A DNA stretch of 64,000 bases from Gonapodya prolifera JEL478 (lineage: Eukaryota > Monoblepharomycota > Monoblepharidomycetes > Monoblepharidales > Gonapodyaceae). The first letter of the stretch is position 1, and each line of letters starts with the position of its first letter. The DNA lies in NCBI GenBank assembly GCA_001574975.1, contig KQ965783.1, positions 167,976 to 231,975 on the forward strand, read 5' to 3'. Position numbers and translations under genes: made by a program. Below, piece by piece: positions 1 through 64,000 of the stretch. The notes under the pieces were generated by a model, which did no database searches, was not told the origin of the DNA, and saw only the letters and a list, made by a program, of their open reading frames with translations.

Positions 1-140
1 ATCATGCTCCACTCCGACAAATATTACTCTCGAGTCTTTCTCTCCTTGGAACACAGCACCATAAAACAAGGTTTGTGTCTATGTATCAGAAAAATGTGGG
101 GAGGTGGTCGGGCTTGGGGAAGGGTAGGTATTTTCAATTT

Positions 141-1875
141 TCAGCAGCGCCACCAGTTCACGGACGGGAGCATGCCGAGGTTCCCGTTGTTGATGGCACC
201 AAAGGCGGCAGGCGTGAGGTCGACAGCTCCCCACGGGCACTCGGGGCATCTGGGTTGGTGGGTGGGTGGACGGACCAGTAAACACCATGTTCTCACAAAA
301 CACAGCAACAACTACCGCAGACAAACTCACAAATCCAAAACTGTCGCCGTAGTCTGGGCGCCCGTGCTCGGGTTCTGGATGCATATCTTGACGCCGCACC
401 ACCCGCCCTGGCTGTACTGGCCTGAGTTGAGCGCGACGGCGTAGTCCGAGTCCCACAGCTGGGATCCGCAGGCGCCGATGCCCGTAGTTGTTTGACCGCC
501 AGCTCCAAATGCGCGAGTGTTGTAGTAGGTGGCCCTGCCGCTGAACGAACCGGCGCCGGCGGCAGCAGGAGGAGGGGGAGCGGGGACGGGAACGACAGCG
601 CCCTGCGCAGCAGCGCCTCCGCACGTTCCGAATCCTGGGATGGGAAGGAACGGAATAGAGTTCAGTAAGGGAACAGCGTTCAGTCATAATCCGCTCCACG
701 GATGTATTCGCCTCCGGCCAGACTCCTCGGTGGGCGCCTTATGGCGCTTTGACCTCCCGAGTCCTCGCTCCTCTTTGAACAGCTCAACTCACCGCTCTGG
801 CACCCAGTCCCGCAATACGCGTTCCCATTCCCACAGTACCCGTATTGGCTACAGCACTGGCCCGAGGGACACTTTGTGTTTCCGTTGCCGCCGCCGCACA
901 TTCCGTTGGTCGATGTCGCGCCCCCGCCGTTGCCGCCGGTTTGGGCAGATTGAGCGGCAGGAGTGGATGACGAGCCGCCGTTGCAGGTGCCGAAGGCGGA
1001 TTGGCAGGTGGAGCCGCAGCTGTGAAGTGGGTGAGTGGGAAGGAGGAAGTAGGAGATGCGTGAGTTCGGTGTATGACGAAAGGGAAGTGACAAGCAGCGC
1101 TTTGCGGCAGGTAATCTGCCTCGGGCGGACTCTCGCTTCGCTCCACAGGGGCGACAGCCTCGGTCAGCACCTAACGGCGCTAAGGCCTCGGAGTCGTCGC
1201 TCCGTTCTCTGCGGTTACTCCGCTGCGACTCGACACTCACTGATCAGCCGACGTCCCACACCACCCATACTGGCTACAGCACTGTCCATTCTGACACGCA
1301 GTACCCCCATTGTTCGCCCCGCAGCGGCCGTCGTACGAAGGTGGCTTCCCGGTGGCGGCTTGAGCGGCAGCCTGACCAGCAGCAGCGGGCGGAGGAGGAG
1401 GGGGTGCACCCCAGCATGAGCCGAATGATTGTTGGCAGCCGGCGCTACAGCTGAGAGAGTGGGAAAGGGGGAGTGGGTAAACCGGGTGAAAGTGGTGAGC
1501 AAACAGAGCGTCATAGTGAACCAAAACGGGGAAATACGCACTAGTCGTTTGTCGTCCCACACCATCCGTATTGAGAACAACATTGTCCTGACCCGCAGGA
1601 CTTTCCCGTCCAGGAACCACAGTCTGTTTTGCGGAGTTTCGAGTGACGGATTGCGCAAAGCGGGCGGGCGGCCGGAAGCGGAAGTCGGCGGAATTGAGAT
1701 TGCACGGAAGGAGCAGCAGGGAGAGGAGGGAGAGATGGCGGGTTTTAAGGAAAGGAGAAGCGCGTGGTGAGAATCGAAGACGGGGCAACGAAGCGGGCGT
1801 GGACTGACTCTGAGCAAGCGCAGGGGTGACCAGCGCCAGCGCGAGGGATGCGAGGAGAAGACGCGAGACGGGCAT
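141..1875 (-). CDS. Secreted protein with CBM18 chitin-binding domains and a C-terminal double-psi beta-barrel (expansin/RlpA-like) domain
   Basis: Six exons, complement(141..249, 331..634, 793..1019, 1241..1450, 1542..1623, 1809..1875), join in frame to 332 residues. The start MPVSRLLLASLALALVTPALAQ is an evident signal peptide start (ATG at 1875). Three hevein-type modules follow, each with the core pattern GQCCSQYG(W/Y)CG and a closing C-x3-C (CSAGC, CGSTC, CGTGC), separated by Ala/Pro/Gly-rich linkers. The last ~120 residues form a barwin/RlpA-like double-psi barrel: ATYYNTRAFG, GACGSQLWDSDYAVALNSGQ, the Cys-rich GGWCGVKICIQNP, then LCPECPWGAVDLTPAAF and the end VNWWRC. The family binds polysaccharides and some members loosen walls; here it presumably acts on chitin outside the cell. 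Two introns interrupt a CBM18 at the same place, phase 2 just before its last Cys pair. The exon 1/2 junction is the least certain. Confidence 0.85.
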
Positions 1876-2027
1876 TAGAACGTGCGCGGAGAGAGAGGGG
1901 AGCGCGCGAGTGCGGGGCAGCGGACGAGAAAAGCGTCGGGTTGGGTTGGCAGGTTGCGGTCGCCGGTGGTCAAATAAGGACAACGGCGGTGCTCAGCCAC
2001 ACCACCCAGGGCACAGGGAGACTGCAG

Positions 2028-2058
2028 AAGCTTATTTTCAATGATCCCAATGGGGAAA
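2028..2058 (+). repeat. Direct repeat copy 1 (31 bp, imperfect)
   Basis: Begins AAGCTTATTTTCAAT, then TCCCAA and GGGGAAA. It matches 2464-2495 with a few differences; the copies are 436 bases apart in an otherwise unremarkable intergenic stretch. Confidence 0.6.
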
Positions 2059-2463
2059 TGCAACTTGCCATCAGTCATTCAAAGTAAGTTCAATCGAATT
2101 GATTACAGCAGCAAGAGAAGCGCCGTCAACGTCAACGCGGTCCTCTTCCGTGTCTACGTCGCACCGCTCCGTCCATGCACATGCACATTTTCTCGACTCA
2201 GCCTGAAAGGTGACGGGGCAGCATACGAGTTTGGCCGGGCCAAGCGGTAGGAGCAGAAATGGTTCGGCAAGGGCCGAGGGTTGGGTCTCGTTGGGCCGCG
2301 ATAAGAAGCTGGCGTTGGGACGGGGATCTCTTATACACTATTGTACGTGTGAAGCTTGCCAATTCACGGTATTGTTACAGATGTGAGATGCGCCGGGAAT
2401 TGCAAGCCGGACGACGAAAAAATGCAAACAGGTTAGGTTCAGGATACATATCACAACACAAGA

Positions 2464-2495
2464 AAGCTTATTTTCAATAGTCCCAAACGGGGAAA
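2464..2495 (+). repeat. Direct repeat copy 2 (32 bp, imperfect)
   Basis: Partner of the repeat at 2028-2058, with the same AAGCTTATTTTCAAT start and GGGGAAA end. Function unknown; it could be a footprint of an old insertion or a shared regulatory motif. Confidence 0.6.
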
Positions 2496-2704
2496 GCGGG
2501 GAAACGGGAAAATCTACATACGTGCATCCAAAAATTCAATCCATGATGAAAATTCAACTTCAATGGGGTTTTAATCCATGCATATTCCCACGTCCGACGA
2601 CCAGACCCTCGCACCAGCTGACGCACGACGGCGCGACGGGGCGATTCGCGTGGCCGTGGCCCCGACGCTCGCGAATCGCCCTTCCCTCCTCGCACGTCAC
2701 CGGC

Positions 2705-5700
2705 TCATCTCATCTCCACCCCTAAAAAATGTTTGAAAAGCGCATTTAATTCCTCATTCTCGTTCGGCAGACTCCCGTTCGCGTCAGCCGCCACCGCCAA
2801 CGTTGCATCCGGATCCGGATCGTTAACGTCCACGTCAACAGGCTCTCCCACCTTCCTTGTCGCACTCTTCTCCCCTCCCACTCCCACTCCCTTCTGCACT
2901 CCCATTCCTTTCTCCACTCCTTTCTGCACGCCTTCCATCTCGTCCTCGTCGCTCGAACACAGATTCACAACCCTCGTAACCTTCGCAGTTGTCGTCGTCG
3001 TAGGTTGCGCTGGAGCTGGTCTGCCGACTCGCGCCTTCTTTCTTCGAGCAGCAACTGCTCCGACCAAGCCCGGACTCGCACCGGGCGTGTCGTCCAGGTC
3101 CAGCGCGTCAACGTCAATCACCACCAGAGGTCGCGGGGGAGGTGAAGGCGAAAGCGAATGCGTTCGTTTGCGAAACACAGGCGGTGGCGACGGTGAACAC
3201 GACGTCGAAAACGGGTGGTGGGGTCGATCATCACGGCGCGGTGTTGGTGACGGATTCGGCAACCGCGCGTGCGTCCCGTCCGCGCGCACGATGCACCTGT
3301 CGTCGTCGGGGTACTGCTTCAGCGCGTCGTAGAGGAGAGGGTCGATTCGGAGGTCCTGTTGTATCCGGCCCGCCGGTTTGAGGACGGGAAGTTGGGGGTA
3401 TGGGGCGGTGGGGGGAGGGCATTATGGTGGAGAGAAGATTCGATGTAAGTTGGAGTGAAGACACACGCCTCGTCCAAAATGGGGAACGCTGGACTCACCT
3501 CAAACGTCAAGATCTTGCCGCACCGCGACACCACACACTCCCACGGGTCCAGGTTCTTGGCATACACCAGGAAAGACTGCGTACACGGACACAGGATGAG
3601 GGTAGAGCACGAAGAGGACACGTCAACAAAGTCGAGTGTCGAGCGGAACCACAAGACCTAAACCGCCCATCCATGGCCCGGCACCCACCTCGGCATCAAA
3701 CGCGTCCACGTGCGTGCACTGCTGGCCCTTGCACGGATGCTGCACGCGGACGAGCGTGAGCGGACACCGAAAGTAGACCGTCTGAGAACCCAACCCGAAT
3801 TCGTGGGTGGGTTAGAATTGGGTATGACGTTGAAATCGGACGACGTGCACACACGGTCAATTGACGCGCGCTCAAGGAAAGCAAGACGCAAAACGCACCT
3901 CATCCCCAATCTCCACCCCTTCGTCGTCCGCCGTCAGCTTCTTGGCCGCCGCAATACGTTCGCGCATCGTGTGGAGTGAGGAAGGGAGCTCGTGCTCGTA
4001 TTTCGAGATGGAGAGGGACGTGCGCGGAGGTTCGGTGGTGGAATCTACAAACGTGCGGCAGGGGCGAGATATTGCGGGTGGAAAAATCGCAGTGTGAGTG
4101 TGACGGAGAGAGACGGAGACGGGATGCGACCCACCGGGTTGGGGTACGGCAGCTAGGCGCCATGCCGGGATCGCCGTATTTGGGTGCTGGGCTGGCCCAA
4201 TGTCTTCGGAGCCCGGGGCGCCACGTCATGCGGATCGCCTTATTACCAAGCAAGAATTCACCTTCACCTTCACCTCCACCTCCAGAAGCAGAAGCACACG
4301 ACTGCTCGTACACCATCGAGAGCATCTCGTCCGGCGACCGCGCGCGAACGGAAACGAGGCAAAGTATGCCGTTCCGAGTGGGCCTTTTATTGCACAGTAT
4401 GAGCATGAGGACGCGCGAACAAAAACCATTTGCATGCGTGACTTGTCGCGACACGTAACGCACCAGGGTAGTTTCAACTGGACCCCGGTGTGCCATTCCT
4501 CCCACGACCCGAGCTCAAAATACCACGCGTCCGGCGTGCTGTCCTTTGGAATAAAGATTTTGGAGACCCCACGACCTTGTCGCTGCACTTCAAAAGGAGC
4601 CATCATGTACGCGGGGGCAATGATGTGGTTGGTTGAGCTGCGAGGGAAAAGTGAAATGAAGTTAGACCGAAAAGGAGATGCGAGAGACGGGAGACGGGAG
4701 ACGGGGTGGAATAGACACCTGATGAGAATGAGAGCCGCGGTGTGGCTTTGCAGGTGCCTTACTAAGCTGGGAGGCTTCAGAGTGAAAGAAGAGGAGTAGA
4801 AATGCTGAAATAGACAAAAATGGGAGTGATCAGCTGACGCAGGCTTCCGTTAAACTTCGATTCGCAAAATCTACTTCGAATTTCATCGCCATGGGACGCT
4901 CCAAACGACCGTAAAATTACGAAGCACCAGTACTCACGGGAATGGTCACGGCCAGCTTGGCGTCGTGCATCGACATGTCCACCCACGTCCCTTTCCGCCC
5001 TACCGCCCTCTTGACTTTCTCAAACAGCTCTGCAGATGTCTGTGGCAATGTCTGTGGCATCGCGGCGGCGGGTGGGGGTTGCGTTGAACTCGAGAGTGGT
5101 TGCAGCGGAGGGCGTCTAGCAAGGAGGTTGGGAGGCGGCATACCCCACGGCCCAACAGGAGCAGTAGCGGGAGCAGGACGAGGTTGAATTGGTGGAGGTA
5201 CATATTGCACTGGAGCGCCTCCGCGTATTGCGGTACGGCACGTCTGAGAAGTGCGACACAGGTATTAATCGACGAGTGTTCCCCCGCTTTCAAAAGACGC
5301 TTGCGAACCTCAACAATGTTAGCCTTCAGTCCACCGATGGTCAGGTATTCTATGCCCTTCACTTCGCGCAGATAGCCGATGAGGATGTTGAGTTCCGCGA
5401 CGCGAAAAACCGAGAGCCGGTCTTGCTCAATCAATGTTTTCACGACCTCTGGCAGGGTACCGAGCAAGTAGCTGTGAGAATTGGTTCTCGCAAGGCGGCC
5501 TCGCGGGATTGTGCGAAGCTACAGTTCAATCAAATCAATGGGGGGGCATCCAAGAACCGTCCGTAACCCTTTCCTGTTTCAAGAACATTGCCAGTTCCGA
5601 TAATTCCGATGGAGTCTCGTGAAGGCGAAGAGAGCATTTCTGAACGCTCCTACCCGAACTTTGTGTTGAATCCAGGCAATGTAGATATCTGGGACAACGC

Positions 5701-5772
5701 ACCAGGATTGGCATACCGCATTCGCTGATGGAGTGCACGGAAATCCTCGTCCGTGAAGGTGATGGGCGGCAT
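2705..5772 (-). CDS. SIZ/PIAS-type E3 SUMO-protein ligase
   Basis: Multi-exon gene. A SAP-like DNA-binding segment lies at about 5300-5450 (key stretch AELNILIGYLREVKG ... GGLKANIVEVRKRL). A proline-rich linker follows near 5060-5210, then a PINIT-like block at about 4450-4606 (SKIFIPKDSTPDAWYFELGS). The SP-RING starts at about 3795: YFRCPLTLVRVQHPC, then CKGQQCTHVDAFDAE, and in the next exon SFLVYAKNLDPWEC ... RC. The 3' exon (stop at 2705) is Ser/Pro-rich and carries two SUMO-interaction-like hydrophobic-acidic motifs, LVVIDVDALDLDD and RVVNLCSSDEDE. Known members transfer SUMO to nuclear targets. The proposed ATG at 5772 opens a short first exon (MPPITFTDEDF) joined in frame to PEVVKTLIEQD across a long intron, so the 5' end is tentative. 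The second Cys pair of the SP-RING has unusual spacing. Confidence 0.8.
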
Positions 5773-5988
5773 ATTAAGGCGACCAAGTCCAGCCCTCACC
5801 GTTTGGGGAAAGAGGTTGGGATGTTGTTGAAGTGAGGGAGCTTTGGTTTCGAATGCAGTGATTCACTCCAATATTTATATTTACAAACTAAAAACCTAAC
5901 TGCACAGCGAGTTTTCAATTGTCAAGTATATGAAAAACATCAAAGATCCATTACATACAGGCAGTGTTTCCTCGTCGGTACTCTGGGG

Positions 5989-7090
5989 TCAGAGCTCCAA
6001 CTCACACTCCGGACACAGCCCCTCCCGCTCACGACCAGGCACCTTCTTGGACGAGCACGGAAGGCACAACCAGCGCTTGCATTTTCGCCGGGCACATTTG
6101 CGCGCCACAGATGCCGCCAACGGTCGGTGCGGTGGGGGGTCGCACACGTAACATCCAGGGATGGCGGTGTCGCAAGATACACAGTGGGAGGATCGGACAC
6201 AATGAGGGCACGTGTGGGCGATTCTATAGCAGCTGGTGCACGAGTGGTTTGTGTGCGGACAACAGTACCTGAAGGGACTTGGTGGCAGACTCACCTCGTG
6301 CATTCTTCCTTTGCGACAAACGTTTGCCATCCATCTGTTCCGCAAACGATACATTGCGGGTGTAGCTCAAACCATTTCCTCGGTATCGTCAAGTATGCAA
6401 GTGACCTTAACGCGCCACGGTCGACAGCGTACAGTCTTCCACTACATTTTGAGATAACCGGTCAATTATACTTAGAAAGGGAAAGAGTTCGAGTCCAAAA
6501 AGTTACATACCTGGCCAAAAATAGGTGGGGAAGCGAAACCTCAAAGAAGCCCAGTTGCATTTTCGGGGATGAGCCATCACAACCGCGTGCTACGAGGTCC
6601 CTTAGTGCCCTCTCTGATAGTGTGATATTGGGGCAGCAATGAATGGTGAGAAGCTCGATGCCCAGACACTGCCGTAGGAGTTGCCAAAAAGCTTCGTCCG
6701 ACACCCGCGTGAAATCCAAACGGACCCGGCGAATCGCCGCACGTGATGCAGGAGAAAGGCGGCCAAGAAGAGCGAGGAGATGCCGGTCATTAAATCGGGA
6801 AAGCTTGATGGCGCTTGCCCGGCACGATTGATGATCCTGCATCCGACGCTCAACACCGATTTACGAAAACGCGACCGAGCTTTAGTTACCTCAAACTGTA
6901 GGCCATAAAGATCGAGTCTATCTGCCCAGATTTTGGGATGTTCCTCATAAACGATCGATTGCAGTGCGCGACACGTCCGAGAGAGAGAGAGCAGAGATGG
7001 CGTTGGGATTTGGCTCAGGATTGGATGCATGAGCTCCAGTGGAAGTCTGCTAAAGGAGTTCCCTCCGCCACGTGATGTTTCCATGCCCAT
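5989..7090 (-). CDS. F-box protein with leucine-rich segment and cysteine-rich C-terminus
   Basis: Start at ATG 7090 (MGMETSRGGG). A clear F-box follows: FSRLPLELMHPILSQIPTPS ... SLSRTCRALQSIVYEEHPKIW. After an intron (donor near 6893) an exon at about 6540-6842 gives LRR-like sequence (LRQCLGIELLTIHCCPNITL). The last exons, ending at the stop at 5989, encode a dense Cys/His region: CIVCGTDGW, then CCPHTNHSCTSC, HTCPHC, HCVSC, GCYVC and a final CPEC, which should bind several zinc ions. F-box proteins recruit substrates to SCF ubiquitin ligases; the zinc-binding tail could be the substrate-binding part (inference). The splice between the LRR-like exon and the Cys-rich exons near 6440-6540 was not resolved. 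Confidence 0.65.
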
Positions 7091-7383
7091 GTCGGTGTAA
7101 TCGATTGGTGTTGGAATGTTGTCGGGTGACCAAAGGGGCAACCCTTCTTGCAAGAAGTGACGTTGGAAGCAAACAATGCCTCACGACAAACTCTAATGTC
7201 TGCTGACGTATCAACGACAACATCTTTTGGCATTTTCTCCTCACGGACACGTGCCCCACACCACCAGGCACCGACAAATTTGAACGTTGGATGTTTCGTC
7301 TAGGACGAAGAACGGGCTCAGTTGAATTCCAAACAAATTTCGAATCGGTTATTCAGCTAACAATACAAGTTCAAGCGAGTAGA

Positions 7384-8515
7384 CTAGTGGAGAGACGGAA
7401 CGGTGGTGAAGCGAAGGTATGGCAGAACGGGGTCGAAGGGCGGGTACGACGCCTTCGCAGCCTCGTCCGACACGGTCGGTGGAATGATGACCTGTAATTC
7501 GTCTCAATCAGTAAAAAGCAACGTCCTCGAAGGGTATCATTCCCACCTTTTGACCAACCTCCCAGTCAACAGGTGTGGTAACCTTGTGCTTGTCACCGGT
7601 CTGAAGAGAGTCGATGACACGGAGAAGCTCCTTAACGTTTCTTCCGACAGACGCGGGCTACAGGATGAATTCAGCGTTAATCAATAGCGAAGACGAGTGA
7701 CGAAGTCTGTAAAACCCACGTAGGTCAGTGTGAGACGGATCGTCTTCTTGGGGTCCTATAGGAACATAAAAACACTTGATGAATATCAAATACTCAAGTT
7801 GAACATGTTTGAGGCCACTTACGATGACGAAGACGCTGCGGACGGTGAAAGGGATACCCTTCTTGTCAATGTTGCTGGGGTCCTGGTAGTCAACCTTTAA
7901 ATCGATAGAGGGTTAGCACAAGTCGATAGAAGACATATGGGGATATGTCTCACCATGCTGTAGAGAGCAGCGACTTTACGGTCGGCGTCGGCAACGATCG
8001 GGAACCAAATGTGGCCGTTCTGGGTACGCTCAATGTCGTCGATCCACTCTAGAGAGTCACATTAACGTGAGATTGATTGAAAAAACAAAGTGATTCAGCC
8101 ATCTTCACTTACTCTCGTGGTCGTTGAGCTCGTTGCACGACAGGCCAATAGCCTTCACGCCCCTCTTGTCGAACTCAGGCTTGAGACGAGCAATGGCGCC
8201 AAGCTCGGTCGTGCAGACGGGGGTGAAGTCGGCCTGATCGATTTGGACAACGCGTCAATTTCCTAACACCACGACAACAAGCTGGGAAATGACAGCAACT
8301 CACAGGGTGAGAGAAAAAGAGAACCCACGACCCATCGATGAAGTCGTGGAAGCGAATGTCTCCCTGAGTGGTCTGGGCGGTGAAGTCCGGGGCGACGGAG
8401 CCGCTGTCATTGTAACAACGTTAAGCAGCTTGATGAGTTCGAATGAATCAGCGATGAGGGCAGAGAGCAGCACAAACAGGCGGAGGGGAGGGCCAGTGTT
8501 GAGATCCTGGGTCAT
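7384..8515 (-). CDS. 1-Cys peroxiredoxin (Prx6-type thiol peroxidase)
   Basis: Eight exons, complement(7384..7491, 7547..7657, 7720..7755, 7823..7894, 7954..8048, 8113..8233, 8304..8403, 8478..8515), give 226 residues, the usual Prx6 length. The protein starts [20 protein letters not shown]. The peroxidatic cysteine is C53 in [12 protein letters not shown], followed by the family's [11 protein letters not shown], the [12 protein letters not shown] block, [16 protein letters not shown] and a Prx6-like C-terminal arm ([16 protein letters not shown] ... [10 protein letters not shown]). Such enzymes reduce peroxides, with the sulfenic acid resolved by an external thiol. Every intron junction keeps frame. 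Intron density is high even for this window. Confidence 0.95.
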
Positions 8516-8707
8516 TTTCTTCGCGATTCTGATGCTTTCGAAAGGTGATGGGAACCTTTATAGGTTCAGTCGTGAGGCACCATATTATTGCGCCATCTCC
8601 CGGGAAAAGTATCACCTCATACTCACGGGAAATTCATATGCAAAAAACACCAACCTTTACCAATCGAAAAATTATTGTTCGCAACAGATAATCTGGAATA
8701 AATAACG

Positions 8708-10450
8708 CTATAAGTTGGCTCCGGTAACGCCCCACTTTCCCTCATCGAAAGCCAGGGCGATCTTCCGCCCAAACGCCTTGGTTGGCAACCCTTGGACACC
8801 GAAGAAGGCAACAACCAAGTCGCGCTTGGGACACACGTAGAGCCCCTGGTCTCGAGCGCCGCCCTTGTAGAAGGACCCGTCGTCGAAGACGCAGTCCCAC
8901 TGGTACGCGTTGTGGGAAATACGGTGGCCATCGGAGAAGCCAGGACGAAGCAGGTGAGGTCCAATCCAACCTCGGTCGAAAATTTGAGGCCTGACAGAAA
9001 ATTGAGAGTTGGAACGCTCCCTTTCGAAGCCGAACCAAGACTAGCTCACCGCCAAGGGGCTTGGACCTTGGCTACGACGTCGGGCGGAACAACACCCAAC
9101 GACGCACCGCTCGGGGTCCACGCCAGACCCCACCGAGCAAGGTCCCTCAACGTCGAGCACATGCCCGCAGCAGACCACACCGCTCCAGATCCATCGCCTG
9201 TTATGAGCATGTGGCCGTCTGAATCAGCGCCGAGTTTCGACCAGACTTCTCTGCTAATGAAAGTGGCACAGGGAAGTCCAGAGACTGACTCTACCACCAA
9301 CGAGAGGACGTCCGTGTCCACGTCCGAGTATTCGCTGAACAGACGTAGAAATGTGAACGACTGACCACGGATACCGAACCTTCAATTTTAATGAAACTCA
9401 CTAGGCCGTTCCTGGAGTTTTCTGCCGCTTGAGAGTCGCAAGGTACTCAAGGGTACTCATGTTATTGGTCCTTCAAGAGTTCCGTTACGGTCATATCAAG
9501 CCGAGGCTTTCCCACACGTTCACATGCGCCCACGCACCTTTGCGCCTTTGTTTCAAAAATCCCCTCAAAAGTAGCCAGGTACTGGAAGTACGTTTTTTTC
9601 GGATTCGAGTTTTCGTCACCTCCATCGTCGTGTTCACGACCTTGACAAGTGCAAAGTCACATCCAAGTCACATCAAACCCAGGTTGCTCTCATCGGGCGG
9701 ACAATAGACTCTGACCTTCCATCCCGCTCGCCATGTGCAACAGGTCGATCAGTCGCACGCGCTCCCAATCCGTGCCTTTGAATCTGGGAACGTATTGAGC
9801 GACGGACCGGTACACATCCACTAGCCCGCGGTGCTCCAGAAGCGCGACCGCGAAGCCGCACAGGGTTTTGGAAACGGACCACCAGAGGCTTTACGGGAGG
9901 GGGTTTAGAGTTTAGATTGACATCCGTGCACAGGACCAACTGGCACGAGGCTCACTGTTTGTCGGAGGGTTGCATCCGCGAGTAACGCTCGAACACGATT
10001 CGACCCTTGTGGAGCACGATGAAGGACTAGATGTGCAGTCAATTTGCCAGAGTTGGTTGACCGTAAGAAAACAATTCAAAAGACGTTATTTCCGAAGAAG
10101 CAGTACGATGACGATAGTGTGATGTAATTGTGTGTGTGAGCCTTCGCAGGTTGCCAGGAAGCTCCTTCACAACCACTCACGTGTACGTCCGTCTTTTCAA
10201 TGTACTCGTTGAGAGTGACCTCCCGACCAGAAAGCCATCGCGCCTCCGCACTGGCAGTCGCACGGTCTGCCTCGCTGTTGATTCCCAAAGCCTTGTCCGG
10301 GATGGTGTGCCTAATGATCTGACCGAGGTTCGCTCCTATTTCGAGAGCAATAGGCAGTTTCAACGGAGCCGAAAGCCCGCGAGAGACTTGAGCCACAGGG
10401 AAGAATTCGGACACTAGCGAAGACAAACAGTGAGGTGGAGGGACAACCAT
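8708..10450 (-). CDS. Beta-lactamase-fold serine hydrolase (class C / 6-aminohexanoate-dimer hydrolase-like)
   Basis: Multi-exon, stop at 8708. The active-site S-x-x-K is in LWWSVSKTLCGFAVALLEH (about 9850-9900), followed by DLLHMASGME, which is typical of the family. The second motif region reads EYSDVDTDVLSLVVE, close to the Y-x-N/D element of NylB-like hydrolases. The 3' exon has GFSDGHRISHNAYQWDCVFDDG, then GARDQGLYVCPKRDLVVAFFG. Members are esterases, amidases or peptidases; the substrate cannot be read from sequence. An N-terminal block (LNEYIEKTDVHV, near 10170-10240) precedes the catalytic domain. The ATG at 10450 is a guess and an upstream exon is possible. Transcribed divergently from the alpha/beta hydrolase, with about 500 bases between them. 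Confidence 0.75.
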
Positions 10451-10948
10451 GCCACGAGACCCGACGCACTGTTATTGTGGGTGTAAAACGAGGTCCTCGT
10501 GAAATTCCAAGCTCTCTTCTTCCATGCAGCTACGAGACAGTAGGCAAATAATGGTAGAACATGGGGATTGTGAGGAAATCATCATACCGCTAAACATATT
10601 TTGGATGGAGCTCTAGTGATCATTTTCATATAGGTGCCACAGTGCTGCCATAGACTCACTGAAATCGTCTTCTCTCCTCTGGAGTGTACCCTTTCACGCC
10701 TGTTCCTTCCTTTGCCCAACATCGAAACGGTCTCCCTCCCGTAATGGGATTGGGTGGCGGTGAAGGCAGTGAATCACCATCGTCGGCGGTCAATATCGAC
10801 AGCGGGTTCTTCGGGTCACGTGGCAGATGGATTGGGGAGTGCGAGATTATCGACATGCTCCAGAATTCTGATTCTAATTTCTGGTCAACATCGGAGTCGG
10901 CTCAATTTAACTCCGATCTAATTTTCCCAACGTTTGGAAGTTATTATC
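10451..10948. other. Divergent promoter region between two hydrolase genes
   Basis: About 500 bases separating the beta-lactamase-like gene (minus) from the alpha/beta hydrolase (plus). No convincing gene seen; a plus-strand open frame from 10684 has no recognisable domain. Part of a 5' exon of the minus gene could lie here (a short frame starting MEEESLEFHEDL near 10535). Confidence 0.5.
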
Positions 10949-12330
10949 ATGTCGTCCGGACAACGAAAACAGGGGACGTCTGGCTCTGGAATTCTCGGAC
11001 CGTCGAAAGTGGATTTTGTAGCGACGACGATTGGTGAGTTTGGTCTTTTCCCGTCATTCGGAAGCAACCAACATTCATTGTGTCCACACTGACCTCGCAT
11101 CAACAACCCCTCGTATAAAATCACCCTAAAGATGGACTACGCATCTCAGCTCTACTGGAGAAGAAGGCTCCATTATCGGACGACGTCGTGGTGATTGCAC
11201 ACGGATCGCTGGACAATAAGAGGGCACCGGTCATTCGGGGACTCGTCGAAAACCTCCCGTACAACGTCCTTACGTTTGATTTCAGAGGTGTGAGTGGGCG
11301 CGCTCTGCTGGATTGCCCAACAGGTTCAACTTTCAACTTCGAATCCACCCTCGTGTATGAAGATGGGGGAGTCGGATGGAGAGAGTAATCTTGGTACGAG
11401 CATCTTTGTCCGAGCTTTAATCCATTCTCAGACTCATTCGCCACGCGTAATATTCCGATGAATCACAACCGGTGACTGTAAATGCGATAGGAAACTACTC
11501 GGAGGAGAAGGACGACCTTCACGCAATTTGCGAACACGTGTCAAAGGAGTTGCGAATGAAGATTATTGCAATCATAGGTTCGTACACAATGTAGACTTTC
11601 CATTGAGACGAACCAGGTACACAAGTCCCGCTTCAGCGCACTCTAAAGGCACCATCACCACCATGCTCTACGCGACGGCGTACCAAAGCCGCTCGCCTCT
11701 ATTGATACTCTGCAACCCCCCATTCTCTCACGATAAGCCGCCCGCCGATCCAGAACTTGCCCGGGTGTTTCAGGAAGTCATTGACACGGGAAAACCGGCC
11801 GTGCGTGGAACGTATCGGAACAAAGGACGCGTGAAGGAGATGGTGCTGACGAGGGAGATCATTCTCAAGCGGAAAGAAGTGGATTTGATGAAACTGGCCA
11901 AGAAACTCTCCCCCCATGTCGAAGTTCAGGTTCTGACGGCCGAAAATGATGAGGCAGTGAGTTGAATTCGGACTTGGATCGACTTGAAGTAATCTTTCTG
12001 ATCGGTCTTTGACTCCCCACAGGTACCAGTAGAAGATTCGCGACTGTATGAAAAGGCGTTCGCAGACCGGAATCTGCAAATGACCGTGCTGCGTGATTGT
12101 GGTCACGTGAGTCACCTCCCTTGTGGGAACTCGCTCGCGTATCTCTCGTTTTGAGCACTCATGGCGATTGTGTCTCATAGTACTATCGGACACCGAGAGA
12201 GCAGGGTGCCCTCGCTTTGCAAGTGCGCAAGTACATCATGGAGAGCGTTGATCGGCGGAAAGCTGCGGAGCAACAAGCTCCAACCGGGCCAGCCACAAAG
12301 AAGAAAGGAGGATTTAAGTTGAAACTCTAG
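10949..12330 (+). CDS. Alpha/beta-fold serine hydrolase
   Basis: Seven exons, join(10949..11033, 11132..11289, 11363..11393, 11491..11577, 11637..11956, 12023..12106, 12181..12330), keep frame to give 304 residues. The order of elements fits the peptidase S9-like hydrolases: VVVIAHGSLDNKRAP, then TFDFRG followed by MGESDGES carried on a 31-nt exon. NYSEEKDDL comes before the nucleophile region IIAHSKGTITTML. A C-terminal VLRDCGHYYRTPREQ holds the likely catalytic His. The usual G-x-S-x-G nucleophile elbow reads A-H-S-K-G, as is common in this fungal subgroup. The end is lysine-rich (KKKGGFKLKL). Substrate unknown. Confidence 0.85.
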
Positions 12331-12360
12331 TCTTTCAGTTGTTCCACATCTCCTTCGGTG

Positions 12361-12366
12361 AATAAA
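12361..12366 (+). terminator. Likely polyadenylation signal
   Basis: AATAAA 31 bases after the stop codon of the alpha/beta hydrolase gene. Position and sequence fit a e polyadenylation signal; this is suggestive only. Confidence 0.4.
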
Positions 12367-12616
12367 CTTCTTATTCTACACCGAAGACGGTTTTTGATTC
12401 TGTCGTTCCTCATCCAGTTCGCAGCCGTGGCAGGGAGTGGCCAGAAAATGCAGAGTGCAAATCGTTAACAAAGAAACATATGTATGTTACACTTCTCTTC
12501 CCGAGCAAACAGTCTTATTATTTCTACAGCCCGTGATTGGCCGATTTGGCGATCTCCACTAGCACCGCGGCCTCCTCCTTCGCGGCCTGCTCCTTCACGA
12601 CCGCCACCACGACGCC

Positions 12617-13349
12617 CTACTCCTTCACTGCCTCCTCCTCCTTTGCTTTGGGAACCTCTCCTCCCACCACATCCTGCGGGACAGATGCACTTTCCCCCAG
12701 GGTGACTTCGCGGAGGTCAACGAACGCAAGAATAACAGTAATATCATCAAGCTTCCCTCCGAAATGGTTCTCTCCAGCGAATTCGGCCTCGGCGGCAAAT
12801 GGGGTCACCTTGGTCTCACTGAGAGCGACAGCACGTGCTTTCTCGCACAGCGCCTGACTTGCTTGCTTCAATCGCGAGACCAGGTTTGTTGTCGAAGGAT
12901 TCTCGCCTTGACTGTCCAACAATGATGATGAAAGAGACTCGTGAAGACACTTCATTATCTGGAACGCCGTCAAAGCACGGTTAAGAAATGCAGGCAATGC
13001 ATTTCACAGTCGCGGGGTCTCTCACCTCCGATTCGTACAGATTATCCCACAAACCATCTGTAGCTACCAGAACAAGGTCTCCATCCCTGAGTCCGTCTCT
13101 GAAGCGTTCAGTGACTCCATCCGACGGAAAGTCTGAAGAGTATTGCGGGTCGTCTCGCATGTTTTCGGGCAGCACTCCAAGCTGGAATGGTGACTTGAAA
13201 CAATGCACGTTGTCCTTTGTCCGAAAGGGAATAGATAGATGGGACGGGTTTGCTCCATTGAGGGTTGCGTGTCCGCGGACCACTAGAGGATTGCCGCTTT
13301 CCCTCGTCTCGCGGACGCTCTTTGAAACTTGTTTCCATTTTGGCGGCAT
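12617..13349 (-). CDS. PP2C-type protein phosphatase, PTC7-like (C-terminal half recognised)
   Basis: Two exons are clear. The upstream one (ATG at 13349) reads HCFKSPFQLGVLPENM, then DGDLVLVATDGLWDNLYESE, the PTC7 block with the metal-binding D of TDGLWDN. The downstream exon contains HFGGKLDDITVILAFV, the PP2C C-terminal D-D-I-T motif, and ends at 12617 with an acidic tail. PTC7-type phosphatases are Mn/Mg-dependent Ser/Thr phosphatases, often mitochondrial. The N-terminal half with the first metal site (DG-x-GG) and the GS(S/T)A strand was not found upstream, so the gene is either truncated or its 5' exons lie unrecognised in 13350-14200. Confidence 0.65.
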
Positions 13350-16300
13350 CTTGGCTGGAGGTTAGGAATTTCGAAGTGCCGTAGTCCAGTGCCACGTTCT
13401 TTGTGCAACCTGTGACTCATTCATCTCAGACAGGTCGAGGAGAAACGGAACAACATCAAAACTACTGAGCTTGACTGCATCGGCCAGGATTCTTCTTCTT
13501 TCGGCCTTCTTCAGCTCTGAGCGTGATCGTGTCATCGGAGCTTCATTTGATTTCATCCATCAGAAACACTGTTCGAACCACAACCGACAGTCATAGAAAT
13601 GAATCTTTCATTGGGAACGATCAAAAACAGGGGCGCTACACAAGCGTCACTCTTGCAATAACAATAATGTGGGACAAGACATCGAAAGATTTGGGAGAAC
13701 AACACAGCTCCAACCTCCATCGACGATGATTCAAATCTTCAAGATAATCGATGATCACGCTCAAGCGTCCCTCAATGGAGCAGAAAGATGTGCGATTGAG
13801 CTGTCACTGCTGAAAGGGGATCCTTCCAAATGAAGTCTCTTGCACTGTAAAAGAAACCGAAGGTAGTCATTCACTTGCTTTCTGGGACAGCAGAAGCTTC
13901 TCTTCAGCTCCAATGATGTGTCGGACAACGGGAGAGGAGGTTTGAAGACTTACTCCTGGGAAAGTGAGTACAACTCTTCCGCTCCAAGCAAAGATGAGAA
14001 TTGACCACAGCAATTTTCCGAATTGCGGTCGGAATCGGGCTTCCAGTGATAAAATGGTGGCCAAGATGCCAAGACAACAGTGTCCGAGTGTCCGAGAATG
14101 AACGATCCGTAAGCCGGAGATTTCAGCGGAGTCTCATATTTCAAGAAAACAACATCGGCACTTGAACTGGAGAAGATGTAGCAGTGTGTCTGTGAGAGGG
14201 ATGGAAGGAGAAAATGTGGCGCAGGTGATGTGCCACTCGGCGGGCCCGTGGTTGTGTCCTGGAAACACCCAGATAGTGGGTGGCTAATGTCCGCTCAATA
14301 TTAATATGATACAGTTTTCTTTACAATGCCGCGGAGTCTCAAATATGACTGTCTAACTGCATTGCGTTGTAGTCCAACGATAGCGTATGCTCTGAAACAA
14401 CAAGTCATGCCGGTGGCACGTTGCTGAAAAGAGCCAGCGACACGTCAAGAATACGACGCTTTTCATGCCCGGCATTGGGCAGCACTGCGCTGAAGAACAG
14501 TGCCCGAGGCATCAGCAGCACACCGAAACTGCACCATAATGTCAGCACCACACCAGGTAAAGTAGAGGTGGGACACCCACAACGTTCCTCCTGACTGCAT
14601 CGTCCGCATTGGGAAAGCCCTGACTGCTCCAGACTGCCGACCGACGCTCCAAATATTCACCAATTGTGACAGGTACGACCATTAGTCCACGGTTGCCCAA
14701 GTACTCAAGCGGAGGTGAAAGTGATTCTTTTGTTCACGTTAGTGCGCGACACAGCACCTCTGAAACCGGTTTTGGTGAAACTGTGAATTCGATTCGGCAA
14801 AAAAATCCCAGCTCTATGTCCGTTCTCTGACAGAACGTACTTCGACCATAAACACCAGGATCGTGGTGCGCCCGATTACGCCCAACCCCATGAATTCCAA
14901 CATTCCAAAGCTCCGATCACGACGGTCGACGCGCCCGGTCTCTGGTAAATGTTCCGTGGGGATGCTGACCGTATCATGCCATACACCGCCTTCTTTCAAT
15001 ACATGCTTGAGGACTTCGTTCGACAAGGTGTCATTTGATTGCCGGTCTGGATGTGTGGTGGGGCGAGCCACGGTAGACGAGCAAACTACACTAAACCCAC
15101 ACGTTGCGGTCACCATGTCTCGCCGTCACTCACCGAGGTACCCTCTCCACGAGGAGACATCCACCTTCTCCGTGACAAATTTTTCCCTCCTGTTTCAATT
15201 CTGATACGCCCAAACAAGTGTTTGTTGTCCTGCTGCATGAGCGAACAAAACCATCTAGTGCGCGCTGCTCATCATGCACGTAGTATGCGAAAGGTACGGA
15301 CGGGTAGGCGTAGTAGAGAGTGTGTGAAGCTCTGCATCGGCTCGAAAGCTCAACGCTTCGTGAAGTCTTCGGCTTGTACGGTGGCGCCCCAGAAGGGTCC
15401 ACGCGCGGACAGTCCAAACGCATCAAGTGAGATAGTACACTTGCGCGAAACTTGCTCTCATACGCTCCGCGTGGCATATAGCATTCAGCAGGATCTGCAT
15501 GATTGGAGTGCAAGGCGTTCACGCCGAGTGATGCCGTATTATCCTCGCAGGCACGCAAACTTCCACAAGTTCTCGTTCACGTACTTCGTCAGCTGAATAC
15601 TCAGAACGACGTGCTTTGGTTGCACCTGCTAAGTCGTACCCAGTTGTGGAAAGCGATTGTTTCATGTGTCCAGAAGCATCCATACTCGAAGACCCGTCAC
15701 TTCCTCCGGTTTGCGTACCGAAAACAACAACGTATGGCCAGTAGGATTACTGAGCTAACACGCGAGTTGGGTGCCGCACACGGAAGTCTTCCAGTTCCGT
15801 TCAGGTGGTGTCGTCTGTACCATGCAATGCTGGGTCGGCAGAAGCGCCCCGTGGAAAATGTTGGCTGTCGTGCCCCATCTAAGAGTGTTCTAGCGATATT
15901 GCTATGTCCGACCAAACGCGCCGACTTGATGGTGGTCTGCACGTCCGACATGTTCATTGAATTGACTGCATTGGGCGCCGTCTGCTCCACGTAACAGGCT
16001 GTGTTCTTTTTTTCCGTGTCGTTTAACTCCCGTATTCGAATGTCCCGCTGGTTTTCTTCCCTGAACTTGCAGTGCTCTTGACGGGAATCTCCTTTGATTC
16101 ATTCTTTTCTTGAAACAACGGTTGCTGGGATGACACTGATTCATACGATGTCACCACGTTGAGTCCGTCACAAAAGCTGTATCAAAAAGCACACGTGGTC
16201 ACTCGCGCTCGTGTTCTCGTGCCAATTCTTCGCATCCATTGGGGGTGGCGGTCGGTCACTGAGGCTCAAAATCTTCGTCAGTCCGAGGAATCCTCGAGCG

Positions 16301-16728
16301 CAGTTCACGTCTTCGGCTTTCTTTTCGTGTTTGGTGAATGCAGGTTGGGCCCGTACAGAATGGTCCAAAAATAAATGTACGACCTCAGGTTGTGAAGAAG
16401 GGCGGCAAAACTGCCCTTCGGGCGGAGCTTCCACCTTTATTCCGATGGAAACCTTATCAATGGCAATGCGAGTGCGCTCCCTGCTCCCTGCTACGTACTC
16501 TTTCCCGTCGCATTGCGGTCTGCAATTCAAGTAAGTGCTCGTTCTGGAGTTAGACGGTGGCGCTTGGGACAACCGAGGAACCTCATTGCGGGTCCCTACT
16601 TCGTACGTGGCAGCAATCGCAGTACTCAGCCTACCTGCAACGTAGCATTCGTTTTTATTCTCCTCTAATCCCTCGACTCGGTCTAATCCTCCGAAACAGA
16701 ATCGGTACAACAACACTCGTAGTAAATC
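13350..16728. other. 3.4 kb with no recognised gene; scattered coding-like minus-strand segments
   Basis: No domain was recognised. Minus-strand segments that look coding by composition are at about 13960-14180 (VVFLKYETPLKSPAYGSF), 14650-14700 (TIGEYLERRSAVWSS) and 14830-15060 (TEHLPETGRVDRRDRSFGML, followed by a hydrophobic stretch). They may be exons of one unrecognised minus-strand membrane protein or missing 5' exons of the phosphatase. A 163-codon plus-strand frame (15503-15994) and a 257-codon minus frame overlapping the ABC transporter start (16168-16941) have no recognisable features. The right end should hold the ABC transporter promoter. Confidence 0.4.
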
Positions 16729-19700
16729 ATGCAAATGATTGGCAAGTCCGACGCAACGCTTGCCTCGGACGTCGAGATCCCTCTCGACGACGTTGGAGAG
16801 ACCGATAAGCTGAAACCTTCTGCCAAGGGAGCGGAGAAGGATGGATTTCTCTCCAAGCTCAACATTTTCGGTTCCAGAAAAGAGGACACGGTGGGGGACA
16901 AGGACGAGAAGCCAAAGGATCCATCTATCAGCTATTTGCAACTATTTCGATTCGCGGAGCCGTTTGACTACTTGCTGGTGAGTAACTCCCTCCTCAGAAA
17001 GCGGCCAGTCAGCATGTAAACCTTACCAATGTGTTCCACGCACTTCAGATTTTCGTCGCATTATCATGTGCATGCATCAACGGTGTCATGCAGCCTTTGA
17101 TGGCTATACCAAGTAAGTTGTTCTCAACGAATTTTACTGAAGATCATCTCTTCACATGTGTTTCGACATCTTCCAGTGGGTGACATTATTCTAGCACTGG
17201 CTACATACCGTCCCGAACTTCGTCTCCCCGATGGTGCAATCGGATCCGAATCCTTTTTCGACGAGACTAGTGCGTTGCGGTCGTAGCAGTCGTGATGGCA
17301 AAAGCTCCCGTCTTCTTATCATCCTCAACCTACAGCCCGACGAGCGCTGATCCTCTACCTCATAATCGGTTTGGTTGGATTCGTCGCCGCTTATTTGCAA
17401 TTCACATGTAAGTGTCCTCTGATGAATCCATAAACCCCATTGTCGTTTCAACCTGATGACCACCCCCTGGCAGGCATCATCATATCCGCCGAACGCCAGC
17501 TTAAACGCATGCGCGAAGAATACTTCCGCGCGACACTACGCCAGGAAATTGGCTGGCACGAGACGGGCAACGCGACCGGAGAACTCACGTCACGGTTGCA
17601 AGCAGACACGACGCTGGTACGGAACGGTATGGCGGAGAAGTTTGGCGTCGTTGTGCAGGCGGCGGCGCAGTTTGTGGCGGGGCTGTTGATTGGATTTTCT
17701 CGAGGTACGGATGGAGAATGGCTTTTTCTCGCCGTGCAAGAACCTGTCGTAACGTTCTGACCTTGATAGGTTGGAAAATGGCACTCGTCCTCACCGCAAC
17801 CTTCCCTATCGCCATGGCCATAATGATTGGAATGGTTTGGGTGCTGAACGCTCGCACGAAGAAGCAACAAGAGGCCCTCGGAGAAGCCAGTGCGGTAGCT
17901 GAACAAGCGATTTCAAACGTGCGGACTGTCGCGGCATTCGGCGGCCAAGAGCGCAACCTGAGAAAGTACGAGGAGAAACTGGAAGTGGCTCGCAAGTCGG
18001 GAGTTCAGGTCGGGCTGGCTACTGGTACAGGAATGGGTTTCATGTTTGCTTTTGTGTTCATTCTTTACGGGTTCGGACTTTGGTACGTAGCTGAGAGCAG
18101 TTTTGGTCAACTGTTTCACTCACTCATCATGAACTCTTGAAAAAGGTACGGCTCGACGTTAGTTCAATCTGGAGAATACGACGGGTCCAAAGTCATTGCG
18201 GTGTTTTTCTCCATCCTTATTGGAATCTTCTCGGTGGGCCAGATGGCGCCAGAGATGGAAGCGCTCGCCTCTGCCACTGGAGCGGCCTACCGCATCTGGA
18301 ACACCATTGACCGCCAAGTAGTCATCGACGCCACGTCGTCCCAAAAGGGATTGACTCCACCTACTCCAAAAGGGCGCATTGAGTTCCGGTCCGTTGGGTT
18401 CACCTATCCCAGTCGCAAAGATGTCAAGGTCCTGGATGACTTCTCTCTTCTCATCGAAGCTGGAAAGACGGTGGCACTTGTGGGAGCGAGTGGGAGTGGC
18501 AAGAGCACCATTGTCAAGTTGATTGAAAGGTTCTATGATCCCGATGAGGGCGCCGTTTCGCTGGACGGCGAGGACCTCAAGAACCTCAACGTTCGTTGGC
18601 TCCGAAGGCAGATCGGAATTGTCAGTCAAGAACCGGTACTGGTACGTTATTATGAAGCTCTTTAATCACCAAGGGTTGCGGTCTCTCATACACAGTGAAT
18701 CCTCCTAGTTTGACGGCTCGATTCGCTCCAATATTCTGATGGGCTTAGCTGACCCGGTGGCTCACAACAATTCGGAACTCGATACTCTGATCCACGCCGC
18801 GGTAAAGTTGGCTAATGCCGATTTTGTTTGGAGCCTCCCTCACGGTATCGATACCGGCGTCGGCGAGAGGGGACTAATGCTATCTGGCGGTCAAAAGGTG
18901 AGCACCAATTCTTCCAAAATCTCGGATAGAGTCTTACCTTGAATGATTGCAGCAACGCATTGCCATCGCTCGGGCGGTAATCTCCAACCCAGTGATTTTG
19001 CTTCTTGATGAAGGTGCGTTTTTGGGAGGCGTGCGGGATTTGAGGTGACCCTGACGAGCGTTGGCCATAGCAACATCGGCCCTGGATACTGCTGCCGAGC
19101 GCCAAGTTCAGAAGGCACTCGATCAAGCTTCAGGTGAATGACTCGTCGCTGATACTGGTTCGTACTGTTATTGAATTATTCATCCTTACAGCAAATCGGA
19201 CCACCATTGTAATCGCCCACCGTCTCTCCACTGTGAAGAATGCAAACATCATTATTGTCATGGACCACGGGAAAATTGTCGAGTCGGGATCCCATAACGA
19301 CCTCCTTCAGAGAAATGGACCATACGCCGAGCTCGTTCGTGCCCAGGAACTCGAAACCGGGGACGCAGATGACAACGTCGAAGGCGACGTGCTTGAGCGG
19401 GGCGAAGGAACGTCACCACTCGCGGCAGGGTCTGAAAAGAAACCTTCAGTAACTCGTCGCTCCTCAAAGCCGGACATCGCCACTCGCCGCGCATCATCTG
19501 GAGGCATAAAAATAGAGCGACTAAAAAGCTCATCTGATATCAAGAAAGCTGAAGAAGAAGAGAAGGCTAAACGAAAGCAAGAGGATGCAGAGTACCTTCG
19601 CCGATCGACACCATGGAGGAGAGTTATGCTACTAAATGCTCCGGAGTACGGTTACATGTTTGTTGGGGCCGTCGCTGCGGCTGTCATGGGAGTCGTGTTC

Positions 19701-22219
19701 CCGCTATCATCAGTCGTCTTCACTGGAATGACCGAGGTTTTTGCAAAGACTGGCGATGATCTGACAAAGTGAGTTTGTTTGTGACGGATAAGTGGAGACA
19801 AGTTTGTCACCGACGTACTACATCTAGTGGGACGAGATACTACACATTGCTGTTCCTTGCAATCGGTGTAGCAGATGGCTTAGCATTTTTCTTCAACCTA
19901 TACTGCTTCTCTTACAGCGGAGAAGGGTTGACTACACGGATAAGAAAGTCGTTCTTACGTGCTTTGATGTATCAGGAGGTAAGCTGCCACTCTTTTGGGC
20001 AATTACAAGCAATGCTTGATTATAATCATTCATCGTTCCTTCAGATATCGTATTTTGACAACCCCAGGCGCAGCACGGGAGCACTGACGGCGAAGCTCGC
20101 TGAAGATGCGGCTCAAGTAAAAGGTCTCTTTGGACAGATGTTGGGCGTGTTCATCGAGTTTATTGCAACTGTCCTTGCTGGTATGTCCTTTGCTTGTAGT
20201 TTTCTCAGTGTGAGAGCTGACGTGAATATTGCACCTTCGAATTGACAGGTGCAGTGCTTGCTTTTATCAATGGTTGGAAGTTAACATTGGCTATTCTGGC
20301 AGTATTCCCTCTCCTGGGCTTTGGTAAGGAATATGCGCATCGCAAAGAGATTTTTGTATTGAACATTTGTATTTTTGCGATAACTAGGAGCATACATTGA
20401 ACAGCAACAGTTTACCCAAATTGGTGGGCAAGCTCAACTTGAACAAGTCGACACGAACAAACTTGCGTCGGAGGTATGAAACTGCTGCACGGCGAAGTTT
20501 GTTATGTAATTCTGATTTTCACCCTGCGATCCAACAAGGCTCTCTCGAACATCTCTACTGTAGCAATGCTGACGAAGGAGAAGTATTTCGGAGATCTTTA
20601 CAAATCTGATCTGGAAAGCCCATTTCGAAAAGCTGTCAAGGCTGCTCTTCGGAGCGGATTCGGAGCTGCAGCTGCGTCCGGTGGACAATTTCTTGTCTTG
20701 ACGTTTGCATGGTGGTGAGTTGGCTGTCCACGTGGTGTCATAAAAAGGAATGCTAATACAGTTCTCGATTATAGGTATGGATGTACCCTTGTGAAGTCGG
20801 GAGAGTACACCGGGACACAGGTGCAAAATGTCGTTTGGTCTGTCCTGTTTGCTTCTGCATCCATTGGCCGTGTTACTGCATCAATGCCGTCCATCTCAAA
20901 AGCCAAGATTGCGGCATTGTCAATATTCGACGTGTTGGATCGCACTCCAGAGCTTGACGCCAAAGGAGATTCTGGAGCAAAGCCCGAGCCAACGGGAGAA
21001 GCTTCTCTTCAAACCGTCGACTTCAAGTATCCCTTTAGAAGTACTGCAACGGTTCTCAAGTCGCTTAACTTGGATATTCCGTCGAGGAAGGTTTGTTCAA
21101 ATCGCACCGTTTTCGCCTGACGTAAATGTGAGCTCGCCGCACTGTGAACTTGTTGTAGTCGATTGCTCTAGTGGGACCGTCCGGGTGAGACATCTATTCT
21201 TGTTCCCAGCGAACCGTGAACGTGTTAACCCCAATCTCTCGTGATAAGGTGTGGGAAGTCCACTGTCCTATCGTTGATCGAAAGGTTCTACGACCCCACC
21301 GCTGGAGCTGTCACGGTGGACGGTGTGGATGTGCGCCAGTGGAATGTGAAAACTTTGAGGCAGCGGCTTGCTATAGTAGGGCAGGTGAGAGGAGATTCAG
21401 GTGGTTGGGATGTTGTCGTCCTCACTAATGATTCTGCCTGAACTCGTTGACAAGGAACCTGTCCTGTTTGAGGTGAGGCTCCTTCGCATGGATTTCTAGT
21501 AACTCGGCAGATTGAATGAATTTCCCCCGTAATGTCGTTTGCAGGGCACCATAGCAGAGGTTCGTGCGACATAGTTCCTCCATTTGTATGTTTGTACTGA
21601 CTTTTCTCGTTTGTCAGAACATTGCTTACGGTTCACCTGAGGGTACCACTCCGACCCAGGAAGACATCGAGTCGGCAGCACGAAAAGCCAACGCCTACGG
21701 ATTCATCACCGGGCTTCCTGACGGTTTCCAAACGCGAGTCGGCGAACGTGGCTCCCTTTTGAGTGGCGGTCAAAAGCAGCGGATTGCTATAGCGCGAGCA
21801 GCGATTCGACAACCGAATCTGCTTCTTCTCGACGAAGCGACATCTGCATTGGACTCAGAGTCGGAGAAGGTTGTGAGCGCCGCTTTGGATGACGCTTCCG
21901 AAGGTATGTTGTCGTTTTGGATTGTTGACTTCATCATTAAACACCTCTTCGGCCCGGTTGCGTTCATCGTCTACAGGAAGAACCACCATCATAATCGCGC
22001 ACCGGCTCAGCACGATCCAAAACTGCGACAGGATATACGTCATCCAAGGTGGCTCCGTTATCGAGGAAGGAAACCACCTTGAGCTTTTGAGCAAACGCGG
22101 AATGTATTGGTGAGGACACGTTGGCCAAATCCTGAGCCCAGATTGTGCAAGAGCTCATGTTCGCGGCAACATCTTTCAGGGAGCTTTGCCAGCAACAAGG
22201 GTTGGGTGCCACGAGTTAA
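16729..22219 (+). CDS. Full-length ABC transporter, ABCB (P-glycoprotein/MDR) type
   Basis: Twenty-four exons (first 16729..16977, last 22180..22219) joined in frame to 1333 residues, the normal size for a full ABCB exporter (TMD-NBD-TMD-NBD). NBD1 has Walker [10 protein letters not shown], signature LSGGQKQR, Walker [12 protein letters not shown] and H-loop VIAHR. NBD2 has [29 protein letters not shown] and IIAHR. Both halves therefore look catalytically complete. A charged linker (about residues 600-680, rich in Lys/Glu/Ser) separates the halves and is a probable phosphorylation region. Introns cut Walker B of NBD1 and Walker A of NBD2; exons as short as 15, 18 and 26 nt occur in NBD2. The family pumps lipids or xenobiotics across the plasma membrane; the substrate cannot be inferred. 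The N-terminus is hydrophilic and starts [20 protein letters not shown]. Confidence 0.95.
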
Positions 22220-22573
22220 TTTCGAAAACAATTACAAATACGGATTCCCCTGTTCTTATGTTATACGCTGCCTGTAACTGTATGAGCTGAACATGTGCAA
22301 GAGAGTTACGCAACCATGATCCGAAGTTCAACAGAGAAAGAGTGTATGGTGGCACCAGGGGAGCCGTGTCGAATGCTGTGTTGCGATGCTGCGCCCCGGA
22401 AGCAACAGTAAACAGACAACGCACGTCACTCGGCAAACGCACTCGCACGCGGTCACAGTTTCTACCTCGTCTGCTTGTTTGCTGGCATTGCACTAATCAC
22501 AGCTATCTAGAATTTTGCCTTCTTACACACCCTTGCCCTCTCCCAGCCGCCTCACCCATTCATCTGCCACCCA
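22220..22573. other. Short convergent intergenic region
   Basis: About 350 bases between the ABC transporter stop and the zinc-ribbon gene stop; the genes converge. Nothing further seen beyond probable 3' UTRs. Confidence 0.5.
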
Positions 22574-24288
22574 CTACCAGCCTCCACCACCAATCCCACT
22601 CATCGCCCTCCCAACCTCCCCAACTTCCCTCACAAGCCCCACAACCTCTTCCCGTTCCGCGTCGGTCAGGGTGCGCGTCCCGTCGGCGCCCCAAAGAGCC
22701 AGCAGGCGCGAGTGCAGGTGCGCCAAGCGAAGAGAGAGGAGATGTGTAAGGGGTGCTAGGGGTACGAGGGGCGTTGTCGGGGGGCGTGCGATTATTGGGG
22801 TTGGTGCAGAAACAGGCGCAGGAGCAGGAGGATGGATGGTAGAAACGGGCACCGCAAAAGGAGCGCGAACATGTCCGGAGACGACAAGCGCTGGAGAAGG
22901 GCTCAATCCTCGTGCGGGACTGGGAGAAACCCGAGACACAGGCGAAGGTGGGGCCGATGCTGCCGGCGTGACTGGTTGCGGCTGCGACTGCCTGGTCGGT
23001 GTGGATCCAAGCCGAGGAGGACTCCCACCCATCACGTGAGCCACGTCCCGGGACGTCGTTTGCGGTGGTGGGGACGGTCCGGGTGCGGGTGGTGACGAGG
23101 ATGACGGTGCAGGACCAGATGATGAAGATCTGGCGCCCGACGGCCCGGCAAGCGAGGGGTCGACGTAGGTCGCGAGACAGGAGGCGCAGTGTCGGTGGCG
23201 GAGGCGGTTGCGGACTAGGGGGATCTGTGGTATATGCCATGAGATATGGTGGCCTACCGGGATGTATGTGTACACTCGCGTCCAAGGTACAATTCTGTCC
23301 ATCTCACCCTCGCCTTCCTTTCATATGCTTCTGTTCACTCAAATGTCCAACTATTTCGTCCCTCCAATGATCGTCGGATCACAGTTCGGCACACCAAAAA
23401 CTCACCCCTTCACACTCTTCTCTGGGACACATCTCTGCCGTCAACGTCCAACCCTGAAGCATGAGCTGGGCGAGTCGCTTCGTGGGAGGTTCGTGGGACG
23501 TGCCGTTCAGCGTTCCATTCCCTGACCCGTTTGTTGTTCGTGTGGTGGAGGAGGTGATGGTAGTGTTCCTTCCCGTTTCGCGGCGGAACGCCTCAATTGA
23601 ATCTTCTATATCTGACGTCGGTGACACCAGGGGATCGTCGGCGTGGAACTTCGCTTCTGCTTCCTGCAACGCCAACGCAGCCTGCCGTTCGAGCTCGGAG
23701 GGCGAAGGCGATCGTCGTGCGCGAGGTGACGTTGACGGGGGTGGGTTTGCGGACGAAGATGCGACGGGAAGAGTGGAAGTGGCTCCAGAGGAGGAGGAGG
23801 AGGAAGTCGCAGGACCCCAAGCGGAGACAGAGAGCGGGACGGGAGCACAGACAGGGCAGAATGTGAGGGATGCGTCTTTTGAGCGCATGAGGGGACACTG
23901 CAACGGAGTGCATTTTGTAGTAGGACAGAGTAGTGCAGTGTGGTTGAGGCATGGTTGTCAATTCAGTTGCCACGAAACGTCAAACGAACTTCCAATAGTT
24001 CCACAGAATTTCTCCTCCGCACCACGTTACCCCCTGATCCCCCGCTCCCACACCACTCACACCACAGTCGGCACACGCAGCATCCGTCAGCACCCATCCA
24101 CGCAGCAAATACTGCCCGATCGCTCGCACCGCGTCCTCGCTTGACTTCGCGCGGGAGGCGGGCGAAGAGTCTCCGTTTTCGGACCCCGTAGATGGTGAGG
24201 ACGGGAGTGGAAGTGGCGGTGACATTCTCAGTGTTGGGATTGGAGAATTGTACGGGAATGTACGAACGGATGGTGGGACTGCGGACAT
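22574..24288 (-). CDS. Protein with two ZNRD2/SSSCA1-type (Auto_anti-p27) zinc ribbons
   Basis: Three exons, complement(22574..23224, 23406..23897, 24061..24288), give 456 residues. Two copies of the autoantigen-p27 zinc ribbon are visible. Copy 1 reads IGQYLLRGWVLTDAACADCG across an intron into CPLMRSKDASLTFCPVC. Copy 2 reads LAQLMLQGWTLTAEMCPREE into CEG, then across an intron into IPLVRNRLRHRHCASC. Each has the (L)L-x-GW helix followed by two Cys pairs, and each is split by an intron at the same place, between the second and third Cys. Long Ser/Pro-rich linkers follow each copy. Human ZNRD2 has one copy; its role is poorly known. Two copies point to an internal duplication. Function here unknown. 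Confidence 0.8.
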
Positions 24289-25780
24289 TCGAAATAACCA
24301 AAGTATTTCTTATTTATTTGGAGCAGTGTGAACAACAGTACACATTCTTATAAAGGGGCCCATAGAATCGCTCGGTGCATAAAATGAGAGTTCGGCGGGA
24401 TACACACACACGCCCGTCCGTCCTCGCAATTCGAAACTGCGTTGTGCAAGTGCTACATCGTCGTTTCCAGCACATATCCACATGAGTTTAAAGCGCTTGG
24501 GTGAGACGATCGTCAAAAAGAAAATAAAGCGATAGAAGGTACATTGCAATGTTGACGTGTGCTTGGATGTCAGCGACCGACAAAGGGAAAACTAGGAGGT
24601 TCGCACTGGTCGCCAGACAAAAACAATCATAATTTGAAATCCCCGGATCGTACCCTTTTCCAGAAGAGCAACGTACGCTTTGAACTTCCTGGGCACTTGT
24701 TTCAATCCTCGAACACCGATGTACCCAACGATGGCGGACTCATAGACGAGCACGAACGCGTATCAGCGCATTTCGCCTACTGTGCTACGGCTGATGGACG
24801 TGTGTATATGCCACGCAAGGGCCAAACCCACGCAACGTGACAGGCAAGAAGCAGATCACAAAAAGGAGATGGCCACGCACAACTTACGATGGGATACACC
24901 ATGCGGAAGTCCACTTGCCAGGAGCGGGGAGCTGATGCTGTGCTCCTGAGTGCGAAAGGAGGGATGATGTACGACATACCCCCATTTAAGTGACGAGGAG
25001 GGAGAAAGTGCGAGGAAAGGCTCTGAGCGGGGCGAGAGGGCCGTTGTAAGCTGGACTGGGAAGGAAAGGCCCCAGAGGAGAGGAAGTAGAAGAGGGAAAT
25101 CATACCGAACAGTATGTATAGGCCCTTTGACACAGTCGGGGCCAGCAGCACCACCGCACCCTCTTCAACCCCTGTCCAAACGCCTGGGAAGTGTTAACGT
25201 GACGTGTATTCGGGAGCGGAGGAAGGCATGGGTGCTCGGTTGAGGAGATGCGCGGCGGGTGGTGCTTGTGAGAGCTGCCGAGGTGTGTGAAAGAAGGGAC
25301 GGAAGGGCAACGATATAGCGACGTGTTGGGTGGCACTTGGCACCTGGCAGTGCATCGTCATGGAGGTGGAAGGATGATAAGGAAATGGCCCAGGACGGCA
25401 GGGTGGGCGGCAGAACGAAAAGAAAAGGTGCGCGACATTGCGGAGTTGTCAGGGTCGTGGAGTGGTGCAGATCAGCACCGTGGTCCACGGAACTCTTCTA
25501 CATACAGACACACACGGGCACTGAATTGTGCCGCCTGGATGAGGAATTGGGGACAGCAATATGCGATGTGGCGAGGATGGAGCCGGCAGGCGTCTTCTGA
25601 GTTTTCAAGCGAAACACCACACCGGGTTGAGAGCTGTAAGGGCGTTTGGCAGTCGGAATTTGTCATTCTTTTGTTTTCATTTTCTATTTATTTTTTCTCT
25701 ATTTTAAAGTGCTTTCAGACTGTTGTTTAAAGTTCAAAAGACGCTCAAGAGTCAAAACTGTAAAACCATAAAAGCTTTAC
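24289..25780. other. 1.5 kb without a secure gene; possible small minus-strand membrane protein
   Basis: A minus-strand segment at about 25090-25175 reads GAVVLLAPTVSKGLYILFG before a GTATGA donor. After an acceptor near 24955 the sequence SWQVDFRMVYPI precedes a GTAAGT donor at 24888. Another coding-like stretch lies near 24660-24740 (IVGYIGVRGLKQVPRKFKAY). A candidate start is ATG near 25438 (MSRTFSFRSAAHPAV). These may be exons of one small membrane protein, but no family was recognised and the exons could not be joined cleanly. Confidence 0.35.
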
Positions 25781-27719
25781 ATGTCCCTCCTCTGCACCCG
25801 TCGTGCAGGCCGCCTTGTGACGTCACTCGCGGCCAAAGCACGAACCACACCACGTTCTTCCATCGCACGAGAATTGACTGCGCGGATCGCCTCACCACAT
25901 CAGCGCGCGATTCATATGCAGAGCACAGCTGCGGGCGCGGTAGCGCAGGTGCAGGCACAGGGCGCGGATCGACTGGAATTTGTACCGCGACTGCGAGTCG
26001 GGGTCGTCAAGAGCCGGTGGGTTTTGGATTTGCAGCGGTGTTGTTGGGATGGGTGGACTTTCTACATCTGACACGAACGACGAACGTGAACCCGCTTGCA
26101 CTGCCAGCCCGAGCCGGTTCGTTATGCGCGTGCAAATCTACGACGAGGAGAAGGAAGAGGACTGTCATTGTCCCGGTGAGGGTCTCAACTCTTCAACGCG
26201 GTGTTTTGAAGGACATGTGCTGAAAAGCGTTGGCTCGCTCGCCCGGTGGGGGTGGAATAGTGACGGGAAGGATTGGCAACCTCGACTTCTCTGTCGGCGA
26301 TGTTCCGTGCCTGGTGTCGTCTCCGGGCTTGTCCTGGGCACATGACCGCGACCGCAACTCTGACCCGGACCCCGAAGCAGACGCAGACCTGCCGGATCCA
26401 GGCACGCCCTCCGACGAACCTGTACCCACCCCACACCCTCCCAAACCGAAACCCCGCCGCTCACCAACCGCCCGCCCGCGTAAAACCAACTACACCGTCG
26501 AGGCAATCTCGCTCTCCCCGCTCTCCACGCCACACGCGGGCATGCGCTGGGTCGGGGTGAACCAGACACGGGTCAATCGGTTCGTGGAGCATTTCCTCCG
26601 AAACCCTTTCCCCGGCCTCGGCAGCGAGGGCGGCGGTGGTGGTGCTGGTACTGGGCTGGCAGCCACGCTAGGCCTCGCGGGAGCAGGAGACGTTCAGAGG
26701 GAGGTCAGCGTGGGGGACAGTAAGGTGGACTTTTGTGTTGGTGGGAGGGTGTGGATTGAGATCAAGGTGAGTGGGGGCAAGTGTGGGTGGTAAGGGTAGT
26801 GTGGTCGATGTGAGGGATGTGGAACGAGCGTCGAGCGGGAGGTGGAACCTGGAACGGCAGTCAGCACACGAGCGAGTTCTGGATGTGGTACGTCCGTCTC
26901 ACCTTACGCTGACCCGCCTGCCTTGTTCGAAAGACGCCGCTGATCCACATCCCAGACGCACAATCCCACCCGGCCGCCAAACCGGAACAGGCCGCGCTGC
27001 AGACGTTCCAGCGACTCGTCAAGGTTCTTGTTTCTTTTCTTCTTGTCTCCTTCTCTCCGTTTGAAGAAACCTCATTCCTCGACGAATTCAATGTCAATGG
27101 TTCTACTTGATGAAGCACTTCAAGGAACTGACCAAGATCATGAAGACCGTCAAAAAGGAGCAGCAACGGGTACTGAAATTGACGGCGACGACGACGACGG
27201 TCGGGAAGGGGAGTCCGAAACGGAAACGGAAACGGACGGCGAATGAAGTTTCAGACGAGTATGTTGTGCTCCGTACGAACCCAGGCATACGACAACCTCA
27301 CGCCTTGTCCTACGACAGAAGTCCCGCTCTAGATGAGTAAGTCGTTTTCTGTCACCCACTCTCTCCAACCTCGCACCCTGACCTAACTCCCACGAAAGAC
27401 CCACCGACCCGGCACCACCACCACCACCACCACCAATACGCTGCATCTTCCTCCTGGTGTTCATGTACGACGCGCCGCCGTTCCGCCGACCCTCTGCTAC
27501 TGCTGGTAACAAGGTGAGTCTTCTTCCTTTTGCCTTCTCCCTTTCAGTTGGCCTCAAATCACCCTCCCGTCCCCACCTACCCCTCCCTTTTCCCAGGAAA
27601 TAACAGCCGCGGCGCGAGCAGCGCAGAAGGCGGGCGTGGAGATGTGGCAGTGCAACATGCGGTTCGACATGGGCGGTGTGCAAGTGTCGAGCGTACAGAG
27701 ACTAGAAGACGACTACTGA
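25781..27719 (+). CDS. SfsA-family nuclease homologue with probable mitochondrial targeting leader
   Basis: Seven exons, join(25781..26016, 26114..26175, 26261..26766, 26934..27023, 27116..27336, 27399..27513, 27597..27719), keep frame to 450 residues. The first ~60 residues are Arg/Ser/Ala-rich with almost no acidic residues, like a mitochondrial presequence. SfsA hallmarks follow: RFVMRVQIYDEE, CHCPVTGRIGNLDFSVGD, RKTNYTVEAISLSP, WVGVNQTRVNRFVEHFL, then EVSVGDSKVDFCVGGRVWIE with IKTPLI. The C-terminus has FLLVFMYDAPPFRR and a helix-strand AAQKAGVEMWQCNMRFD. Bacterial SfsA (about 230 residues) has been described as a DNA/RNA nuclease. This copy is twice as long because of the leader, a Pro-rich insert (about 26345-26480), a Lys/Arg-rich insert (27175-27240) and a poly-Pro run (27412-27435). 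Function in fungi is not known to me. Confidence 0.8.
27412..27435 (+). repeat. (CCA)n microsatellite encoding poly-proline
   Basis: About eight CCA units within exon 6 of the SfsA-like gene, read in frame as a run of prolines. Likely length-variable. Confidence 0.75.
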
Positions 27720-27921
27720 AATCAAATCTATAATTCCCGATGGCTTTTTGGACTCGTTTCGCACTTTCGGATGTGGGAGAGATGAAGGGTCCCCTTGCAG
27801 GCAATTCAGGCGCTGCCTCGGCCGGCCCTGATTTTTGGGACACCCCACTGCCGGCGAAACATCGCCCACTTTCCGCCTGCAATTGCATCTGCGCGACCGC
27901 TGCGTCGTCGCAATCTCCGCC

Positions 27922-29155
27922 ATGACCGCGACTTCCGCCGCCAGCAGACTCGACGATTCCCTGCTCGAAGCAGTCGAGGCCCGGTCCCTTTGGGGCGTCC
28001 GGTCCGCGTTGGAGGGGGGTGCAGACCCCAACGCGCGCAAGAGCGTCACGCTGACGGTGGGTACGAGACAGAAATGGCAGCGATTGCAGCGCGAGGGTGG
28101 TTGTGACGGGAGTTGTTTTGGGCAGATGACACTCAACAACGGCGAAACTCGGCACGATACAAGACAGGCGGAGTCGGTGCTGGCACTGGCGATTGAGCAG
28201 GGATTGGTCGAAATTGTGCAGGCGATTCTGGAAAAAGGTGCGCTCACAGGTGGTGGGGGTCGCTTCCTGGTAAACATCAACTAAACATTCGCGGAACGCA
28301 TACGATTCCCAACATGACGATACCGCGCACCATGGTACCCACGGTACGATTCCAGGAGGAAACCCCCATCTGCCCATCTCGTGGCCCATCGCAAACTGGA
28401 TCGTCTGGGACGTGAAATGGAGAGCCGAGACCTGGGACCAAGACAGATGGCGCGACCACGACCACCACCGCGTGCAGTTCCCCGACGCGCTCAGCTTCGC
28501 TCTCGCAGCGGGACCCACCGACATGAACCCGTCCGGCGCCCGCGTCAAGATGGTTAACCCAAAGCGACACGAGCATACGAGCCGCTTCGTCATTCTAGAG
28601 CCAAGGAGGGAAGTCGTGGCCACCGTGCTCCGTGGAGGTGCCATCGTGAGCCCGTCGGCGCTCACCTTGGCGCTTAATTTGGCGCAGGGCGTCGGATGCT
28701 GGGACGACGACGTGCGCCCTGAGCCCGAGTTTCTGCACATGCTTCAAGACCACATGGGCCGAACGTCTGTGTCCGTGTCTGCGTCAGAGCCCCGCTCACC
28801 CACTAGCCCCACATCGCCAACACTGTCGCGTGGCTCGGCGCCCGCCGCCGAAGACCCCTCCGTGATCTCCTTCATCGCGCATACCCTCAGTGAGCGGCTC
28901 CGAATATCCGAGGTGGACGCCGAAGTGGAGGAAGAGAGTCTCACGTTTGCAAAGATTAAGGGGCAGGAGGTCGCGCGGGTGCTGCACACCGGTACGAGCA
29001 CGAGCACCGGGGGCGGCAGTCCGCAGCGCGGTCATGACAGCGAAGCAAAGATCGAGAGCTTGAAGCGTGATTTGGAAGAAGAGCGGGCGCACATGAAGGC
29101 GCTCGAGGAGGAGCTGAGGGCGCTTAGGATGGCGATGGGGAAGAGTGCCACCTAA
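27922..29155 (+). CDS. Ankyrin-like repeat protein with C-terminal coiled coil
   Basis: Three exons, join(27922..28056, 28126..28237, 28356..29155), give 348 residues from ATG 27922 (MTATSAASRLDDSLLEAVEA). The N-terminal third has ankyrin-like units: WGVRSALEGGADPNARK, then SVLALAIEQGLVEIVQAILE followed by KGGNPHLPISWPI. A middle region (FPDALSFALAAG ... FLHMLQDHM) looks like further degenerate repeats. A Ser/Pro-rich linker then leads to a charged heptad stretch, KIESLKRDLEEERAHMKALE, that ends the protein as a coiled coil. It lies head to tail between the SfsA-like and LCL3-like genes with about 200-300 bases on either side. Probably a protein-protein interaction scaffold; partners unknown. 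Confidence 0.75.
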
Positions 29156-29448
29156 TCACGTCTGAGGCGTTGAAATCGTTGGTCGTTACCCTTTCTATAC
29201 GTTCTATACAGTAGGCATATCTTAGCAGCTGAAATTTTGTCATTGGGCGTGTTCTTCACAGTACTTGTGTTATCCTCGCAACGACACCTGGCGATGGGGA
29301 AGAGAGCCAACGAATCACCTTTCAGGCTTTACATAACACCATTATATCTTAACATCCGAAATCTTGTTATTGGGCGTATCTTTACAGCGTTATGTGAGTA
29401 CCTTCGCAAGTGCACCGCCACAACATTGTTCCATTCCTACTCCCTCTC

Positions 29449-30595
29449 ATGCCCGATCGCGAATTGAATTCACAGTCAAGGCACTCAAGGGAGCGCCGGG
29501 TCGTTTCTTTTTCGCCTGGCGAGCAGGAAGAGGATCTGCTTTACTTTGCCGGTCTCATGGCCGTTCTTGCGATTGGAGCGGCGGGATTCGTCGCGTTTCA
29601 CGGAGTCAGGCGGTTCCAGAACGCGGAGAGTATCACGACAGATGCGATCAAACGCGGGCGCGTCGTGCGAGGGTACGTCACAAAGGTATGTAGAGGGAAT
29701 CATTCCATGGGTTCTTTCGGCACTGCGATCTCCATGAATTCGAGCACTCATTACGCTATTTTATTCTAGGTGGCGGACGGAGATACACTTCGCATCTACT
29801 CCACCAACTTTTTCCGACGAAAGCCGCCCGCAAATGCACGACGTGAGGCCATACTTGTCGAATCGACCCTAGGATTTCATGCAACTCACGACGCGGACCC
29901 CACAGCGCTCCCCATCACAGAAACAATTGCCGTGCGCCTCGCATCCGTCGACGCCCCGGAGCTGCCCCACTTTGGCAACCCGGGGCAGCCTCTTGCGGCC
30001 GACGCGCGGAACCACCTTGCGAACCTCGTGCTGAACAAGCGTGTCGTCGTCAATCCCGTGGTCAGCAAGGACAGGTACGGGCGTGTGGTTGGTGTCGTGT
30101 GGAGGGGCCCGTGGTTTTGGAGAAGTGATGTTGGATTGGAGATGGTCAAGTGAGCACACGCACCTCCCAACACCGCTGTGCGCAACCCCCAGCTTTGACC
30201 GTTGTTTGAAGAGCCGGACTAGCTGCTGTGCACCACGTCAAGTCTTCTCCGACAGCAACGGATCGTGACTCTGCACTCCGTGTTGCAGAGGAGTCTGCAA
30301 AGTAAGTTGACGCGTCTTTGCGTGAGTGTAGCGGTACTCATTAAAAGGTTCTTGCAGGTCTGCGAAACGAGGCGTGTGGATGCTGGGTGACAAGTACATT
30401 GCTCCCTCTGAATTCAGAAAACGTGAGTACAAGTAAAGGAAATGCGATTCACGAGATCGGTGACTTAATGTCCCTCATTCTGCAGAACACCCATCATCCG
30501 CCCTTGGAGCTCTGACCGACGATGATACCTCGGATGTGACGACCGGGAAACGATCTTTCTTTGGGTGGTTAGAGGGACTTTTCTCACGAAAATAG
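29449..30595 (+). CDS. LCL3: LCL3-like membrane-anchored staphylococcal-nuclease-fold endonuclease
   Basis: Five exons, join(29449..29685, 29770..30149, 30212..30301, 30358..30422, 30486..30595), give 293 residues. One N-terminal transmembrane helix (LLYFAGLMAVLAIGAAGFVAF, about residues 29-50) anchors the protein. The thermonuclease domain follows: GYVTKVADGDTLRIYS, AVRLASVDAPELPHFG, AADARNHLANLVLNKRVVV, DRYGRVVGVVW. The catalytic Arg-Glu-Arg of the SNase fold maps to R of VRLAS, E of APEL and R of RYGR, all present. LCL3 of yeast is a mitochondrial membrane protein of this fold. The last exon (KRSFFGWLEGLFSRK) ends in a basic amphipathic tail. Start at ATG 29449. Confidence 0.9.
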
Positions 30596-30705
30596 CGTTT
30601 CTTAACGAGTACTAGCCTCGGGGGGTATACACGGATGCATTTACACGTTATGCCAATATACAATGCCGTTTGTTTGTTTCATGTTTACTCGTCTTTGTGC
30701 GTGCT

Positions 30706-32583
30706 CTACAACGTGTCCGTGTCCTCCACCGTGGAAGTATAACCTGTCCCCTCCCGATCACCAACGACCCACTTGACCGCCGCTCTCCTCCACCCAGTCA
30801 ATCTTCCTCGACTCCCACCGACTCTCCAAGCAGCTGCTAGAGCGCCAACACCGATTGAAAGCGACACAGCTTCGAAAGTCGCCTCCACCATTCGTAACGA
30901 GGACTTGGGCACGCGAGAGAAGATCACGGGAGAGAATTGAGAGGATGTGAAAATGAACCAAGTGGCAGCGAATGCACGCGGCAGAGAGAATAAGAGGAGT
31001 TCGTGCCGCCGACGAGGGTGTTCGATTGGGAAGGCGAGAGATGCGAGGGCCGAGCTGTGTAGAACCACATGCGAATGTTACGTGAGTTCAACAATACGCG
31101 TTTGTCTTACCAGCACAGTATAACTTACCCCAAAAGTGGACCCCAAACTTCCGCGTCCGCTTTTCCCGGTGGTAGAATGTGGCTCCGAAGACTACAAACG
31201 GGCGCCCAAACCAGCGCAACAATTGCGGCAAGAAAGACACCGGACCTTGCCGACGCGATTATGGCGGATAGTGCGATTGTCCAGAGTGAGGTTGGTGCAG
31301 ACTTGGATCGAAACACGACGCGAACAACGGAGGATAGGAGGTTGAGGGGAAGGTACAGCTGCAAAAGAGAACAAAGAATTCAAGTCAGCTTAAAGAACGG
31401 CAACCCATGTGACCCCAGCTCGCCTTGAACGCTGTTCGTCCTGCGGCAAACGCTCTCCTCGCTGCATTCTCCCCACAACCCCATGAACCGCCGTGAACGA
31501 GGACACAGGGTAACATGTCGACCTTGGCAGGATCTGCCCACTCTTCAGGAAACCCGAGCTCCCTTGCGAGGGGAATGAGGAAGAGCTGTTCTGGGTCGGA
31601 ATGGCCGTACCGCATTGTTCCAGCTTGCAAATTACGGAGCGCTTGAATGAAAAGTGGGCTTATGTGCGATAGATGAGTGATGAAAGAGGAGAGACCGCTG
31701 CGAAAAAGGTCAGGGATTGAAATGTCATCGAGGAAGAGTTGCCAGGGGTTGCGGAAGAAACGTACTGGGGTATGGCATCGGGAATATAAAACCAAGAGAA
31801 GACAATGGAGACGGAACAAAAGGTAAAACTAGCAGTGCTACGAATAGGACGAGATATGTGAAGAGCTTCACCCAGTGAAACGCAACGCTAAACTCACTCT
31901 AAATTTGTCACAACCCACTCCGGTAGCCCCATACTGCGGACAGACGATTCCAGTCGCTTTCCAATCCCCAACCACCCGACAGCAACATCCACCGCGGTAA
32001 CCAGAGCAGTGAGTCCGAATTCAGCTCGTGCTCGAGCTGGGATCAAGGGAGCTGCTACGAGCGCCGTGATCGAGAACGAGGCGAATGCAATTTTCTGACA
32101 CAGCGAGGCGTATTGGGGATTCATGATGATGGCGTCAGGCTTGCTGGGTTGAGAGCTGCCATCGGAAATGGGTGTGCCGAAAGCACCGTCTGAACTCGTA
32201 CGCCGAGGGCTGCTCTCCCGCATCACGATTTTTTTCGTGTATCCTTGCCGTCTCGCGAGTGCCCACAATATCGCCTCCAGGATTCTGGATCCGCCCATGA
32301 CGATAGCGATGGCGAAGCCAGGTTTATTCCCCCTGAGAGCCCCCTTCAACAAGAGTCCGAATCCTTTGACAATGGCGGCCACGAGCCTCGCGATTGCGGC
32401 CATTTGCTTTCGCGAGCCAGGCAAACGTGCGAGTTCGGCGGCTGTAGCGCGCAGTTCCCGCAGGATGAGCCGAAGAACGGACGGGACGAGTGACAGTCCC
32501 ACACCAGCCGCGTATCCCGTTGCCGCCGCCGCGGCAGACGCGACCAGAGTCCTCGCTGGGCCTCTGCTTCCAATCCCCGCCAT
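30706..32583 (-). CDS. TMEM135-like multi-pass membrane protein
   Basis: First exon begins at ATG 32583 (MAGIGSRGPARTLVAS) and runs to about 31895. Further exons follow, one containing SWFYIPDAIP joined in frame to HGLSSFITHLSHISP and ALRNLQAGTMRYGH, then the Cys/His element VDMLPCVLVHGGSWGC. Later exons give LSAIIASARSGVFLAAIVALVW and the 3' exon, with RRRHELLLFSLPRAFAATWF, stops at 30706. The pattern (W-F/Y-Y-P-E/D near LP, LR-x-L-x-x-G-x-x-x-YG, PC-x-x-x-H, ARS, and (R)RRxELxxxxLPRA) matches TMEM135-type proteins, which in animals sit in peroxisomes, mitochondria and lipid droplets. Many hydrophobic segments support several membrane passes. Exact role here unknown. Confidence 0.7.
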
Positions 32584-32809
32584 GACGAGCTGACGTGTTC
32601 CTTTGGTGCAGGATGACGAGGTGGGTCGGAGTAATTTCCCGTCCCATGTGGTCCTACAAAGTCAAAGTATGAAATATTGCATACGTAGCTATCTTTGCAA
32701 GAAGAATTAAATAAGCACGCACGACCGCTCTAGAGTAATTGCTATGTTACGTTTCCTTGTCAATATCCGCTAAGTCCAACACAAATGCAGCGCTTGTCTC
32801 GTCCTGCCA

Positions 32810-34502
32810 TCACACATACCCACCCGACGCATCACCATCGCACTGCGCGACCGTAACAAAGTGATATCCCTTGGACTGAATAAACGTGATCGCGTCGTCC
32901 AGGTATCCTCTCGAGGACGTATCATGACTTAGTTGAATCCCCGAGTTGCTAAACAAGATGGGAAGAATGTCACCGCGACGCTCCCAGCGACGTGAAAGCG
33001 AGACTGGCTACGAACCTTCCAGAGTCCCAGCTATTCAGAGTTCCTTGGATGTTGCCCAACGCACCCCCGGGGTTGGAAGCGTCAGTGGTGTCGAGATTCC
33101 ATTGAACAGCCTGACACAAATACGAGCGCGCGTGAGACATGACTGATAAAGTTTTCGAATCAGCCGTCCTAGAGCAAACTTACCCGAAGTCCTTTGGAGG
33201 CAATGTAATTCAATGAGTCCTGGTTAAAACTGCCGTAGGGAAACCTGAAGTACGTCGGGGCTTTCCCAATGATCCCGCGAATTGTAGCCATAAGCTGGTC
33301 AATCTCCCGACTGTAGGGGCAATTTCCGCTGTTGGTAAGGTCGCAGTGCGACCACCCGTGCATACCGATCTGGAACCCGCGGTTGACAGAGTCGCGGATA
33401 AGGTCAGGGTAGTTGCCAATGTAGTCGTAGTTTTGGCCGTTGAGGAAGAATGTCGCCACGACACCGCGGTTGATGAGGATGTCTTTGATCGCTTGGGTGT
33501 TGCTTCAAGGGACGTGTGAGGTGGATGTCTAATACAGATTGACAAGGAAAGAAGCAATACTCACTAGTTTGGTCCGTCATCAAACGTCAATGCTGAAAAC
33601 CAAGTCAAAGATGATTTAGCACGGGAAAGCCTCAGCGCGTCTCGACTGCATGCCCTCACCGTATTGGCCCGCTTGCCTGCAGTTGTAAATAATGACTCCG
33701 GGGGCACTTCCACCACCGTATTGTGGAGGCGCTGGTGGAGGAGTCAGAACAGATCCTGGCGGGGGTGGCGGAAGTGAAAGTGGAGTAGGAGATGCCGGCG
33801 TAGCTGGAGGGGACGGCGATGGAGAACCGTTGCACCTGCCAAACGCAGACTGTCGGATTGTGTCAGACTGGTGTGGTAATGAGCGCCAAACCGTTTTTCA
33901 ATAGTACCTGACAACCACTTCCACAACTTTGTAATGTTAATTTTTGCATCGTTGTGGTTTCAATATTAGCATTTGTCACTACTCGGTGCAAGTGTCTCTT
34001 ATCTGACGCAACTCACTGATCCGCAGTGTTACCACACCACGCATACGGCGAGCAGCAATCGCCATTGGCACAGACTGTACTGCCAAACGACGAACCGCAT
34101 CGACCGTCGGAAGAAATGGGACCGCTAGGCGGCGAGCTTGACGGCGGTGTTCTCGGAGGAGGAGTGCTTGGAGGAGGAGCGTTTGGAGAAGACGAGCTTG
34201 GAGATGATGGTGGGGATGCGCCGGCGCAAGTTCCAAATCCAGGTTGGCAACCTGTTCCACAACTGCGGGAGACGTGAACAAGATTCTCATCACCTAGCGG
34301 TTTTTTCAACATACTACGCATCCGTCGACCCGCAGTATCCGTATTGCGAGCAGCACAGCGTGTCGCACTGGCCGCCGAAGCCGTCGCCGCAACGTGATTG
34401 ACGCTTGGAAACCGCCGCCGCCGGCATCCCCCGGACGTTTCCAACCAAAAGCAACACGCAAAGCGCGCCGAAAACGAACGTAGCAGTCCGTGTTCTCTGC
34501 AT
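32810..34502 (-). CDS. Secreted chitin deacetylase (CE4) with two N-terminal CBM18 domains
   Basis: Eight exons, complement(32810..32948, 33016..33110, 33184..33502, 33565..33592, 33660..33849, 33908..33926, 34017..34262, 34318..34502), give 406 residues. A signal peptide (MQRTRTATFVFGALCVLLLV) is followed by CBM18 modules with LCCSQYGYCGSTDACGTGC and DCCSPYAWCGNTADHCGSGC, separated by a Ser/Pro linker. A Pro-rich linker then leads to the NodB/CE4 domain. All CE4 motifs are present: TFDDGP; the metal His pair in MHGWSHCDL; RFPYGSFN; WNLDTTD; and IQLSHD. It should remove acetyl groups from wall chitin outside the cell. A 19-nt microexon (33908..33926) encodes the tail of the second CBM18. Tandem with a close paralogue upstream at 35056-37207, same strand. 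Confidence 0.95.
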
Positions 34503-35055
34503 CGTTGTGTTTTGAATGCTTTCCGCGTTTGGGTTTTATTGCAGAAGCACACCGCCACCCGTGGTTTGGTCTGTGTTACCCTGGGCCGACGTTGCCGAGG
34601 TATGGAAGCGAGTTTCCTTCAGTAGCACCCCCGATTTTTCTCGGCGAAAAGAAAGTCTCGATTCGAGAACAAATTCTGGCGTCGAGAACTCTTCCATTCC
34701 CATCAAATGCTCCTCCTTGGTCTGCGCAATGGGACGCACACTCTCTCGCCGACCGCAGATGAATCACTCATCTACTCACTAATTCCACAACGACGCCGCT
34801 CACGACCACGTTGTTGAGACAGCTCCTTCCAGCTTCTTAGCCAACCTCTCCACGTTCTTCGACCATTTTGTCTGTATAAGTCTTGCTCTCAAAAGTACTT
34901 CCTTTTACAGCACATGACATAAACACACACAAGCGCTCAGAATAACTTTGCGCAAATTTTTTGCTTTCAAGTTCCAAAATACCACAAATCCAAGTCCGCC
35001 AAGTCCAAGTCCAAATGCACTGCTCCGTCCGCCCGTCCCACAGTCCCACAACAAA
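34503..35055. other. Intergenic region between tandem chitin deacetylase genes
   Basis: About 550 bases that should hold the 3' UTR of the upstream gene and the promoter of the downstream one. No gene or strong repeat seen. Confidence 0.55.
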
Positions 35056-37207
35056 TCACACATACCCTCCCGACCCGTCCCCGTCGCACTGCGCGATTGT
35101 GACGAAGCGGTACCCCTTTGACTGAATAAACGTGATCGCGTTGTCGAGGTAGCTGCTCGCGTAAATGTCGTGGCTGAGTTGGATGGCCGAGTTGCTGGAA
35201 CACCAAGAACGGGGCGGGTGTCAGCGCGACGGTCCCTTTCCCAGCGACAGCGATGTGAAAGAGGGATAGAAGCACGTACCTGCCCGAGTTCCATCCGTTC
35301 AACGTTCCTTGGATGACGCCCAGCGCGCCGCCGGCGTTGCTGTAGTCGGTGGTGTCGATGTTCCATTGAACACCCTGGTCGAAACACGAGTGGCGTGAGA
35401 CCGTCAGTGACCATTTCGAATTGGTGCTGTTGGAAAAAAATAACAACGAAAAACGTACCCGAAGTCCTTTGGAGGCAATGTAATTCAATGCGGCCTGGTT
35501 AAAACTGCCATACGGGAACCTGAAATACGTCGGGGTCTTCCCAATGATCCCTCTAATTGTGCTCATAAGCTGGTCGATCTCCTGGTAATACGGGCAGCTG
35601 GCGCTATTGGCGAGATCGCAGTGTGACCACCCGTGCATGCCGATCTGGAACCCGCGGTTCACGCTGTCCCGGAGCAGGTCGGCGTAGTTGCCGATGTAGT
35701 CGTAGTTCTGACCGTTGCAGAAGAAGGTGCCCACGACACCGCGGCGGATCAGGATGTCCTTGATTGCTTGCGTGTTGCTGCGTGCAGTGAAGGTAGGGGG
35801 AAGAGTGAGGTGTGGACGCAAGGTTTGAGATTGAAAAGAAGCAGTGCTCACTAGTTTGGTCCATCATCAAACGTCAATGCTTGACACCCACGCAACGGCA
35901 ATTCAGCATCGCAAGGCTACAGCGCGTCACACTACAACTGCTCACCATATTGGCCAGCCTGCTTGCAACTGTAAATGACGACACCGGGTGCGCTTCCACC
36001 GCCAGTTTGTGGAGGCGGAGGCGGTGGGGGCGGCGGTGGGGGAGATCCTGGTGGTGGTGGAGGTGGGGGCGGACCGGTACCGGAGCATGCTCCGTATGTG
36101 CGCTACAAAGGAAGTCGGAAATCAGAACGAGGGTCGAGGTCGGTGAACATCAAAACACCGTCCGTGGTTCGTGCGGCGGCGGAGGGGAGGCAGAGCCACT
36201 CACTTGACATCCAGTTCCGCAGCTTTTAGCACGTATTCGTGTTTTGAGGTCGTGCCGAGTGCGAGTGCGAGTGCGTGAGATGACAACTACGCACGCGTAA
36301 AGGGAGACGACTCAACTGGTCAGACGTGGTCCCGCACCACGCGTACTGGGAGCAGCATTGTCCAGATGGGCATACCGTGTTGCCGAACCCGGATCCGCAG
36401 CGGCCGTCTTGTGAGATCGGACCGGTTGGAGGTGGAGGGGGGCTTGGAGGCGGTGGTGGGGGCGGAGGAGGCGGAGGCGGAGATGGTGGCGGTGGAGGAG
36501 GCGAAGGCGGTGGTGAACCGTTGCATTTGCCAAACGCGGACTAAAGAAATTGTGGGTTGAACTGGCGCGTAAAGTGAACACTGGACCTCGGAGACATACT
36601 TGACAACCACTTCCACAACTATTTTTGCATTTGTGGTGTGTTTGGGGGGTGAGGTAATGTTTGCGTCAAGAGTCGGTGCAGCCGCCTTTTCGCCATGAAA
36701 ACTCACTGATCTGTCGTGCTACCACACCAAGCATACTGCGAGCAGCATTCACCACTGGGACAGACAGTACCGCCGTACGAGGATCCGCATCGGCCGTCGG
36801 ATGAAATTGGACCGCTCGGCGGCGAGCTCGGAGGGGGCGAACTTGGCGGCGGCGTGCTTGGAGGAGGAGTGCTTGGAGGAGGAGTGCTTGGCGGTGGTGG
36901 TGGCGACGTGCCGGTGCAAGATCCGAATCCAGGTTGGCAGCCTGATCCACAACTGTGGGAGACGTCAATAACATTTGCATCAACCGGCCACAACTGGGCA
37001 TTTTTCTTCAACGTACTACGCGTCGGTGGTCCCGCAGTAACCGTACTGCGAGCAGCACAACGATCCGCACTGTCCCCCGAACCCGGTGCCGCAGCGTGTT
37101 TGACGACGGGTTAGCTCGACTGCAGAGACCCCGGGCGCGCTCGCAGCCACTAGCAACGCGAAAAGCGTGCAGAAAACGAACGCAGCAGCGCGCATGTTCC
37201 GCATCAT
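35056..37207 (-). CDS. Secreted chitin deacetylase (CE4) with three N-terminal CBM18 domains
   Basis: Ten exons, complement(35056..35194, 35280..35374, 35459..35777, 35852..35879, 35946..36102, 36204..36222, 36317..36540, 36600..36618, 36707..36952, 37020..37207), give 477 residues. Signal peptide MMRNMRAAAFVFCTLFALLV. CBM18 cores: LCCSQYGYCGTTDACGSGC, ECCSQYAWCGSTTD with HCGSGC, and QCCSQYAWCGTTSD with HCGTGC. Pro-rich linkers join them. The CE4 motifs TFDDGP, MHGWSHCDL, RFPYGSFN, WNIDTTD and IQLSHD are intact. Exons 1-3 and the last four match the neighbouring paralogue almost nucleotide for nucleotide in length (246, 19, then 28, 319, 95, 139). The extra CBM18 corresponds to one added exon pair (224 + 19 nt). 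Confidence 0.95.
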
Positions 37208-37613
37208 CTGAGTATTAATTTGCTCCGCGTTTGGTGTTGATTGCTACACCGCCACCGCGTGGCCACTGAGGAGCCGAGGCTGTGGCTGCTGAAAGGAAAT
37301 AATAACACCGAACGAAAATTAAATTACTGTCTTCCACTTCACTTCGGTGCTCATTCATCTTTTTATTTACGTAACTGTGCAATCCGTGTCATGGAATTTT
37401 GGCTTCTCACCCCAAGATATGGAACAATTGAAGGCTTAATGATCTGCACCCCGCCGGTTTTCAAATGCCAAAGCGACAGAACAATATTGCAAATGTAATC
37501 ATATTCAGAAAGTACAACGTTACGAAAAAACATGCAACATGCTCCTTCAAAAACACCGCAATTATGTGTTTCATTCTCGCGCGTTTGCATTCCGGTATGT
37601 ACAACTCTTCCTC
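37208..37613. other. Intergenic region, no gene recognised
   Basis: About 400 AT-richer bases between the Hsp70-like stop (37616) and the chitin deacetylase start (37207). Probably the deacetylase promoter plus the Hsp70-like 3' UTR; nothing else seen. Confidence 0.5.
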
Positions 37614-39979
37614 TTAATTCTTCCTGAGACGCTTGTACTTGTTCTGAGCGGTTCACACATCAGCATGTGCACCTGACCACAACGCAGAGGCGAACCACAC
37701 ACCTTTGCAGGTACAGGGGGGTAAAGACTTTTCAAGTGCTGGAGTTTCTTTTCGAGCAGCTCAATGGTGAATTTCTTCTCCTCAGATTCGAATTCAGATT
37801 CCAAATCGACAATGTCCTTGTACTGCTGGGACGCCACGTTTAAGCCGTACTTGGCATCCATGAAGGTTTGGTGCCTTTTCCAAAACCATTGAAAGAGATA
37901 CCGTCAAATTGAGACGCGTTTATAAAGTATTCCCCCAAAAGAAAAAAGCTCACACTGAAGCAACAAGGTGGTTCCGCTTCCTCAGCTCCTCCGACTCCTT
38001 CTTGTACGCTTCCACGAGTGACTCGACCTCGTTCTCCGTGAGTGTTCTGCCCGTGTGTTGGATCGTGCACTGTTTCACCACACTGATATCATCAGCACCA
38101 ACAACTTTGGCCTCAACTCGGAGCTGGGAACTGGTTAGATTGGGACAGGAGTAGAACCATCAAATCAAAACGCCCTCGTGGGCCAACAAAAAATCCCACT
38201 CACCCAATCGAAACGTGGCACTTCATCGTCACCGTCACCGATCCCTTGGGTCCATTTGGAAGTCCACCGAGGACCACCGTTCCAATCAAATTGTTCTTTT
38301 CGTACTGACCGTGCATTCCTTGAAGGACTTTGAACTCCATGGCGGCTTGGTCGTCCACAGTCGTGATAAAGTCGCACGTCACCTCAACGGGAATAGGCTT
38401 GCCGCGCTTCACGACTGTCCACGGTACGTAAGCAGAATCTTTGGCGCTCTTCACAACGACGCTTATGGGTAACGGCACAGTGTCGGTGATTTGCCCATAC
38501 GGGTACATTCTTGAAAAGAGACAAGGCGTCAACGTTTTGACGTTGATAAAACACAAAACGATTTTGCACCAAGATGATTACTCACCCGCTCATCAAGTTG
38601 TAAGCATAGTATGCAGCACCGGCCGCGACGGCCGTTTTGGGATCCAGCGGTTCCCCAAGAACTTCGTCTCCAAATATGCGTTGCAGCATCAACCTGCAGT
38701 GCGGCAAGTAAGCTCCTCCTCCAGAAAGCACCACCCGCTTAATATCGTCTGTTCGTATGTCTTCACGTCGCTTCGTGCGCGATTGGTTGCAGACCGCAAG
38801 CAGGTCGGCGAAGAGTTTCTCAGTATGTTCAGTAAGCTTCTGGCACACTTTCTTGAACTCCGACGCCTGGATGTACACGACCGGATAGTTGGATATCTTC
38901 ACTTCTGTTTCAAGGTTATCGAGGTATCCTTGGCTGCATCGGATCTTGTACTTCTCTGACTCGCGTCTCACTGTCGCCTCCACTTCGTGTGTAACGTCGA
39001 ATTTCAGCTCGGTGTACTTGGCGATAATTAGGTCGTACATGTAGTTGTCAATGTCGGTTCCTCCAAAGTTGACGCTGTCAGTCGCGATGGCACCCATCGA
39101 AGTGTTCGTGACAGATGCTATAGAAATGTCCAACGTCCCGGCACCAAGATCCCATACGGCGACAATTGTCTCTGACCCCAAATTTAAAAAAGAGTCATAA
39201 ACTTGCGGATTTTGTCGTCTATCCTCAATCAATAGCGCCGTTTGTTCGTTCAATAAACCAAGAACTTCAAAGCCTGCAATTCTTCCAATGTTGAACGTGG
39301 CTTGCCGCTGGGCAGCGTTGAAGTTGGACGGGACGGTAAGGATTGCGCGTGGTTCTTGCTTGGGCCTCTTGTTGGAGAGAATATTCCGGTAAAATCGCAA
39401 GACCTTTGCCTGCAACTCTTCAGGGGAGTATCTCCGGGGCTGTTTGCTAGGATCGTACGGCCGTCGGGAAGATTTCCTTGCAAATGTTACAAGTACGCGC
39501 TTGTCAGTGGTATCATCCCCAGTGATCGTATAGTTCCTGAAAGGTCATCTCTTTGGTGAAATAGATTGAAGTATAACGTAGCAGCGTTTGGACACTCACA
39601 CCCTTTGTCGAAGTGTTTCGATTGCCGCCAGGTCATTTGGTTCGTCAAAGCTCCGACCCAGAACCCTCTTGAGTTCATGCACAGTTGTGTGCCCGTCAAG
39701 CCTCTTGTCCTTCGCGCGCTCGCCGACGACATAATGAGAGTCATTATCAAGAAGGATTTCAACAGGACCTTGAAACGGCAAGATTTGAAAGGGCCAAAGT
39801 TTCGTTGAACGAAGAGCCGAATCAACAAATGACCATCACCTATAGGACTCACATGAGTATTGCTGATGGTAATTGAATGGAACGGGCTCCGGCTTTCCCT
39901 CCCTGTCGACCCAGGCCACAACCAAGTTCGATGTTCCGATATCGATTCCAACCGGGTATGATACGTTTTTTTCACTCAT
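37614..39979 (-). CDS. Divergent Hsp70-family protein
   Basis: Start at ATG 39979 (MSEKNVSYPVGIDIGTSNLVVAW), the phosphate-1 loop of the Hsp70 ATPase. Exon 1 ends at 39853 and joins in frame to CPVEILLDNDSHYVVGERAK. A large exon (about 38582-39530) holds EPRAILTVPSNFNAAQRQAT, GFEVLGLLNEQTALLIEDRR, the phosphate-2 motif VWDLGAGTLDISIAS, FGGTDIDNYMYDLIIAKY and KRVVLSGGGAYLPHC. The next exons encode a substrate-binding beta domain (VPLPISVVVKSAKDSAYVPW) and a short helical lid (TENEVESLVEAYKKESEELR). The end, KNKYKRLRKN at 37614, lacks the cytosolic EEVD motif. The sequence is far from canonical Hsp70, so a specialised chaperone role is likely. It is the intact parent of the pseudogene upstream (40340-42560). 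Confidence 0.85.
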
Positions 39980-40339
39980 TTGAAACTGATTCGAGTACAC
40001 TCGATCAACGGATGGTGGTCGATGGGGTCGTTGTCGGTGAGGGTAATTGATTGCAAGCAATCACAATTGTTTTGAAGTCAATCGAAGCTTTCGCCGAGCG
40101 GAACCTCCAGTCAAATCCCCGTTCGATAGTCGTGACGCCAAATCCGCGAGCAGAGGAGCACTAGTGATTGCTTTTCCTGGAGTGGGTAAAAGTCTCGAAA
40201 GTGTAGACTATAATACAGATCAAATGTACCTTTGTTGGCACGGGAATGGCGGCGAGCACTGCAACAGAACTGGAGCATGAAAACGCAACTGCGAAAATGC
40301 GGCTACATTGGAGAGGAGCGTGATATATTCAATGCGTTC
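39980..40339. other. Intergenic region between Hsp70-like gene and its pseudogene
   Basis: About 350 bases; expected to hold the promoter of the intact Hsp70-like gene. No other feature seen. Confidence 0.45.
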
Positions 40340-42560
40340 ATATCACGTCAGTAGATGTCAATCTGATACCGTCTTCGTGAATTGTTACTCTTTCCTTTGG
40401 CGCTTGAACCAGTTCTGAAAGGTCCATCTTCACCATCACAGCAGATCTGCGTGCCCAGGGTCGCACATACCTTTTCAGGAAACATTTTGTTGAAGTGTTG
40501 GACTCGGTTCTCAAGCTCCGGGATGGTAAGATTTTTCTTCTCGGATTCAAAATCAGATTCATAGTTGGAGATATCTTTGAACTGATTGTTTGATCTGCTT
40601 AAGCCATACTTTGCTTTCTGCTTTCAAGAATATCTCATGCCTGCACCAAAGATTTGGCAAGTTAGGGCTAGGATGTGACAGAGAAGTGAGAACTGACACA
40701 AGCAAACTTACACTGACGCGATGAGGTCATTCTGCTTGTTCAACTCCTCCAACTCCTTCTTATATGCTTCCACGTAACTCAACCTCATTCTCATTGAGTG
40801 CTCTACCAATGCTTTGGATGATACATTTCTGTTCCACTGCATTCTGATCAGAACCAGCAATTCTGGCCTCAACCCTTAGTTGAGAGCTGTTGGGAGTATA
40901 AATCACATCAAATGTATGAATCAACAACTAACACAACTGACCCAATTGTTACACTGCACTTTAACGCGACAGTCACTGATCCTTTGGGTCGTTTTGGAAG
41001 TCGCCCAACAATCATAGATCCGATCAAATTATTTCTCTGGTAGTTTCCTTGCATTCCCTGAAGAACTTTGAGCTCCATTGAGGCCTGGGTGTCAATCGTA
41101 GTGACGAACTTGCATGTCACCTCCACCGGAATAGGCTTGCCACACTTCACGACTTCCCAGGGTACATAACCAGTATTTGAAGTGTTCTTCACAACGATGC
41201 TAATGGGCATAGGCACTGTGTTGGTGATTTGTCCAAACGGGAATTGTCTTCAAAAGAAGAACGAATTAATTTTTCAACTGAAGAAACAGGACAACAAAGT
41301 GAGCCCACCCTTTCATCACTTTATGTGCGCAAAACGCTGCACCGCTTGCCACTACAGTTTTTGGATCCAGGGTTCCCACAACAATGTCACGCCTGAACAT
41401 GTGTTTCAGCTTATCCCTGCAATGTGGTAAGTATGATCCTCCTTCAGACAGCACCATTCGTTTGATGTCACTCATTATTATGTCTCCATGCTGCTGAGTC
41501 CTTGCTTTGTTGCAAACAAAGAGCAGATCTGCAAAGAGTCTCTCCATGTGCTCAATGAGCTTTTGGCACACCTTCTCAAACTCCCAAGAATGGATGTGGA
41601 CGACTGGAAAGTTGGAGATTCCCACGTCCGTTGCAGCACCATCTTCATAGTTTTGGCTGCATTGGATCTTGTACTTTTCCAATTCACGTCTCACTTTTGC
41701 CTCCACTTCTGGTGTAATGTCAAACTTCTGCTCCACGTACTTGGCAATGATCAGGTCGTGAACTTCATTAACAATGTCTCCTCCTCCGACGTTGATGCTG
41801 TCGACTGCTAAGGCACCCATGGCCGCTGTGGTGACAGATGCTACGGCATTGTCCAATGTTCCGGCACCGAGGTCCCATACTGCGACAAGTGTCTCTGGAC
41901 TCGAAGACAGGAAATCCTCATACACTTTCGGATTTTGTTGTCAGTCCTCAATCAATAATGCTGTCTGTTTGTTCAATAAACCAAGAACTTCAAAGCCTGC
42001 GATTCGACCAATGTTGAATGTCGCTTGCCACTGGGCAGTGTTGAAGTTGGACAGGACGGAAAGAACAGCGTGAGGTTCTTGTTTGGGCCGCTTGGTCATG
42101 AGAACGTTCCTGAAATTCTGCAAAAATTTTGCCTGCAACTCTTCAGGGGAGAATTTCAGGGTCTCACTCGTGCGCTCAATTTTCATCCTCAAATCTGCAA
42201 CCGTTCGNGCGGTGCTCTTCTTACTTGTTGCCAAGCCCTTCTGGTCAACCAATCCCCCTTCAGAANGGAGACCTTTGGAACTTGTCACACTAACTCGCAG
42301 GGCCGTCACTGGAAGCACATGGGACTTGCCTGGATTGGATGGCCCTCCACGTCAACAAAGGATATGGTCGGGTATTGGGTTGGACCGGGGCACCCTGCCA
42401 CATCACAATGACTCTCGTTTATGTACACCGCACCACCGCGCCTCAATCGTGCACGCCTGTAAACTGGATGTCCCCACTTCATACCCGATGATGGCGACGC
42501 TCCACGGATCTTCAAACCTCTGCTCATTTATTGTCGACGACCCTGTTGCTGTTCGGTGCA
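40340..42560 (-). pseudogene. Decayed duplicate of the neighbouring Hsp70-like gene
   Basis: The same domain order as the intact gene is readable: INESHCDVAGCP ... YPTISFVDVEG near 42310-42420, SPEELQAKFLQNFRN, HAVLSVLSNFNTAQWQATF, AVWDLGAGTLDNAVAS, ISIVVKNTSNTGYVPWEVV. At least two lesions are visible. An in-frame TGA at about 41940 stands where the intact gene has CGA (IED-stop-QQNP versus IEDRRQNP). A 2-nt loss at about 40780 shifts frame in the lid helix (NENEVE then a frame change). Many differences from the intact copy are CpG to TpG or CpA. Two N bases (42208, 42266) lie inside. The N-terminal ATP-binding loop is poorly preserved. Confidence 0.8.
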
Positions 42561-43222
42561 ACCATTGGCAGTGACAATTCCCATAATGCTTAGTGGTGCC
42601 CCGGCTTATATGAGTGGACACTCGGCCTCATCCGATCCCATCTGTCCGACTTACCTCCCTCCTGCCTGTGTCGTGCCTCGGCTACTTCCTCCTCCCCCAA
42701 TGTCATACCGCCAGGCTTGACGCAAATTTCACGTTGCCTCTAGCCGGGCGATGTGTGTTGCAAATTGGAGATGGTTCAGACCCCTCTTCGCTCATACCTA
42801 TCCGCGCACCCTTAATTTATTCCCACCCCACCCTTGGCACGCGAGCCTCGCTGATCGGGGGAATGCAGTGGCACAATGGCTTGTAATGAAACATTAGAAC
42901 GTCAAGTGGTGTGGAAAGATCTTTTCTTTCTAATGGAAGTCCGCTTCACTGACTTCCCTCGGGAACTATGTAAGTCATCTCGATGTTAAGAGAAACCTAA
43001 CTTATATCAAAGACTCAATAATATTTTTCTGTTGAGCTACAACTCGGATACAAAATGGGGAATTGTGAAGCACGTTTGCGAACCTACTCTCTGGCGAATG
43101 CCCAATATGCATGCGAAATGAAGGGAAGGGAATTGTTACCTTGCTGTGCCTCATCGCCTCGCGCTACCGCCACTCATCTTCGCAACTCTAACCCATCAGA
43201 CATCCATCGTGCTCAATTCTTC
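42561..43222. other. Intergenic region upstream of chitin synthase
   Basis: About 660 bases. A 90-codon plus-strand frame (42614-42886) has no recognisable features. The region should include the chitin synthase promoter; an AT-rich patch at about 42960-43060 is the most promoter-like part. Confidence 0.45.
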
Positions 43223-46200
43223 CCATGGCGAAGCCTCCGCGTCCTTTCAGCTTCGGTCCGGACACCGGCATCACTCCTACAAGCCAGGTGAACATGCCAT
43301 CCCGTCGCGGACGATGATGAATTGAAGTCCGGCACCAGCATGGCTCATCACACGACTCCTAATTCTTCTACTGCATTTTCGACATCTCTCTCTCTCTCAT
43401 CACCGCTGCTGTCAAAACCTTCAACAATACTGCAAATCCGCACACCAAAAAGGAGAGACCGGATCTTCCAGATGAGGAAGATCAGAATCCTACAATGGCA
43501 CAAGTTGGTGGGTTAAATGCAAATTGTTCTTGAAGATTATCACCTGTGGCGGGCAAAACCAAAAGGTGTCATTCGCCTCCAAAGGTCAATCTACTGCGGA
43601 GCTCATTCAATCCACCGCTCAACTTGTCGCCGGCTTTCCGTCACGCCAAAACTCAAACGGTTCTCTGCACGATGACGCCGGGGGACTCGGAGGCGGACGG
43701 GTCCGATTCGACTCTCCTGTTCAAGCTCCATCACCTCGCGTGAAATCGTCGCCACCCAAGAATGATGGCCCCAAGGCCGCCGCGGGAGCTAACTTGAAAT
43801 CGGCGTTTAAGCGGACAAAGACGAAGAAGTCGTTCGCTCTCACACCGAAGGGGAACTTGCAGGTACGATGTCGATAGACTTGAAGACTTGAAGAGGGCTT
43901 TTGAGATGCGCATTGATGATGAGGACTTCGCATTTTGGTCAAATACGCAACGAGTCGTGGGAAAAGGTTGGGTGCAATATCTGTCATCAACCATTCCACC
44001 TCGGATTTTAAATGGCACGACTCTGATGGCTTTATTCGTCTCACTCACACTATCTGTCACGTGCTAGGTCGACGTCAAAGTACCCCCAAAGCTCATAGAA
44101 GGATCCAGCCTCACTGGATGGGAAACTGAGTACCTCCGATACACAGGTGCGACTTTCTTCCGAATGGTCTTCTGCTTCACTGCATTCACCTGTGTCTCGT
44201 TTTCTGGCGTTACTCGAACTCACAAGCTCCCGCATGTGATCCAGACGACTTTCCAAAGCAAGGATTTACCTTGCGCCCCAAAGAGCACTCGACTCCGCGC
44301 CAGATCGAACTCGCAATTTGTGGGTCTCACAACTTTTCTGTCGCTGACGAGCGCAACCCGCATGACCTTAACTCGCACATCTAAAGGCTGCACCATGTAC
44401 AACGAACCTCCCGAGCTTCTTGCCAAATCCTGGACGGGTCTCGTCGAGAATCTTACTTATCTGACCAAAAAGTCCCGCTCCCCCACATGGGGCCCAGACT
44501 CATGGAAGAAAATTGTTGTCGTGATCGTCTCGGACGGCCGCGCAAACTGCAACAGGCAGACTCTGGCACAACTTGGGCTCATGGGTCTGTACCAGGACGG
44601 CGTCATCGTAGGAACGGTCCCCAAGAAGACCACTTCGGCTGACGGAGGAAACGAACAGGCCAAAGTCTCAGCACACATATTTGAGTACACGACACAAGTG
44701 ATGGTGGATGTGGACGACATGAACAAGGAGAGCATTGTCCCGACGATTCCGATCCAGACCATCTTCATTCTCAAGGAGCAGAACGCGAAGAAAATCAACT
44801 CGCACAGATGGTTTTTCCATGGAATTTGCCCGATTCTCCAGTACGTGATATCCTCTGGCTTTGCGAGGTGCCTTATTGTGCTCAGGTATGATGGATTGTT
44901 TTCAGACCACGAGTGACCGTACTCCTTGACGTGGGAACCCGGCCGTTGGAAAAATCTATCTACCATTTGTGGAAGGTGTTTGATCGGCACCCGAACGGTA
45001 AGCCCTGGTGCATGTTGTCCCTAGATTCAATATTGTAATCCTAGCAACCTCGCGTTGCCTGCGTAGTGGGTGGAGCATGTGGAGAAATTCGTGCAGAGCT
45101 GGGTTATTTGTGGCAGAACGTCCGGAACCCGTTGGTTGCCGCGCAGGTGAGAGTTCGTCATGCGATTGTGCTTCCATGTCTTTAATCTTGCATCTTAATA
45201 TTACTCCCAGAACTTTGAATATGTGAGTGCTTGAATTTGTTCACCGTGTTTATTGTCGGGCCCATATTGATCCAAGTTACGACGAACCAATACAGAAAAT
45301 CTCAAATATTCTCGACAAGCCGCTAGAGTCCGTCTTTGGCTACATTTCCGTGCTTCCCGGCGCGTTTTCGGCATATCGGTTCGCTGCACTCCAGGCAAAC
45401 GTGAAAGACAAGCAAGGGAACCCCGCAGGTCCGTTACAAGCGTACTTTAAGGGAGAGGCACTACATAATGGCAAGCTGCAAGGGAGTGAGTTTCATCTCT
45501 CCTTGTATTTTTTCCGTCGAGTTTGCCCATCACGATGTCGGTGCTTTTTCTGACAGACACTTTTATCAACAACATGTACCTTGGTGAGCTCTCGTCTTGT
45601 ATAATCGGTATTTAACAATACTAACACGCATTCTCAACACATCCAGCGGAGGATCGCATTCTCTGCTTCGAGCTTGTGTCAAAACCCAATGAATCCTGGG
45701 TTTTACGATACGAGCGTGCATCAGCAGCTGAGACAGATGTTCCAGACACCATTCACGAGCTTATTAAGCAACGCCGGCGGTGGCTTAACGGGTCCACTTT
45801 CGCCGCACTCTACGCCATCTGGAACTGGTCTCACATTTTCCGATCGGCACACTCCAGGTTCCGCAAGCTTTTGTTTATTCTCGAGACAGGATACAACGTA
45901 CTTGTGCAAATTTTTGCGTGGTTCTCGCTGGTTCGTGCAATGCGTTAATTGTTTGTGGTTTCGGTGTAATCATGGCTGACGTGTACGTTCGATATTGGCA
46001 GGCCAATTTCTATCTTACTTTCTTCTTTGTGATTGAGCAGAACAAGTGTGGGCCAGGCACTGAAGCCGATCTGAAGCTCTGCGAGACCCAAGGTGCATTT
46101 GGTCGAGCTGGATTTTATATTGCCGAGCCCCTCAAGGCAATCTACCTGATGCTCATCTGTGTTCAATTCAGTCAGTACCTGTGCTAGTTTGCGTTTTCTT

Positions 46201-47455
46201 GGAGCTAACAGAACTGTGTGGCGCTAGTCCTTTCAATGGGCAATCGGCCTGATGGCTCAAGAACCATTGGGAAGGTCTGTACGGCTCTGTGGGCGCTCAT
46301 CATGTTTCTTCTGATCTACATGATTTTCTTCGGGATCGCTCAATCTGTAAGTATGCGAGCTCCTTTCCGCAAATCCTTGATCCACTGACAGTTTATCAAT
46401 GCTCCAGATAATCAGTGTGAAGAATCAAATACAAACAGATGGAACGAGTCTTGGACAAGCGCTTGTCACGGTAGGCCATCACAGATGGGTGCAATCCGTG
46501 CCATCTTTCTAAGCAATTCACGTCGCAGAACTCGATCTTCCGCAATATCGTTATTTCCATGGGCTCCACCTACGGGTTGTGGTTTTTTATGAGCATGTTA
46601 TTCCTCGACCCATGGCATATGTTCAATAGTTTCTTGCAGGTGATCAGTACATTGCATTTTGTTTGGGAAGGAGCAAAACCTCACACCGATATCTTTTTCT
46701 AAAGTACATGGTTCTGATGCCGTTTTACGTCAACATGATGCAAAGTGAGTCTCCAGTGCACCTCAGATTTGAAGTCGACCACTCAAAAGAATCTCGGGCC
46801 TTGAATGACTTACAGTCTACGCCTACTGCAACACGCACGATATCTCCTGGGGCACCAAGGGAGCGGACAAAGACGACCACAGCCTTGGTGCGGCCAAGAA
46901 ACAAGAGGGTGGCAAAGCGCAAGCCGTTATGCTCGAAGTCCCTGACGAGGACAAGAAGGATGAGGCCAACGATGCTTACAGAAAGTTTTTCAGCGATATG
47001 GCTCGAGCCCCAGTCCCCAGTCCCGAAGAAAAGGCCAAAAAGGAAGCATCCGTTGCCAAGGAAAAGGCCGAAGACGCCAAGAAGAGATTTCGGACACTGC
47101 TTGTGCTGTTTTGGATCATCACCAATCTTATGTTGATCATACCGCTCACAAACGTGAATGCGGTTGCTGGTGGGACAGGTCCTAGCTACTTAGGATTTTT
47201 GTTCTTCTCGACCACCTTTTTCGCTGGTGTGAGAGCCATTGGGTCCCTTTCTTACTGTGAGTACAGCTCGCCCAACCGATTACGAGTGTGAGAATGTCTC
47301 AACGCCACTCTTCTTCGTGCTCAACAGTGCTTACACAGCAATTATTTGATCGTAAGGAGGATCCAGACGATGCCGATGTTGGGAACTTGGTCGCTCAAAG
47401 GCCCAGATTCATTCAAACAACGCCATCACCATCGAGGTCTGACCTGGTCGTATAG
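43223..47455 (+). CDS. Chitin synthase, division 1 (class I-III type)
   Basis: Multi-exon, stop at 47453-47455. A charged N-terminal region (PTPKGNLQ-type element, residues [20 protein letters not shown]) precedes the catalytic GT2 domain: [92 protein letters not shown] and the acceptor motif [12 protein letters not shown]. Seven or so hydrophobic segments follow ([58 protein letters not shown]). A Lys/Glu-rich cytosolic loop (about 46880-47090) lies before the last membrane segments. The enzyme polymerises UDP-GlcNAc into chitin at the plasma membrane. The start at 43223 ([18 protein letters not shown]) is tentative; N-terminal exons up to 43560 could not all be joined. Confidence 0.9.
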
Positions 47456-48057
47456 GAAGGGGAGAAAAAGCTCTGGGTTTACTAGTACACGACCACCGGC
47501 TTCTACGCAACATAATTTTATTCTCTTGTGTAATGGAGAACATGCGACTTTAATGCTAAATTAAGTACAGTGTACCTCATGGCATTGTCCCAACGTTTTA
47601 CAATCGCCAAACCCAGTGACTTTCTGGCAGAAGACTAGGCCACACTGCTCTGTCGTACCATACGAGCAAGGGTAAAGTTCCTGATGTGATGTTGCTCTGT
47701 GATTTGGTTCGCTTGGTTGATCGCACGCAGTTCGCAGGCCCCAGTGAAGATGTTCCGAAGGGCACCCCGACCGGGTGACGAGAGGGCGACGATATTTAAG
47801 GCAAGATTGCACAAAATATTCAGAATGTTGTAATTACAGTAGCAGTCATTATAGTGTTCGGTATTGTGTATGAACAAAGGTGAAAGGTTCAAATTATTTC
47901 CGTCGCCCGTTGTATCTGTCAGGCCCAGGATGCTTGACACACTTGCAGTTCCAACCAGCAGAAAACCCTGCCGATGGTTCGGTCCTCCCCTCGCCATGCT
48001 GAGCTGTATCTCCTTCCAAAAGCGATCTTTGCCGTGCTCAACATACTCGATTTCTTT
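47456..48057. other. Intergenic region entering a CpG-poor block
   Basis: The first ~100 bases are probable chitin synthase 3' UTR. From about 47750 the sequence becomes AT-richer and poorer in CpG. A 120-codon minus frame (47635-47997) has no recognised domain. Confidence 0.4.
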
Positions 48058-49621
48058 TTAATGCAGTGGTGCATTCAGCTTCAAGTCAAGCCTACGGCGG
48101 CCTTGTCTGACTGCTTCCAGTCGCGCCTCTCTCAATCTCTTCAGCTCTTTGAGGAACTCATCTCCACCGGCATGTGCCTTCGCTCCCCTTGTAAACATAT
48201 TGAAAACGTCCAAATCAGCTCTGGCATCAAGCCCTTCTGCATTGGCAATACAAGATAGCAACAAGATGCAAGCTTGCGTACTACTACCATTTCCAGCTTT
48301 TGGACCCACCTTTTGCTGTCTCTTCTGAGTCTCATCAGTCTGTTTCTGTGTCCCATCAATATGCTCATTCGGAGCTGCTGCAACGATTTTGCTGATCAGC
48401 GACTTCCAGTTTTCCAGTACCACGAGATGCTTCTCCTGCCACTGCTTGAGTGCAACCAGTCTTGCTTCTTCCCACGTCCTGTTCTTGAATCCTTTGTTAC
48501 GCCAGTGCACTGATAGATCCTGGGCTCCCATAGCTTCTCCCACCTGGTTCACCTCCTTCCACTGCAGCTGTTTGTGCATGGCAACCAACTTGTCCAATTG
48601 GTTGTAATAAATATACTCTATCTCCAGTCCACAAAGCCTCGGCATTGGGATTGGGTGTATTGTTTTCAAACTCGGCTAAAGTGCCACAGCTTCATCAGTG
48701 AGACTGAGCAATGTCTCCTTGTCACTACCAACAAGACTGTATTCCATTGCATGAGGATCAAAAGGGATGTCCCATATTGTGCTCATTTGGTTGTATTCCT
48801 TGTGCAGTTGCATGTCGTTTCGGAGACGCTCTGCTTTTCTTTGATGGCAAGCAAGCACAAAGGCCACCTTTGGTGCGTTCTTATTGGCCACAAAGCACTC
48901 TAGGAGGTCTTGTTCCATTGAGTCTTGCTTTAGAAGCGGCTGCGATCAGAGCGCAATACCAGCTTACATCAGCCCGACGTGCTCAAAGACCTCCAACGCC
49001 ACTGTGCAACATTATTGCTGCACAGTAGTCACTTGTGGCAGAATAAAGCGATTCTTGGAGGTTTGTGGTCAGCATCTGAAAGCAATGCTTGCTGATATCA
49101 AGAGGGAGCCAGAATCTATTGCCAATGGCTTGCAGGGAAATGCCTCCAAACACCTGAACCTTCAGATGCTCCTTGCAAAGCATTGGGTTGTGTTTTTGCT
49201 TGCCCCTCCACCGTCAATTTTTTGGCATTGTATTTGGTCTCAGCGTCTTTGTAATCATTGGGAAGGGCATTTCCACAAGCAACACACTGACTGGAGAGCG
49301 CTCTCTCATTTACAACCTCAAATGTTAACAAGTTCATGAGATGGGAGGCCAGTGCAGCTGGAATTGAGCTCATTTAGCCAAAGCCATTGTTTGGAACACA
49401 TATGGGAAGTTATGCTGCATGAACTGGTGGTACTCCCAACAGAGGGACGCAAATTTGAAGAGGTATGAGACGTCAGTGTGAAGATGATCCTTCAAAAGCA
49501 TGAAAAATACATCCTTGTCAAGTCCAATATTGCATGGGCCGCCTTCAATGTCTTCAACATGGCCCATCTGGGGTTGAGCGTCCACAGTTTCTCTGACCTC
49601 TACAATTTTGGTTTCCTCCAT
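48058..49621 (-). mobile_element. Candidate degenerate mobile element with broken minus-strand reading frames
   Basis: Consecutive minus-strand frames run 49621-49370, 49373-49116, 49183-48983, 48918-48676 and 48669-48058, switching frame or interrupted by a single stop, as expected for a decaying coding sequence. One segment has a C-x2-C unit (SSQCVACGNALPNDYKDAE). The longest (48669-48058, about 200 codons) is highly charged and helical (FKNRTWEEARLVALKQWQEK ... LKELKRLREARLEAVRQ). CpG is scarce compared with flanking genes, which is typical of repeats here. No transposase or polymerase motif was identified, so the mobile-element call is an inference from decay and composition. Confidence 0.4.
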
Positions 49622-51594
49622 GTCAATCCCCTGACATCTTCTCTAATGGGAGAAAAGGCCTGCTACTGCAGAGTTCAGTACTATCAAGGAAAGATCTTCA
49701 AGTACTTCTTTTGAATTGTCAGTTTTGAGACTGGCCAATCTCACCTGTGGCATGTGGTATTTAGTTCAATGATTGAGAAGCACAAGCGGAAGTTCCTGAA
49801 GATGTCCCACCTCAACTTCCGCAACATCATTCAAACAGAAATTGATGGATCACCAGCAGCTTGTTGATTCCTGCAAGACACTGTAGTTGCAGAGGAAATT
49901 GGTGGTGAAACCGTGGGCAAATATTCATGGTGATGAATATGTGGTCCAGGAAACTATTCATTCCATCCCATGACTTAAAATAGAAAGCTGTACCAATATT
50001 CACACCTGTGTAGTGATTGAGGCTGAATCTACTCCAAAAGCACCCATCCCAAGTCTTCACATTCTGTAACACTACACACAAGAGTTGCCCAGTTGAATCT
50101 GATGAAACATTTCCTTGATGCGCTTGCAAACCTTATGGGACAAAACCAGGCAAAGGGGAAAAGTTGGAACAGGTGAAGAGTTGCAACATGAGTGAGTGGT
50201 TTGGTTGAAATCCATCCCTTTGTGCCTGCTCCAGATTTGCCCAGTTGTACATATTTCCATAACATGAAATCCTCCCATGGAAGTCCTCAACATTATCCAA
50301 ACAATTTGAGCAATGCCTTTTGGAGGAAATGCTCATGAGAAAGGACTTGCCTTTGGGTTGCAGGTGAGGATCAAATCAACCCACACACTCTTTTTACATC
50401 ATTGATTGCCACTGGTCTAATGATATCCATGTGATGGGTAGTCAATGTGACTATTGACTCTCTTAAGTGGACGGGGGTGGTTGCATTATGATCAGAGTGT
50501 TGGTCTTAGAATTGTGGAGGTTCTACTGATGGAGCAGTTGCGAAAGTTGTGGAACAGCAAGGCAACCTTTGTGCAAGCTGTGCTTGAGGTGCAACGCACT
50601 TGCGTCTCTAAGTGAGCCATGTATGGGTGAAAAATTGTTATTGGGTCTCAGGTGAGCTGAAATCGGAGCTTGACGATTTAAGTCCACAAAGTTCTGAACA
50701 CATTTTTATTGCAATGGCATTCTCTTTCCGCAATATGTGAATGCAATAAGACACAATGAGGAGTGTGCAGATGAGTTGTGACAGGACGGCATGAGGTATG
50801 GGTAATGGCATGCTGGTCAACATACACAAAAATGTTTGTCTGAGCTCTCTGCAACTCTAGCATGCGTTGTTGTTGGACCTTTTGAAAGTATTTTCCTTGG
50901 AAGTGAATCTTTCCTTGACTATATGGCAATCCTCTGCATCCTGGGCTCCCAATTTTTAATAACGTTGTCAATCTCCTTTGACGCTTTGATGCCACCAGAT
51001 GCAATTGGGTATAATCAAGAAGAGTGGAATAAATTAATCACCAAGAACATATGGGAAGAGTTTATTGTCCTTTGTGAGTTACTGTTACACCCCCCCCCCC
51101 CCCCCAACACACACACGTCTCAACATTTTGCGGTCCACTGAGCTTTTAGTTGTGATCAGCTTGGAAGCTCAGAAGCTTGTTACCACACAGCCTCTTGAAA
51201 TTGGACATGAATGCTTAACAATAAGAATGTGCTGTCCTCAATCACGCACAGGAGTATGAACCTCCCAAACTTGTCACCCAGCCTGCTGGGTGACAGCCAC
51301 TTACATGGCTGTGAGGGGTGGAGTGTGGCACAGCACGGATAGGGGCTGAGTGTGTGGCACAGTGCTGTTAAGGCAAGGCACCTTAGGTGGCACAGCATGG
51401 AACAGTTCCCTAGTATATATATTCTCCCCTGCAGGGCACAGCCCATGTTTGGCATTGTGGTCCTGCAGGTGAGACTATGTCACATCTACAATGGCCTCAT
51501 GGAGCACCCCTAGGTTGGGTAGCAAAACTCCTTCCCAATCCCCAGTGTCTTTGAGAATTGGGTTATTTGACTGAAACCTTGTGGTCACATGCTT
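49622..51594. other. CpG-poor, non-genic repeat-like sequence
   Basis: Short frames on both strands, none with a recognisable domain. Three plus-strand G/CAGGTGAG motifs (50362, 50648 and 51467 approximately) recur after similar GGGT/CCTG contexts and may mark decayed repeat units. Contains a 16-base C run (51090-51105). CpG is rare: roughly 20 in 1.8 kb by eye between 50340 and 52140. Confidence 0.4.
51090..51105 (+). repeat. 16-base poly-C homopolymer
   Basis: An uninterrupted run of C followed by AACACACACACG, a CA dinucleotide repeat. Prone to slippage and sequencing error, and able to form G-quadruplex/i-motif structures. Confidence 0.9.
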
Positions 51595-52100
51595 GGGTGC
51601 AATAGGACGCTGGGTGAGGGTGGGGGATTTTCGGGAATGAGAACTTCATGCCCAGCTCCAAGTCTGGAACCAACAGATAGCCCTGATATAGGAGAGTGTG
51701 GGAAAATTCCAAAAATATTGATTGGAGGTGTATTGGTGGTGTGGTGGGCAATACAAATGTGAGGGGGCGGGTATTTTTNGGAATGAGAACTTAATGCATA
51801 GTAGCAAGTGTGGTATCAAAAGAATGCCCTGACATCAGATAATGTGGGAAAATTACAAAATCATGGCTTGATAAAGTATTGGTGGAGTTGTGGGCAATAC
51901 AAATGTGATGTGGCGGGTATTTTTGGGAATGAGAACTAAATGCATAGTAGCAAGTATAGCATAAATAGAGAGCCACAATGTAGGAGAGTGAGGGAAAATT
52001 GCAAAGTTTTGGTTTGGTGAGGTATTGATTTCATAGTGGGCCATAGAAGTGTGATGTGACATGTATTTTTGGGAAAGAGAACTTTTACCAATCTTGGAAC
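51595..52100 (+). repeat. Tandem array with exact 146-bp period (about 3.4 copies)
   Basis: The anchor GGGAATGAGAACTT or a close variant recurs at 51633, 51779, 51925 and 52071, exactly 146 bases apart. Between anchors the copies share further blocks (TGGGCAATACAAATGTGA, ATAGTAGCAAGT, GTGGGAAAATT). Copies differ by scattered substitutions but not by length. An N lies at 51779, at the start of one anchor. No open reading frame explains the array; it resembles a minisatellite/satellite fragment. Confidence 0.85.
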
Positions 52101-52191
52101 CTTTTATAGGCCATTATAAATTTGCATGTTGTTAATTTTATTTTACATTATTTAGATATTATTTTGTGAGTTTCAAGTGATTCATTTTGGG

Positions 52192-52220
52192 TGACTCAAG
52201 TGTGACTCATGGATGACTCA
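52192..52220 (+). repeat. Three TGACTCA heptamers at 11-bp spacing
   Basis: TGACTCA occurs at 52192-52198, 52203-52209 and 52214-52220, each start 11 bases apart, ending directly against the N at 52221. TGACTCA is the binding site of bZIP factors of the Gcn4/AP-1 type. It may be regulatory or simply a short tandem repeat at the edge of the repeat block. Confidence 0.7.
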
Positions 52221-52229
52221 NAGTTGGGA

Positions 52230-52735
52230 CTGTGCCGCTCGCGTATTGGACTGCGCGGAATATGGGGCTGAGCGTGGAAGGAGCGACGCTTGCTGGTGTT
52301 ATGGTGTTGTGTGATCGGCTCCACAATTTGGATGAGGCTGGGACTTGTGGGGTTGCCGTTTGGAGACGACACGGATGAGAGGAGTTTGACGTATGGTTGG
52401 TGGTTCGGAGGAGGCAGTGTGGCCTTCTTGGGCTGGGTGTGGCACTATGTGCCGTTTTGGTTTGTTCCACGAGTGCTGTAGTAAGTTGCTGTTTGTGTTA
52501 CATCACTGGACGCAGACTAATTTTTTCACCGCCTATGACAAAACCAGCCTTCATCACTACCACCCCGCTCTCTACTTTGCCATCCTCTCTCTCGCGCGCT
52601 TTCTGGACCAAATATCCCGCACCCTTCCCCACCGCTATGCTCGCCTTCCCTTCATCGTGGTGGGAATGCTCGTCGTTCTGTCGTTCTTCTACTTCAAGGA
52701 CGTTTCGTACGGGATGGCAGGACCCAGTGAAAGTC
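52230..52735 (+). pseudogene. Marooned C-terminal fragment of a protein O-mannosyltransferase (PMT) gene
   Basis: Two exons joined by a normal intron (donor GTAAGT at 52481, acceptor before 52548) read GWWFGGGSVAFLGWVWHYVP, then RVL joined to YLHHYHPALYFAILSLARF, then a final membrane helix FIVVGMLVVLSFFYFKDVSYG. This is the characteristic end of PMT-family dolichyl-phosphate-mannose:protein mannosyltransferases. The catalytic N-terminal part is absent: to the left is the CpG-poor repeat block and an N at 52221. The right end (after GMAGPSE, about 52730) runs straight into Sel1-repeat sequence of the opposite strand. It is a broken fragment, because the retained intron rules out a processed copy. 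Confidence 0.75.
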
Positions 52736-55640
52736 CTTCTCCAATCTTTCACCACAATAGTAACATTACCATTTACCCAAGTCTGATTTGCGCAGACCAT
52801 AACCCTTGGTGTGCCGCCTTGCAAAGCCACACTACTGCCTGTATAAAATCTTTCTTCACACCTTTACCACTGCAGTAGCACACCCTGAGTTTGAACTCTG
52901 CTTTTGCGTTCCCCTGCTCCGCAGCCCTGCAGATTCACATAGTGGAAAGTGCATAGTCCATCCGCACTCCTCTTCCATTCATGTAGCATGAACCAAGCCA
53001 GGTCTGAGTACTGGTGTTCCCCTGGTCTGCAGCCTTGCAGAACCACTTAACTGCCTGTACATGATGACCACTCCTTCACCCTTATAGTAGCACAGCCCAA
53101 GTTTGAACTGCACGATTGCATTGTCCTCACGGCAGCCTTACTGTACCACAGAATAGCCATTGGTAAGTCCTTCTCCACTCCTTCACCATTACTGTAGTAT
53201 GAACCGAGCCAGCTCTGTGCAATCGCGCTGCTCTGCTGAGCAGCCTTATAGAACCACATAACAGCCTGCGTTAAGTCCTTCTCCACTCCTTCACCATGAT
53301 AGTAGTGCTTGCCCAGATTATTCTGTGCAATTGGGTTACCCTGTTCAGCAGCCTTGCATAACCACATTAAAGCCTGAGCACAGTCCTTTTCCACTCCTTT
53401 ACCATGGTGGTAAGTTGGTAACACCACCCAAGTTTGTTCTGCCCACTGGCACTACCCTGTACAGCGGGCTTGTGAAACCACATTACAGCCTGCGCAAGGT
53501 CCTTTTCTACTCCATTGCCATTATGGTTACAAATCCCCAATTCAAATTGTGCAACAGGATGTCCCTGAAGTGCAGCCATATTGCAGCCTTTCCAAGGTCC
53601 TTCTCCATTCCTGTTCCAGTAGAATAGCATGAACCAAGCCAGTCCTGTGCAGTTGCATTCCCTTGCTCTACTGCCTTGCAAAACCAAACTACAGCCTGTT
53701 CACAGTCCTCATCAACCCTGTTACCATCATAGTGGCATGAGCCGAGTCTGTTTTGTGCAACTGCATAGCCCTGTTCAGCTGCCTTGTGGAACCACAGCAC
53801 CACTTTTGCATGGTCCTTTTCAACTCCTTCACCATTATAGCTGCATAAACCAACCCAATCTTGCACCATTGCATTCCCCTGCTCGGCAGCCTTATGGAAC
53901 CATACTAGAGCTTGTCCAAAGCCCTGGTCTACTCCCTTGCCATAATAGTAACACTCCCTGAGTCTGTTCTGCGCGATGAGATTTCCCTGCTCAGTGGCTT
54001 TGTGAAACCAAAATACAGCCTGCACATTGTCCTTATCCACGCCAAAACCAAAGTTGTAGCAAGTTCCAAAGTGAACTTGTAATGTTGGTTCGCCCTGCGC
54101 CGTCACAAATTGGCCTGGGTAGCCTTGTTGGAGCGCCTTTTCATACCATTGTCTTGCAAGCTCGTGGTCTTTATCCAACTCAATCCTTCCCAGCTGATAA
54201 GCCCAACCAATCAGCAGCTACCCAGCCATGTATCCCTGGTCTGCAACCTGTTGCCAAAGCTCCACTGTTTTGCACTCATACATAGACGCAGCCCCATAGC
54301 CAATACAGTAGTATTCTCCAAGCCAAATCTGCGCCATGCCATTGTTACTGTCTGCTGCTTTTTGGAACCGCCGCAAGGCCAGCTCGTGATGTCTGTCAAC
54401 ACCAAGACCGCAGCGGTACACAGTCAGCTTCCTCGTATGCAACTTTTGCGTCCTCCGTTATTGATGTCAAGCTCTGTGGGGCGGCATATCCAGAATTGTC
54501 CCGACTCGTGCTTGAAGTGAACTCTCACTGGACTTGAAACTTCCTGCAGTTTATCGATTATTGCCATCCCACGTTCAGTGATCCACGACTGGGTATCTAT
54601 TAACACACCTGAGACCCGCCATGACAGGCACAATTCCCCGCGCAAAGCACTCAGGTCGAGATGCAGGGTCTTTGTCCCAGCATTGTGCCATCAAATCTCT
54701 GAGAGCGTTCGGCATGCATTTAAACCGTGCGTCCAATAGTTCAGGTCGTTTCTTCGAAAATGCAATTGGCATCTTGAGTTCTTGAAACTCTTCGGCATCA
54801 AAATTCCATACGGGCGTCCAACAATCCAGACCTGTAGGGCACGATTTTCCCAACGTGGTCTGCACATGCTCGCACTATGAGCACTTCACGGCAATTCAGG
54901 ACTCTCACCGCGTAGCAAGTGATCCCAAAAGAGTAGATGTCGCGGCCCCGGGGAAGCTTTGTATCCGGGAGAAAACGGCTCATTCGCTGGCGCAGAGCGT
55001 CGGGTGACAAGTATAAGTCCGTTCCAGACAGAGGGTCGGTACTTCCCGCTCCGTACTTGGCCATACCAAAGTCTGAGACCGCTACCGTCGCGTCCCTCAC
55101 CCCTCACCAGGATGTTGCCGGGTTTCAGGCTCAGGTGGGAGATACCCTCTGCCCCAACACGTACATTCCAAGAGCAACTTCATGGAGCTGTCGGTCGGCG
55201 CTTTCAAAGCTCGCTCGCCTCACGAACCCATGGTGTCACTCACGAGTTTTATCTTCAAAGGAGTCATTGAAGCGCCTTCGGCCTCCATCTTCTGAAGATA
55301 TGCAATCGCGTCGCTCTCCATGAGACGCGAGATCATGAATGGCGCGCCTTGTGCGTCAATGCAAGCGCTGTGGAGTGGAACGATGTTATCGTGGGGCAGA
55401 ATGCTTGCCCACACTTTGACCTCGTCCAAAAAGGCCCGCTGCACCTGCAAAGAGTCCTCCTGTTTTGCATCCGCGTACATCGTAACATAATGCGTACTTA
55501 CCCTGTCGTCAGAAAAGTCTGCATTCAATGACTTGACCGCGACTGGGCCCAGAAGCTTCCAGGATCCTCGATACCCTGTTCCGAACCCCCGGGGCCAAGA
55601 CAGACGGAGACCAGCTCACATCCTTTTGCCGCACCAGCCA
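52736..55640 (-). pseudogene. Protein-kinase-like plus Sel1-repeat gene, frameshifted and probably inactive
   Basis: A kinase-like domain comes first on the minus strand: GFGTGYRGSWKLLGPVAVKS (glycine loop and VAVK lysine, about 55520-55600), then MISRLMESDAIAYLQKME, LKPGNILV, VAVSDFGMAKYGAG (DFG present), RDIYSFGITCYAV and FDAEEFQELKMPIAF with WDKDPASRPECF. The catalytic-loop HRD reads HLS, so the catalytic Asp is missing. About ten Sel1 repeats follow (VFWFHKATEQGNLIAQNRL type, 54178 to about 52736), the fold used as an adaptor in many early fungal kinases. The repeats change frame several times (near 53520, 53400 and 53130) and contain stops, and a frame problem also lies at the G-run at 55590. 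Either a pseudogene or poorly sequenced. Confidence 0.7.
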
Positions 55641-55762
55641 TGGTGGCCGCGATGCCTTCACTGCTGCCATCTGCTTCAGCTGGGGCGGATGTGTGGAGTC
55701 GCTTGGTGGCCTAAGCCGTTACTGTCAATTGCATTGCAGCAGATAACGCATCGGAAAAAAGA

Positions 55763-56110
55763 CATTGTTTCGCTCTCAAAATAAGACGTGCTATCTCAGT
55801 GGAGCTTTGCACTTATCGAGAAAGCTTCGTAACGCCACGGCGTGGTGGTACCTCGCACACAGACTCGTATCATATGGACGGTGCCCACGGGAAGCAAGGC
55901 TTGACACTCGGAGGTTCCCTGAGCCCGACAGACACGCGACCACTACGTGGCAGCGATGTTGGTGGTAAACACTGGTAATCATTCGGGTACTTGCTGTGGT
56001 AGAAGACAGTAGAAGGATCCATCGCAGGATGCAGGGTGCCACCGCTTTGACGGGAGCTCGGTCCCCGCCGACTTATTCGTGGCGCAAACCCCTTTGAAGG
56101 ATTCAGGACG
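55763..56110 (-). pseudogene. Degenerate copy of the 3' end of the neighbouring golgin gene
   Basis: About 350 bases align collinearly with 59400-59760: GTTTCGCT...TCAAAA with ACGTGCTA, then CACTCGGAGGT, TGGTGGTAAAC, GGGTACT and GGGTGCCAC occur in the same order and spacing. The source region is the last exon of the golgin gene on the minus strand. Here the reading frame is destroyed. It lies between the Sel1-kinase pseudogene and the pseudokinase gene. Confidence 0.65.
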
Positions 56111-56333
56111 AAGATCGACCAGATGATTGGATGTCCGGCAGAATTTCAACGCAAGGTGCTGTGGACATTTCCGAGTAAACTCCAGTTTGCTTAGATCCGC
56201 ACACCTTCCGTCCAAGCACCATAACGCAGCGATCATCCGCGTTTCCATTCACTCGCACTGCTCTGAAACTGCACACTCTTTGCGGAAAGCCATCCAAGTC
56301 TCCCTCTCAGTCTCCCCCCCTCTTGCTCGCAAT

Positions 56334-58149
56334 ATGTGCTCAACTCTCTGGTCCATCTGGAACAGAAAAACTGTTCTCGCAAGGGACTACATCGTACACA
56401 ACCCAATCGGTGAGCTTTCATTCCTAATCTGTCTCCTTCCTTTCGTTATATCTTTCGTCCGGTCCCGCACTCCGATATTGCGGACTCACCTTGTCGCCCT
56501 CAGAATTTGGAGCACACGCCATCGTCTATACAGCTACCCACCGATTTACGGGTCGCCACGTGGCGTTAAAAGTGTTCGAAAAGAGCAGAAAGGACTCCAA
56601 AGCGTTTTGGGAGAACGAAGCCGAGGTACTATTCAGAGTCCGCGGGTGAGTTTTGCTTGATTTCGGGGGACGCGACGCCGGACGGGACGTGAGGTACTGG
56701 AGAGCTTGGGCGACAAGAAGCGTGCATGTCACTGTCACGGATCGACTTGGATTCACAACGTACAACGTGCACGCAGGCACAAAAACTCTTCCCAAATCAT
56801 CGACCACTTCGAAACACCCACCCAATTCTGCATCGCTCTTGAGCAAGGTAGGCCGCACCACGCACGTCCGCCTTCCCCGTCAAACGGCGTTCTACTTGCG
56901 CTGGCCGCTGCACTCATATACACGACGCTTGTTCCAATCATCACCCCGCGACGCGCTCGCATCTAGCCTCAGGTGACGAGATTATCTCACGGCTCATATA
57001 CAGAGGCTCGTTTGGAGAGCGTGATGCCGCCGCTATTGTCGCTCAGGTTCGTGCGAGGCGTGAATCGATGCTTGGAACACTGCCACGATATCCCCATGTT
57101 TGCAACCTCGTGCCAACCATGCGTGCGCGTCGACCTAATTGACCGTCTCCTTCCCCCTTCGCCCGACTTCAGCTATGTCGCGCTGTTGCATATCTGCACC
57201 ATGGTGAGCATCTTTCTTTCCTGTGCTCGTACTTCCACAAGAGCGGTTGTTCTTATCGTGCTTTGATTGCGTTCATTCTCACCCGACGTCGTTACGCACG
57301 CCAGGCATCGTCCACCGCCAAATCACACCCGAAAACATGTCCGTACCCGTTCATCATGTTCCCTTTTGCTTCACGTGACCACCCACCCTCTCCTCCGTCC
57401 CTCTCCCCTCACTGCCCTCGTCGCGGCGTGATATATTGCCGTTCCCCCATTCTCTCCCACCGACCCCCTGCCACCAACCAGTCTCTTCCAAACCACCTCT
57501 CCCACATCACCCATCATCATCGTCGGTTTCAGTCACGCAGCATTCCTCTCGTCCAAGCCCGCACCCGGTGCGATCGCTGCCTTGGGCGATGACGTGCCGC
57601 AACCCTCGTACATCCCGTGCAACACCGCCCCCGAAGTCCTGCTGGGGCAAGAGTACTGGCCGAAAGCGGATGTGTATGCCGTGCGGGTTATCGCGTGTGA
57701 GTTCGCATTCCCATCACGCGCGGGGTGCAGCTCTGTCGCGATCGCCCCTTTCTTCATCACCTGATCACACCCCTTCCTTCCCCTCCCCCGCACCACCAGA
57801 CACGCTCCTCTGCGGGTACACCCCCTTCCACCACCCCACCACGCCCTCTCTCGTCACCTCCGCCGTGATCGCCGGTTCGTGGTCCTTTGACGCCCCCTAC
57901 TGGGACTACGTTAGTGGAGCTGCGAGGGATTTTGTGAGCAGGTGTATGATGACGGATCTGAAGGGGAGGATGTCGGCGGGGGAGGCGGTGGAGCATCCTT
58001 GGTTGGCTGGCTTGGATAAGGTGGGGAAGGAGAAGGAGGAGCTGAGTGAGGATGATGATGATGGTGAGCTGGAGTGGGTTCGTGCCGGAGGCCGTGGTGG
58101 TGGTGGGCGTGTACGTGATAGACACACCAGCTGTTGTTTGATTCTCTAG
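56334..58149 (+). CDS. CAMK-type pseudokinase with C-terminal CaaX prenylation motif
   Basis: Eight exons, join(56334..56409, 56504..56645, 56777..56847, 56973..57046, 57173..57203, 57305..57338, 57482..57696, 57800..58149), keep frame to 330 residues. CaM-kinase layout: IGEFGAHAIVYTAT (degenerate Gly loop), HVALKVF (Lys49 kept), IDHFETPTQFCIALE, then GIVHRQITPENILF, where catalytic HRD is HRQ (Gln138). IIIVGFSHAAF follows, where DFG is GFS (159-161). TAPEVLLGQEYWPKADVY, CGYTPFHHP, FDAPYWDYVSGAARDF and EHPWL complete the C-lobe. Both catalytic acidic residues are therefore gone while the fold is kept. An acidic stretch (SEDDDDGELE) and Gly/Arg-rich tail end in CCLIL-stop, a CaaX box whose final Leu favours geranylgeranylation. 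Inference: a membrane-tethered, catalytically dead scaffold or regulator. Confidence 0.85.
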
Positions 58150-59428
58150 TTAGACCGGATGGGGTTTTTGGAACGTGTTTTGTGAGAAGCCTCCCTCCTG
58201 TGATGTGCAACTAACAGTTTTTGTATTGCAAGTATGTATTCTTGTTTTGACACACTCTGCGTCATTGCGATGATTCCCGCCGCGGGTGTCCGTCCCATTC
58301 ATTTCCCGTTAGTCGGTGTCGCACTAGTTCCCTGGGTGGAGACGTTTCAATTTTGATAATGGCAAAACGAAGAAGTGGGAGATGGTCGGCCGTTCGGGGT
58401 GTGAGGGTTGCGGGGGTAGTCAGGCGGACCCGCCAAAGCCCGAACTCAACTCAACGCAACACTCGCACTCCACGCGAAGACACGAAACCAGCAATGCCTT
58501 CCCAGACTCGCTGGCGTAGGCGACAGCGTGGTTCAGAACGGAAACGGCCCGTGAGGTGAGGACTGCGAGCATCCGCGATGGCAGGCCTGAACGCAGCGGG
58601 TTCCCTGCTGGACGTCCATGCGCTACCAACAGCCACCAAAGTAATCCTCCCACTTTTCGTAACCATAAAAGAGCTACTGAGAGGGAAGACCGTCAACACA
58701 GTGAAATCTGGACTGCTAAACGAAAACCCAACATCATGCGCAATGACTTTCAACGAATAGAACTGTTGCCACGACAAAAGGTGAGCGTAGCCTCCAAGGA
58801 CTTATTCACCGTACTAGAAATTACATGGATAGTGCTGTGAAAGTTGCACAGGTGCACGATAGGAATCGCAGTGGGAATATTGGTCCATGTGTACATTCCC
58901 TTGTTTTACCGTTTCTGACTTTATTAACTAAAATGCCATATGCGCCCCAACAGCCCGTGTCCACGTCATGCAGCGTCTTTTTATCGCTTTATTACGTTCA
59001 TCAACAATCAGCGAGCTTGACAACCAGTGGGGCGTCATTCTGGAGCACACGGCATGACGATCGACACTTCCTCTAACATTCAGGAAGGATTGTGATGGTA
59101 AGGGTAAATTGCACCCAAGGCAGTTGGGCTTTAGGTGGAGTTTATTTCATGTCTGTCTATTTGCACACTTAATTTGGAAGCATTTGCTGTATTATGAAGC
59201 TAATTTGTTATTTCTTTTCAAAAGCATTGCTATTTCGCATTATCCTCGTAGTTTAATCACTGAGCGTTCGGCATTGTTGCGTATCAACAATGCCCTTTGT
59301 CTTGTGACTTTGCCCACTTCTTCGTCCCCTTCTCGGGAAGTACTGACCATCGATATTCGCCAAATAACGACAATGCATTGTACAATACTATCAAAATGCG
59401 ACATAGTTTCGCTTCAAAAGAATACGTG
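58150..59428. other. 1.3 kb convergent intergenic region, no gene recognised
   Basis: Lies between the pseudokinase stop and the golgin stop. A 60-codon plus-strand frame at 58578-58760 has coding-like composition (LLDVHALPTATKVILPLF) but no known domain. The right third (about 58830-59300) is AT-rich and looks non-coding. Confidence 0.4.
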
Positions 59429-62400
59429 CTAACTCGGCGGTGGTGTCTCTCCCCTCGAGGAAAAGTTGAACGCCAATGGCGACCCAGCCTGGAACCCAGA
59501 CCCAGACCCATACCCGGACGAGCTCCACGGCGTGTCCCACCCGCCCGGAGCGCTTGCCACACTCGGAGGTCGACTACCCGCCACGGACGCTCCCATTCGC
59601 GGCGACGGTGGTGGTAAACTCTGCCAATCGTTTGGGTACTCGTTTCCGTCGGGGGCGGCGCCAGGTGTTGATCCCCCGGGAAGCGTGGGTGCCACAGTTT
59701 TGGCAGGCGCGCCAGCTCGTTCCGCTTCGCGTTGGAGGAACGCGACCCACATGTCGGTGAAAGATTCATTCACGGGCGCAGCCGAGAGTGGAGTACGCAT
59801 CATTTCATCAAACGAGGATGCGCGAGTGTCCGTGGGGCGACGACCGGGGACGTTGAGGTATGGTCCGCCGCGGGTTCGGGTAAGGCCGGCCTGGATGTTA
59901 CCGAGTGTTGTCAGCTCAAGATATGGAAGTTTTAAAAGTGAAGGTAAAACAGACCTTGAACTTCTCTTCATCGCCCCAGTTCAGGATCCCTCCGATCACC
60001 GTCAACATCTCGAACCGCTTTCCATCCCTTCAAATACCAATGTTGGGGTAAATTTAGTCCCAAACCCTGCATCGAACCTCATACCAGGAAGCTCACTCAC
60101 CCTCTGGGCATTTGCAAAAAATTCAAAACTAAATTTGATATCAACCGTCGATCAATGCTGTTGTCCTTGCCCTCGGAGAGTGCCTTCATGTGTCCCATAG
60201 CTTCGGAGAGGTGCTTCTGGAGGAGTATGACTGGTGCCCATTCGGTATCGTTTTAGTTGTAATTTGTGACAGTGGACTTCTGGAGAGCAAACTCACCATC
60301 GGACCTCAATCTTCCAACCAGCACATTCTTCTCCGCAAGTTCCTTCTGGATGCGCTGCACTGCAGGTGAGTCTCGTTCCACGTTCCTCAACTTGGCCTGT
60401 TGTATCCATCTATCGTAAATATCCGCGCGCCAGACCTTCGGAATCAAACGTTGCTCTCACCTCGGCCTCTTCCACTTTCAGTTTCCAATTCTGCGCCTCC
60501 TCAGTGATGATGGCCAACTGGCGCCGTAACCCCTCGACTGCAATCCGCACCTCAGTGTCTCGGGCTTATACGAAGAATTCATCAGACCGTTGCACAAAAC
60601 CACATTGCACCTCTGAAACTCACAAGCCTGGAACTCCTCCAAAACACCCTGCAAATTCCTCACCGCCTCACCCCGTCTCGCACACTCCTCTTTCCATTTC
60701 TCAACCTCCTTGCGCTCCTCTTGCCCATCTTCCCCCGCCTCTTCCGCCTTGACGCGCCATCGCTCCGCCTCCTCCCTTGCCACAGCCAAACGCGCCTCCC
60801 ACTCGGTTCGGTCACGCTCCACTTCCTCTACGCGAGCCTTCATGGCCGCAAGGGCTGCTTCTTGCCGAACTTGTTCCTCGGCGCACGCATCGCTCTCTTC
60901 CACAAGGTGTTCACGTAACCGCGCCAGCTCTTTCCGCAACTTATCCACCTCGGCCCCGCCCGCTGCGTCCGCCTGTACCTGAGCTTGGGTCTGTGCGTGT
61001 ACCTCCGCTGAACGGGCATTCGCCTCTGAGAGGGCCTTCTTGACCGCGCCGAGATCGTCCGTCAAAGATGCCACGCGGGCAGACAGTGCTGACGCAGTCT
61101 CAGTACTTGCTGATAAGGAAGTCGCAAGACGTGTGTTTTCGGATTCGAGGGAGGCGATGTGGGACCGAAGGGCTGCGAGGTCGTCCTAATGTATTCCAAT
61201 CGTTGGTACCATGTCTGGCCTGTTGAGGCAAAAGAAACAACAACAAACCTCTGCAACAGCCTTCTGTCGTTGCAACCCTTCTACCAGTGAGCTCAACTCT
61301 GTTAACTCGTTGTCAACGGTCCGAATCTTTTCCACCGCCTTGGCCCGTTCGTCGTCCACCGTTTGCAGCAGCCGTCGTAGCTCGGCAGCGTTCATTTCCA
61401 TCACTATCAACAATGATCAGTGTCCCCAATACCACCAGAACCAGACCAACCGAACACACCTTCGACTGCCCGCTTACCCTCCTCCCTGACCCTCTCAACC
61501 TCGACCTCCCACCGTCCCCTGGCTCTCTCCACAACCTCATGCAAACTTGTGCCATCTTCTCCCATCACTCTCCTCAATTCCAGCAACATCTCCTCCCGGG
61601 CCTCTTCCCCGCTGTCCGCATTTTCTACACGCTGCCGTCCCCACACCTCTACAACCCCACCCAAAGCGCGCTGTAACGGAACGGGGAGTGTTGTAGGCAC
61701 AGCTGGCGCGTCGTCCGATGCGGAGGCGGCAAGAAGCGTAAAGTAGGACACAAGGGTCTTGACCAGTTCCGCGACGGCGGCTGTATTCGAATCGGTTAGA
61801 AACCGCCGAATAGGCTTAATCGCCGAGCTGACGTACCTTTCGTCGCCCTCAACTCGCCCTCAGCTGCAGCGGCACGCTCTCGCACTTGCTGTATCGCTTC
61901 CCACTCATTCCTGTCCACGGCGACTGACGTTTCTGGCAATCCGCGAGCTTCACATTGGGTCGAACATTAGCTCTGCCAAAAGCCGAAGCTGTGCCTCGAC
62001 AAATACTCACAATGGGCCTCGTCTCGCTCCCTCTGTGCACCCTCCACCTCGCTTTCCAACCTCTGCACATCCATCCTCACCACCTCGAGCTCCTGCTTGA
62101 CCTCCACCACCTCCTGCCTCGCTGAGTCCCTTTCAAGTTCTACCTGCTGAACTCTGCTGCCCACCCTTGCAACTTCCTCGACCGCCGTATCCACATTCTG
62201 ACTCAACTCCACGACCTCTTGTCCCGCCCTCTCCAACTCATTCCTCAATCGCGCGACCTCCTCCCTCGCCACATCCCTTTCACTCTCGACCTTGACCACC
62301 ACCGTTCTAACCTCCTCCAATTCATGTCTGTACTGCCTAACCGCCGCCTTCGCCTCCTCTCGCTCCGTATCTACCTTAGCGCGCATCTTCTCCATCGCCT

Positions 62401-62488
62401 CCCTACTCTCCACCTCCTTCCTCTCCGCCTCCTCAGTGACGTTCCACAACTGCGCACGCACCATCTCAACCGTCTTGTGCACTTGATC
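59429..62488 (-). CDS. Long coiled-coil golgin with GRIP/GRAB-like domain (Rud3/GMAP-210 type), 5' end missing
   Basis: Read from the minus strand, several exons from 62488 to about 60260 encode almost continuous heptads rich in Glu, Arg, Gln and Leu (EEVARLRNELERAGQEVVEL; LRKELARLREHLVEE). Near 60150-59950 two exons join as NSIDRRLISNLVLNFLQMPR + GDGKRFEMLTVIGGILNW + GDEEKFKAGLTRTRGG. This is the GRIP/GRAB signature (DRRLI-x-N, F-L, RGD-x-KRFE, NW-x-DE, GL-x-R). Such domains bind Arl/Arf-type GTPases and fix tethering golgins to Golgi membranes. The last exon is Ser/Pro/Gly-rich and stops at 59429. The N-terminus is not in place: at the N at 62489 the sequence changes to a LINE, so the gene is truncated or misassembled. 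Confidence 0.75.
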
Positions 62489-64000
62489 NATGGGATGAAA
62501 CAAGTAGTAGTAGTTGGGGACTTGAATGCTAGATGTGCAGAGCTAACTGGAGACCACACAACAACTGCAAGAGGGAGAGTGTTGAGAGATGTGCTGCAGG
62601 GATCTGAACTAAAAGTGCAAAAACCAGTACAAGGAAAATGGACAACAGTGAAGGGAGGCATGGGAATACCAGACAATGTGATTGCAAACTTTGAAGTAGC
62701 AGACTTTGTGGTACACTCAGGAGAAACATTGGCAGGATCAGACCATTGCCCACTGGTTTTTAGCATAGAGGCAGAGCTGAAGGAAAAGGAGTTTGAGAGG
62801 TGGAATGTGAGAAGACTTGCAGACCCAAAAGTGGTGGAAAGATATGTAAAGGCACTTGGGAGGGAGCAGCAAGAAATGGTCAAGGTGGAACAAAGAGCCC
62901 AAGAGTTGAGAGAAATGGTAACCGCAAAAGAGATTGATCTGATGGTTTTACAGTTAAAGATAGATGTTTTGTGGAAGTGGTTTATTGATTGTATATTTAG
63001 GGCTGCTGGGAGGGTAGTTGGGAGACTTTGCTTTAAAACACAGGCAGCAAGGGACTTCTGGACAGAACAACAAGAAGAAGAAAGGGAAAAGGTGCAGGAT
63101 ATGGCAAAACAGCAATGGAGTGATGTGGTGGAAGCAGTAAAAAGCAGAGTAATACTCAGGAATCAAGGGAAAAAACTTGCAAATGCACAAAAAGTATATA
63201 GAGCAAAGATCAAGGAAAGGAGAAGGGACCTATTCAGGAAAGTGGTGGATAACTTGGGACTGGAGCAGAACCAGGGAGCTTTTATGAGAATGGTGAAGGG
63301 TGTAAACAAGAGGAGAAGTGGTGGTGGATGTGCACTGGATCCTATGAAGGTTGATGAGTATGTAGAATACTTCAGGACAACCTTTGGTGGAGAGCCCAAG
63401 GGAGAGGAGGTGGCGCAAACAAGACAGGGGCATGAGCTTGCACAGGAGCTTGGGGTGGATCAACTGGTGAATGTGAAGACAGTGTCTGAGAAGTTGAAGG
63501 AACTGCCAAAGGGGAAGGCATGGGGGAGTGATGACTTGCCTGCTGAGTTTCTAACTTATGGAGGCAAGGTTCTTCTAAAGCCTCTCACTGCAATCTTGGC
63601 TTTGATTGCAGAGGGAGAGTCCATCCCTTCCCAATGGAGGGAAGCACTGGTGGTACCAATCTGGAAGAAAAAGGGACTCCCAACAGACATTGCAATGCAC
63701 AGGCCCATCTCCCTGACTTGCACAGGTCGGCGTCTTTATGAAAGACTCCTGCTGCAAGATATCAGCAGGTTTGTGGGTCAGCTGCATGACTCTCAAGGGG
63801 GGTTTAGACCTCATAGGGGGACAGCCCACCAGGCACTTGTGCTGCATGAGGTCCTGATCAACAATCCAAATGCAGCCACTGCTCTTCTGGACTTGAGAGC
63901 AGCCTATGACTTGGTGAACAGACAGAGACTTTGGGGAAGACTGAGGGAAAGATATGGTATGCCACAGCACACTGTGAGCAGGTTCAAAGACTTGTTTGAT
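62489..64000 (+). mobile_element. Non-LTR (LINE) retrotransposon ORF2: end of endonuclease domain and reverse transcriptase, open to the window end
   Basis: One uninterrupted plus-strand frame runs from 62495 (ATG) to 64000, about 500 codons without a stop, and continues past the window. It begins inside an APE-type endonuclease domain (VVVVGDLNARC, later GSDHCPLVF). A charged helical linker follows, then the reverse transcriptase: GKAWGSDDLPAEFLTYGG, PSQWREALVVPIWKKKG, HRPISLTCTGRRLYERLL, SQGGFRPHRGTAHQALV and ATAALLDLRAAYDLVNRQRL, which includes the first catalytic Asp. The (F/Y)ADD motif would lie downstream. Only about four CpG dinucleotides occur in 1.5 kb although the frame is intact. 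The left end is cut at the N at 62489, inside the endonuclease domain. Confidence 0.9.

Follow-up and report, generated by a model that had tools for sequence, protein, structure and literature searches.

The window, namely the whole stretch of 64,000 nucleotides of Gonapodya prolifera JEL478 analysed here, carries on its forward strand, at positions 56334 to 58149, a gene for a CAMK-type pseudokinase in which both catalytic aspartates are lost and whose chain, as modelled, ends in a CaaX box of geranylgeranyl type. With slightly better than even confidence, we consider the gene to be functional and its product to be a dead CaMK-like protein, lipid-tailed, which would act as a membrane-fixed scaffold or competitive inhibitor.

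The gene comprised eight exons, giving 993 spliced bases (330 codons and a stop), and seven introns of 94–143 nt, all GT-AG. The eight exons spliced in frame without any internal stop, as the initial annotation had read them, and the other two spliced frames contained 8 and 14 stops. The genome searched was the window's own (47.56 Mb, 207 contigs), and labels beginning with C denote its contigs or loci. The features of the gene are the following:

56334–56409, forward strand: exon 1, MCSTLWSIWNRKTVLARDYIVHNPI; ATG start with A at −3 of the ATG; ends in phase 1.
56504–56645, forward strand: exon 2, with a degenerate glycine loop (EFGAHA), the VALK lysine Lys48 and the helix-C Glu64 (spliced model, structure-database match, family alignment).
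56777–56847, forward strand: exon 3, HKNSSQIIDHFETPTQFCIALEQ (spliced model, family alignment).
56973–57046, forward strand: exon 4, GDEIISRLIYRGSFGERDAAAIVAQ (spliced model, family alignment).
57173–57203, forward strand: exon 5, LCRAVAYLHH, 31 nt; its counterpart in C111 is an exon of 34 nt.
57305–57338, forward strand: exon 6, GIVHRQITPEN; its length of 34 nt equals that of the C111 exon. HRQ stands for HRD and Thr for the catalytic-loop Lys, and Asn142 remains.
57482–57696, forward strand: exon 7, DFG changed to GFS (158–160), altered activation segment, APE (192–194), Asp206 kept, Gly changed to Arg211.
57800–58149, forward strand: exon 8, end of the C-lobe and a tail of about 45 residues ending in GGRGGGGRVRDRHTSCCLIL and a stop.
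58135–58146, forward strand: CaaX box CLIL, residues 327–330; Cys326 before it is a candidate palmitoylation site.

Donor scores of the seven introns ranged from 5.5 to 9.1 and acceptor scores from 3.5 to 6.3, the medians in 75 introns of related kinases being 7.1 and 5.4; the splice matrices were built from these 75 introns of at most 300 nt, taken from 13 of the 21 models of relatives, a 76th intron containing N having been dropped. The GC content at codon positions 1, 2 and 3 was 0.57, 0.47 and 0.65. The intron after PEN starts at the donor GTCCGT at 57339, which yields PENILF and a site common in column and phase to C2a, C109a, C109b and C111; a donor at 57343 for this intron 6 was rejected on account of its wrong phase. 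Alternative splicing that restores HRD or DFG was also rejected: HRD was absent from the three frames of 56334–58160, and the sole DFG string, at 56659 within intron 2, is a chance match that lies in a different frame and ahead of the catalytic loop.

The Pfam Pkinase domain spanned residues 25–283 (E = 5.2e-39). The ten best solved matches by phmmer were forms of CaMKIV and CaMKI, the best being CaMKIV at 1.4e-44, which places the homology beyond chance, and the third CAMK1G at 4.3e-42. Judged from these matches, the 330-residue protein carries a complete bilobal kinase domain of the CAMK group, closest to the CaMKs. HRQ, GFS, the ATP-site lysine (Lys48) and APE were all found as first described. 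In the family alignment, HRQ occupies residues 135–137, with Gln137 at the HRD aspartate; Thr139 replaces the catalytic-loop lysine; and GFS occupies 158–160, with Gly158 for the aspartate and Ser160 for the glycine of DFG, while Phe159 stays. In the glycine loop, Glu26 takes the place of the first glycine and Ala31 that of the third, where C2a, C109b and C111 have Gly. Arg211 replaces the Gly five residues past the conserved Asp206, and the activation segment is unlike that of the relatives and longer ahead of APE. Kept residues are Val33, Ala46, Lys48, Glu64, Leu68, His135, Arg136, Asn142, Phe159, Ala-Pro-Glu 192–194, Asp206 and Arg271. By the codon table, the change from Asp to Gln at HRD takes at least two base changes, and the six alterations G26E, D137Q, K139T, D158G, G160S and G211R together at least seven, so a single sequencing error is ruled out as their cause.

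Of VAIK, HRD and DFG, the loss of any one of which defines a pseudokinase, the first is kept (as VALK) and the other two are lost, and the HRD aspartate, catalytic-loop lysine and DFG aspartate of an active kinase are here Gln137, Thr139 and Gly158. From these losses the protein is expected to be catalytically inactive, and phosphotransfer by it seems very unlikely; nucleotide may still be bound. The fold appears to have been kept and the chemistry lost: His135, Arg136 and Phe159 support the fold, His135, Phe159 and Leu68 are regulatory spine residues, and all four stay. A residual or unorthodox activity, in which nucleotide would be held via Lys48 and Glu64 without metal and serve some transfer or a nucleotide-driven switch, is highly improbable. 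Lys48, Glu64 and Asn142 are indeed kept, and CASK binds nucleotide without metal; CASK, however, retains the HRD aspartate where this protein has Gln, and here Thr stands for the catalytic-loop lysine and the glycine loop is degenerate. A further precedent for such activity is STRAD-alpha, which, in the available part of the source, is regulated by ATP binding, though pseudokinases are described there as being without essential catalytic residues (PMC2686265).

To place the gene among its relatives, a splice-aware aligner was used to model 21 kinase stretches in 19 fetched regions; the pseudokinase served as query, so that similar exon edges may be favoured in these models. The family alignment comprised 18 relatives, the pseudokinase and two human CaMK domains. 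C9a, C7 and C104, poorly modelled or other kinds of kinase, were left out of it: C7 has HRD and DFG, C9a has HRD and DFV, and the C104 model stops short of the catalytic loop. The HRD aspartate was kept in 18/18 aligned relatives, the pseudokinase being the sole one of the 19 without it. The DFG aspartate was kept in 17/18, with C2b counted by reading its DNA and C127 not resolved by its model; an apparent lack of DFG in C2b was rejected as a modelling error, DFG being present in the DNA. The identification as a CAMK-type pseudokinase is therefore well supported, both aspartates being lost here.

The tree had 17 rows, C3, C57, C73 and C127 being left out. The pseudokinase grouped with C111, C2a, C109a and C109b with a support of 85/81 (below the 95/80 mark), and this clade sat in an 11-row group separate from human CaMKIV and CaMKI-gamma (98/97). 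Identity over aligned columns was 41% to C111, 37% to C109b and 35% to both C109a and C2a. The terminal branch of the pseudokinase measured 1.33 changes per site, three to six times the length of those of C111, C2a, C109a and C109b (0.32, 0.28, 0.41 and 0.23); other long branches were C26a (1.04), C26b (1.08) and C9b (1.66). Five of the seven intron sites of the pseudokinase matched at least one of C111, C2a, C109a and C109b in column and phase, four of these sites matching C111:

Column 103, phase 1: C2a.
Column 137, phase 0, and column 159, phase 2: C2a, C109a, C109b and C111.
Column 148, phase 1: C111.
Column 258, phase 1: C109a, C109b and C111.
Column 20, phase 1: agrees with C120.
Column 77, phase 2: none.

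C111, C109a, C109b and C2a are the nearest kin of the pseudokinase and share intron sites with it; unlike it, they keep HRD and DFG, and all four have a tail with [YF]LxYLR. The tail of the pseudokinase, examined by eye, is acidic and then rich in Gly and Arg, and no basic amphipathic helix of calmodulin-binding type was seen in it. Whereas the model of the pseudokinase ends in CLIL, C109b, C111 and C2a have no CaaX ahead of the first in-frame stop.

Some other relatives showed peculiarities of their own. A second partly degenerate CaMK-like kinase lies at C73:159500–164500 (reverse strand), with LRD for HRD and DFT for DFG, both aspartates being kept and 13/42 near-invariant columns changed. 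In C70a, C70b and C26b, Arg replaces the catalytic-loop lysine, and HRD and DFG are kept. CaMK-like kinases stand in adjoining pairs on C70, C109 and C26, suggesting tandem duplication.

A dead kinase with an unbroken frame might also be a young pseudogene, an active kinase recently released from constraint. Consistent with this are the very long branch, which equally fits relaxed constraint, the several catalytic losses, and the absence of a close second copy or allele among the listed tblastn matches in its own genome. Among those listed, matches of at least 70 residues outside its own locus did not exceed 43% identity, shorter ones reaching 71% over 17 residues, and a second copy was rejected on these grounds. 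Against it stand the 330 codons free of stop and frameshift, GT-AG at 7/7 introns, and the conservation of 33/42 near-invariant columns, defined on 17 relatives (15 from the same genome and two human). In leave-one-out counts, 1–11 columns were changed in the 17 relatives and 9/43 in the pseudokinase, which was more eroded than 15/17 of them, equal to C9b (9) and less eroded than C26b (11); three misaligned columns of C2b are counted in both sets of figures. Neutral simulations were run from the present sequence with substitutions only, 2000 runs per level. The proportion of stop-free runs was 56% at 0.02 substitutions per site, 25% at 0.05, 4.9% at 0.1, 0.5% at 0.2 and 0.15% at 0.3, and 0/2000 at 0.45. 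At a divergence as large as that observed, drift would usually have broken the frame long ago, unless it began recently, and most of the branch of 1.33 has probably been under selection for an open frame. The pseudogene reading is improbable. Selection for a non-catalytic role, as originally proposed, gains indirect support only, from the frame having stayed open along a very long branch and from the core residues kept. A hand count of preferential loss at catalytic sites (3/6 catalytic columns changed, namely among K48, E64, D137, N142, D158 and G160, versus 6/36 others) was discarded, the numbers being too few to use.

The spliced model ends in CCLIL (326–330) before the stop, as had been claimed, and has the C-a-a-L/F form of a geranylgeranyl-type CaaX, provided that no further intron is used. 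Ends of the type C-x-[VILM]-[LF], in which x is any residue except D, E, K, R, P and G, preceded 8 of 8782 stops (0.09%) in the six frames of the window and the 19 fetched regions, that of the pseudokinase included; a looser CaaX pattern preceded 144 (1.6%). Among 20 Ras-superfamily loci fetched from the genome, whose ends were chosen by eye from their reading frames, nine had a CaaX-like end, eight of these with a final Leu. Two of them (C20 and C100), presumably of Rho type by their sequence features, end exactly in CLIL, and two more in CCIIL or CCVIL. The frames of C20 and C100 end nearly identically, and the contig pairs C88/C29 and C40/C162 likewise match alike, so the assembly may contain unmerged haplotypes or recent duplicates.

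A rival last intron has to be weighed against this end:

58064, forward strand: donor-like ATG|GTGAGC, score 8.4 (splice matrices).
58121, 58130, 58149 and 58153, forward strand: acceptor-like ends (splice matrices).

Any splice from 58064 to one of these acceptors removes the CaaX box, and the product would then be a functional but soluble pseudokinase; it would equally be soluble if CLIL were a chance tetrapeptide. The donor-like site is strong, its score being reached by 21/75 true donors and by a single internal site in 9.84 kb of the relatives' exons, and the introns starting from it would be 58–90 nt long, with pair scores of 10.9–13.6 (median of real introns 12.6). A 4-mer score, which divides exon from intron poorly, was −0.18 in the tail, +0.06 in the rest of exon 8 and −0.10 to +0.13 in the seven introns, the tail value leaning to intron. 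Additionally, no convincing CaaX was found in the 18 aligned relatives when read to the first in-frame stop with introns ignored: the C26b stop is preceded by CPAA, the C109a tail frame has no stop within the DNA examined, and a CSLI end in C2b was rejected as lying beyond the likely exon end. On the other hand, the candidate introns are rich in G (0.40–0.52, reached by 0–2 of the 75 introns of relatives), and the shorter two, with acceptors at 58121 and 58130, have no YTNAY branch-like site, a weak point, as 51/75 introns have one. The rarity of such ends and the identity of CLIL with the ends of two Ras-superfamily proteins also speak against a soluble form, which we regard as unlikely. Weighing the 58064 site against the 0.09% rate, we judge that CLIL is quite probably the true end of the protein.

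Matches to enzymes of such a modification were found in the genome, namely to the beta subunit of GGTase-I (C56, 1e-33), to ICMT at two places and, weakly and once, to an Rce1-like protein (1e-4). Two loci like farnesyltransferase beta, of which one is usual, were found at C19 and C75, and a fourth prenyltransferase-repeat locus, at C54, resembled Rab GGTase beta by eye only. The pseudokinase is likely prenylated at its CaaX, as predicted from its terminal residues. Prenylation, as the initial annotation had it, thus stands as a prediction drawn from the CLIL shared with two Ras-superfamily proteins and from the matches to the machinery, and the 58064 donor-like site leaves room for another end.

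On the reading of a functional, membrane-fixed pseudokinase, duplication among the CaMK-like kinases of a flagellated fungus would have given rise to the gene. Its product would have lost the Asp that serves as catalytic base (HRD to HRQ), the Lys of the catalytic loop and the Asp that binds the metal (DFG to GFS), and where the relatives have long tails it would carry a short linker, first acidic and then glycine/arginine-rich, ending in CCLIL. GGTase-I would geranylgeranylate Cys327, Rce1 and ICMT would process the end, and Cys326, perhaps also Cys2, would be palmitoylated, so that the folded pseudokinase is held on the membrane. There it may engage the partners, substrates or activators of its active CaMK-like kin, or regulators of the Rho pathway, as a scaffold or competitive inhibitor that does not phosphorylate them. 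Its membrane site and its role as scaffold or decoy are proposals, for which the systems below serve as analogy.

Lipid-anchored CAMKs, both dead and active, are already known in animals, where the combination exists in pieces. According to the available part of PMC9371321, CaMKv is a CAMK pseudokinase of brain with changed HRD (Asn145) and DFG (His168 for Gly), for which no in vitro kinase activity was detected; it is enriched at the plasma membrane by palmitoylation of the N-terminal Cys5 and inhibits GEF-H1. It resembles the present protein in its CAMK fold with HRD and DFG changed and in its lipid anchor, which is predicted here; it differs in being an animal protein with an N-terminal palmitoyl group, a calmodulin-binding region and a long disordered tail, and no CaaX is mentioned in that part of the source. 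CaMKI-gamma (CLICK-III, CAMK1G), as described in the available part of PMC10435254, is prenylated and then palmitoylated and activates the STEF-Rac1 pathway. It shares an anchor of prenylation type (predicted for the pseudokinase), but it is active and dependent on Ca2+/calmodulin, while the pseudokinase is without both catalytic Asps and, by eye, without a regulatory tail. PSKH1 and PSKH2 form a CAMK-group pair of kinase and pseudokinase with lipid membrane targeting, PSKH2 being myristoylated (PMC9988210, available part); the likeness lies in a CAMK-group pseudokinase with lipid targeting (predicted here), and the differences are N-myristoylation instead of a C-terminal CaaX and a pseudokinase form found in primates.

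Among the listed matches in the open-licence literature, no fungal or chytrid pseudokinase or prenylated kinase was described, in agreement with the novelty claimed at the outset; only this literature was covered, so the absence of a described fungal case is weakly evidenced. MLKL homologues of Glomeromycotina, and no CaMK pseudokinase, appear in the available part of PMC8778642. Tentatively, and with somewhat less than an even chance, a CaMK pseudokinase doubly lipidated in Rho/Ras style at CCLIL (geranylgeranyl and palmitoyl) may have evolved in one fungal lineage independently of the lipid-anchored CAMKs of animals and may, fixed to the membrane, regulate the fungus's own expanded CaMK-like kinases, as a convergent device similar to CaMKv or CaMKI-gamma. 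A dead kinase among catalytically intact CaMK-like relatives of one genome offers a clean case for the evolution of an enzyme into a scaffold, and its own CaaX end raises the question of whether lipid anchoring of CAMK pseudokinases has arisen more than once.

The genome gave a radial-spoke 3 match (8.5e-49) and the window matches to chitin synthase and protein-O-mannosyltransferase; the chitin synthase and mannosyltransferase mark a fungus and the radial-spoke protein a flagellated one. The neighbouring genes or exons in the window are the following:

34970–35851, reverse strand: polysaccharide deacetylase.
38585–39415, reverse strand: HSP70-like.
44164–44913, forward strand: chitin synthase.
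52393–52875, forward strand: protein-O-mannosyltransferase, C-terminal part.
53510–54178, reverse strand: Sel1 repeats.
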